Positions 1-48,934 of a stretch of DNA of 48,934 bases are shown here, one piece after another. The stretch is from assembly GCA_903872035.1 (NCBI GenBank), contig CAIQIZ010000002.1:1-48934 (forward strand). The letters run 5' to 3'. A model generated the notes under the pieces. It searched no databases. It was given only the letters and a program-made list of their open reading frames with translations, and had not been told where the DNA came from. Made by a program: the position numbers and the translations under genes. The first letter of the stretch is position 1, and each line of letters starts with the position of its first letter. Source of the DNA: an uncultured bacterium (lineage in GTDB: Bacteria; Patescibacteriota; Minisyncoccia; Phycocordibacterales; PALSA-1337).

Positions 1-7
1 AAGTACA

Positions 8-3000
8 TTGTATCAACCGACAGCGACTTTGGCTTTGAAGTTTCAGGTCAACAATGAGACGGCGCTGAACATTGATTACTTAAAACGCATCGGTGTTGGT
101 ACGACTTCCCCTAGATCATTATTGGATGTTGTCGGTACTCGTGGGTCACAAACCGATTTATTTAATGTTTCGTCCACTACCGCCACTGATGTGGTCTCCA
201 GCCTGTTCAGGATTCAAGCCAACGGCAACGTCGGCATCGGGACGACGAGTCCAGGGGCATTATTGGATGTATATACTGAAGTCACGGGCGCAACCTCAAC
301 ATTACGATTGAGTAGAGGTAGTTTAAGCGGTTCGGGAGATGCAATCGGCGCTTTGCAATTTTATGAATCGAAGTACGGTGGAGGGGTCGAGGCGCAAATT
401 TCCGGTTATAGAGGAAATTCACAACTTTATGGAGGACTGACCTTCTGGACGAGTAACAATAATAATTTGCTTGAGCGAATGAGAATAGATAATCTAGGCA
501 ACGTCGGCATCGGGACGACGAGTCCAGCAATGAAATTGGATGTTGTTGGCGCTGGAAGATTTACCGAAGGGACACTTCGTTCCTCGGCAATGCTATCAAC
601 TGGTACAATCGGGGGTGTCGGCGGAGTACTATATTTGGCAAATGATGTTGGTTCAACATTGGGTGCTACGAGATTTATAACTACTTATTCTGGAGCTGGA
701 ACGATAGGTTATTCTAATCTCGCAATTCAAAGGTCAACAAACTCTATAGCTTACGGAGGTGACCCGTCAACCTTGACTTATGTTACATCTATGACAATAG
801 ATGGTAGCACCGGCAACGTCGGCATCGGGACGACGACGCCGAGATACAAAACAGAAGTAGTTGGTGGTTCTGCTACTCCATTCGGTGTGACCTCTAACAA
901 TACAAATACTGCATATTTGGATATCAATACTCTAAATTCTACGACTTATAGTAAAACTCTTTCTTTGGGTGTGGAAAATGGGAACGCCACACCTTATGGA
1001 TTTATCCAGACATCTGGAGGTTCATTCTTTAATTTGGTCTTGAACCGTTATGGAGGCAACGTCGGGATTGGGACGATGGCTCCGGCTCAAAAACTCGATA
1101 TGGTTGCTGGTGGGGCGTATGGGTATAACGGACAAATTTTGGCACAAGCAAGCACAACGCTTTTTAACTACTTCTTTGGTAACAGTGGTAATTTGACTGC
1201 CACAGGTGATACTAATACTGCTGTAGGTAACACCAGTCTTCATAGTCTTGGTGCCGGAGGAAAAAATGTTGCTATAGGTGGAGGAACTCTTTATTCGGGA
1301 GTGACGAACGGATATGATACCGCCGTCGGATACACTGCAGGTTATTATCACACGGGCGGTTTTGATACGGCTATTGGCGCAAGTTCACTATTCCACAATA
1401 CGACAAGCGGAAATAATACGGCCGTAGGCTATCAGTCAGGTTACACTCTTCTTTCTGGCGCGAACAATACCTTTATCGGTTATGGCGCTGATGTTACTTC
1501 TGCCGCCTCCACAACTTTGACTAATTCAACCGCTATTGGTTACAACTCTATTGTCGGCTGTTCCAATTGTCTAGTCTTGGGCGGCACGGGGGCGAATGCG
1601 GTCAACGTCGGGATCGGGACAACTTCGCCGTGGGCGGCATTATCTATTCAGGAGACTGTCGGCGGTTCCACTCCATTATTCATAGTTGCTAGCTCGACGG
1701 CTGGAACCGGAACGACGACGGCTATGTTCATCGATTCATATGGAAGGGTAGGTGTTGGCACCACTACTTTGGCTGCCCCGTTCACTGTTACTGGTTCGGG
1801 CACAGGCATCGTTCAGACCGGTCAATGGGTTGGAGGCAATAATTACGCCGGTTATTATATGAACGGCGATTTTGCGACTGTAGCCAACAATTTCAACTTC
1901 TTGAGCAGCCCGACTGATAAGAATCTTTATATCAACAGACCGTCAGCCGCGGATATCATCTTTAGGGAAGCAAACGGGGCGACGCCGAATATGATATTGA
2001 AGGCAACAACAGGTAATGTTGGTATCGGGACGACGAGTCCGTTAGATCAGTTACATGTCTTTAAAACTGCTTCTGATCACACCATGGCAGTTGATTCTGC
2101 TGGCCAATATACGACAATCGATTTTATGCACAGTGGTGTGCAGAAAGGACAGATGTACTATGATAATAGTAATTCATTTTTTGCCTTCGCCGCTGCCAAT
2201 TCAATACCTTTCTATATAAACCCTGCGGGAGCGAATGGAAATGTTATTTTAGCTACAGGTGGCGGTAACGTCGGCATCGGCACCACCACTCCCGGATCAA
2301 TGTTGAGCGTCGCTGGAAATGGAAATATCATTCCGCCTGTTACGGTGACCGGGGCACAGAGTCCAATATCATTGAACGGCACGTATTATTACGCCGGAAT
2401 TTACAATGGACAATATTACTACACCGGTTCGAATGGAGGTTTCATCTGGTGGCTGCCTATAGGATATTGGATCGTTTCTCCGGTTCTAGGAATGCAGGTA
2501 AATGATTTCTATCAAGGAGGCATCGGAAACGGTCAAGCACCTTTGACTGCCGGTTGGACGCCACAGATTGGTGCGACTGGAACTTTGACGACCGCCGCCA
2601 GTACTGCAGCCGTGGCGGTCAGCGGTAACGGGTATCTCTCCGGTTCGTTGGGAATAGGCGGAGGGTTGACGATCTTTGGTGCGAGCAACTTTATCGCGGC
2701 GACTACGACTTACAATACCAGCACCAATATCTTCAATGTCACCACCGCCAGTTCGACTAACTCCATATTATCTATCTTGGGAAATGGAAATGTCGGTATC
2801 GGCACCAGTACTCCTACCGCGTATCTAGACGTAAATGGCAACGCGCTCTTCGGTCAAAATATTACTCAGGCAACCGCAACTCCTGAGAACGTCTCATTGG
2901 GAGGTTCATATGGAAATAACACTCCGGGCAGCGCCGCTAATACCAAACTTAGCCTTTTCAATGATGGTGCAGGGAATATTTACGGTCTCGGCGTCTCATC

Positions 3001-6000
3001 AGGTCTCATGGAATTCCGCACGCCGGCGAATGCTTCCTTCGGCTTCTTCCCGAACAACTCCACGACTCAGGCGCTCAGCATCAATTCTGGCGGCAACGTG
3101 GGCATCGGCTCGACCACACCCTGGGGTCAACTATCGGCATCCAGCACTTCAGCGTTTCCGACTTTCGCCGTTCAACAGAACAGCACTGGTCCGGCCGCGA
3201 CTTTCCTAGGAGGAAATGTGGGGATCGGGATGGTTAGCCCAGTGTCAAAGGTTGAAGTCACTACCAATGACTCAGGCAAGTTCCTTCAGTTGGATTATCT
3301 GGGTAGTCCGCTGAACTATAATCTGAATGTTGTTGATGCTGTCACTGCGAACAATGTCGCTTGGAATTTTACTCAAAGGAATAATGGGACGGATTACAAT
3401 GTGTTGAGTTTTAATGGTGGAAAAGTCGGCATCGGGACAACTACGCCAGATGCCGCGTTGACTGTTACTTCACCAGCGTCCGTATATACATCTGAGGTGG
3501 GAAACCTAAAAATCAATGTCAACGCCAATCCTCGGCAAATGCTTTACATGGGTTACGACACGAACCTTGGAACATATGGGTCAGGATATATTCAAGCAGA
3601 ACAGAAGGGAGCAACATGGACGCCTTTGTTACTCAACCCGAACGGTGGAAATGTCGGCATCGGAACCACAACTCCTGGAGCGACTCTAGATGTGAATGGC
3701 AGCTTACGTGTCGGTTCAGAACAAACATTGATTCTAAATAGGACGATTCCAACGACCGTCGACAATACGGTTGATATCGGTAATTTTGCAACAACACATG
3801 CTCACACTGTACACATGTCGATTGTTGTTAGCGACGGCGGTTTCTCCGTTTCAAAAGTTTATGATATTGCTTCAGGATATGATCAGACCGGGGGTGCTTG
3901 GAAAATCGTTCAGCCAATTTCAGATTCCGGTGTATATAGCGGAAACAATTTCCAGCTTGAAGCCAATCAAAGTTTATACATTTTATCTTTCAGAATAAGG
4001 AGAACGGTAGGTGCGCAGCCTGGTACTGCATATGTGACGATGAATTATGACAGCACATTGAATGGTGTCTTTACAGCTTCTTCAGCAACTGCGAGCGGTG
4101 TTGCGGCAGTCACGACATTCTATCCGAGCACTGTTCTAACTCAGGTTGGGGGAAATGTCGGGATCGGGACGACGAGTCCGACGGCGAAGTTGCACATTGC
4201 AGGTACCGGACAAAATACTCCAGCTTTGACAGAGGCTGGGTCGAGAGACAATCTGTTGTTTTTGGATCAAAGCGCGAACTTAACTACTGGATCTGGAGGA
4301 GGCGCTCTATTCGGTGCCAACGGACAGCGCTTTGCCGCGATAAAAGGATATTGGTGGGACAGCACTGGAAATTCCGTCGGTGATCTGGCTTTTTCTACTC
4401 GCAGAGCTGTTGGCGATTCTGCACTGACGGAAGCGATGAGAATAATGTATACCGGCTACGTCGGCATCGGCACGACCACTCCAGACAATATGTTGACTAT
4501 TGCAAAGGATCAAAACCAGTCGACCTCTATGGATTTGAGAAATCCCAATGCCGGCTCAAGTGCAGCTACTAATTACTTTGCATACAACAGTTCTTATGTG
4601 GCCGGCTTCGGTTTGTCTGGCACCAACTTCAGTGGTTACGGATCGCAACTTGGGAACATGGCCAATATCTACTCGAACGCTCCGAATGGTTTGAACCTTA
4701 TGGCCGATAACGCTACTGGCTTTATCGATTTTGCTACAGGCGGTCCTACAGAACGTATGCGTATCGCCACCAGCGGTAGCGTCTATATCGGCACATCGAC
4801 TACATATACCGGCACATATAAGTTCTTTGTCGAAAACAGCACCAATGGCGTGGCTGGATTCATGAACGATGGAGCGTTGGGAGCTGGAGGTGGAGCCGGC
4901 ATGCAAGGTTTGATCAACGCTTTGCCAACTGCCGGTGGACAACGCCTAGGATTCCTGACTTTCGGTACCATGACGACCGCGGTCAAGAACACCGCATCTG
5001 TTGAAGGATATGCATCGGACGTGTTTACTCCGACGTCTATGCCGACATATCTGACCTTTAGTACAACGCCAGCAAACTCCACGGCTCGCGCAGAAGTCAT
5101 GAGGATCGATCAGAACGGAAATGTTGGTATCGGCACAACTTCACCATCTAATACTTTGACCGTTAATGGCACCGGACAATTTACTGGACACATGGCTATT
5201 GGTAATTATGGAATAGTAGACACATATACAGGAATTGCCGGTGACCCAGTCAATCAGCAAGCACGCCGTAATCTTCCATCCACTCTGTTATTAAACGACT
5301 ATCGTTCAGGAGATTTATCTACAGCATTTGCTCAAGAGAATTTGTCTGTAATGGGAAGTTATAAACATACTGGCACTGCCTCTACCTCGATTTACGGCAT
5401 AGACTCATCACCATATATCAATTCTGATTCCACGGGGCCGTTCAACGGTCTTGAGGCCGTTGATGGATATTCTACGAATTTTGGCTCTGGGCCAATTAGT
5501 TATATGATGGGAGGTGATTTTGGAACAACAAATTATGGAACAGGCCGGATAAATTACTTGGCTGGTCTCGGCAGTTGGTCGACGAACAAAGGGGCGGCAA
5601 TTGTTGACGCGAATATCGGTTTTGAAGCAGGAGTTGCAAACGAGCATGGCACAGTCGCAAATAGCTATGGAGTGATGATAGACAGCGCAACTAACACTTT
5701 GGGTGGAACCACTCAAAATAACTATGGTCTGTATGTTAATGATCAATCAGGTTCGGGAGCTGCTAATACCTATAATATCTATTCTGCTGGAACCGGTGTG
5801 AATTATTTTGGTGGCAACGTCGGCATCGGGACGTCGACACCGTCAAGCATATTGCATGTGAGAAAAGATCTTGATTCTGATGTTGCTCTTACGGTTGAAA
5901 ATCAAAGCACTGGAGTTCATCATGACGTGCAGCTTGTATTGAAAGACGCTGTTAATACTCTTTCCTTGGTTACCCAAAGCACTAGTTTGGTTCAGGATTT

Positions 6001-9000
6001 TATCGGAAGCAGTCTTATACATAGTGGTGTAGGACCTCTCAACATCAAGGCCGCCGTAGCCAATCAACCTCTTAGGCTATATGCTGGCGGTCAAGATTCT
6101 ACCTCGCTGCGCATGACTATCGACGGTACGGATGGTCACGTCATGATCGGCACAACCACGAATCTGAACAGCGATTCGTTGACTGTCTGGGGAAATACTA
6201 CTGGTGGCAATCATTACACCCGCATGGCTTTGAATAATCCTACCGCTGGAAGCGGAACGAGTTTCCGTTACTATAACGGATCTCTCATTGGCGCTGCTAT
6301 AGCTTACAATAACGATACTAGTCAGTTCCAGATCGATGGTTTGTCACCGAGTTCGTTTACGACATTTGGCACGGCGGGAGTCGAGAGGATGAGGATCACC
6401 AACGCCGGTGATGTCACTATGCAGAATAGTTTAATGATCGGCGGGACCAATGTCTCGGCCAGTAACAATTCCATAGCCTTTGGTCATACGACCGATAATA
6501 ATAGTAATATCACTGCCAGTGGTAACGGAAGTATGGCAATGGGATACGGAGCTTCTTTTTCGGGTGCCGGCCAAATCGCTGCCACGGGTACAGGTGCATT
6601 TGCCGGAGGATATACTACCGGAGGAGCAGGGACGATGATTGTTTCCTCGATAAATTCTGGAGGTGGCGGGTCATTGGCTTTTGGTGAAGCGGTCAACTGG
6701 GGACATATTTTATCTTATGGTGCAGGTTCAGTCGCTCTCGGTTATTCCGCGGTTTTGGGTGACATAACTTCATCTGGCATCGGATCATTTGCCTTCGGTG
6801 AAGGTATGATGCATCCCATAACTTCCTCTGGAAATGGTTCATTTGCAGGCGGAGATTCATTTAATGGAGCAATAACAGCCACAGGAGATTCATCATTCGC
6901 CTACGGTCAGAACATTAATGCCACAGCACAACTAGCCACCGCCTTTGGTTCCGGTTACACCAACTCTACAGCTAATAGCTTTAATGTTGGTTATGGCGCA
7001 ACACCGACCATAGCGATAGATGCAAGTTCAGTTGGTGTGAATGGAACCCTCAATGCCTTTGGTGCGTCGAGATTCACTACTCTCCCTAATTTTGGTCCGG
7101 CCTCTAATAACGTCCAGGTAGGAATGTGGAATCCGCTCTGGACCGCTATAGGTGCCGGCAAGTCTCTCTATGACGATGAGGATTTCGCTGTTGGATATAA
7201 CGGTGTCAATGTCTACAACAATTCCGGAGGCAATGGAGTCGTCATTAACAGGGTTGCTTCCTCGACAGCGCCAAATACTTCAGGTTATGTTTTGCAGATT
7301 GTTGATAACGGTAACTCAACTTCACCCGGGTACGGCGGATTCTATTTGCCGATATTCGCGCGTGCCAATACCACTTTTGTGGAGAGATTCAAAGCTTGGC
7401 TTCCGGTCGGTTATACATTTGTCCTGGCAGAAAATCCGCAAGGATCTGATAGTACGTCATATTGGTTGACGCCGGTGGCTGGTACAGGCAAGTGGGAAGA
7501 ATACATCAGAGTCTCTCATGCCGGTAGCACGGGTACTTTCTCCTCTGGCGGACACGTTTGGGTTTCGAGCGCGGCCAGCAACGTCTTTAGTTGGTACTTG
7601 GCCAGCGCAAATATCTATGAGGTCGAAAACGGAGTGGTTACGACGAACACTCTGGGAACGGCTGGTCAAGTTCCGTATTACGGCGCAGCCGGAAGGTCGC
7701 TCACAGCTACATCATCGTTGTTTATTGCTAGCACTAGTAATGTTGGTATCGGAACAGTTGCGCCTCGTGGAGCCTTGGAGACCGCGGCCGGAGCACAGGG
7801 AACGACCAATGGTAATGCAACATTCACTGGTGGCGGAGCAGGGTGGGTCGGTTGGTATGGAAATACCTGGTCGAACGTGATCGGTCAGGGCGCGGGCGAG
7901 GCAGCTTATCATGGTGGCGACGCAGGAGGAATATTCAACGGCGGCGCTGGAACTTATGTGTCTGGTGGTGGCGCAGGACTTTATGCCGCGGGCGGAAATG
8001 GTGGAGCGTATGGCCGAGGCGGAACAGGACTCTTCGTCAAAGGAGGTATTGATGGTGTGAATTATGGAAGCGGAGTTGCCCCGGCCCTCGTAGTTCCAGA
8101 TAATGGTGGCAACGTCGGCATCGGTACAAACTCTCCTGGAAATAAGTTGACTGTTATGAAGTCAGTCAACGATACTATTCCTGCGTTAGGTAGCAATGGT
8201 GGTAGCTTTGGAATATTCAAATCGGACTCAGGGAACCAGCTAGGAAATTACGGAATGATCTTTGGTGTATTAGGTACTGGCGATGTCTTTCAACAGGTTC
8301 AGCGTGTAGACTCTAACGCGACTGCTTACAATCTATTATTGCAGCCGAATGGTGGTAATGTCGGTATCGGGACCACTTCTCCTTATGCCAAACTTTCGGT
8401 GGTCGGTTTGACGGTCGCTGATAACTTCAATGCCTTGAACTCATCCGCAACCTCAACATTCTCCGGCGGATTCGTAGCCAACGGTTTGAGCATCCTCGAC
8501 AACGCTCAATTGGGGAATATGACCTTCGATGCTGATGCTGGTACGGTCTCTTGGATGGACATGCCATTCCTATCAGCTGCCAACAACACTGTGGAAAGTT
8601 ACAGCGCTCAATTGAATGGAAATCAGGCTCTGACTATCTGGGGACAGGAAGACGGAGCGGGCAATCTGAAGAACTTGCGCAGTCTCTTCGGTACCACCAC
8701 TACTGCTATCCTTTCTTCATCCAACATACCTTTCGGTTCAGTCATCATTGGTAACGGAGCGCTCTGTGTGCAAAATAGCGGAGCGGCTAACAACTGTGCC
8801 ACTGCGGGTAGAACGGCCGGCACGATATATGCTCAAGCGGCTTCCGTTACTGCCCTCGACTTGGCCGAACAATATCCGACCACTGACACTACTTTGATGC
8901 CTGGCGAATTGCTCATGGCTGATCCGGCCAATCCGATCTATGTCTCCAGATACAATGCCAATCCTTCTTCAGTTTCAACGACTGGTACCACTTCGGTGAT

Positions 9001-10690
9001 GTCAGCCTCAGGTACCGCTTCGTTGGTTTCAGCATCTGGTACTGATCCGCTGGCTTCAACGACGGGTACTACCCAGGTTGCTTCAGTGTCAGGTACTTCT
9101 CCAGTCACTTCAACCGTCGCACCAGTGATCATAGGTGTTGTCTCTACTGCTCCAGGTCTCGTCCTTGGCGGATTCAACGGAAATGTCGAGAAGGCTGCCA
9201 AGAATGTTCCAGTAGCTTTGACAGGTCGCGTTCCAGTCCTAGTCAACCTCGAAGGCGGACCGATCGCCGTCGGTGATCGCTTGGCTCCGTCATCTATTCC
9301 GGGTGTCGCGACAAAGGCTACGAAGACTGGATACACAGTCGGTACTGCTTTGGAGTCGGTGACTTCGCTTGATGGTGCAAGCTCCGTGGCGGTCACAGCC
9401 TTCATCGACAGAGTCTACTATGTTGCGCCGGTCATCTCTGTGGTGATCAGCACGACTACGGTCTCGACTACGACTATCGATGAACAGATCGCTGCAATAA
9501 ACACGCAAATCACTTCTATCGGTACTCAAGTATCGAGCTTGGCGTCTACTACTATGGATTTGGCCTCAACAACCTCAGGATTCACTTCAGTCGCAACGGT
9601 CTTGGCTTCGACAACAAATGATCTACAGTCGCAGACCGCTGGCATCAACATGCAGATCACTGCTATCAATTTGAAGCTTGCCAATCTGGCTTCTACTACA
9701 TCTAATTCTGCCTCGACAACTTCAGGAGCTGGCTTTAGCGGAGGTTCAACTTCCGGTTCGACTATTTCCAGCACAGCGTCGACCACAGCCGATCAACAAT
9801 TCGCATCTATCAATTCTCAAATCACCTTGATCAACTCTCATGTTTCAAGCTTGGCTTCGACTTCAGCTGATCTGGCCTCGACCACAGCTTATCTAGCCGA
9901 CGCTATCGATGCGTTATCTGCGACCTCGAGCACCTTCTTTGCCAGCACGTCACAAGCTCTAGCTTCTTCTACGCCATTCATTCAGGCTATCGCCAATGCT
10001 GTGCAAAATCTGATCGCCGTGGCAGGGAATTGGGTCGTCAACCGATTGACTGCGCATATCGCCTACATCGATCGTGTCGAAGCCAAGGTAGCAGCTATCT
10101 CTGAAGGTTTGGAAATGACCGATCAAGCCACAGGATCGATCTACTGCGTGGCTATAAGGAATGGTAATTGGGACAGAGTACTTGGTCCTTGCGGCACGGC
10201 TTCGTCAACTGCAGTTGTGGCTTCATCGACAAGCGCTACCAATACTGCGGCCGTTATAAATACGGCGTCTGTTGCAAACACCGTTATTCCGAATCTCATC
10301 GTAACCGATACATCAGCTCTGTCTTCAGCCACAAGTTCGACCGTAAGCGGAGCGTCGGTTTCGACAACATCCTCAACCTCGCCTTCAACTGGCGCTGCTC
10401 CTGCAACCAATCCTACGGCAGCGGTCACGGCCAGTTCAAGTCCGAGCATGACCACGACTGTTTCTGGCGTAAGCACGACTATTCCAACCACTACTATCAC
10501 TGATCCAGCTGCCAATACTGTGTCGAGCAATCCAGTAGTTTCCCCAGCTTTAGCGCCTTCTTCAGCGCCTGCATCTGCTCCGGATCCGGTAGTGGCCCCT
10601 GTGGCAGAGCCTGCAGCTCCAGCGGCTGCTCCTGCAGCGCCGGCACCAGCCCCAGTTGATACAAGTGCCGCTGCGCCAGTTGCACCATAG
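8..10690 (+). CDS. Giant repetitive fibre/tail-like surface protein, 5'-partial (frame open at window start)
   Basis: Open frame of at least 3560 aa; the called start is a TTG at position 8, so the gene probably begins upstream. About 23 'G-N-V-G-I-G-T-T-S/T-P' type repeats; two YadA/Hep_Hag-like blocks (NTAVGYQSGYTLLSGANNTFIGYG; SIAFGHTTDN...GSMAMGYGASF); C-terminal 'LAEQYPTTD..PGELL...VALTGRVPVLVNLEGGPIAVGDRLAPSSIPGVA' domain; LASTT coiled-coil-like repeats; P/A/S/T-rich tail. Confidence 0.85.
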   Translation: MYQPTATLALKFQVNNETALNIDYLKRIGVGTTSPRSLLDVVGTRGSQTDLFNVSSTTATDVVSSLFRIQANGNVGIGTTSPGALLDVYTEVTGATSTLRLSRGSLSGSGDAIGALQFYESKYGGGVEAQISGYRGNSQLYGGLTFWTSNNNNLLERMRIDNLGNVGIGTTSPAMKLDVVGAGRFTEGTLRSSAMLSTGTIGGVGGVLYLANDVGSTLGATRFITTYSGAGTIGYSNLAIQRSTNSIAYGGDPSTLTYVTSMTIDGSTGNVGIGTTTPRYKTEVVGGSATPFGVTSNNTNTAYLDINTLNSTTYSKTLSLGVENGNATPYGFIQTSGGSFFNLVLNRYGGNVGIGTMAPAQKLDMVAGGAYGYNGQILAQASTTLFNYFFGNSGNLTATGDTNTAVGNTSLHSLGAGGKNVAIGGGTLYSGVTNGYDTAVGYTAGYYHTGGFDTAIGASSLFHNTTSGNNTAVGYQSGYTLLSGANNTFIGYGADVTSAASTTLTNSTAIGYNSIVGCSNCLVLGGTGANAVNVGIGTTSPWAALSIQETVGGSTPLFIVASSTAGTGTTTAMFIDSYGRVGVGTTTLAAPFTVTGSGTGIVQTGQWVGGNNYAGYYMNGDFATVANNFNFLSSPTDKNLYINRPSAADIIFREANGATPNMILKATTGNVGIGTTSPLDQLHVFKTASDHTMAVDSAGQYTTIDFMHSGVQKGQMYYDNSNSFFAFAAANSIPFYINPAGANGNVILATGGGNVGIGTTTPGSMLSVAGNGNIIPPVTVTGAQSPISLNGTYYYAGIYNGQYYYTGSNGGFIWWLPIGYWIVSPVLGMQVNDFYQGGIGNGQAPLTAGWTPQIGATGTLTTAASTAAVAVSGNGYLSGSLGIGGGLTIFGASNFIAATTTYNTSTNIFNVTTASSTNSILSILGNGNVGIGTSTPTAYLDVNGNALFGQNITQATATPENVSLGGSYGNNTPGSAANTKLSLFNDGAGNIYGLGVSSGLMEFRTPANASFGFFPNNSTTQALSINSGGNVGIGSTTPWGQLSASSTSAFPTFAVQQNSTGPAATFLGGNVGIGMVSPVSKVEVTTNDSGKFLQLDYLGSPLNYNLNVVDAVTANNVAWNFTQRNNGTDYNVLSFNGGKVGIGTTTPDAALTVTSPASVYTSEVGNLKINVNANPRQMLYMGYDTNLGTYGSGYIQAEQKGATWTPLLLNPNGGNVGIGTTTPGATLDVNGSLRVGSEQTLILNRTIPTTVDNTVDIGNFATTHAHTVHMSIVVSDGGFSVSKVYDIASGYDQTGGAWKIVQPISDSGVYSGNNFQLEANQSLYILSFRIRRTVGAQPGTAYVTMNYDSTLNGVFTASSATASGVAAVTTFYPSTVLTQVGGNVGIGTTSPTAKLHIAGTGQNTPALTEAGSRDNLLFLDQSANLTTGSGGGALFGANGQRFAAIKGYWWDSTGNSVGDLAFSTRRAVGDSALTEAMRIMYTGYVGIGTTTPDNMLTIAKDQNQSTSMDLRNPNAGSSAATNYFAYNSSYVAGFGLSGTNFSGYGSQLGNMANIYSNAPNGLNLMADNATGFIDFATGGPTERMRIATSGSVYIGTSTTYTGTYKFFVENSTNGVAGFMNDGALGAGGGAGMQGLINALPTAGGQRLGFLTFGTMTTAVKNTASVEGYASDVFTPTSMPTYLTFSTTPANSTARAEVMRIDQNGNVGIGTTSPSNTLTVNGTGQFTGHMAIGNYGIVDTYTGIAGDPVNQQARRNLPSTLLLNDYRSGDLSTAFAQENLSVMGSYKHTGTASTSIYGIDSSPYINSDSTGPFNGLEAVDGYSTNFGSGPISYMMGGDFGTTNYGTGRINYLAGLGSWSTNKGAAIVDANIGFEAGVANEHGTVANSYGVMIDSATNTLGGTTQNNYGLYVNDQSGSGAANTYNIYSAGTGVNYFGGNVGIGTSTPSSILHVRKDLDSDVALTVENQSTGVHHDVQLVLKDAVNTLSLVTQSTSLVQDFIGSSLIHSGVGPLNIKAAVANQPLRLYAGGQDSTSLRMTIDGTDGHVMIGTTTNLNSDSLTVWGNTTGGNHYTRMALNNPTAGSGTSFRYYNGSLIGAAIAYNNDTSQFQIDGLSPSSFTTFGTAGVERMRITNAGDVTMQNSLMIGGTNVSASNNSIAFGHTTDNNSNITASGNGSMAMGYGASFSGAGQIAATGTGAFAGGYTTGGAGTMIVSSINSGGGGSLAFGEAVNWGHILSYGAGSVALGYSAVLGDITSSGIGSFAFGEGMMHPITSSGNGSFAGGDSFNGAITATGDSSFAYGQNINATAQLATAFGSGYTNSTANSFNVGYGATPTIAIDASSVGVNGTLNAFGASRFTTLPNFGPASNNVQVGMWNPLWTAIGAGKSLYDDEDFAVGYNGVNVYNNSGGNGVVINRVASSTAPNTSGYVLQIVDNGNSTSPGYGGFYLPIFARANTTFVERFKAWLPVGYTFVLAENPQGSDSTSYWLTPVAGTGKWEEYIRVSHAGSTGTFSSGGHVWVSSAASNVFSWYLASANIYEVENGVVTTNTLGTAGQVPYYGAAGRSLTATSSLFIASTSNVGIGTVAPRGALETAAGAQGTTNGNATFTGGGAGWVGWYGNTWSNVIGQGAGEAAYHGGDAGGIFNGGAGTYVSGGGAGLYAAGGNGGAYGRGGTGLFVKGGIDGVNYGSGVAPALVVPDNGGNVGIGTNSPGNKLTVMKSVNDTIPALGSNGGSFGIFKSDSGNQLGNYGMIFGVLGTGDVFQQVQRVDSNATAYNLLLQPNGGNVGIGTTSPYAKLSVVGLTVADNFNALNSSATSTFSGGFVANGLSILDNAQLGNMTFDADAGTVSWMDMPFLSAANNTVESYSAQLNGNQALTIWGQEDGAGNLKNLRSLFGTTTTAILSSSNIPFGSVIIGNGALCVQNSGAANNCATAGRTAGTIYAQAASVTALDLAEQYPTTDTTLMPGELLMADPANPIYVSRYNANPSSVSTTGTTSVMSASGTASLVSASGTDPLASTTGTTQVASVSGTSPVTSTVAPVIIGVVSTAPGLVLGGFNGNVEKAAKNVPVALTGRVPVLVNLEGGPIAVGDRLAPSSIPGVATKATKTGYTVGTALESVTSLDGASSVAVTAFIDRVYYVAPVISVVISTTTVSTTTIDEQIAAINTQITSIGTQVSSLASTTMDLASTTSGFTSVATVLASTTNDLQSQTAGINMQITAINLKLANLASTTSNSASTTSGAGFSGGSTSGSTISSTASTTADQQFASINSQITLINSHVSSLASTSADLASTTAYLADAIDALSATSSTFFASTSQALASSTPFIQAIANAVQNLIAVAGNWVVNRLTAHIAYIDRVEAKVAAISEGLEMTDQATGSIYCVAIRNGNWDRVLGPCGTASSTAVVASSTSATNTAAVINTASVANTVIPNLIVTDTSALSSATSSTVSGASVSTTSSTSPSTGAAPATNPTAAVTASSSPSMTTTVSGVSTTIPTTTITDPAANTVSSNPVVSPALAPSSAPASAPDPVVAPVAEPAAPAAAPAAPAPAPVDTSAAAPVAP
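8975..9109 (+). repeat. 27-bp (9-aa) tandem repeat, 5 copies, in-frame within the giant ORF
   Basis: Units STTGTTSVM / SASGTASLV / SASGTDPLA / STTGTTQVA / SVSGTSPVT, each 27 nt and starting with tca. Confidence 0.85.
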
Positions 10691-10843
10691 AGAAAAGAAA
10701 TTAGAAATTTCAAATTAGAAATTAAAAATCGGATGAATAACAATTGTATTTACAAAGATGGGGGATTATACTTAGCACTGGCACTGGGAAGATGCCGGAG
10801 TCATAATAATGGATTCGTAATAATATCAGAACAAGGGATTCTG

Positions 10844-11323
10844 ATGTCAAAAGATTTCAATGCGTGGAATGAGAAAAAGAAAAAGTTGAACGAGATCGAG
10901 CCGCATTTCTATCGAGAAGGTGAAGTGTGGTGGTGTTCCGTTGGTGTGAATGTGGGAGTGGAGATGGATGGAAAAGGTACGAAGTTCGATAGACCGGTGG
11001 TTATTATCAAGAGTTTTGGCAGAGACGCGCTTATTGGAATACCTCTTACTGGTTGTAGGAGAGACGGAAGATACTATGTATATTTGGGGAAGATTTTGAA
11101 CGTTGAGAATTCCGCGATTATTTCACAGATACGTCTTTTCGACGCGAGAAGGCTTATTATGAAAATCTCCACTTTAGATGGTCATCTGTTTTCTTATCTT
11201 CAAATCAGTGTCAGGAATCTCATATTTCCTCAGAAAATAGTATGCCCCCGATTTTACGGGGGACTGGGCGCGAACGCCATTTCTGATGTCCCCGAATTCA
11301 CGTTCACGGGGGCCGGGCCATAA
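10844..11323 (+). CDS. PemK/MazF-like type II toxin family protein (orphan)
   Basis: MSKDFNAWNEKKKKLNE..GEVWWCSVGVNVGVEMDGKGTKFDRPVVIIKSFGRDALIGIPLT..SQIRLFDARRL matches MazF/PemK family layout. The ORF track starts at 10733; the internal ATG at 10844 fits the family better. The last ~30 codons run into GC-rich inverted repeats. Confidence 0.7.
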   Translation: MSKDFNAWNEKKKKLNEIEPHFYREGEVWWCSVGVNVGVEMDGKGTKFDRPVVIIKSFGRDALIGIPLTGCRRDGRYYVYLGKILNVENSAIISQIRLFDARRLIMKISTLDGHLFSYLQISVRNLIFPQKIVCPRFYGGLGANAISDVPEFTFTGAGP

Positions 11324-11332
11324 GGCCATTTG
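11244..11332. repeat. Cluster of GC-rich inverted repeats at the end of the toxin gene
   Basis: CCCCCGattttaCGGGGG, then CCCCGaattcacgttcaCGGGG, then GGCCgggccataaGGCC. Confidence 0.6.
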
Positions 11333-11387
11333 TAGATTTAAGTTTAGCAGTGTCAACATTATTGTCAAGCTCCAGTCTAATAATCAA

Positions 11388-14300
11388 ATGAAGAAATCCC
11401 TTATCACAATCAATAGATATATATGTATCTCGTCTTTGATATTTGTGATGGCCTTTTCCAATCTCTTACCACTCATCCCGATCCCTAAAGCTTCAGCTAC
11501 TACCGCCGCCAATCTTTCGAACGGCCTGGTCGGCTATTGGACAATGGACGCCCAAGATAATATTCCCAATGGTCAATCCTGCCCGGCAACCGGTGGAACG
11601 GTGTCGACTTCATCCGAAGGATATTGTATTCACACTTTTCTGAGTACTGGTACTTTTACGGTTCCTAGTGGTTTTGCGGGTACAGTCAGGGCATTGGTCG
11701 TTGGCGGTGGTGGTAGCGGAGGAGGATCTACCGCAGGTGGTGGAGGAGCTGGAGGACTAGTTTATAATGCCGCCTACGCAGTTACTGCTCAAGCGTATAC
11801 AGTTACGGTTGGTAATGGAGGAGCACAAGCTGGTTCTGCAACTGCCGGTGTTACAGGTCAAAATAGCGTATTCGGTTCAATTACAGCTTATGGTGGTGGG
11901 GGTGGTGGATATACCAATGCAAGTGCCGGTGGACCAGGTTTACATGGCGGTAGTGGTGGTGGTGGAGCAGTATATAGCATATATGGGCCGTATGCCGCTG
12001 GCACAGGCACGGCTGGACAAGGTAATAATGGAGGTACTTGGGGAACGGATAATTATCCAGGTGGTGGCGGCGGTGGAGCCGGTGGAACCGGTGGAGCTCC
12101 GACTGGATCACAATCTGGTAACGGTGGTACCGGTATTGTCAATCCTATTGCCGGTTCAACTGTAGGGCAAAATATAAATGGAGCATATTATTTGGCTGGA
12201 GGCGGTGGCGGCGGTTCAGGATCTGCTGGCGGTAACGGAGGTAACGGTGGCGGCGGAGGTGGGACCAGTAGTGGATATGCAGGAACGGCCGGGACGGCCA
12301 ATACTGGCGGCGGCGGCGGCGGCGGTTATTTATATTGCTGTGGATTAGGCGGAGCTGGTGGTTCAGGTGTGGTAGTTATCGCTTATCCGATTGTTTACAC
12401 AATTCGCGATCGTTCTGGGAGCGGTAATACCGGCACCGCTATCGGTGGTCCGGCGCCGACGGCGGGGAAGTTAGGGCAAGCATTGAGTTTTGATGGGATT
12501 GCTTCTGGTATCGGTGTAAATTCAGTAGTTTCTTCCATTGCTACTGGACCAGTCACTATGTCGGCTTGGGTAAAGTTTCCAACGGTCTATGGATCAGGAA
12601 GTCCTTGTGGAGTAGTTTTTCGTATGGGTGATTACTATTCTACGAACGATATTCAGTTAATATTCGGCACTTATCCAGCTTGGGGTGGAGGTAGTAATGA
12701 TGGAACATTAGAGGTTCAAACAGCTGACAACGGTGCCACTCCTCTAACTATTGCCAAGTCGAGTAGAAGTACTTGGACAGCAAATCAATGGTATCACGTG
12801 GTCGGTATTTATAATGGAACCAGTGGACATACTTACGTAAATGGTGTCAGTGATGAATCGTACTCTGGATCGGCGAACCGTATCGCTTCACCCGCGGCGG
12901 TTGCTGCGGATATTGGTCATACATACACTAATTCTGGTTCATACATTTGCAATTTCGGCGGGACTATCGACGACGTCCGCGTATATAATAGAACGCTCTC
13001 AGCCAGTGAAGTCCAACAGCTCTACACATCCGGCAAATCCACGATCAACAAGGCTTCTACTCTCGCTAGTCAGACAAAAACTGTTATCTACTTAACATCC
13101 GGAACTACATGGACGGTGCCGTCTGATTGGAATAATGGTAACAATACGATAGAAGTCATCGGCGGCGGCGGTGCTGGTGGGAGCGAACATAATGGTGACG
13201 GTGGAACTGGCGGCGGCGGTGGTGCGTATTCGAAAGTTTCCAATCTTGCATTATCCGGAACTATAACTTACCAGATCGGGGCCGGTGGTACTCCTGTTCA
13301 GTCCGCAACCGGAAATCCCGGAGGAGATACTTGGTTCAATGGCGCGTCATTTGGAGCGTCCTCCGTTGGAGCCAAGGGTGGTGGCGGTGGCTTAGATTGG
13401 TTTTCTGGAAATACTGGCGGAGCTGGAGGAGCGAAAGCTAGCGGAATCGGCACAGTCAAAAACTCTGGAGGAACCGGAGGTTTGAGAGATACTAGTGGCT
13501 GGAATTCTGGTGGCGGTGGTGGCGCAGCTGGTCCGAATGGAGATGGAAATGTTGGAGGGGCGAGTGGTGGAGGTGGTGGCTGTATTTATGCTGGTGGGAC
13601 TGGAGGAAGTGGAGATGCTGGTTTAGGTGGTGCAGGAGGACCAGGAGTCAGTAACGGGGCTGGAGCTAAAGGTTCCACGGGAACCGAATATGACTATAGT
13701 CATGGTTCTGGCGGTGGTGGAGCCGGCGGCGGATGTACAGCTGGTCTCGGTATGGGTGGCGGTGCTGGCGGATCCTACGGAGCTGGTGGAGGTGCTGGAA
13801 GCGGAGAAAACAGCGGAGCCGGACAAAGCGCTCTTGGTGGAAATGGTGCTCAAGGTCTCATCGTCATTAGCTATTATCCTAAAACAGGTTTGAGTTCCGG
13901 ACTAGTCGGTAATTGGACTTTTGATGGTACGGACACTGCTTGGTCCGATTCCACTCATGGCACGACTTTGGACAAGAGTGGAAATGGATATACCGGAACG
14001 TTGAATGGCATGCAGCAGGGGACTTCCACTGTTGTGGGGACGATCGGGCAAGCTCTGCAGTTTAATGGGTCTGGTCAATATGTTAGAACAGCTTCTTTAC
14101 CTGCCATGTCTGCCTATACTTTTTCCGCCTGGGCCAAAAAGACAGGGGCTGGGGATCAGGATCCGAGAGGGATGATCATGGGATATTCTGCTAGTAGTGG
14201 CAATAATTACATAGATATTTGTTGGAATAGTTCGGGCAGTCATCCGCTATTTTCAATCTCAACAAATACCGTTGGCCAGACTACCGTCTACTCTGGTGGG

Positions 14301-15230
14301 AATTGTGCCGCAACTGGAGTTTGGGCACACTATGTCGCTACCTATGATGGAAGCTTCGCACGACTGTACATGAATGGGCAATTGATCGCCGGACCGACTG
14401 CTATTACTGGGACAGTCGCATCGGGTGCGTTGGACATTGGTCAATTATATGGCGGCTCATACTATTTCAAAGGCATCATCGACGATGCCCGTGTCTATAA
14501 TCGCGCCCTTTCTGCCGCAGAAATTACACAACTCTATAATTTCGGCAAAGCCAAAGTGGACGTTGCGAGCGGTCCGGCAACAAGCTCCGGTTCCGGCCTG
14601 GTTGGCTATTGGACGTTTGATGGTAAAGATACAGTTTGGACATCTGCGACGGCCGCCACGACTTTGGATAAGAGCGGTAATGGTAATACTGGGACTTTAA
14701 CTAATATGAATCAGGGAACTGCGCCGGCGCAAGGAAAGATCGGGCAGGCTTTGAGCTTTAACGCAAGTAATTATGTCTCCTCAACTGACATAATAGGAAC
14801 CAATACAGTCACGGTCTGCGCGTGGATCTATCCGACGCAGATTGGATCGTATGCTTGGATCATGGGAAACGCTAGATTTATTATTCAATCTACTCCCGCA
14901 GGATACATTTATCTGTCGAGCGACAATGGTAACACTAAACTTCAAACTGCCGATATTCCTGCCGTAAAGAAATGGTCTCAGATGTGCGCTGTAAGGTTAA
15001 GTACTGGGACCGGAACGATATATTTGAATGGTGCACAAACGGCAACAGGAAACACTGGCTCACCCTCAAGTTATGCTTTATTCGCTATTGGAGTGCAGGA
15101 TGGTTGGGGTGATGGAGTAGGAGGTGGTTTTCAGGGCACCATCGACGACGTTCGTGTCTATAATCGCGCTCTTTCGGCTACGGAAGTCAAAAATCTCTAT
15201 AACCTCGGAAAGGTCAAAGTGAAGCCATAA
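11388..15230 (+). CDS. Secreted LamG/concanavalin-A-like and glycine-rich domain surface protein
   Basis: Signal-peptide-like start MKKSLITINRYICISSLIFVMAFSNLLPLIPIPKASA; three LamG-like blocks (LVGYWTMD..., GLVGNWTFDG..., LVGYWTFDG... each ending IDDVRVYNRxLSAxEVxxLY); two long Gly-rich domains (FTVPSGFAGTVRALVVGGGGSGGG...; WTVPSDWNNGNNTIEVIGGGGAGG...). Confidence 0.85.
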   Translation: MKKSLITINRYICISSLIFVMAFSNLLPLIPIPKASATTAANLSNGLVGYWTMDAQDNIPNGQSCPATGGTVSTSSEGYCIHTFLSTGTFTVPSGFAGTVRALVVGGGGSGGGSTAGGGGAGGLVYNAAYAVTAQAYTVTVGNGGAQAGSATAGVTGQNSVFGSITAYGGGGGGYTNASAGGPGLHGGSGGGGAVYSIYGPYAAGTGTAGQGNNGGTWGTDNYPGGGGGGAGGTGGAPTGSQSGNGGTGIVNPIAGSTVGQNINGAYYLAGGGGGGSGSAGGNGGNGGGGGGTSSGYAGTAGTANTGGGGGGGYLYCCGLGGAGGSGVVVIAYPIVYTIRDRSGSGNTGTAIGGPAPTAGKLGQALSFDGIASGIGVNSVVSSIATGPVTMSAWVKFPTVYGSGSPCGVVFRMGDYYSTNDIQLIFGTYPAWGGGSNDGTLEVQTADNGATPLTIAKSSRSTWTANQWYHVVGIYNGTSGHTYVNGVSDESYSGSANRIASPAAVAADIGHTYTNSGSYICNFGGTIDDVRVYNRTLSASEVQQLYTSGKSTINKASTLASQTKTVIYLTSGTTWTVPSDWNNGNNTIEVIGGGGAGGSEHNGDGGTGGGGGAYSKVSNLALSGTITYQIGAGGTPVQSATGNPGGDTWFNGASFGASSVGAKGGGGGLDWFSGNTGGAGGAKASGIGTVKNSGGTGGLRDTSGWNSGGGGGAAGPNGDGNVGGASGGGGGCIYAGGTGGSGDAGLGGAGGPGVSNGAGAKGSTGTEYDYSHGSGGGGAGGGCTAGLGMGGGAGGSYGAGGGAGSGENSGAGQSALGGNGAQGLIVISYYPKTGLSSGLVGNWTFDGTDTAWSDSTHGTTLDKSGNGYTGTLNGMQQGTSTVVGTIGQALQFNGSGQYVRTASLPAMSAYTFSAWAKKTGAGDQDPRGMIMGYSASSGNNYIDICWNSSGSHPLFSISTNTVGQTTVYSGGNCAATGVWAHYVATYDGSFARLYMNGQLIAGPTAITGTVASGALDIGQLYGGSYYFKGIIDDARVYNRALSAAEITQLYNFGKAKVDVASGPATSSGSGLVGYWTFDGKDTVWTSATAATTLDKSGNGNTGTLTNMNQGTAPAQGKIGQALSFNASNYVSSTDIIGTNTVTVCAWIYPTQIGSYAWIMGNARFIIQSTPAGYIYLSSDNGNTKLQTADIPAVKKWSQMCAVRLSTGTGTIYLNGAQTATGNTGSPSSYALFAIGVQDGWGDGVGGGFQGTIDDVRVYNRALSATEVKNLYNLGKVKVKP

Positions 15231-15271
15231 TATAAAGAGTATTTTGTCTAAAAATATGCTATAATATAGAT

Positions 15272-15496
15272 ATGAAATTCAGACAATCCCTATTTTGGGA
15301 CGTCGATCCCAGTACCATAGACACACAGAAACACGCTAGATATGTGATCGAGCGTATCTTGGATTTTGGCAGGCCGGAAGAAGTCCGTTGGTTATTTCGA
15401 CAATATCCAAGAGGTACGATCAAAGAAGTTCTAAATCTACCACGAGTTCAATTGTCTCCTAAATCAAAAAATCTATGGACTCTAGTCCTACAGTAA
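15272..15496 (+). CDS. Small DUF6922-like protein, putative antitoxin partner
   Basis: 74 aa (FWDVDPSTIDTQKHARYVIERILDFGRPEEVRWLFRQYP); overlaps the downstream nucleotidyltransferase ORF by 22 nt; TATAAT at 15260-15265 just upstream. Confidence 0.6.
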   Translation: MKFRQSLFWDVDPSTIDTQKHARYVIERILDFGRPEEVRWLFRQYPRGTIKEVLNLPRVQLSPKSKNLWTLVLQ

Positions 15497-16155
15497 AAAA
15501 GATTAGAGTAGAAGATTTGCACCTTGAGATTCTACCTGAAAAAACGAGAAATGCCTTTTTGCGTTGCACAGAGGTTTCCTTGTTTGACCAAGGCGGTTGG
15601 TATCTTGCGGGTGGAACAGCCCTGGCTCTTCAAGTTGGACATAGGCAATCGGTGGATCTGGATTTCTTTACGACTACGAAATTTGATGAAAAAGCCGTCA
15701 GCGAACAACTGAGCACTATGGGCCAGTGGGAAACTACCTCGATCAGTTCGGGGACGATTTTCGGTGAATTCTTAGGCGCCAAAATCAGCTTGATTTATTA
15801 TCCATTCTTCAAAAACGCGGAGGATCTTCTCAAAGTTGGATTTGTGAATATAATCTCTCCATCCGATATCTCCGTTATGAAGATTATTGCGATCAGTCAG
15901 AGAGGAAAGAAACGTGATTTTATCGATCTATATTGGCTGAGTCAGCATATCTTGCCGGTAGAAGAGAGCATCAAGCGGATCGATGAGCAATACACGGTTA
16001 AACAAAATCTAAATCATATTTTGAAAAGCTTGGTGTATTTTGACGACGCTGAAGAAGACGTCATGCCGCAACTCCGATTCGATGTGACCTGGAAGACAGT
16101 CAAGGATTATTTCACCAAAGAGATCCCGATCATCGCCAAACAGCTGGTGCTCTGA
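15475..16155 (+). CDS. AbiEii/AbiGii-like nucleotidyltransferase toxin family protein
   Basis: WYLAGGTALALQVGHRQSVDLDFFTT (GGTALAL...DLDFF nucleotidyltransferase signature), SPSDISVMKIIAISQRGKKRDFIDLYWL. Confidence 0.8.
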   Translation: MDSSPTVKKIRVEDLHLEILPEKTRNAFLRCTEVSLFDQGGWYLAGGTALALQVGHRQSVDLDFFTTTKFDEKAVSEQLSTMGQWETTSISSGTIFGEFLGAKISLIYYPFFKNAEDLLKVGFVNIISPSDISVMKIIAISQRGKKRDFIDLYWLSQHILPVEESIKRIDEQYTVKQNLNHILKSLVYFDDAEEDVMPQLRFDVTWKTVKDYFTKEIPIIAKQLVL

Positions 16156-16204
16156 GGGAGGAGACTAAACCTTATATCTTATATTTGACTGAATTAGAGG
16201 TATC

Positions 16205-17101
16205 ATGATACCAGATATTAGTCAATATATACCTTCGATCGGTCTCGGTGCCAAAATGATGATCGATGCTTTTCCGGAAAAAAGGATCATTTTGACCGGC
16301 TCATCGTCGTTGGATCTATCCAACAAGATAGGCGAACCGCTGACTGGCCGTCACTTTACCATGACTTTATTGCCGCTTTCCCAAGGAGAGATGGAAGTCA
16401 GCCGCGTCGAACTTGGTTGGGATATCGAGAATTTTCTCATCTATGGTTCATATCCGGAAGTGTTGAACGAGCCTGATCTTGAAAAAAAGAAAAAGATCCT
16501 GACCGAATTGATTTCCTCATATCTGTTTAAAGACGCACTGGCTCTGGAGGCTGTGCGTTCCCCTGATACTTTGTTGAATATCGTCAAGTGCTTGGCGTTT
16601 CAAGTCGGGAATGAGGTGTCTATAAATGAAGTCGCCAAGACGGCGGGAACCGACGTCAAGACGACGGCCAAGCACCTGGATCTTCTGGAGAAGATGTTCA
16701 TCGTGAAGAAAGTCAGAGGTTTCAGTCGCAATTTGAGGAATGAGATATCAAAGAAAGCCAAATACTATTTTCTTGATAATGGCGTGCGAAACGCGGTTAT
16801 CTCGCAATTCAACCCCTTATCATTGCGCAATGACATAGGCGCGCTCTGGGAGAATTTTATCTTCATGGAACTAGTCAAAAAAAGCGGGATCGAGGGAAAA
16901 TTCGATAATTATTATTTCTGGCGCACGCATACCGGGCAGGAGATCGACATAATCAAAGAGTCGGATGGAGCGTTAACGGCTATTGAATGCAAATGGTCAA
17001 GGGAGATGGTTGTCGTCCCTTCTCTATGGAAAGAGGCGTATCCTAAGGCCGCAGTCGAATTCGTGCATAAAGGCAATTATTTGGATTATCTGCTTTCGTA
17101 G
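16205..17101 (+). pseudogene. N-terminally truncated AAA ATPase, DUF4143 family (no Walker A)
   Basis: Begins at the Walker B-proximal segment (..DISQYIPSIGLGAKMMIDAFPEKRIILTGSSSLDLSNKIGEPLTGR) and carries the DUF4143-like C-terminus (YYFWRTHTGQEIDIIKE..ALTAIECKWS). The P-loop half is absent; the preceding ORF ends at 16155. Confidence 0.7.
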
Positions 17102-17148
17102 TGTGTTTAATGCCTTGTTTTTATTTGCAAACTATGCTAATTTAATGT

Positions 17149-17175
17149 CGTGTAAGTATTCTCGTCACTTACACG
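17149..17175. promoter_or_regulatory. Perfect 9-bp stem hairpin in the leader of the RRM protein gene
   Basis: CGTGTAAGT-attctcgtc-ACTTACACG. Confidence 0.55.
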
Positions 17176-17246
17176 TTAGCAATCTAATGCACGAGAGATT
17201 CCGCTAGCGTGTCTTAAGTGATCCGTGTTGCGGGTAATAAAAGAAA

Positions 17247-17498
17247 ATGTCAAAGAGACTTTTCGTAGGCAGTCTTGCCTGGGGTACAACCGATGCCACC
17301 CTGAAGAAGCACTTCGAAGCGGCCGGTGCAGTTGAATCAGCTGCAGTTATCATGGACAAGATGTCCGGTCGTTCCAAGGGCTTCGGCTTCGTGGAAATGG
17401 CTTCAGATGCCGATGCAGATTCTGCTATCAGCAAGCTGAATGGTTCGGAACTCGATGGTCGCAAGATCGTCGTCTCCGAGGCTCGCCCGAAGGCCTAA
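17247..17498 (+). CDS. RNA-binding protein with a single RRM domain
   Basis: RNP2 RLFVGSLAW and RNP1 SKGFGFVEM motifs in an 83-aa protein. Confidence 0.92.
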   Translation: MSKRLFVGSLAWGTTDATLKKHFEAAGAVESAAVIMDKMSGRSKGFGFVEMASDADADSAISKLNGSELDGRKIVVSEARPKA

Positions 17499-17501
17499 TA
17501 A

Positions 17502-17600
17502 GGCACAAGGAGCAAGCAGTAAGGAGGAAGGAGAGGGGAAACCTTCTCCTTTTTCCGTTCCCGGTTGCTCCTTCCTCCTTCCTCCTTCCTCCTTCCTCCT
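17502..17600. repeat. Purine arm / pyrimidine arm inverted repeat with (CCTTCCT)n tandem repeat; may include a terminator
   Basis: AAGGAGCAAGCAGTAAGGAGGAAGGAGA...TTCTCCTTTTT..., then CTCCTTCCTCCTTCCTCCTTCCTCCTTCCTCCT (about 17568-17600). Confidence 0.7.
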
Positions 17601-17613
17601 GTATACTATATTT

Positions 17614-18315
17614 ATGTCAGACAACAATATTCACAACGAAGGAGAGTTTACAAAAGCCGATATTCACCAAGGCGAGATAGATAAGCATATAGATCGTATC
17701 ACCCACGAGTTCCGGGAGGGTTTTGAGTTCTTAAAAGCATACCCGAAGTCTGTGACCATCTTTGGTTCTTCGCTGGTTAAAAATGATTTTGAGTCTTATA
17801 AAAATGCTGAATTGTTAGGAGGCCGGATATCTCGAGAAATCGGATACGCTGTGATGACTGGTGGTGGACCAGGCATCATGGAAGCAGCCAACAAGGGCGC
17901 TTATGATGCTGATGGTATGTCGCTCGGGCTCAATATCAGTCTGCCGCATGAACACATCACTAACGCCTACGTGCGACACTCGCTGAAATTCTCATATTTC
18001 TTTGCCAGAAAGACTATGCTCATGTTCGCCAGTGAAGCTTACGTCTTCTTTCCGGGAGGCTTTGGGACTTTCGACGAGCTGTTCAGCGTATTGGTTCTCA
18101 TCCAGACTGGAAAGATCCCTCGTGTTCCGGTCATACTCTTTGATTCAAAATTCTGGGATCCATTCAAGAAGTTTGTCATTGATTCAATGGAAAAGTCATA
18201 CGATGCGATCGATCCAAAAGATCTGAACTTATTCGAGATCACTGATTCTCTCGATCGAGCCATCGAGATCATAAAAAAGGCGCCGGTCAGCGAATGGTGG
18301 AGGAACATCAACTAA
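17614..18315 (+). CDS. LOG family protein (TIGR00730-like Rossmann fold)
   Basis: VTIFGSS, AVMTGGGPGIMEAANKGA, FFPGGFGTFDELFSVL motifs. Start chosen at ATG 17614 (MSDNNIHNE); TATACT at 17602-17607. Confidence 0.85.
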   Translation: MSDNNIHNEGEFTKADIHQGEIDKHIDRITHEFREGFEFLKAYPKSVTIFGSSLVKNDFESYKNAELLGGRISREIGYAVMTGGGPGIMEAANKGAYDADGMSLGLNISLPHEHITNAYVRHSLKFSYFFARKTMLMFASEAYVFFPGGFGTFDELFSVLVLIQTGKIPRVPVILFDSKFWDPFKKFVIDSMEKSYDAIDPKDLNLFEITDSLDRAIEIIKKAPVSEWWRNIN

Positions 18316-19655
18316 TGAAGTTTTCTATTCAAGCGAAGGTTGCTGGCGGTAGAGCCCGCGCTGGAATAATTGAGACATCGCATGGCTTGATCGAAACGCC
18401 AGCTTTTATTCCGGTGGCTACTAAGGCTACGATAAAATCTCTGACGCCAGAGCTCGTCCGTGACGCGGTCGGGGCGCAAGCGGTCTTGGCAAATACGTAT
18501 CACCTGTATCTTCAACCCGGAACTGAAATACTCGAAAAAGCCGGTGGCTTGGGCAAGTTTATGAATTGGTCAAAACCGACGTTCACCGACTCTGGTGGAT
18601 TTCAAGCATTTTCACTTGGCAGCAACGGTTTGGGTCGGAAGTCGAAGATCAATAAAGAAGGAGGGAGCAGGCGCCCAGAAGGGCGAAGCGGTGGAGCAAA
18701 GGAGGAAGCAGGAAGAAGTGCGACGGACAATGACATATCAGAACAAATTCCCATGGCGGTTGTGAGTGAAGATGGTGTTGCTTTCAAATCGATCATGGAC
18801 GGCTCTAGCCACATGTTCACTCCAGAAAGATCAATCGAAATACAGCATTCCATTGGTGCTGATATCATATTCGCCTTCGATGAGTGTCTGTTACCGGCGG
18901 AGTCTTATGAACGACAAAAAGCTGCTGTCGAAAGGACAACCAGGTGGGCAAAGAGGTGCTTAAATTTCCATGCGAGAGCTGGGAGAACAAGTACTTCAGC
19001 GGAAACTTTCGGAGGCCGAAGAGGCCGAGAAGTAGACGCGGCGACAGCAGTCGCCGACGTCGGTTCCGCGGAAGTACTTGGTCTTCCAGCTCTCTTCGGA
19101 ATCGTCCAAGGCGGCCGCCACGAAGACTTGCGCCGCCTAAGTGCACAACAAATCTCCGCTATGGACTTTGATGGTTTCGGGATCGGTGGTTCTTTCGACA
19201 AAGAAGATATTGGCACAGCCGTTGGCTGGGTCTCTGATGAATTACCTGAAGGGAAGCCGCGCCACCTCCTAGGTATTGGCAGCGAACCTGCTGATCTGAT
19301 CCTTGGCATTGAAAATGGTATGGATACTTTTGATTGTGTCGCACCCGCCAGGATCGCTAGGAATGGCGCCGCTTACGTCAGCTCGGACGGAAAAGGTAAA
19401 TCCACAATCAATCTCACCAACGCCGAATTTGTCAGCGATTTTTCACCACTCGATCGTTCTTGTAAATGTTATACATGCACAAATTACACTCGTGCGTACC
19501 TTTCTCATTTGTTTCGTGCGAAAGAAATGTTGGCTGCCACTTTGGTTACCATTCATAATCTCTATTTTGTCGTCAATCTAGTGAAGCAGGCCAGGGAAGC
19601 CATAATCGATGGAAAGTTTCCTCAGTTCAAAGAAAAGTTTTTTCAGTCGCGCTAG
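18315..19655 (+). CDS. tgt: tRNA-guanine transglycosylase, with two in-frame insertions
   Basis: TPAFIPVATKATIKSLTPE, PTFTDSGGFQAFSLG, ALFGIVQGG, FDGFGIGGSF, MDTFDCVAPARIARNG, CKCYTCTNYTRAYLSHL. ATG overlaps the upstream stop (TAATG). Confidence 0.93.
   Translation: MKFSIQAKVAGGRARAGIIETSHGLIETPAFIPVATKATIKSLTPELVRDAVGAQAVLANTYHLYLQPGTEILEKAGGLGKFMNWSKPTFTDSGGFQAFSLGSNGLGRKSKINKEGGSRRPEGRSGGAKEEAGRSATDNDISEQIPMAVVSEDGVAFKSIMDGSSHMFTPERSIEIQHSIGADIIFAFDECLLPAESYERQKAAVERTTRWAKRCLNFHARAGRTSTSAETFGGRRGREVDAATAVADVGSAEVLGLPALFGIVQGGRHEDLRRLSAQQISAMDFDGFGIGGSFDKEDIGTAVGWVSDELPEGKPRHLLGIGSEPADLILGIENGMDTFDCVAPARIARNGAAYVSSDGKGKSTINLTNAEFVSDFSPLDRSCKCYTCTNYTRAYLSHLFRAKEMLAATLVTIHNLYFVVNLVKQAREAIIDGKFPQFKEKFFQSR
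18974..19094. repeat. Palindromic element in-frame inside tgt
   Basis: Arms 18974-19002 and 19066-19094 match as inverted repeats at 26/29 positions (GAGAGCTGGgAGAaCAAGTACTTCaGCGG); inner hairpins TTCGG-agg-CCGAA and CGGCGAC-agca-GTCGCCG (19039-19056). Confidence 0.85.
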
Positions 19656-19784
19656 ATATGAAATCATTTATTACCGTTTGACTAGTTGCCTTTTGCTTTT
19701 TCTTTCTGATAAAATACTCGCACCTGTCGAAATCTAAACGCCTGATAGTTAAATTATCAGTCAGTAATTGTATTTGAAAAAGTT

Positions 19785-20141
19785 ATGACAAATAATCAAA
19801 AACAAACGATCAGCCCGACCCCAAAAGTCACCCTTGATGACCTTGCTCTCATGGTCAAGAACGGCTTCGATCATATGGATAAGAAGTTCGATAAAGTAGA
19901 CGTAAGATTCGATAAGGTTGATGAAAGGCTCGATAAAGTCGAGGACAGATTAGATAAGGTCGAACAATCGGTGTATGTCCTAGATTCTCATATGAAAACT
20001 TTGGAAGTTCGAGTGGGAAAATTAGAGTATGTGTTATATGAAGAAATGAGACCGACTATGGAAACTATCCAGCTTTTATGGCGTGGACACGAGCGGCGCA
20101 TTGGAGCGCTTGAAAGAAAGACCGGATTGGCTAGGCGGTAA
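19785..20141 (+). CDS. Coiled-coil hypothetical protein with heptad repeats
   Basis: FDKVDVRFDKVDERLDKVEDRLDKVEQ 7-aa repeats. Confidence 0.65.
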   Translation: MTNNQKQTISPTPKVTLDDLALMVKNGFDHMDKKFDKVDVRFDKVDERLDKVEDRLDKVEQSVYVLDSHMKTLEVRVGKLEYVLYEEMRPTMETIQLLWRGHERRIGALERKTGLARR

Positions 20142-20162
20142 TTATTGCAGATCCGATTAGAT

Positions 20163-21203
20163 TCAAATCTCCTTCGGTTTGTAGTCATCCGGGGCTCTGT
20201 GAAGCCACCATTCAAGTTGATCTAAGGTCAGCAAGCCTTCCTGTGAGCCGATGAATTGTGCCACCGACATGGGGTTGACTGGTGCCCAAGTCAGAGCTTC
20301 TAGTGGAGTCTTGCCTAACGCTAAAGCCGCTACGAATGTAGAAGCCCAAGCATCGCCACAACCTGTTCTTTCGAAAGCCGGACGCGGATCTGGATATGTC
20401 GGCATGTGATAATAATGATCTCCGTCGAAAAGATAAGATCCACTTATGCTGTTGGTGATCGCTACTAATTTTGGTCCACGATCAGCTAGGCTTTTCATAA
20501 GGAATTTTATATCAGATTTTTCATCCATTCCAAGCAATCTTCGCGCTTCTTCCAAATTAACAACCAACAGGTCTGTGCGAGCATATATCCTCTTTAACTC
20601 CTCAAGACCCAATTTCATCTGGAAAGTTCCAGGTTGGAAACAGAGCTTTATTTTTGGATTTGCATCTAGGTAGTCGGCGATCTCCATATGATATGGCAAC
20701 GTATTTGCGGCCACTGACGTCAGGTACATCCATTTCGGCGGAAGACCATTAACGTTATAACGGCTATGGCTTAGGCGCGAATGAAAGGTCGGCGGCAGGC
20801 GGTAGTCGAATTCCGTATGATTGACCAGGATAGTGCGGTCTACATCGTACCAGAGGACGAAGTGATAGTTGGTGGGTTTGTTCTTCTGGACTCGGATAAA
20901 GGTTGTGACGACTTTGTTCCTTTGCAATTCTACCAAACAATCTCTGCCATTAAGATCATCTCCGAGATTGGAGACTAGAGCCGATTTGAGTCCGAGGCGT
21001 GCGGCCGAAACGGAAGCGTTGGCGGCATTGCCGACAGCCTTGACGACTTTTACATATTCAAAAGGGATCTTATCGCCGAATCGCATGCATAGTTCGCAGT
21101 CCTCCTTATTCAACTTGCAATTCACATGTGCGTCTTTGAGACGGATGAAAGCGTCGCTGGTGATATCGCCGATAGCCAATATGTCTATTTGCTTGCGCAA
21201 CAT
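20163..21203 (-). CDS. PfkB family carbohydrate kinase
   Basis: DILAIGDITSDAFIRL..., VGNAANASVSAARLGLKSALVSNLGDD, FERTGCGDAWASTFVAALALGK. Confidence 0.88.
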   Translation of the reverse strand: MLRKQIDILAIGDITSDAFIRLKDAHVNCKLNKEDCELCMRFGDKIPFEYVKVVKAVGNAANASVSAARLGLKSALVSNLGDDLNGRDCLVELQRNKVVTTFIRVQKNKPTNYHFVLWYDVDRTILVNHTEFDYRLPPTFHSRLSHSRYNVNGLPPKWMYLTSVAANTLPYHMEIADYLDANPKIKLCFQPGTFQMKLGLEELKRIYARTDLLVVNLEEARRLLGMDEKSDIKFLMKSLADRGPKLVAITNSISGSYLFDGDHYYHMPTYPDPRPAFERTGCGDAWASTFVAALALGKTPLEALTWAPVNPMSVAQFIGSQEGLLTLDQLEWWLHRAPDDYKPKEI

Positions 21204-21251
21204 GGGGATATTGTATCATATTTTATGTTCGTAACATGGTAGAATAGTATT

Positions 21252-22130
21252 ATGAAATCGCTCAGAGAATACATCCAAGAAGCGGCCGCCAACAAGAAGG
21301 CTATTGGTCATTTCAACATATCTACTCTCGACGGTGTTTGGGCTGTTGTCGATGCCGCCAAAGAAATGGATGTGCCAGTCATCGTCGGCGCTTCCGAAGG
21401 CGAGCGTGACTACGTTGGCCCAAAACAGATCGCCGACATCATCAAAAGTATCCGCGAGGAGCGCGGCCAACCGGTGTTCTTGAATGCTGACCACACTTAT
21501 TCATTCGATCGAGTCAAAGAAGCTATCGATGCCGGCTATGATTCTGTGATATTCGATGGTGCCAAACTCTCGCTCGAAGAAAATATCGCTGTAGCCAAGA
21601 AATGTGTCGACTATGCAAGGCAGGTCTCGCAAAAAACTGGGCGCGATATCTTGGTCGAAGGAGAGCTCGGTTTTATCGGGACTTCTTCGAAAGTGCTCGA
21701 CGCTATTCCAGAAGGTGCCGCTGTCGGTGAAGACATGATGACCAAACCGGAAGACGCGGCTCGATTCGTTTTGGAAACCGGTGTCGATCTTCTGGCGCCG
21801 GCAGTCGGCAATATTCACGGCATGATCCGTGGTGGTGATCCCGCTCTCAATATTGGGCGTGTAAAGGAGATAAATCAAGCCGTAAAGATCCCATTGGTTC
21901 TTCATGGTGCTTCTGGAAATTCAGCTGACGATATCAAAGGCACTATCCTAGGCGGTGTAGCTATAGTCCACGTCAATACCGAGCTGCGCGTCGCTTACCG
22001 TAGCGGTCTTGTCAGGTCATTATCGGAAAATCCCGATGAGATCGCAGCCTACAAATATATGAGACCGGCCAAGCTCGCCATGCAGAAGACCGTAGAGGAA
22101 AAATTGCGAATTATTTCAAACTGTGTATAA
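21252..22130 (+). CDS. fba: Class II fructose-bisphosphate aldolase
   Basis: AIGHFNIST, VFLNADHTYSFDRVKEAIDAGYDSVIFDGAKL, EGELGFIGTSS, PLVLHGASG. Confidence 0.88.
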   Translation: MKSLREYIQEAAANKKAIGHFNISTLDGVWAVVDAAKEMDVPVIVGASEGERDYVGPKQIADIIKSIREERGQPVFLNADHTYSFDRVKEAIDAGYDSVIFDGAKLSLEENIAVAKKCVDYARQVSQKTGRDILVEGELGFIGTSSKVLDAIPEGAAVGEDMMTKPEDAARFVLETGVDLLAPAVGNIHGMIRGGDPALNIGRVKEINQAVKIPLVLHGASGNSADDIKGTILGGVAIVHVNTELRVAYRSGLVRSLSENPDEIAAYKYMRPAKLAMQKTVEEKLRIISNCV

Positions 22131-22138
22131 TAGCTCTC

Positions 22139-22864
22139 ATGTTGTCATTGACGATAGAAAAGCGAGATATGAAGCAAAAGCCCCAGGCTTTGCGCAAAAC
22201 CGGCAAGATTCCGGCCGTTTTTTACGGCCCTAAGGAGGCGACTACGCCGGTTATCGTCTCTACTCCTGAATTCAAGAAAGTCTGGAAAAAGGCCGGTGAA
22301 TCCTCAGTTATCATCCTCAAAGATGCTGCTGGTAATGAGCATGAAGCCCTCATCCACGAAGTAGATGTTCATCCGTTGACCAGTGAGCCTCGTCATGCTG
22401 ATTTCTATGTCATAGAAAAGGGCAAGAAGGTCCAGGTGGCCGTTCCTCTCATCTTTGCTGGTATTTCTCCGGCCGTGAAGGATAGCGGCGGTATTCTAGT
22501 TAAAGTCCGTCGCGAGATCGAGATCGAAGCTGCCCCTCGCGATCTGCCGCACGATCTTACTGTTGATATATCCAAGCTTGTCCAATTGACAGATGTTATC
22601 TTGGCCAAGGATCTTCCGTTGCCGACGGGTGTTGAATTGAAGATCAGTCCTGATGAAGTCGTTGCCTCCATCTCTGTTGCCAAGGAAGAAGTCGAAGAGG
22701 CTCCTGCTGCTATCGACATGACGGCCATCGAAGTCGAAACCAAGGGTAAGGAAGTCAAGGAAGGTGAAGCGGGGGCTGCACCGGCTGGTGGCGATGCTGG
22801 AAAGGGTGGTGATAAGGGCGACAAGAAGTCCGGCGACGCCAAAAAGCCTGCGGAGAAGAAGTAA
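22139..22864 (+). CDS. rplY: 50S ribosomal protein L25 (general stress protein Ctc type)
   Basis: ALRKTGKIPAVFYGP, EALIHEVDVHPLTSEPRHADFYVI, and a long charged C-terminal tail. Confidence 0.9.
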   Translation: MLSLTIEKRDMKQKPQALRKTGKIPAVFYGPKEATTPVIVSTPEFKKVWKKAGESSVIILKDAAGNEHEALIHEVDVHPLTSEPRHADFYVIEKGKKVQVAVPLIFAGISPAVKDSGGILVKVRREIEIEAAPRDLPHDLTVDISKLVQLTDVILAKDLPLPTGVELKISPDEVVASISVAKEEVEEAPAAIDMTAIEVETKGKEVKEGEAGAAPAGGDAGKGGDKGDKKSGDAKKPAEKK

Positions 22865-22865
22865 T

Positions 22866-23216
22866 TTAGTCCGTGTAATGCATTCCTCTCGGATGCATTT
22901 TTTGCATAACCTCTTGGAATCCGCCGCGCTTGTTTATGAGTTGTTTTGAGATACGCGCGATTATCTTCGAACTCAGGCCGGTCGCGCTAATTATGTGTTC
23001 ATAAGGTGCCGACATTAGGATCAATTCAGCGGCTTGTAATCTGCGGATACATTGTTCAAGCTCATATTTTGTCATCAGATCATCGAAAAAAGCTTTCATA
23101 AGATCGGTGTCGCGTATGACCATAAAAGCGTCAATTAATCGCTGACTGTCAATCGTGTTCCAATTGACAAAGTTCGGATCCGGTATAGGTTTTTGTCTTT
23201 TTCGAAAATATTTCAT
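22866..23216 (-). CDS. TrpR-like / YerC-type putative DNA-binding protein
   Basis: FFDDLMTKYELEQCIRRLQAAELILMSAPYEHIISATGLSSKIIARISKQL matches the Trp-repressor-like HTH layout. Confidence 0.75.
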   Translation of the reverse strand: MKYFRKRQKPIPDPNFVNWNTIDSQRLIDAFMVIRDTDLMKAFFDDLMTKYELEQCIRRLQAAELILMSAPYEHIISATGLSSKIIARISKQLINKRGGFQEVMQKMHPRGMHYTD

Positions 23217-23384
23217 ATGTCGAATGCCATTTTATGACGAAGAAGAAATCACTGCAATCTACCTTTTGCGATTGGGCGAAAAGTTTTGGACAGAAAATTC
23301 AATTAAGTTGCAACTTTGATTCTGTAGTTTTCATGTAGATTTATGCGTTTTTTGACACGGCTAGGGGCTGCTCTGTCGACTCAA

Positions 23385-23488
23385 CGCACTTTACATATGT
23401 AAAGTAAGCAACCAGAAAATATCGAACTAAAATACGAAGCCTTACTTTACTTATGTAAAGTTGGTTCAAACTGACATAGGTATCCCCC
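23385..23488. repeat. Composite paired-palindrome element, copy 1
   Basis: ACTTTACATATGTAAAGT (23388-23405), 38 nt, ACTTTACTTATGTAAAGT (23444-23461), 3 nt, TTCAAACTGACATAGGTATCCCCC (23465-23488); same geometry as 40541-40643. Confidence 0.85.
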
Positions 23489-23705
23489 TGAGGAGCGAAA
23501 TTGCGGGCAAATCATACTCTACATATTTTCGCTGATTCTCTGGCAAAGTTGGCAAACCATCTTTGCGGAAATTTGATCGGCCTACTTAACGGTAAAGTCT
23601 AAGCGCGCCCCATTATCTGAATTAATTGAATAAATTGCCACGACGTCCTCATTGATGTCTCCTAAAAGTAAGGCACCAAAATGCGCTATAATATCTCTTT
23701 CAGTC

Positions 23706-25067
23706 ATGAAAGCAAAACAAATCAACTTAATTTTATCGACCATTTTCGTTGTGGCGGTTATCTGTTATAGCATTTCGGCGCAGGTGAACGCTCAAACTCT
23801 GACTCCGGCCCAGCGCGCGGAGCTTCAGGCCGAATTGACTCAAGTCGAGGCTGATCAAAAGCAAGCCGCCAAAGATTTGGCGAATGCTCAGGCCCAGAGC
23901 TCATCTTTGACTCGCGATATAGATGTGCTCGACGCCAAGATCAAATCGGCTCAATTGAAGATCAAACAGGAAACTTTGCTTATCCAGACTCTAGGGAATG
24001 ATATTGTTCAGAAGCAAAGTCACATCAACGATCTGGAAGATCACATTTCCAAGGGCAAAGACACCTTGGCGGTGATTTTGCGGAAAACACACGAGCTCGA
24101 CACCTATTCATTACCAGAGGTGATCCTCTCTCAAAAGACTTTGGCCGGGTTCTTCACTGACATCGATTCTTTCCAATCCGTACAGGATGGGTTGAAATCG
24201 ACTTTTGAACAATTACGTAATGATGAAGCTTCGACTACACGAGAGAAGAATTCTCTGACTGCTAGACAAAATGCGGAGATGGACGCACGGCACACCATTC
24301 AAACAGAGCAAGCCAACATTCAAACTGATCAAAAGCAACAGAAAGTCTTGCTGGCTGCCAGCAAAGGAACTGAAAAAGAAAAGACGGCATTGATAGCGCA
24401 AAAGCAGGCGCAGGCCGCGCAGATTCGTGCCAAACTATTTTCATTGCGTGATGCCGCCGCCATTCCTTTCGGTCAAGCCTTGCAATATGCCACTTTGGCT
24501 AGTCAAAAAACCGGCGTCAGGCCGGCGTATCTTCTGGCTATTCTCACTCAAGAATCAGCATTGGGAAAGAATGTCGGAGCTTGTTATGTGACCGATTTCA
24601 ATTCTGGAGCCGGTGTGAACGCTCGAACCGGAAATGCAGTTTCAAAAGTCATGAACCCGACCAGAGACATTCCGCCTTTCAAGGATATATTGAATAAGAT
24701 AGGTGGAGACCCGACCAGACAGGTAGTTTCTTGTCCGCTAGAGATAGGCTGGGGCGGAGCCATGGGACCTGCTCAATTCATCGCTTCGACTTGGGTTTTG
24801 TTCGAAGATCGCATCGCTTCATCCTTGGGAATTTCTAGTACTCCAGATCCGTGGAATCCAGCCCACGCCTTCATGGCCGCCGCTATATATCTGGGAGACC
24901 TCGGCGCTTCTGGCGGCACTTATTCATCTGAACGAAATGCTGCCTGTAAATATTATTCTGGCCGTGCTTGTGGATTGGTCAAAGGGAATACAACCTATGG
25001 CAACAGCGTAGTGGCGCAGGCCGACAATATCCAACGAACGATGATAGATCCGCTGGCGGGACTCTAG
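23706..25067 (+). CDS. Secreted coiled-coil protein with a lytic transglycosylase-like C-terminal domain
   Basis: Signal peptide MKAKQINLILSTIFVVAVICYSISAQVNAQ; long coiled coil; YLLAILTQESALGKNVG...GWGGAMGPAQFIASTWVLF (SLT/MltB-like). Confidence 0.82.
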   Translation: MKAKQINLILSTIFVVAVICYSISAQVNAQTLTPAQRAELQAELTQVEADQKQAAKDLANAQAQSSSLTRDIDVLDAKIKSAQLKIKQETLLIQTLGNDIVQKQSHINDLEDHISKGKDTLAVILRKTHELDTYSLPEVILSQKTLAGFFTDIDSFQSVQDGLKSTFEQLRNDEASTTREKNSLTARQNAEMDARHTIQTEQANIQTDQKQQKVLLAASKGTEKEKTALIAQKQAQAAQIRAKLFSLRDAAAIPFGQALQYATLASQKTGVRPAYLLAILTQESALGKNVGACYVTDFNSGAGVNARTGNAVSKVMNPTRDIPPFKDILNKIGGDPTRQVVSCPLEIGWGGAMGPAQFIASTWVLFEDRIASSLGISSTPDPWNPAHAFMAAAIYLGDLGASGGTYSSERNAACKYYSGRACGLVKGNTTYGNSVVAQADNIQRTMIDPLAGL

Positions 25068-27310
25068 ATCGTCAGTATCACCGGTATAACCATCGGTCTT
25101 TTTGCTGTCTTTTGAAGCAAGAATTTGCTCACTTCATCCGTAATAGAGTCTTTCACAAAGTCTACGTTAATAGGATTCTGCCCACGCGTGGCCTTCTCGA
25201 CCGTATCTTTAATGAGCAAACGCACCTTGTGCAGCAATTCCTGAGATTCACGGAGATAGACGAAACCACGGGAGATGATATCTGGTGATTTCTTCAAATG
25301 ACCATTCGAGGCGTTGATGATCCCAAAGACGATGAAGATACCATCTTGCGCTAAAGCTTGGCGGTCTCGGATGACCACATCTTGCACGTCGCCAACTGAG
25401 AATCCATCAACTAACATAAGTCCTGATGGGGCTTTCTCACGGAGCTTAACGATCTTGGCTCCACCATTTTGGATCTCAACCACGGAGCTATTATCTGGAA
25501 TGACCACATCTTCTTCTTTGAGTCCATTGGCTTCTTTGGCAACATCAGCATGGACGCGGAGCATGTAGTGATACCCGTGGACTGGCATGAAGAACTTCGG
25601 ACGGATCTGGCGATGTATCCAGAGTGTCTCATCGCGGTAGGCGTGACCAGTCGAGTGGACTTCAGCAGTGCGGTAGTGGATGATGCGGGCGCCTTGGCGA
25701 GAAAGATTATCTTTCAACTTCTGCACAGCACGTTCGTTTCCGGGAATGACCGAAGAAGAAAGGATGACGGTGTCGCGATTATTGAGTCTGATCTTGGTGT
25801 GAGTCTTGTTAGATATACGCATGAGCGCCGCGAATTCATCGCCTTGGGCGCCAGTAGCCAAGATGACGATCCGATCTGGCGGATAATTATCCATGTCATC
25901 ATTAGAGATGATCGTTCCATTTTTCACATGCAAAAGTCCGAGATGCTTGCAGATCTCGATGTTGGACTTCAGACTGCGTCCCTCGATGACTACTTTCTTG
26001 CCATACTTTTCGGCGAATTCGGTCATCTTGAGCAGACGTTCCAGAAGCGACGAGAAGGTGGCGATGATGAGACGACCCGTGGAATTCTTGATGTATTCCT
26101 CCAAGTTCTTATGTACGGTCTTTTCTGGCACGGAGAATCCAGGGATCTCCACGTTAGTCGAGTCAGCCATGAGCATGAGCACTTTTTCGTTCTTGAAGGC
26201 TCGAGTGTATTCTGCGACCTCTTCATCGGTCGGTACTCCATCCATGTGGTCCATCTTGAGGTCGCCAGTGTGGACGATCGATCCATAAGGCGTCTCTATG
26301 ATGACTCCCATAGCATCAGGAATAGTGTGTGTGACGGAAAAGAACTTGACCTTGAGCTTACCGATGGTCACAGTCTGATTCTGTTCGACCAGTGTCATAG
26401 AAAGCTTTGGAATATGTGGAAATTCCTCTTGGCGTTTCTGGATGAGGACGGACGTCAAAAGCCTAGTGTAGATAGGTGGATTGCCTATGCGCGGCATGAT
26501 ATAGGGAATGCCTCCGGTATGGTCAAGGTGACCGTGCGTGACTATGAGGGCGCGGATCTTGTGTTGTCTCTCCTCGAGATATTTGGTGTTTGGCAGGATG
26601 TAGTCGATGCCTGGGGTATTCTCGTCCTTGAATTGGAAGCCACAGTCGATGATTATGATATCATCGCCAAATTCGATAGCAGTCATATTTCGGCCGATCT
26701 CCTCGACGCCGCCAAGAGGGATGATGCGGATACTATCAGCAGCTAAAGCCGGGATAACGTCTCCATCTTTTGCGTTAGCCACGGCGGTCATTCGGGTCGG
26801 TGCCGGACGGCCGCGTTTCATTGGGCGACCTTCTTTGCGGATGACATCCATGCGAGCGCCAGCGATATGGGCGGCATGCTTGGGCTCGACTCTCGCCGCA
26901 GATACAACTTGTCCGGATGCGACGTGCCCAGGAGCACCAACGGGCCTTACAGCGGGAGGATTCATTGGCCTTACGCCGACCGGTCGAATTCCGGATGGCA
27001 GATTAGGTCTAGTTTCAAAACGCTTTCGGGCGCCTCTACCCATGACGATACGATGGCCATTGGAAGAAGCAGGAAGGAGGGAGGAGGAAGAAGGAAGGGC
27101 AGATGTCGCAGGTCGAGAAGTGTTCGTGTTGAATTGCGGCGTTCCTCCTTCATCCTTCCTCCTAGCTCCTAGCTCCTTGTTTTCAGTGCGTAAAATCCGC
27201 GTCGGATTGTGTGGCGGGTTCGGTCGGCGACGGAAATCGAAACGAGGTCGCGGGGGATTGCCGTTGTTTCTGTTAAATTGGGGGTTTGGTTTATTGTTGT
27301 CGTTGTTCAT
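25064..27310 (-). CDS. rnj: Ribonuclease J with a long N-terminal low-complexity extension
   Basis: RIIPLGGVEEIGRNMTAIEFGDDIIIIDCGFQF, ALIVTHGHLDHTGGIPY, VHTGDLKMDH, FMPVHGYHYMLRVHADVAKEAN. Start at MNNDNNKPN. Confidence 0.9.
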   Translation of the reverse strand: MNNDNNKPNPQFNRNNGNPPRPRFDFRRRPNPPHNPTRILRTENKELGARRKDEGGTPQFNTNTSRPATSALPSSSSLLPASSNGHRIVMGRGARKRFETRPNLPSGIRPVGVRPMNPPAVRPVGAPGHVASGQVVSAARVEPKHAAHIAGARMDVIRKEGRPMKRGRPAPTRMTAVANAKDGDVIPALAADSIRIIPLGGVEEIGRNMTAIEFGDDIIIIDCGFQFKDENTPGIDYILPNTKYLEERQHKIRALIVTHGHLDHTGGIPYIMPRIGNPPIYTRLLTSVLIQKRQEEFPHIPKLSMTLVEQNQTVTIGKLKVKFFSVTHTIPDAMGVIIETPYGSIVHTGDLKMDHMDGVPTDEEVAEYTRAFKNEKVLMLMADSTNVEIPGFSVPEKTVHKNLEEYIKNSTGRLIIATFSSLLERLLKMTEFAEKYGKKVVIEGRSLKSNIEICKHLGLLHVKNGTIISNDDMDNYPPDRIVILATGAQGDEFAALMRISNKTHTKIRLNNRDTVILSSSVIPGNERAVQKLKDNLSRQGARIIHYRTAEVHSTGHAYRDETLWIHRQIRPKFFMPVHGYHYMLRVHADVAKEANGLKEEDVVIPDNSSVVEIQNGGAKIVKLREKAPSGLMLVDGFSVGDVQDVVIRDRQALAQDGIFIVFGIINASNGHLKKSPDIISRGFVYLRESQELLHKVRLLIKDTVEKATRGQNPINVDFVKDSITDEVSKFLLQKTAKRPMVIPVILTI

Positions 27311-27314
27311 GTGA

Positions 27315-29135
27315 TTATTGATTATGTGCAAATATTTTCCATACTCTCTCTGTTGTGTCATACCAATCCGCTATGGAGTTGAATCGGTCCGAAGGGAGGG
27401 CTATCGTTCCTAGATCTATACCGTGCAATGATTTCGGAACAGCATAGATGAAATCCGGCATATAGAGGAAGATGGCCGGAAGATCGGCGGCTATCAATTG
27501 ACTGAATTGCAGGTATTGGCTCTGACGAGTCGAATCATTTGTGGTGTTGCGGATGCTTTCCAATAGCTTATCGACTTTGCTGTTGGTATAAAGCGCCACG
27601 TTCAAACCGGGGGAGTTCCTTTCAGAAGAATGCCAAAAGGCGAAAAGGTCCCGATCTGAACCGATGAATTCACCGAATAAGAGGGCATCGTACTTTCTAG
27701 TACTGATGATGTTCTGATAAAGGTCCGATGGCTCAAAGACCTTGACAGTGACCAACGCTCCCAGATCCGTCCATGATTTTCGAACCATCTCGGCGGCTTG
27801 TTTCAAGTCTGGTGTGTTGGCAGTGTAGATATCGAAAGACAAAGTCTGGATGGTCTTTACACCCTTCTTACTCAATCCGTAAATTTTAGTAGTAGGATCT
27901 TTTACCCAACCATTCTTTTCCAGGAGATTTTGAGCGGCTAGCAACGATGTGGCGGCAGAAGTCGAAGATGTGGTTTTTAGACTCAAGTCCAAGCCAGCAT
28001 TCAGGTCAGGAGTGGCGACACCGCTCACACTGAATGGAAGCGGACCGCTTACGGCTTTGCCGTATCCATTCAGAGCAGATTTGATGATAGCGTTACGATC
28101 GACGACCATGTTCAGGGCCATGCGGACGTTCTTGTCGGCCAAGACTGGCGACTGATTTTGATTGAAGAAGACTCCAAAGACTCTGGGTAGTGGAGCGGCT
28201 ATGGTTCGGTAACTGGCGGCAGTATTTGACGACAGCCGAGCGGCAAGCCGAGCAGCATCAACCGCCGAAATCGATGGAAGGCTGTCGATAGAACCGCTAT
28301 CTAGAGCTGACAAAGCTTTTTCCTGGTCGGCATAAAACTTGAAAGTCATTGAACTGATATAGGGGTGTTGATCATAGTAGTCGCTCCAGGCTGAAAGAGA
28401 ATAGGAATCCGGTATGCCGTTGGTCTTTCCGATGGAGCTTTCCTTGTATGGACCGGAGCCGATCGGCTCTATGTTGTATTGGCTCAAGACGAACTGGTCA
28501 TCGTTAAGTGCGCTCCAGATATGCTTTGGGATGATGCCCACGGTCGTATTGGAAATGAATGGGCTGTACGGTTGTTTCAAAGTCAGTTGGATGACAGTTG
28601 GTGAGATTACTTTGACGGTGACATCCTTCCAATCCGCTCGAAGAGGGCTCTTTAGAGCCGCATCCTGGATCTTTTGAATGGTATAAGCCACATCGTCAGT
28701 CGTGAGAGGGGTGCCATCCTGGAAGTGTAGGCCGCTTTTCAGGGTGAAGCTATAAGTAAGTCCGTCAGAGGAGATTGTCGAGGATGCGGCCAGATCCGGG
28801 ATAAAAGCACCATCCTTATAAGTGGTCAAGCCTGAGTAGACTAGAGCTGAGATGTCGCGATCCACGTCTGTGACAGCCAGGATAGGATTGATCGTGTGTG
28901 GAAGGCCGACCAACCCTTCGGTCAGTTTGCCGTTATTGCTGGGTATTTCGATCATGAAAAATGAATTGATGCCGTCGGCCATGGCCAAAGCAGTGACAGT
29001 GGCGATCACGACTAGAAGTCCAAAAATAACCTTCTCGGTGGCGGAGAAACGATTGATGTAATTCAATATGGTGGAACCGCTTTTTAGGCGGAATTCTTTT
29101 TGAGGTTGTAGGTCGGTCAAGTTAGCAAGATACAA
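27315..29135 (-). CDS. Peptide/nickel ABC transporter substrate-binding protein (SBP_bac_5 family)
   Basis: N-terminal TM segment, LVGLPHTINPILAVTDVDRDISALVYSGLTTY, LKSGLHFQDGTPLTTDDVAYTIQKI. Confidence 0.87.
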   Translation of the reverse strand: MYLANLTDLQPQKEFRLKSGSTILNYINRFSATEKVIFGLLVVIATVTALAMADGINSFFMIEIPSNNGKLTEGLVGLPHTINPILAVTDVDRDISALVYSGLTTYKDGAFIPDLAASSTISSDGLTYSFTLKSGLHFQDGTPLTTDDVAYTIQKIQDAALKSPLRADWKDVTVKVISPTVIQLTLKQPYSPFISNTTVGIIPKHIWSALNDDQFVLSQYNIEPIGSGPYKESSIGKTNGIPDSYSLSAWSDYYDQHPYISSMTFKFYADQEKALSALDSGSIDSLPSISAVDAARLAARLSSNTAASYRTIAAPLPRVFGVFFNQNQSPVLADKNVRMALNMVVDRNAIIKSALNGYGKAVSGPLPFSVSGVATPDLNAGLDLSLKTTSSTSAATSLLAAQNLLEKNGWVKDPTTKIYGLSKKGVKTIQTLSFDIYTANTPDLKQAAEMVRKSWTDLGALVTVKVFEPSDLYQNIISTRKYDALLFGEFIGSDRDLFAFWHSSERNSPGLNVALYTNSKVDKLLESIRNTTNDSTRQSQYLQFSQLIAADLPAIFLYMPDFIYAVPKSLHGIDLGTIALPSDRFNSIADWYDTTERVWKIFAHNQ

Positions 29136-29149
29136 TATTCAGTATTAAG

Positions 29150-29305
29150 ATCGGTAGATTCCAGCAGTAGATAACAGATTTCAGTTTCCAGATTCCAAAC
29201 AAATTTCAGTTACCAGATTTCAGATTGGAGCCTGGTGCCTGGAACTTATTTGGAATCTGACATCTGATATCTGGAATCTGCCCTGAACCTGAAATCTAAT
29301 TTTAA
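29150..29305. repeat. Dispersed CAGATTCC/GGAATCTG palindromic repeat, copy 1
   Basis: Multiple imperfect CAGATTyCAG / TGGAATCTG units in both orientations between the SBP gene and secG. Confidence 0.75.
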
Positions 29306-29333
29306 TGTGATAACAAATTTGTAAATCGGTTTA

Positions 29334-29570
29334 TTAAATGAGATTAAGTAGAGCAGAGACAGCAAAGAGTATTGCAACAATAATTGTAATCGTAAATAGT
29401 CCCTTCTCCATCCCGCGGCGTGTATGGAAGGCCGAGCTGAAGTTATCGCTTCCACCAAACGCACCGCCAACCTGCGCCCCCGTTCGCTGGAGCAGTATGG
29501 CCGTAACCAGAACAACAGACAATATTATCTGGACGTAAGGAAGGAGTGACTTCATTGATAAAAGTAGCAT
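29334..29570 (-). CDS. secG: Preprotein translocase subunit SecG
   Basis: 78 aa, two TM segments, VTAILLQRTGAQVGGAFGG. Confidence 0.85.
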   Translation of the reverse strand: MLLLSMKSLLPYVQIILSVVLVTAILLQRTGAQVGGAFGGSDNFSSAFHTRRGMEKGLFTITIIVAILFAVSALLNLI

Positions 29571-29621
29571 AGCATAGGTCGTTTATTCATGCAATATCAA
29601 GATGAATGCTTGATTCATCGC

Positions 29622-29649
29622 TTGATTTATAAGTGTTCCTGACTATAAT
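29622..29649 (+). promoter_or_regulatory. Putative sigma70-type promoter of groES-groEL
   Basis: TTGATT (29622-29627), 16 bp, TATAAT (29644-29649); a GCTTGATT direct repeat with 12-bp period overlaps the -35. Confidence 0.55.
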
Positions 29650-29694
29650 CACTATATAAAGCCGATATTATCAGCAGATTAATAAAATCTCACT

Positions 29695-31652
<1,958 letters not shown>

Positions 31653-31794
31653 GGAGCGTGGTGAATATGCTGGTCCCTTGATTGTCGCTCACAACAATAA
31701 GTGGTATAGTATTCATCAATACGTGTCGTTCGCGGCACCTATTTTAAAGTCGTTAAAAGCTAAATATTAATAGTAAATCATCTTTAATTATCAT

Positions 31795-32463
31795 ATGAAA
31801 AAGACACTTATAGCAGTGATCGTCGTAGTTCTAGTCATTATCGGCATAATCGTTTTTGGTCGTGGATCGAATAATGGGAATACAGCTGGTCAGCCTCCAG
31901 TCAACGGTTCTGCGCCAGTCGTACCAGTCATCGAGAACACCAAGGTCTCGAGCAAGAATTCTCAATATCAGAATGCCGAACTCGGATTCTCTGTCAATTA
32001 TCCGACTGTCTGGGAAGCCGATAACACCGATGCTGGTGTGACCTTCATCATGCCTATAGATGCCAATCAGGTCTCGACCGTGGCCAAGCTTCAGGCTGAT
32101 ATCACTACTGCTCCCGGTAAATGCAGTTTCCCACCTGTGACAACTATCAAGGATCGAGGAACTATCACTGTCGGTTCGAATACTCTGAATATGATCACTA
32201 TGTCGAATAGCGTCCAAGGCCGTGGATATTTTGACCGGATGTATTCATTGCAGCAAGGTAATATCTGCTATCTATTCCATTTTGCTTCCATTACGCTGGC
32301 GCCGGAAAGCAAGAAGCTTTCAGGTTCCAATCTGACTCAAGCTCAGAATAATAACAAAGCTATCGTCAGCACTGCCGATGGTGACTTCACCAGCATGGTC
32401 AAGTCCTTCGCCTTCGTTCAGGGTCCGGCCGGTATCGATGAGAGCAAAGCACCAACGCATTAA
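31795..32463 (+). CDS. Membrane-anchored hypothetical protein with PsbP-like fold segment
   Basis: N-terminal TM segment MKKTLIAVIVVVLVIIGIIVFG; 'YQNAELGFSVNYPTVWEADNT' motif. Confidence 0.55.
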   Translation: MKKTLIAVIVVVLVIIGIIVFGRGSNNGNTAGQPPVNGSAPVVPVIENTKVSSKNSQYQNAELGFSVNYPTVWEADNTDAGVTFIMPIDANQVSTVAKLQADITTAPGKCSFPPVTTIKDRGTITVGSNTLNMITMSNSVQGRGYFDRMYSLQQGNICYLFHFASITLAPESKKLSGSNLTQAQNNNKAIVSTADGDFTSMVKSFAFVQGPAGIDESKAPTH

Positions 32464-32469
32464 TAAGGC

Positions 32470-32547
32470 TTCAGATCTCAGATCACAGATTCCAATTTTC
32501 AATCTGTAATTTATTTGGAATCTGGTTACTGGAATCTGAAATCTATA
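32470..32547. repeat. Dispersed CAGATTCC/GGAATCTG palindromic repeat, copy 2
   Basis: TTCAGATCTCAGATCACAGATTCCAATTTTC...TTTGGAATCTGGTTACTGGAATCTGAAATC. Confidence 0.75.
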
Positions 32548-32558
32548 AATATAATATC

Positions 32559-33113
32559 ATGACATACGTAATCCTAGGTGTAATAGTCATCATCGTCATC
32601 TGGATCGTCCTGTCCTATAACCGCCTAGTGACTTTGGTCAATCGGGCCAAGGAGGCTTGGGCTGACATCGACGTGCAACTCAAGCGTCGGTATGATCTCA
32701 TCCCTAACTTAGTCAATACTGTCAAAGGTTACGCTACACATGAGAGCACAGCCTTCGAGAAGGTGACCCAAGCTCGCGCGGCGGCCATGGGAGCGACTTC
32801 GCTCGCCGACAAGGGCCAAGCTGAAGCGACGCTGGCTGGTGCTTTGAAATCAGTTTTTGCCATCGCCGAAGCCTATCCTGACCTCAAAGCCAATCAGAAT
32901 TTCCTCTCTTTGCAGGGCGAACTGACCGATACCGAAGACAAGATCCAAGCGGCCCGCAGATTCTACAACGGCAATGTCCGCGACTTGAACACCGCCATCC
33001 AAGTATTCCCTGGAAATATGATCGCCGGTGTCTTCCACTTCGTAGCTATGGAATTCTTCCAGCTCGATGCTGCCGATGCTGCAGCCAAGGAACCGGTGCA
33101 GGTCAAGTTCTAA
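32559..33113 (+). CDS. lemA: LemA family protein
   Basis: YNRLVTLVNRAKEAWADIDVQLKRRYDLIPNLVNTVKGYATHE..., DTEDKIQAARRFYNGNVRDLN. Confidence 0.95.
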   Translation: MTYVILGVIVIIVIWIVLSYNRLVTLVNRAKEAWADIDVQLKRRYDLIPNLVNTVKGYATHESTAFEKVTQARAAAMGATSLADKGQAEATLAGALKSVFAIAEAYPDLKANQNFLSLQGELTDTEDKIQAARRFYNGNVRDLNTAIQVFPGNMIAGVFHFVAMEFFQLDAADAAAKEPVQVKF

Positions 33114-33119
33114 GCTTTT

Positions 33120-33183
33120 TGGAGGGCAAGACTTCCGGTTCGCCGCTGGCCCACAGCGCTCTCACCGAAAGTCTTGTCCTCCA
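33120..33183. repeat. Palindromic element between lemA and htpX
   Basis: Arms 33120-33139 and 33164-33183 match as inverted repeats at 18/20; inner CGCTG/CAGCG stem. Confidence 0.85.
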
Positions 33184-33196
33184 TTTGCTTATATTC

Positions 33197-34108
33197 ATGG
33201 CTACACTTTACACTCAACAATCGAAGAATGTCTTTCGTACTTGGCTCCTCATGGCCATATTCATTGTGATCGTGGTCGCTATAGGTTGGTTCATTTCCTA
33301 TTACTATAACGATCCTAGTATTATTATCATCGCCATCATCTTTGCTTTGGTCATGAATGTGACCAGCTATTGGTATTCTGACAAGATTTCTTTGGCCTTG
33401 GCTAGGGCAGTGCCGGCGAATAGAGAACAAAATCTCGAGTTATACCGTGTCGTGGAAAACCTCTCAATCACTGCCGGTTTGCCGATGCCAGCGATCTACA
33501 TCATCAATGATCCGGCCCCCAATGCTTTCGCCACTGGCAGGAATAAGGAGCATGCGGCTATCGCTGTGACTTCTGGTTTGCTAGGAATGATGGATAAGAA
33601 TGAGCTCTCTGGCGTTCTCGCCCACGAAATTTCGCATATAGGCAATCGCGACATTCTGCTTTCGACAGTAGTTGTGGTCCTAGTTGGTTTCATTGCTATC
33701 ATGGCTAATATTTTCACCAGAAGCATGTGGTTCGGCGGCGGACGTCGCCGTGGAAATGACAGGGAAGGTGGTGGACAGCTTGGAGCGATCCTTGCCATCG
33801 TTGGCATAGTCTTTGTTGTCCTTTCGCCGATAATCGCTCAACTTATCCAGTTGGCAATTTCTCGCAAGAGGGAATTTCTAGCGGATACCGACGGAGCATT
33901 GCTCACCCGCTATCCCGAAGGCTTGGCGTCAGCCTTGGAGAAAATTCAGGCTTTCGACCAGCCCATGCAAAGCGCCAATAATGCCACGGCCCATCTCTAC
34001 ATTTCCAATCCGTTCGGTTCACATGCTTCCAAAGGCATTGCTAAACTATTTATGACTCATCCACCGACTGATGAGAGGATCGCCATTTTGCGCGGGATGA
34101 GCGTGTGA
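33197..34108 (+). CDS. htpX: M48 family zinc metalloprotease HtpX
   Basis: ELSGVLAHEISHIGNRDIL (HExxH), SRKREFLADTDGALLTRYPEGLASALEKI. Start at ATG 33197. Confidence 0.93.
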   Translation: MATLYTQQSKNVFRTWLLMAIFIVIVVAIGWFISYYYNDPSIIIIAIIFALVMNVTSYWYSDKISLALARAVPANREQNLELYRVVENLSITAGLPMPAIYIINDPAPNAFATGRNKEHAAIAVTSGLLGMMDKNELSGVLAHEISHIGNRDILLSTVVVVLVGFIAIMANIFTRSMWFGGGRRRGNDREGGGQLGAILAIVGIVFVVLSPIIAQLIQLAISRKREFLADTDGALLTRYPEGLASALEKIQAFDQPMQSANNATAHLYISNPFGSHASKGIAKLFMTHPPTDERIAILRGMSV

Positions 34109-34121
34109 TGGGAACATTTCA

Positions 34122-34979
34122 TTGATCTCTATGGATCCTCAAGAACCGATAATCGAAGACGTCAATCAGAGCACGAATGCTTATATCAAGAAGAATGATA
34201 AGTTCTACATTTTTCTGTATGTGGTTATTGATCTAGCCGCGATTGCTGCTATCATCTATTTCCAGCTTTCATTTGTGTGTTTGATGGTGCCTCTAGGGAT
34301 CACGCTAGCCGGCTACACGCATGTTCAGTCAAAAATACGGAAGGAATTCCTGCAACAATATGCAACGTCGATCGGATTCACCTATTCTCCGACCGGATCT
34401 CTGGATTCGGTACAGGGAAGATTCTTCCAAACGGGTCATAGTCAGCTGGTGTACGATGTGTTTACTGGGATTCACGAAGGCAGAGCGTCAAGGATATTTT
34501 GTTTTAACTTTACAGTCGGTTCTGGAAAAAGCGCGCACACCTATACATTCACTGTCTTTGAGACCTCTTTCGCTAGCGTGATGCCCGACATAACTCTAAT
34601 AGACGTCGATCTTGGAGAATTATCGGCAGAATTGTCTGGAATAGAGCGCGTCAGATTGGAAGGCGATTTTAATAAGTACTTTACTTTGATGGTCCCCAAA
34701 GGATATGAGATTGAGGCTTATCAGATATTCACGCCAGATGTCATGACCGATCTTATCGACCGCGCCCAGAAGCTATGCTTCGAATTCTGTGGAGATAAGC
34801 TTTATATCTGCGCGCTCAAAATCATGACGAATAGGCAGGATTTTGATCGGATCTTCAGCCTAACCTCGTATCTCGATGATCTGTTAGCCAAGAATGTAGC
34901 GGATATGAAAGTATATACGCCAGCAGAGCTGGCTGAGAATGGTACGAGTGGCAACAGGGGAAGCGGTTCTTTTTTGTAG
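34122..34979 (+). CDS. DUF3137-like membrane protein (possible -1 frameshift extension to 35110)
   Basis: Two N-terminal TM segments; follows lemA-htpX in the same orientation; ends TCT TTT TTG TAG. Confidence 0.65.
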   Translation: MISMDPQEPIIEDVNQSTNAYIKKNDKFYIFLYVVIDLAAIAAIIYFQLSFVCLMVPLGITLAGYTHVQSKIRKEFLQQYATSIGFTYSPTGSLDSVQGRFFQTGHSQLVYDVFTGIHEGRASRIFCFNFTVGSGKSAHTYTFTVFETSFASVMPDITLIDVDLGELSAELSGIERVRLEGDFNKYFTLMVPKGYEIEAYQIFTPDVMTDLIDRAQKLCFEFCGDKLYICALKIMTNRQDFDRIFSLTSYLDDLLAKNVADMKVYTPAELAENGTSGNRGSGSFL

Positions 34980-35120
34980 TTTGGGCTGATTTCATCAACG
35001 TACTCATTGTATCTGGTAAATCCAAAGCCATCGAATATTGGATGAGCCAGAATGTCGGAAAGTATTTTCGTTTCAATGTCGAGGCCTGCAAAGTCATTGA
35101 ATCAGCATAAACGATCGCCA

Positions 35121-35142
35121 AGCCGGGTCACCCGGTTTTTTG
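35121..35142 (+). terminator. Intrinsic terminator
   Basis: CCGGG-TCA-CCCGG followed by TTTTTT. Confidence 0.75.
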
Positions 35143-35204
35143 TTTCCAACAATTTCAAAGATCATTGGAATCTTTCCCGCGTATCTGTTAATCTAGAACG
35201 GCAC

Positions 35205-35292
35205 GGAGGGTTCGCATAGCGGTCTAGTGCGCGCGCTTGGAAAGCGCGTGTGGGGCAACCCACCAGGAGTTCGAATCTCCTACCCTCCGCCA
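35205..35292 (+). tRNA. tRNA-Ser (anticodon GGA), CCA encoded
   Basis: Acceptor GGAGGGT/ACCCTCC, anticodon loop TTGGAAA, long variable arm, T-arm GGAGTTCGAATCTCC, 3' GCCA. Confidence 0.95.
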
Positions 35293-35311
35293 GTTACAGC
35301 AAATAGCTATA

Positions 35312-35641
35312 TCATTTCCCCGCGACCATCTTTTCGATAGATTGTCTGGTCTTGCGCATGACTTTCCAGGCAATGAAGAAGACGATGAGCCAAGCCAAGA
35401 AGAACGGTAAAACGACATAGACATTCTGCTCTGACATCGATAGGAGAACGGTGCAGAGGATGAGCACTGATAATAATTCAACGAAGAAGCCGACCATGAG
35501 ACCTACTGTGAGCCTGCCGATGAGTGATCCCTTAACCATATTTAAAAGCGTTTTTCCGCGGAGCAAAATATAGATCGTTCCACCTATGAAGAGCAGCCAG
35601 CCGGCCCAGAGGATCACAGTCTTGATGATTATTGGAGACAT
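35312..35641 (-). CDS. Hypothetical membrane protein
   Basis: 109 aa with several hydrophobic segments. Confidence 0.55.
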   Translation of the reverse strand: MSPIIIKTVILWAGWLLFIGGTIYILLRGKTLLNMVKGSLIGRLTVGLMVGFFVELLSVLILCTVLLSMSEQNVYVVLPFFLAWLIVFFIAWKVMRKTRQSIEKMVAGK

Positions 35642-35791
35642 GTTGTTATTAGAAACTTAATATTTTTATAGCCGACAGACTTTTTATACAATAATTGTAT
35701 CAGATGATCGGAGATAGGTAAAATAGCACAAACCGTCTCTTGGGCGGTTCTGCTATCGACCATGTCTATGTGAATTGATAACCCCTTTCTC

Positions 35792-36139
35792 CTATATGGC
35801 TGGTGTCGTGAACGACATGACAGAACTAGTGCTAAGTTGGCCGCCGAGATTTGCTGATCCCACGACGAAGTAATAGGTCGTCGAGGTCGCCAATCCAGTC
35901 AAGTATTCGTTATGATTGTTGATTTTATGGTTAATGCTGATAAGGTGTTTTGGAATAGATGATTCCGAGGAAATAGATGAATTATTGCTGATAAATAGCA
36001 CCGGCAGGTGCTGGTTTCTCCAATTACTTTTACGATCGAAATAGCTCAATAGTTGACTATCAGATACTTCTACGACAAAAACGCTAAATCTGTCAAAATG
36101 TTTCAATCTATTATTTCCAAGCTCCGATGATGGCTCCAC
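35792..36139 (-). pseudogene. Decayed fibronectin type III-like fragment
   Basis: Only the C-terminus resembles an FN3 strand (EYLTGLATSTTYYFVVGSANLGGQLSTSSVMSFTTPAI); the N-terminus looks scrambled and overlaps the DUF1761 gene. Confidence 0.45.
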
Positions 36140-36524
36140 CGATTACTAATGAGACTAGAGAACAGATGGAATTGATGAGCACCAACTTGAGAGGGCGACG
36201 TTCCCAGAATAGTATGCCGACTGATTCGGTGGCGACGAAACCCAGCCAGATGACGAATCCGAGAAAAGCACCATCGCTGGAAGTCGCGATATTATTAGCC
36301 GAAGCCAGAAATCCGATGACGGAAAAGCTGATCAGCACGGCAATGAATTGGGCGATGTAGGCCTTCCATGGTCCACGAGATTTGATCGATTCCATATCCG
36401 CCGCGGTCGTCTTGGTGAGCGACATCCACTCCTTGCCGAACAGGATCGGTGAATACCAGAGGGCACCTATACCGAAAGAAACGACTGAAGCAACGCAAAT
36501 GGACCAAAAGTTGATGTTGTTCAT
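36111..36524 (-). CDS. DUF1761 domain-containing membrane protein
   Basis: SFGIGALWYSPILFGKEWMSLTK..., GFVIWLGFVATESVGILFWERRPLKLVLINS. Start at MNNINFW. Confidence 0.78.
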   Translation of the reverse strand: MNNINFWSICVASVVSFGIGALWYSPILFGKEWMSLTKTTAADMESIKSRGPWKAYIAQFIAVLISFSVIGFLASANNIATSSDGAFLGFVIWLGFVATESVGILFWERRPLKLVLINSICSLVSLVIGGAIIGAWK

Positions 36525-36577
36525 GGTATAATTATTCGTTATTATGGTAAGATATCGTATTAGCAGTATAACCATTT

Positions 36578-36745
36578 ATGAAAAATAATTCATCAATGCC
36601 GTTATTTTGTATCCTGCTCGGAGCGTTCTTTTTATTCTACAATTCGCATTGGACTTTAAATTTTGATTTTAGCCTAGGATTTTTCTGGCCAGCGATTGTT
36701 GCTTTGTTCGGCCTAGTGCTTTATATGAAAAAAGATCGCACATGA
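36578..36745 (+). CDS. 55-aa small membrane protein (not in supplied ORF track)
   Basis: MKNNSSMPLFCILLGAFFLFYNSHWTLNFDFSLGFFWPAIVALFGLVLYMKKDRT; two TM segments; ATGA overlap with the next gene start. Confidence 0.65.
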   Translation: MKNNSSMPLFCILLGAFFLFYNSHWTLNFDFSLGFFWPAIVALFGLVLYMKKDRT

Positions 36746-37392
36746 TAATGAAACTTCGCCAAATCATTCCATTGATATCGGTTGTTGTTATAGCTGCTTT
36801 GGTCGGTTTGATTGTGAATTTTTATTCTGAGCCGATCAATCAACCAATACCTGAGCCGAGTATTTCTATAGCCGTGGTTCCAGATCACGGATCTCAGGCT
36901 CCAAGCCCCGAATCGTCGCCTTCGATCATCGGACACGATGAGAGCTCCCAACTCGAAGCGTCCAGCTCCGAATTCCAGGCTTTAAATGCCAGTCTCCAAT
37001 CTGCAGATAATGCTTCATCCACTCCAGATCCTGATTCTGTGCAAATAACCGCTCCCAACGGCATCATCCAAGCCACGATCGCGACTTCAAGTGCAGCTCA
37101 GAATCAAGGTTTAGGTGATCGAGATTCGCTTCCGCTAAGTCAGGGCATGATCTTTGTGTTTTCGAAAAAGGGAAGCTATGGGTTTTGGATGAGAGATATG
37201 CGTTTTGCTTTGGACATTGTTTGGATCGGTGCGGATAAGAAAGTCATCGGAGTGAGTCCACATGTTTCTCCTTTGTCATATCCGGATCTGCTGCTTCCGC
37301 CGTCTCCAGTCCTGTATGTCCTCGAAATCAATGCCGGGCAAGCCAAGAGATATGGCATAATAGTGGGAACAAAGTTGGATTTCAATTATTGA
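36742..37392 (+). CDS. Membrane-anchored DUF192 domain protein
   Basis: C-terminal GLGDRDSLPLSQGMIFVFSKKGSYGFWMRDMRFALDIVWIGADKKVIGV matches DUF192; TM and Ser-rich linker at the N-terminus. Confidence 0.82.
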   Translation: MIMKLRQIIPLISVVVIAALVGLIVNFYSEPINQPIPEPSISIAVVPDHGSQAPSPESSPSIIGHDESSQLEASSSEFQALNASLQSADNASSTPDPDSVQITAPNGIIQATIATSSAAQNQGLGDRDSLPLSQGMIFVFSKKGSYGFWMRDMRFALDIVWIGADKKVIGVSPHVSPLSYPDLLLPPSPVLYVLEINAGQAKRYGIIVGTKLDFNY

Positions 37393-37580
37393 GCTTGGTG
37401 AGTAACCTCTTTGTTGGAAAGATTTTTGGAGCCTTCAATAGAAGGCTATGATGACAAATAGAAATTTTGTGACATAAATCGTTGTCCACACTTTTTTTGT
37501 CGCACCAAGAGAGGTAGAATGGCAGTAAAAGAAATAGTAGTAGCACTGTTCGGAAACAATTATAAATAATTAGCATCGCG

Positions 37581-37614
37581 CGCAACCCGGCCTGCCGCCA
37601 GGAAGGGATTTGCG
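37581..37614 (+). promoter_or_regulatory. Leader hairpin upstream of the ribonucleotide reductase gene, enclosing purine-rich RBS-like sequence
   Basis: CGCAA-CCC-GG-CCTG-CCGC-CAGG-AA-GGG-A-TTGCG immediately upstream of ATG 37623. Confidence 0.5.
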
Positions 37615-37622
37615 ACCCACAT

Positions 37623-39950
37623 ATGCCAAAGAAGAAAAAAACCGCTACGAAGGAAGCGGGTAAGGCTCCTTCCATCCCGACGATTATCAAGAGAGACGGT
37701 CGAATTTTGCCTTTTGATCTAACCAAGATCACCAGTGCTATTTGGAAAGGCATGAATACGGTCAAGGAAGGATCGATGGAAGAAGCCAGTATGGTTGCTG
37801 GTCAAGTCTTTGCTGAGCTAGTTCGTATCAAGAAGAAATTTTCCAACTTCGTACCGACAGTCGAGGGTATTCAGGATATCGTCGAAGCCGAGCTCATGCG
37901 TGCTGACTACGTTAAGACGGCCAAACACTATGTTATATACCGCGAAGAACGGGCCAAGATCCGTGCCCAAGGTACGGAAGTGCCGGAACATGTGCGAAAG
38001 CTGGCAGCCGATTCTCAAAAATATTTCCGCAATGCTTTGGGAGAATTCGTATATTACAGGACCTATTCTCGTTGGATCGATAATGAAAATCGTCGTGAGA
38101 CATGGATAGAGACGGTAGATCGTTACATTGGGTTCATGCGCGAGAATATCGGCAACAAGCTAAAAGATACCGAATACAAAGAGCTCCGCGAATCTATTCT
38201 GACCCAGTCAGCGATCCCTTCTATGCGCCTTCTCCAATTCGCTGGACCAGCGGCGCGTCGGACCAACGTTTGTGGATACAACTGTTCCTATATCGCTCCA
38301 GAATCGTTTCAGGACATGTCAGAGATCATGTATATCTCCATGAACGGCACAGGTGTCGGATTTTCTGCTGAAAGCGCCAATGTGCAAAGATTCCCGCAGA
38401 TCCAGATCCAGACCGGGGAAAAAATCAAGGCCCATGTCATCGCTGATTCCAAAGAAGGTTGGTGTCAAGCCTTCGTCATAGGTTCTACAGCTTGGGCTGC
38501 TGGAAAAGATATTGATTTTGATTTCTCAATGATCCGTCCGCTCGGTGCCCGACTAAAGACCGGTGGAGGCAAGGCTTCTGGACCAGAACCACTCCGACGC
38601 TTGTTGGCGTTCACTAGACAGATCATGTTCGACCGTCAGGGCCGACGACTGCGCAATATCGACGTTCACGACATCATTTGTATGATGGGCGAATGCATAG
38701 TGGCTGGAGGAGTGAGGAGAAGCGCCCTCATATCGCTTTCCGACTTGGATGATCCAGAGATCCGCGATGCCAAGAAGGGTGCTTTCTATATGACTCATCC
38801 GCATCGTTCTTTGGCTAACAATTCAGCTGTGTATGTAAATAAACCGTCGAATGAAGAATTTTTGAAAGAATGGATGGCTCTTATAGAGAGCCGTTCTGGC
38901 GAACGAGGCATATTCAATCGTGGTTCTCTGGCGGCGTCATTGCCTGAACGTCGCATCAAGGTTTTGAAGAGCTATCATGGATATTTCGATTCCAATGGCA
39001 AACATATCATCGGTTTGATCGGCACCAATCCTTGCGGGGAGATCATTCTCCAGTCCAAACAATTCTGTAATCTTTCTGAGGTGGTTGCTCGAGCCGAGGA
39101 TACAGAAAAGTCTCTGATGAAAAAGATCCGTATTGCCGCCATTCTCGGTACATATCAGTCTATGTTGACTCATTTCGAGTATCTATCCAAAGAATGGAAA
39201 GAACGTTGCGAAAAAGAACGGCTCCTCGGAGTTTCCATCACCGGTCAGTGGGATTGCCCAGCCGTCCGTAAGCCGGAAGTAATGAAGAGATTGCGTGATG
39301 AGGCTATCCGCGTCAACAAAGAGTATGCCAAGAGGTTCGGTATTTCCGAGTCGACAGCTGTGACCTGTGTCAAACCGTCGGGTAATGGTTCTCAGACATT
39401 CGACTGCTCATCTGGAATGCATCCGCGTCATGCCAGATACTATATCCGCCGAGCCCGTATCGCTTCGACTGATGCGCTATTCAAGATGCTCAAGGATCAG
39501 GGTGTGCCGTATTTCCCGGAAGTCGGTCAGACAGCGGAGAATGCCACTACTTATGTCTTGGAATTTCCAGTCAAGGCTCCAATTGGCACAACCGTTTTCA
39601 AGAATGACCAGAGCGCCATCGAACAGCTCGAGTATTGGAAGATGGTCAAAGTGAATTTCACTGAACATAACCCGTCTGTCACCATTTCTGTTGGTAATGA
39701 CGAATGGATCACGGTGGCCAATTGGGTCTATGAGAATTGGGAAATCGTCGGAGGTCTCTCATTTTTGCCTCGAGAGGACCACGTCTACAAGCTGGCGCCT
39801 TACGAAGAGATCGACGAACAGACATACAAGGAGTTATCCAAACACATGGAACATATCGACTATTCCAAGATCATCACTTATGAGAAGCAGAATGAGACTG
39901 ATCTCAAGAAAGAGCTGGCCTGTGTGGCAGGGGTTTGCGAGATCGTGTAA
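37623..39950 (+). CDS. nrdJ: Adenosylcobalamin-dependent (class II) ribonucleoside-triphosphate reductase
   Basis: ATP-cone-like N-terminus; NVCGYNCSYIAPES; NPCGEIILQSKQFCNLSEVV; CVKPSGNGSQTFDCSSGMHPRHARYYIRRAR; C-terminal CX4C pair (CVAGVC). Confidence 0.9.
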   Translation: MPKKKKTATKEAGKAPSIPTIIKRDGRILPFDLTKITSAIWKGMNTVKEGSMEEASMVAGQVFAELVRIKKKFSNFVPTVEGIQDIVEAELMRADYVKTAKHYVIYREERAKIRAQGTEVPEHVRKLAADSQKYFRNALGEFVYYRTYSRWIDNENRRETWIETVDRYIGFMRENIGNKLKDTEYKELRESILTQSAIPSMRLLQFAGPAARRTNVCGYNCSYIAPESFQDMSEIMYISMNGTGVGFSAESANVQRFPQIQIQTGEKIKAHVIADSKEGWCQAFVIGSTAWAAGKDIDFDFSMIRPLGARLKTGGGKASGPEPLRRLLAFTRQIMFDRQGRRLRNIDVHDIICMMGECIVAGGVRRSALISLSDLDDPEIRDAKKGAFYMTHPHRSLANNSAVYVNKPSNEEFLKEWMALIESRSGERGIFNRGSLAASLPERRIKVLKSYHGYFDSNGKHIIGLIGTNPCGEIILQSKQFCNLSEVVARAEDTEKSLMKKIRIAAILGTYQSMLTHFEYLSKEWKERCEKERLLGVSITGQWDCPAVRKPEVMKRLRDEAIRVNKEYAKRFGISESTAVTCVKPSGNGSQTFDCSSGMHPRHARYYIRRARIASTDALFKMLKDQGVPYFPEVGQTAENATTYVLEFPVKAPIGTTVFKNDQSAIEQLEYWKMVKVNFTEHNPSVTISVGNDEWITVANWVYENWEIVGGLSFLPREDHVYKLAPYEEIDEQTYKELSKHMEHIDYSKIITYEKQNETDLKKELACVAGVCEIV

Positions 39951-39976
39951 AAAATTAGAAATTAAAAGCGCAGGAC

Positions 39977-40459
39977 ATGTTAAAGAATCACCGAAAGAAG
40001 TCCACCCAGAAGCGCGCCAAGATCGTCGTGGCAGTAAGCGGTGGTTTCGACCCAGTCCATATCGGCCATGTCCGGATGTTCAACGAAGCCAAAAAGCTTG
40101 GTGATGAGCTAGTAGTCATCCTCAATAACGATAATTGGTTGCGCGCCAAGAAGGGATACGCTTTTATGCCGGAGCAAGAACGCAGGGAAGTCATTGAAGC
40201 TTTCGAAGCCGTTGATCGAGTTGTTATAACTTCGCACCCGGAAGATCCGTCAGATATGAGCGTTTGTGAAGATCTGCGATTCGTCAGGCCACATATCTTT
40301 GCCAATGGTGGTGATCGGACAAACAAAAACGTTCCGGAAATACCGGTCTGTGAAGAGATTGGTTGCGATATGATTTACAATATAGGTGAGGGAGGAAAAG
40401 TCCAGTCAAGCTCTTGGTTGGTAGGTAAGTCAAAGAAAGCTAAGGTTAAGAAAAGCTAG
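39977..40459 (+). CDS. Cytidylyltransferase-like nucleotidyltransferase
   Basis: VAVSGGFDPVHIGHVRMFNEAKKLGDELVVILNNDNW (GxFDxxHxGH). Confidence 0.88.
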   Translation: MLKNHRKKSTQKRAKIVVAVSGGFDPVHIGHVRMFNEAKKLGDELVVILNNDNWLRAKKGYAFMPEQERREVIEAFEAVDRVVITSHPEDPSDMSVCEDLRFVRPHIFANGGDRTNKNVPEIPVCEEIGCDMIYNIGEGGKVQSSSWLVGKSKKAKVKKS

Positions 40460-40540
40460 AACGATTAGTAGTGTCGCATTTTCTATCGTTTCTAGCGTTT
40501 TTTCGTTGGAGGAGGAGAGGGGTGCTATTCTCCGCCGGCA

Positions 40541-40643
40541 CGCACTTTAGTCAACTAAAGTTGGAGGTTCAAAATTTTTCTTGATTTATTTGACGACGGA
40601 CTTTAGTTGACTAAAGTGTCTTCAAACTGAAATAGGTACCCCC
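40541..40643. repeat. Composite paired-palindrome element, copy 2
   Basis: ACTTTAGTCAACTAAAGT (40544-40561), 38 nt, ACTTTAGTTGACTAAAGT (40600-40617), 3 nt, TTCAAACTGAAATAGGTACCCCC (40621-40643). Confidence 0.85.
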
Positions 40644-40683
40644 ATGCTTTCAAATTACCTTATTCGGCGCTGAATACATGACC

Positions 40684-40712
40684 TTGTCAGATGTTTTTAC
40701 TAATGGTATTAT
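40684..40712 (+). promoter_or_regulatory. Putative sigma70 promoter of rnpB
   Basis: TTGTCA (40684-40689), 17 bp, TATTAT (40707-40712). Confidence 0.65.
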
Positions 40713-40715
40713 AAA

Positions 40716-41183
40716 TTCAGCTGTACCAGACAACCGCGCTTTATCAGACCGCAAGGCTTGGTAGAGTGAGGAAAGTCCGAACACTGCCCCGATGCCGTCT
40801 TTGGCGGAGCGGGGAGAAGGGTAATAGGTAACGCCTATGGTGGTAATACCACGAGGTGCGAACAGTGACGTCCGTGAATGAAAATGAGCGGACGCCCCGA
40901 ATCCGACGCAAGTCGGACATTGGGGCGAATCCTTATAGCAATATAGGGAGTGCAACGGCTAAATCCTTACCTCAGTGCAAGGTCGTGTCCGTGCTTCGCA
41001 CGGAGATCCCAGAATTCAAAATTACAGATTCCAATTTGTGATCTGGAACTTGTGATCTGGTGCCTCCATGCGGAGCATGGAAGAACCGCTTGACCCCGCG
41101 AGCGATCGAGGGGCTAGATAAATGGTTGTCTATCTCCGATGTTATGTCGGAGGGAACAGAATTCGGCTTACGGTATGGCGAAA
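40716..41183 (+). ncRNA. rnpB: RNase P RNA (bacterial)
   Basis: P4/CRI GAGGAAAGTCCGAACA (40768-), GTGCAACGGCTAAATCC, GTGCAAGGTC, CCGCTTGAccc..GCGAGCGATCGAGGGGCTAGATAAATGGTTGTC, ACAGAATTCGGCTTACGG; possible P1 pairing TTCAGCTGTACC/GGTATGGCGAA. Confidence 0.93.
41011..41067. repeat. Dispersed CAGATTCC repeat inside rnpB (copy 3)
   Basis: Contains ACAGATTCCAATTT (41024-41037), identical to 32485-32498, plus CTGGAACTT and CTGGTGCC, which also occur in the 29.2 kb copy. Confidence 0.7.
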
Positions 41184-41187
41184 TGGA

Positions 41188-41216
41188 AATGCCCCGGAAA
41201 AACCGGGGCATTTTCT
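41188..41216 (+). terminator. Intrinsic terminator of rnpB
   Basis: AATGCCCCGG-AAAAA-CCGGGGCATTTTCTT. Confidence 0.85.
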
Positions 41217-41341
41217 TTGGAAAAATGAAGCATAGAATGAACATAGTCAAGCTGTGGATTACCTGTGGATTGTTGATATGGCACAAAAGATTATCTGCTA
41301 TAATTGGAGATGTTATAAATTAATAAATAGATAATCTAATC

Positions 41342-43774
41342 ATGGAATCAAATACTACATTCACAGATACGACGTTAGCGGCCAAATCCGTTTCCGTCAG
41401 CAAGTCTCGTTCCGAGTCGATAGCCTTCAATATCTTCATCGTCACTGTCATACTGGCGCCACTGGTATTTTGGCCATCGCCATATTTCGCTCTGGATATG
41501 ATGAAGACTCTTTTCATCGCTGTCGGAACGCTTCTTTCCGCTATCTTCTGCGGCATAACCGTGATGAAAGAAAGAAAGCTATCGTTGCCTCCCAAGAGCG
41601 TATCTTGGACAGGTATACTTTTGGTTGTTTCCATGCTCGTATCTGCCGCAACCAGTATTCATTTCATGAAGTCTTTTCTCGGGCAGGGCTTTGAGATCGG
41701 AACAGCCAGTTTTCTTTCCGTCCTATTTGTTTCCGGATTGGTAGCATATGTACTGACTGTGCGCCGCAGCGAGAGGGCCATCCAGATGTATGTTTCTATG
41801 GTCTCAGTCTATCTGGTCATCTTCATCTTCCAATTGCTGCGTCTGATCTTCGGTCTGAAATTTGCGTCGCTTTCGATCCTCAATTCTCTCACGGATACAG
41901 TTCTCGGAAGCTGGACCAGTTTTGGTATCTATTCAGCTGTCGTAGCCCTCATCTCCCTTACAGCTCTCTTGTTCCTGCCGCTTTCTCGGACCATGAAGAT
42001 ATGTTATAGCGTTCTGACTCTAGTTGGAGCCGTAGGATTATTCCTAGTCAGTAGTTCCAGTCTCTGGTTCATTGTCAGTCTGATTTTGCTCGCCTTCACT
42101 ATATTCATGTCAATAAGCAAGTCCATGGATAAACCAAAAGCAGAGGGAGGTTTTGTAACGTCATTAGTCCGACGTACCGCCTGGGTGCCTCTTATCCTAT
42201 TTGTAGTAGCCGCTCTCTTCGCTTGGCGTGGAACTTCCTGGTCGGCACCAGTCCTTACCAAGGTCACATCGCAGAATACGGAATTATCTTTGCCGTGGCA
42301 GATGACGCTCGATGTCGTCGCTGGTTCAATAAAGAATTATCCGATATTCGGCATAGGTCCAAATCATTTCGCCCAGGCATATCTGGCGTACAAACCAGTT
42401 GGAGTAAATCAAGGCGATGGTTGGGGAGTCGAATTCAGTAATGGTTTCGGATTGATTCCGACTTTTGTCGCCGCACAAGGTCTTGTTGGAATGATCCTCT
42501 GGATCCTCTTCTTTGTATTCTTCGGCATTCTCGGTGCAAGGGCGTTGCGACGATTGTCGAACGATCCAAGCCAGCGCTTCATGATAGTCTCATCATTCTC
42601 GGCTGCAGTCTTGCTATGGTTGGCGGCTATGTTCTTCGTACCGTCGCATGCCGTGATGTTCCTAGCATTTATCCTCTCTGGAATATTTCTGGGCGGAGCT
42701 GTGTCATACAACTTGCTTCCAGCTTTCAACTTTACCCCGGGAATGGGAACGCGCATGTACAAATTCCTCCCCTCGCTTCTGGTCTTGTGTATTGTGGTAG
42801 CGGCTGTCTGGAGCCTTGTATATATCAAGAAGACGGTCGCCTTGAGCTATTTCGGTTCCGGGATCAAACAACTGACTACAGCAGGAAATCCTGATCTTGC
42901 GGAGACATATTTCAAGAAGGCGCTCGCTATCGATCTCTCGGATATCTATTGGCAGGCTAGGGCGGAAGTCGCTTTGGCTCAAGCAACCAAACTGGTTAGC
43001 ACCGTGAACGCTCAAACACCGGCGTCGACGACACAGATAGTCAAGGATCAGGTGGTCTCTTTGGTGAATTCTGCTTCTACATATGCCCAAAATGCTGTCG
43101 CCTATGATCCGTCTAATTATTACAATTATGTCTCCGAAGCCAGAGTCTCAGCGGCTGGTGCGAGCTATGGAATACAAGATGATTACACTAGTGCCGTCCA
43201 AGCATATAGCAAAGCTATCGCATTGAATGCTCAAAACCCGTCTCTGTATCTCAACCTGGCCCAATTACAAGCGTCGCAAAATAAGCTTGATGATGCCCTA
43301 AAGACCATCGGTGCCACCCTTCAAGTCAAGAACAATTATCTCGACGCTATCTACCTACTTTCGCAAGTCGATGCTGCCAAAGGCAATCTACCGGAAGCTA
43401 TCACTGCCGCGCAATATGCCATCAGCATCAATGCTGGCAGCCCACTCCTCTACTTCCAGTTGGGAATCCTCCAGTATAATAACAAGGACTACAAGTCAGC
43501 AGTTGGTGCATTGTCTCAAGCCGTCAAATTGGCACCGGATTATGCAAACGCACAGTATTTCCTTGGTCTAGCCGACAGTCGTTTGGGTAACAATAGCGAT
43601 GCTATTGCACAGTTCACACAGTTGGCCAAGTCCAACCCGGATAACAAGGAAGTTGCAGCGATTCTATCCGCATTGCAGACCGGTCGTCCTATCTTTAACG
43701 ACACTCCTCAATCGCCGGCTCCGGCCAGTCCAGAAAAGCGTCAGTCACTGCCGATCCCATCGAAGAGCAGATGA
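41342..43774 (+). CDS. O-antigen ligase/polymerase-like membrane protein with C-terminal TPR repeats
   Basis: Multiple TM segments; NYPIFGIGPNHFAQAY...NGFGLIPTFVAAQGLVG; TPR-like repeats near the C-terminus (SAVGALSQAVKLAPDYANAQYFLGLADSRLGN). Confidence 0.82.
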   Translation: MESNTTFTDTTLAAKSVSVSKSRSESIAFNIFIVTVILAPLVFWPSPYFALDMMKTLFIAVGTLLSAIFCGITVMKERKLSLPPKSVSWTGILLVVSMLVSAATSIHFMKSFLGQGFEIGTASFLSVLFVSGLVAYVLTVRRSERAIQMYVSMVSVYLVIFIFQLLRLIFGLKFASLSILNSLTDTVLGSWTSFGIYSAVVALISLTALLFLPLSRTMKICYSVLTLVGAVGLFLVSSSSLWFIVSLILLAFTIFMSISKSMDKPKAEGGFVTSLVRRTAWVPLILFVVAALFAWRGTSWSAPVLTKVTSQNTELSLPWQMTLDVVAGSIKNYPIFGIGPNHFAQAYLAYKPVGVNQGDGWGVEFSNGFGLIPTFVAAQGLVGMILWILFFVFFGILGARALRRLSNDPSQRFMIVSSFSAAVLLWLAAMFFVPSHAVMFLAFILSGIFLGGAVSYNLLPAFNFTPGMGTRMYKFLPSLLVLCIVVAAVWSLVYIKKTVALSYFGSGIKQLTTAGNPDLAETYFKKALAIDLSDIYWQARAEVALAQATKLVSTVNAQTPASTTQIVKDQVVSLVNSASTYAQNAVAYDPSNYYNYVSEARVSAAGASYGIQDDYTSAVQAYSKAIALNAQNPSLYLNLAQLQASQNKLDDALKTIGATLQVKNNYLDAIYLLSQVDAAKGNLPEAITAAQYAISINAGSPLLYFQLGILQYNNKDYKSAVGALSQAVKLAPDYANAQYFLGLADSRLGNNSDAIAQFTQLAKSNPDNKEVAAILSALQTGRPIFNDTPQSPAPASPEKRQSLPIPSKSR

Positions 43775-43810
43775 TAGAGTTGCTGCACCCAGTGTGCTAG
43801 AATATTCTTA

Positions 43811-45490
43811 ATGGTAAAGCGCTGGTTCTCCTTCATTGGACAGGAAATACGCGGTCTTCATGAGGCCGCGTATCTCTTGGGCGCGTTCGCTTTACTCTCG
43901 CTCATCTTGGCTCTGGTCCGAGACAAATTGCTTGCATATACCTTCGGTGCTGGTCATGCCCTCGATGTATATTACGCGGCATTTCGTATTCCAGACCTCA
44001 TCTTTGCTACGGTCGGTTCATTGGTTTCAGCGTCGATCCTCCTTCCATATTTCATCGATCGATTCGAATCATCCAAGGAAAAAGGTCAGGTTTTTACTGA
44101 TGGAATATTTACCGTGTTCTTTTCCTTGATGGCTATCGTTTCGGCTATTGTATTCTTTCTTGCTCCGTATCTGGTGCCTATAGCTTTGCCTGGATTTGCC
44201 CACGACCCAGCATTGCCGCAGCTCGTCCTCTCAATGAGGATCATGCTTCTTTCGCCGTTCTTTCTCGGGCTCTCCAATCTTCTTTCCAGCCTGACCCAGA
44301 TGCATCATCGCTTCTTGGTCTATGCCGCGAGCCCCGTGGTTTACAATGCCGGCATCATCCTAGGTGTGCTCGTTGGGTATCCCTTGTTTGGTATACCGGG
44401 TATGGCTTTGGGAGTGGTTGGCGGGGCATTCCTCCATATGGCCATCCAGATCCCATTTTTGGTACATGAAAAATTCGTCCCAAAATTCACCAAACTGATC
44501 GTTTGGAAAGATATAAAGAAGATCGTTCTTACTACCTTACCAAGGACCGTGACCCTTTCAGCCAACCAGCTGGCTTCTTTCGTCTTGATCTCTCTGGCCT
44601 CGCTCATGTCCGTCGGTTCTATTTCTGTCTTTAACTTCGCCTTCAATCTGCAGTCTGTGCCTCTGACCCTGATCGGCGCCAGCTATTCCTCAGCTGTCTT
44701 TCCCACGCTTTCGCGCATGCTTTTCAAGGGCAATATAACCGAATTCAAAGCCAAGATGATCGCTTCGGCTGAACACATCATCTTTTGGTCCATGCCGCTC
44801 ACGGTTCTTTTCGTAGTTCTCCGCGCTCAGATAATCCGTACGGTCCTTGGTGCCGGAAAATTCGATTGGGCAGACACCAGATTGACCGCTGCTACCTTGG
44901 CATTATTCACCATCTCAACCATTGGGCAGAGCCTCATCGTGCTTTTTGTCCGGTCGTTTTACGCCGAAGGTAAGACCGCTAGACCTTTAGTCATCAACGC
45001 CATCTCCGCTTCCGTCATCGTTATTTCCGGATACTTGCTGGACAAGGCCTTCTTTGCTTTTCCAGCCTTTAGATATTTCCTAGAAAGCCTCCTCAAGATC
45101 CAGGGTCAAACTGGTACAAGCGTCATCGTCTTGGCTTTGGCTTATACCATTGGGGTGACCGTCAATACTATCTTACATTGGTGGACATATGAAAAGGTCT
45201 ACAAAGGATTCACTAAACCAGTCTTGGCAACATTGCTTCAAACGTTTACCGCTTCAGTCATCATGGGCTATGCCGCCTATCTGTCTCTGCGGATCTTTGC
45301 CGCCGTATTTCCATTGACCAAAGTTTGGGGAGTCTTCTTACAAGGTTTCTGTTCCGCCATCATCGGTTTGGTGGTACTCGTACTTTCTTTGATCGTCGTC
45401 CGTAATCAACAGATAGTCGACGTTTGGACCACTTTGCACCACAAGATTTGGAAGGTGGCGGTGCCTCCGGCCGAAGTCGAGCATATTTGA
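43811..45490 (+). CDS. murJ: Lipid II flippase MurJ (MviN family)
   Basis: GAGHALDVYYAAFRIPDLIF, YFIDRF, SLTQMHHRFLVYAASPVVYNAGIILGVL; polytopic. Confidence 0.9.
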   Translation: MVKRWFSFIGQEIRGLHEAAYLLGAFALLSLILALVRDKLLAYTFGAGHALDVYYAAFRIPDLIFATVGSLVSASILLPYFIDRFESSKEKGQVFTDGIFTVFFSLMAIVSAIVFFLAPYLVPIALPGFAHDPALPQLVLSMRIMLLSPFFLGLSNLLSSLTQMHHRFLVYAASPVVYNAGIILGVLVGYPLFGIPGMALGVVGGAFLHMAIQIPFLVHEKFVPKFTKLIVWKDIKKIVLTTLPRTVTLSANQLASFVLISLASLMSVGSISVFNFAFNLQSVPLTLIGASYSSAVFPTLSRMLFKGNITEFKAKMIASAEHIIFWSMPLTVLFVVLRAQIIRTVLGAGKFDWADTRLTAATLALFTISTIGQSLIVLFVRSFYAEGKTARPLVINAISASVIVISGYLLDKAFFAFPAFRYFLESLLKIQGQTGTSVIVLALAYTIGVTVNTILHWWTYEKVYKGFTKPVLATLLQTFTASVIMGYAAYLSLRIFAAVFPLTKVWGVFLQGFCSAIIGLVVLVLSLIVVRNQQIVDVWTTLHHKIWKVAVPPAEVEHI

Positions 45491-45491
45491 T

Positions 45492-45511
45492 CCAGTAGGA
45501 TCACCTACTGG
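45492..45511. promoter_or_regulatory. Perfect 8-bp stem hairpin just upstream of a TTGACT(16)TATGCT promoter-like sequence
   Basis: CCAGTAGG-ATCA-CCTACTGG. Confidence 0.5.
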
Positions 45512-45571
45512 GTGATATGTTGACTATTCTTCGTTTGTGCTTATGCTGTTACAAGAACAGAAAGGCACATT

Positions 45572-46186
45572 ATGAAAATAACACGAATCGTAAAAGCACC
45601 AGATTTTCCGCATGGAGGGGCGCTTGATTTTCCACCTTGGGTCGGCGAAGCTTGCGTCGGTCTCTGTCTGGGAGTATCTGAATGGAAAGTTCCTGGGGAT
45701 ATCATGATCATAGAAGCAAGGACCGAATGTCCCATGCCTTGTGACGAGCATTATCTCATTCTTCCAGAAGACCTGATCCGAGAGCTTGCATTGCAGCAGC
45801 CGAAAGCTCGCTCAAAAGAGGCGTCTGAATGGATCAACGAGAATGATTTCTGGGCTGGACCGCTCAGTATCAGCAAAGAAAAAGTCCTGGTTATGCCGGG
45901 TGTCGATATGCCACTGGACACATTCCGTGCTCGATGCCGAGAGGAATTCACTCTTCTAGTCAAAGAAGAGGGAAGGTGGAACAGGAGTCAGTTTGAGCAG
46001 GTCGACTCATTCGTCAGGTGCACGCTCAATTACGATCTAGTCGCATTTCCCTGGATAGCCCTGCTGTTCGGTAGGCATCCCGCTAGTGATTTCAAGCATC
46101 TCAAAGTTTTCCTTGGGCAGTTTGCCGTCAAGAACGTCACCGGTTGTTACCATCCTGCCTTACCTTTCGCTCCGCAGACTTTGTGA
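45572..46186 (+). CDS. Hypothetical protein
   Basis: 204-aa ORF with no family recognised by eye; followed by a good terminator. Confidence 0.6.
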   Translation: MKITRIVKAPDFPHGGALDFPPWVGEACVGLCLGVSEWKVPGDIMIIEARTECPMPCDEHYLILPEDLIRELALQQPKARSKEASEWINENDFWAGPLSISKEKVLVMPGVDMPLDTFRARCREEFTLLVKEEGRWNRSQFEQVDSFVRCTLNYDLVAFPWIALLFGRHPASDFKHLKVFLGQFAVKNVTGCYHPALPFAPQTL

Positions 46187-46213
46187 GCGATTGGAACGGA
46201 AACAGAGCCAAGT

Positions 46214-46240
46214 GCCGCGGCCAAGTCCGCGGCTTTTTAT
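46214..46240 (+). terminator. Intrinsic terminator
   Basis: GCCGCGG-ccaagt-CCGCGGC-TTTTTATT. Confidence 0.85.
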
Positions 46241-46301
46241 TGCGTATAGCGGACGGCGTTGCGAATGCCAAATCACCCGTAATCTGCTATATTCAATATC
46301 T

Positions 46302-48194
46302 ATGAATCCTTCCTTCATCCGCAACTTCTCGATAATCGCGCACATCGACCACGGCAAGTCGACTTTGGCTGACCGCATGCTCGAGGTTACTGGCACCATC
46401 GAAAAGCGTAAGATGCAGGAACAAGTCCTTGATTCTATGGAATTGGAGAGGGAAAGGGGGATTACGATCAAGATGCAGCCTGTCAGGATGAGGTGGAAGC
46501 CAAAGAAGGAAGGCGATGGAACTCATGACAGTTTGAGCGCTGTGGGGCCTACGCCGGCACGATCTTCTGATCGCCAGCGGCAAACTGGCATGAGTTCCGG
46601 AGCCGATCCTGAATATGTGCTGAATCTCATCGACACTCCCGGACATATCGATTTCTCATACGAAGTCTCTAGATCTCTCAAAGCTGTCGAGGGTTCGATC
46701 CTTCTCGTTGATGCGACCCAAGGAGTGCAAGCTCAGACCCTCACAACGTTAAATATGGCTCGCGAAGTCGGTTTGACCATCATTCCAGTCATCAGCAAGA
46801 TCGATTCGCCACTTGCTCGCACAGAAGAAGTCGTCCATGAAGTTTGTGAATTATTGAAATGCCAGCCCGCCGAAGTCATGAAAGTTTCCGGTAAGACTGG
46901 GGAAGGGGTGGAAGATCTTTTGAATGAAGTTATAAAGAGAGTGCCAGCGCCGACTGAGGGGGGTGACGCTAAGTACTTTAGGTCACTCATTTTCGATTTC
47001 CAATACTCCAATCATACCGGCGTCATCGTTTATGTCCGAGTCATGAGCGGCTCTGTCAAGAAGCATGACCGGCTCATCTTCAAGATAGCTGGCAGGGAAT
47101 TCGAAGCTATAGAAGTCGGCGTCTTCAAGCCTGACAATACTCCGACTGAATCATTGAATTCTGGCGAAATCGGCTATATCGTCACAGGAATTAAGGAGCC
47201 TGGTATCGCTTCAGTTGGAGATACTGTTGCTTCAAATCGCGACAGTCTGCCGCCATTGCCGGGTTACAAGAGCCCACGTCCAGTCGTCTGGGCATCTCTA
47301 TATCCTGAAAGCCAAGATGATCTCTCGCTTCTGCGTCAGGCCTTGGGACGCCTCCGGTTATCTGATTCCTCATTCACTTATGAAGAAGAAGCCTCTGGAA
47401 CTCTCGGTAAAGGATATCGTTGTGGATTTCTCGGCATGCTTCATATGGAGATCGTCACCGAACGTCTGCGCCGCGAATTCAACCTAGAATTGGTCGTCAC
47501 CCAACCTTCCATCACATACACTGTCGAATTGAAGAACGGCAAGACCGTCACTGTCTATTCTCCGCCGCTTTTTCCCGAAGATCATGACATCGCCACGGTT
47601 TCTGAGCCGATAGTGACCATGAAGATCATCACGCCGCCACAATATCTGGGAGGGCTGATGAAGTCGCTCTACGAACATGAAGCCGAAGTCACAGCCACTG
47701 AAAACTTTGGTGACAATCGCACTATGCTCACCTCGCTCATGCCTCTTCGAGAGCTTATGAGGAATTTCTTTGATGAGGTAAAAAGCATTTCTTCGGGTTA
47801 TGCTTCGATCTCCTATGACATCACCGAGAATCGTCCCGCTGACGTTGTCCGTATGGATGTATTGGTCGCTGACGAGCCTGTAGTGGCTTTCAGCCGTGTC
47901 GTATCTAGAAGACGAGTCACTGAAGAAGCCGAAAACACAGTCGAGCGTCTGCACGCCATAATGCCTAGGGAGCTATTTACTTATAAGATCCAATCCAAGG
48001 CTCTTGGCAGGATCATTTCTTCACGATCGATTTCTGGCAAGAAGAAGGACGCCGCTGCAACGCTTTCCGGAGGCGACATCACTCGTAAGATGAAATTGCG
48101 CGAGAAACAAAAAGAAGGGCGCAAGCGCTTGAAAGACCACGGTTCGGTCAACATACCGCAAGAAGTCTTCGTGAAGATGATGCGGCACGAATAA
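46302..48194 (+). CDS. lepA: Elongation factor 4 (LepA) with an in-frame palindromic insertion
   Basis: NFSIIAHIDHGKSTLADRMLEVTGTIEKRKMQEQVLDSMELERERGITIKMQPV..., YVLNLIDTPGHIDFSYEVSRSL, GYRCGFLGMLHMEIVTERL, GGDITRKMKLREKQKEGRKRLK. Confidence 0.97.
   Translation: MNPSFIRNFSIIAHIDHGKSTLADRMLEVTGTIEKRKMQEQVLDSMELERERGITIKMQPVRMRWKPKKEGDGTHDSLSAVGPTPARSSDRQRQTGMSSGADPEYVLNLIDTPGHIDFSYEVSRSLKAVEGSILLVDATQGVQAQTLTTLNMAREVGLTIIPVISKIDSPLARTEEVVHEVCELLKCQPAEVMKVSGKTGEGVEDLLNEVIKRVPAPTEGGDAKYFRSLIFDFQYSNHTGVIVYVRVMSGSVKKHDRLIFKIAGREFEAIEVGVFKPDNTPTESLNSGEIGYIVTGIKEPGIASVGDTVASNRDSLPPLPGYKSPRPVVWASLYPESQDDLSLLRQALGRLRLSDSSFTYEEEASGTLGKGYRCGFLGMLHMEIVTERLRREFNLELVVTQPSITYTVELKNGKTVTVYSPPLFPEDHDIATVSEPIVTMKIITPPQYLGGLMKSLYEHEAEVTATENFGDNRTMLTSLMPLRELMRNFFDEVKSISSGYASISYDITENRPADVVRMDVLVADEPVVAFSRVVSRRRVTEEAENTVERLHAIMPRELFTYKIQSKALGRIISSRSISGKKKDAAATLSGGDITRKMKLREKQKEGRKRLKDHGSVNIPQEVFVKMMRHE
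46518..46598. repeat. Palindromic element in-frame inside lepA
   Basis: Arms 46518-46535 (GGAACTCATGACAGTTTG) and 46581-46598 (CAAACTGGCATGAGTTCC) match at 17/18; inner CGCTG/CAGCG and CGATC-TTCT-GATCG stems. Confidence 0.88.
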
Positions 48195-48308
48195 CTAGTA
48201 TTTCCAAACAGGGAAATACAGCAAGATCATGCTCAAGATGACCAGTATTGATACGATCATGAATCCGAAACTGACCGCTTTCTTTGTCTTTTCGTGAAAT
48301 AACAACAT
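48195..48308 (-). CDS. 37-aa small membrane protein (not in supplied ORF track)
   Basis: MLLFHEKTKKAVSFGFMIVSILVILSMILLYFPVWKY; single TM; fills the lepA-ftsB-like gap. Confidence 0.6.
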   Translation of the reverse strand: MLLFHEKTKKAVSFGFMIVSILVILSMILLYFPVWKY

Positions 48309-48329
48309 AAGTCTAGTATAATAGGTTCA

Positions 48330-48725
48330 ATGAAATACGGCAACTACCGCGCTACTAAAAAGAGATTTCATATAATGAAGTCTCCTTTGGCCATGGCCAT
48401 CATTTGCGTAATCTTGTTTGTCTTAATCAAAGCGACTTGGAGCATCCACCAAAAGGCCGTTGTCTCCGACGCCAAGCTTGCGCGGGCCAGGGTGGAATTG
48501 GTAAAGTTGCAGGCGCGTCAGAAAGACCTAGATTCGCAAGTAAGCGAATTGTCTACGGATCAGGGCATCGAAACGGAGTTGCGCACCAAGTATCGGGCGG
48601 TGCGGGACGGCGAATCGGTGGCAGTCATCACAGGAGATGTTGGTCAAACAGCCGCTACTGCAGGTGCAAGCACGACCGTATCAGTTGGATGGTGGCGCGG
48701 ACTGTGGAGTTGGTTCGGTCTTTAA
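48330..48725 (+). CDS. Septum formation initiator (FtsB/DivIC-like) protein
   Basis: One TM segment followed by a coiled coil (AKLARARVELVKLQARQKDLDSQVSELSTDQGIETELRTKYRAVRDGE). Confidence 0.75.
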   Translation: MKYGNYRATKKRFHIMKSPLAMAIICVILFVLIKATWSIHQKAVVSDAKLARARVELVKLQARQKDLDSQVSELSTDQGIETELRTKYRAVRDGESVAVITGDVGQTAATAGASTTVSVGWWRGLWSWFGL

Positions 48726-48726
48726 A

Positions 48727-48797
48727 GCGGGTATGGTTTAGTGGTAGAACGCGACCTTCCCAAGGTTGAGACGCGAGTTCGATTCTCGCTACCCGCA
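48727..48797 (+). tRNA. tRNA-Gly (anticodon CCC), CCA not encoded
   Basis: GCGGGTA...TACCCGC acceptor, anticodon stem CGACC/GGTTG with loop TTCCCAA, T-arm GCGAG-TTCGATT-CTCGC. Confidence 0.93.
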
Positions 48798-48934
48798 CAG
48801 AGTTAAAATATCACCGTTTTTTGGAACTTTTGCCAGTATGTCATACGGACTTCTATAGCTCACTTGAGCGATTTTTCTGTCTTTCACAGAAAGGTTCCAA
48901 AGTAGTTCAGAGACGATATTGCGCTTTTCATAGT
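48789..48934 (-). CDS. C-terminal tail of a serine recombinase-like protein (runs off the right edge)
   Basis: Minus-strand frame YEKRNIVSELLWNLSVKDRKIAQVSYRSPYDILAKVPKNGDILTLCG*; the 'NLSVKDRKIA..YRSPYDILAKVPKN' pattern resembles the C-termini of large serine recombinases common in CPR. Confidence 0.65.
   Translation of the reverse strand, partial: YEKRNIVSELLWNLSVKDRKIAQVSYRSPYDILAKVPKNGDILTLCG

Follow-up and report, generated by a model that had tools for sequence, protein, structure and literature searches.

The window analysed here, a 48,934-nucleotide stretch from an uncultured Patescibacteriota bacterium, carries two copies of a composite element in which paired 18-bp palindromes stand at a fixed distance, one copy next to a gene for a TrpR-family protein and the other upstream of the RNase P RNA gene rnpB (Table 1). 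An open frame of 3560 aa also lies at 8-10690 on the plus strand. The element's position, its sequences and the 18-38-18-3 spacings described in an earlier note were confirmed in the sequence of both copies. The window holds four exact palindromes, compared with a mean of 0.41 matches in window shuffles where up to two mismatches were allowed.

Table 1. Coordinates of the composite element copies and associated genes; positions are those of the window except in the last row.
Feature	Position	Strand	Remarks
TrpR-family (HisR/YerC-like) regulator, proposed palindrome binder	22866..23216	-	adjoins copy 1
Copy 1 left arm, GGGG run at end	23364..23387	-	faces regulator gene; aligned with other arms
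Copy 1 predicted operator palindrome L, ACTTTACATATGTAAAGT	23388..23405		fits HisR/YerC consensus cacTTTAnnnnnnTAAAgtg (PMC9413887)
Copy 1 spacer, 38 bp, A/T-rich	23406..23443
Copy 1 predicted operator palindrome R, ACTTTACTTATGTAAAGT	23444..23461		consensus match
Copy 1 right arm, type B, TTCAAACTGA...TATCCCCC	23462..23488	+
Copy 2 left arm, type A, GCGTGCCGGCGGA...CACCCC (read outward)	40519..40543	-
Copy 2 predicted operator palindrome L, ACTTTAGTCAACTAAAGT	40544..40561		consensus match
Copy 2 spacer, 38 bp	40562..40599
Copy 2 predicted operator palindrome R, ACTTTAGTTGACTAAAGT	40600..40617		consensus match
Copy 2 right arm, type B, TTCAAACTGAAATAGGTACCCCC	40618..40643	+	faces rnpB
Terminal boxes of copies 1 / 2	23465-23487 / 40621-40643
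rnpB, RNase P RNA gene	40718..41185	+	RF00010 match; downstream of copy 2
TrpR-like genes of L026, L027, L031	5868-6239, 6544-6897, 2584-2922

A search for further copies in the genome and its relatives, as the earlier note had proposed, yielded five in the assembly that holds the window (G000; 1,052,612 bases, 31 contigs) and a sixth palindrome-38-palindrome copy in Candidatus Taylorbacteria fen_1323 (G023), a member of the same genus. In G000 all five pairs have the form ACTTTAN6TAAAGT-38-ACTTTAN6TAAAGT, with spacers that vary in sequence and are constant at exactly 38 bp. When degenerate palindrome pairs were tallied at every spacing across this 1.05 Mb, rebuilt with three small contigs left out, five mismatch-free pairs were found at 56 bp versus 0-3 degenerate pairs at each other spacing. 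The element is real and non-random. Both palindromes within a copy do share their seventh base pair, as had been observed; a C-G pair at this position is confined to copy 1 among the five, as is the core CATATG/CTTATG, and GTYRAC is kept in the other four.

The original description of two palindromes and one terminal box proved incomplete. The box is present in copies 1 and 2 and, as written, in no other copy, while outward arms ending in C-runs flank both sides of nearly every copy. The arms, degenerate and ~19-23 nt long, often end in TACCCCC, and almost all palindromes have one on their outward flank, so the order G-run, arm, palindrome, 38 bp, palindrome, arm, C-run forms a roughly symmetric unit of ~125 bp. 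The two ends repeat the same inverted order (palindrome, arm, C-run) but differ in arm type, as copies 2, 3 and 4 each carry one type A arm (GCGYGCCGGCGGA-like) and one type B arm (GTGTTCAAACTGA-like). Copies 2 and 3 are identical at 51 of 80 positions outside the palindromes; arm similarity within elements is not above that between elements. Given this resemblance and the A/B pattern, the composites most plausibly derive from a single module, as polar copies that have diverged. No recognisable -10 was found in the composite arms, where the best hexamer scores -2.9 to 2.8 bits versus 3.3-8.5 bits in the regulator promoters described below, and in the right arm of copy 1 the hexamer is absent at its expected place. 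The composites would therefore be operator pairs rather than promoters. A divergent promoter pair, with arms that stop where a -10 would fall, was rejected on these scores, and TACCCCC was rejected as a general promoter feature, with five of its 10 occurrences outside predicted genes lying in elements or half-sites.

Across the majority of Firmicutes, Actinobacteria and Synergistetes lineages, operators of HisR, the TrpR-family product of B. subtilis yerC, follow the consensus cacTTTAnnnnnnTAAAgtg, and a site precedes close to half of the hisR genes (PMC9413887). By comparison, the palindrome of the element is this published consensus, and all 10 palindromes of the five copies fit it when tested as ACTTTAN6TAAAGT. 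Judged from its sequence, each 18-bp palindrome is very probably the operator of a TrpR-family regulator. The statement that no described family could be recognised thus fails for the palindrome; for the composite arrangement it stands, within what was searched. No description of the carrier or of the targets in this bacterial group was found in the literature searched; the palindrome is known by consensus, and carrier and targets are, as far as searched, new.

The protein encoded next to copy 1 matches PF01371 above the cut-off (E=1.9e-10, profile search) and the PDB profiles 3kor, 3frw and 3g1c, and its predicted fold matches these TrpR-like structures; the alignment-based structure model was good and the single-sequence model poor. 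Against TIGR02531, the YerC/YecD model, it scores 37.9 bits, under the cut-off of 42.2, so we file it as TrpR-family, HisR/YerC-like, and not as HisR. Its G023 orthologue clears the same cut-off at 42.5 bits and is preceded by the G023 copy, with gene order conserved with the copy 1 locus. The palindrome upstream of regulator genes of this subfamily is mostly ACTnnn...nnnAGT, differing in sequence among genes. A TA(N)3T hexamer follows it by 12-14 bp in seven of eight genes tested, providing a recognisable -10 in 7/8 palindrome-bearing regulator promoters, and this distance places the palindrome at the -35 of the regulator's own promoter at most of the regulators compared.

Comparison of 34 genomes of the same genus associates the sites with the regulator. 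A TrpR-like gene was found in 11 of the 34, and the subfamily seen here, by alignment, in eight. R1, a covariance model built on the palindrome with its arm, gave 7-75 matches in these eight genomes and 0-3 in the other 26, counts in which one palindrome can match on both strands; the counts separate completely by subfamily presence (Mann-Whitney p=6e-6, 34 genomes). R1 was trained partly on sites from these genomes, none of them from G001, which gave 75 matches. A scan of a public genome collection with the bare 56-bp pattern, blind to the regulator, returned 11 stretches, including G023's own and three from other Paceibacteria, in each of which a TrpR-like gene is immediately preceded by palindromes (0/18/56 or 0/56 bp). 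Together with the consensus and the adjacent TrpR-family gene, this cross-genome association leaves the earlier proposal of paired operators with centres 56 bp apart well supported. Matches to the pattern in Firmicutes and phages were set aside as mostly dense TTTA/TAAA palindrome arrays, not this element; the Firmicutes and phage contigs L032 and L035-L045 hold long stretches dense in ACTTTAN6TAAAGT-like palindromes. In the stretches L026, L027 and L031, from other Paceibacteria, the promoter region of the TrpR-like gene has its upstream palindrome directly adjoined by a perfect DnaA-box-like TTATCCACA.

Residues 79-81 of E. coli TrpR are listed among its DNA contacts (PMC9413887), and the corresponding residues were taken from an alignment made in this analysis. 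Helix S-T-T accompanies ACTTTAG operators in four proteins and S-K-T or S-K-G accompanies ACTTTCC in three, while P-V-T and Y-T-T are found with ACTACA and P-R-I with ACTATAC. The window regulator has S-K-I, unlike the S-T-T found elsewhere with ACTTTAG operators; such operators are present in copies 2-5, and the core of copy 1 differs. Across these 11 proteins, which are related by descent, operator type appears broadly to follow recognition-helix type. Two genomes hold further pair families. G023 has an additional TrpR-like gene and, of ACTACA type, a second pair family, with 38-bp centre spacing and at other loci (L116, which is G023:C71, L166, L168, L171, L173 and L175), and G012 has ACTTTCC-type pairs at ~36 and ~60 bp (L176 and L119).

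Sites lie at rnpB, scpAB, rpsA and the regulator gene, and inside argS. Among the genomes read, the site between scpA and scpB and that upstream of rnpB are each found in G000, G023 and G001 only. At rnpB of G023 the copy is decayed, with a 57-bp spacing and arms that resemble, in matching order, those of copy 2, and an ACTACA-type pair lies beside it. In argS, a variable loop reading HFS(Q/W)LK(S/C) encodes the palindrome in G000, G023, G001 and G024 only, among the genomes read; a gene lying between mraY and murC retains the palindrome, slightly altered, and its protein reads LQSTK, LYLTK or LQSTE. Other neighbours of sites across the genus include several further tRNA synthetases, ribosomal protein L11, sigma-70, topA, mreB, a chaperonin and trigger factor. 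In G001 some sites (L190-L193, L204) lie near GGGCGGGGATGAATGGGTCAACA, which is repeated in several contigs, and some at contig ends. A gene that adjoins a site is not thereby shown to be controlled by it, because core genes are the most easily recognised by homology. The genes adjoining sites include no his genes, and histidinol dehydrogenase (PF00815) was not found in eight genomes with a search that was positive in 13 of 14 control genomes; the predicted targets are therefore not those of his biosynthesis. We infer that the repressor family may have moved to core growth genes.

REPIN/BIME, ERIC and Correia-type repeats are, like the element here, intergenic imperfect palindromes of ~125 bp in several diverged copies, and a tiny mobile element was among the earlier suggestions. 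A MITE- or REPIN-like fold-back element, whose palindromes serve a transposase and bind the regulator only incidentally, would account for the homology of copies 2 and 3 outside the palindromes, for the ends at G/C runs, for the second pair family of G023 and for copy 4, whose counterpart is missing from the orthologous region upstream of rpsA in G023. What stands of this suggestion is that the copies are homologous and dispersed; the transposase, target duplication and clean empty site that would go with it were not found. The rpsA region of G023 is not a clean empty site, and no target-site duplication was seen by eye in the flanks of the five copies, where G/C runs blur the boundaries. A search for a Y1 (REP-type, PF01797) transposase matched once in G000, at C18:5728, ~27 kb away from copy 4, but found none in the drafts of G002, G012 and G023, all of which have sites, and a REPIN/RAYT system was rejected on this ground. 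The copies are also few, in contrast to the known repeat families, and single palindromes occur in G001 without arms, some of them within genes. The palindrome type, moreover, tracks the regulator helix, as would not be expected of a transposase site, and we consider a mobile element of this kind improbable.

The matS, SlmA and Noc sites are, like those here, short palindromes that serve a small dimeric DNA-binding protein, and some lie inside genes. If the TrpR-like protein were a nucleoid protein acting in chromosome organisation or growth control, and not a local repressor, this would fit the palindromes inside the coding sequences of argS and of the gene between mraY and murC, the core-gene positions with no obvious promoter logic and the 56-bp pairs that have no promoters. 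The palindrome at the -35 of regulator genes is instead a position typical of repressor autoregulation, in which it differs from the matS, SlmA and Noc sites, and such a role, judged from genomes in many contigs, seems unlikely. A structured RNA, or a DNA cruciform or switch, built from the two palindromes had also been put forward, and all copies do fold far better than shuffles on either strand (z -3 to -8.6), but this fold is forced by two copies of one palindrome. Complementarity between the arms of one element is not above that between elements (permutation test, inner p=0.97, outer p=0.15), and most copies have CA or TG, in either orientation, as their central dinucleotide, as would a duplex operator. 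The hairpins thus follow from duplication of the palindrome, and an alternative-pairing switch is very improbable.

Our preferred reading is that of a repressor with paired operators. A dimer of the 22866-23216 protein would bind each 18-bp palindrome, a binding we infer from the comparisons above, and the composite would act as a two-operator module that holds two dimers at a fixed 56 bp across the A/T-rich spacer. From a single ancestral polar module of ~125 bp, copies would have dispersed to intergenic sites, and the modules at the regulator gene and rnpB would have been inherited vertically. Single sites may repress by blocking polymerase. At the promoterless composites, the pair may form a two-dimer complex that affects nearby transcription, as a roadblock or through local looping, and composite pairs may also buffer the level of the regulator. 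That composites control local transcription we regard as an evenly balanced proposition.

The system resembles the HisR/YerC regulon in its operator consensus (TTTAnnnnnnTAAA with AC/GT flanks), its PF01371 regulator and the operator that precedes the regulator gene. It departs from that regulon in its predicted targets, which lie outside his biosynthesis, in operators that form fixed-spacing pairs on dispersed elements and also occur inside genes, in paralogues with different operators in some genomes, and in a window protein that falls under the TIGR02531 cut-off. HisR/YerC regulators need L-histidine for DNA binding, and their regulon covers genes of histidine biosynthesis or uptake. E. coli TrpR shares the protein family and, by structure prediction, the fold of the window regulator. 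The palindrome core TAGTTRACTA resembles the core of the E. coli trp operator, from which the outer half-sites here differ, and no trp genes were noticed among the genes next to sites.

Very little is known of gene regulation in Patescibacteria. We propose tentatively, and at somewhat less than even confidence, that in Taylorbacteria-like members of this group a family of amino-acid-operon repressors now regulates core growth genes (RNase P RNA, scpAB, rpsA, tRNA synthetases), that dispersed two-operator modules served its spread, and that recognition helix and operator have changed in concert among the paralogues of the genus. For one lineage the analysis supplies a regulator and operator, both predicted, and a set of candidate targets, all directly testable in vitro. 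The paralogues would provide a natural series in which operator sequence tracks the recognition helix, and the composites an example of predicted operators borne on small dispersed repeats.
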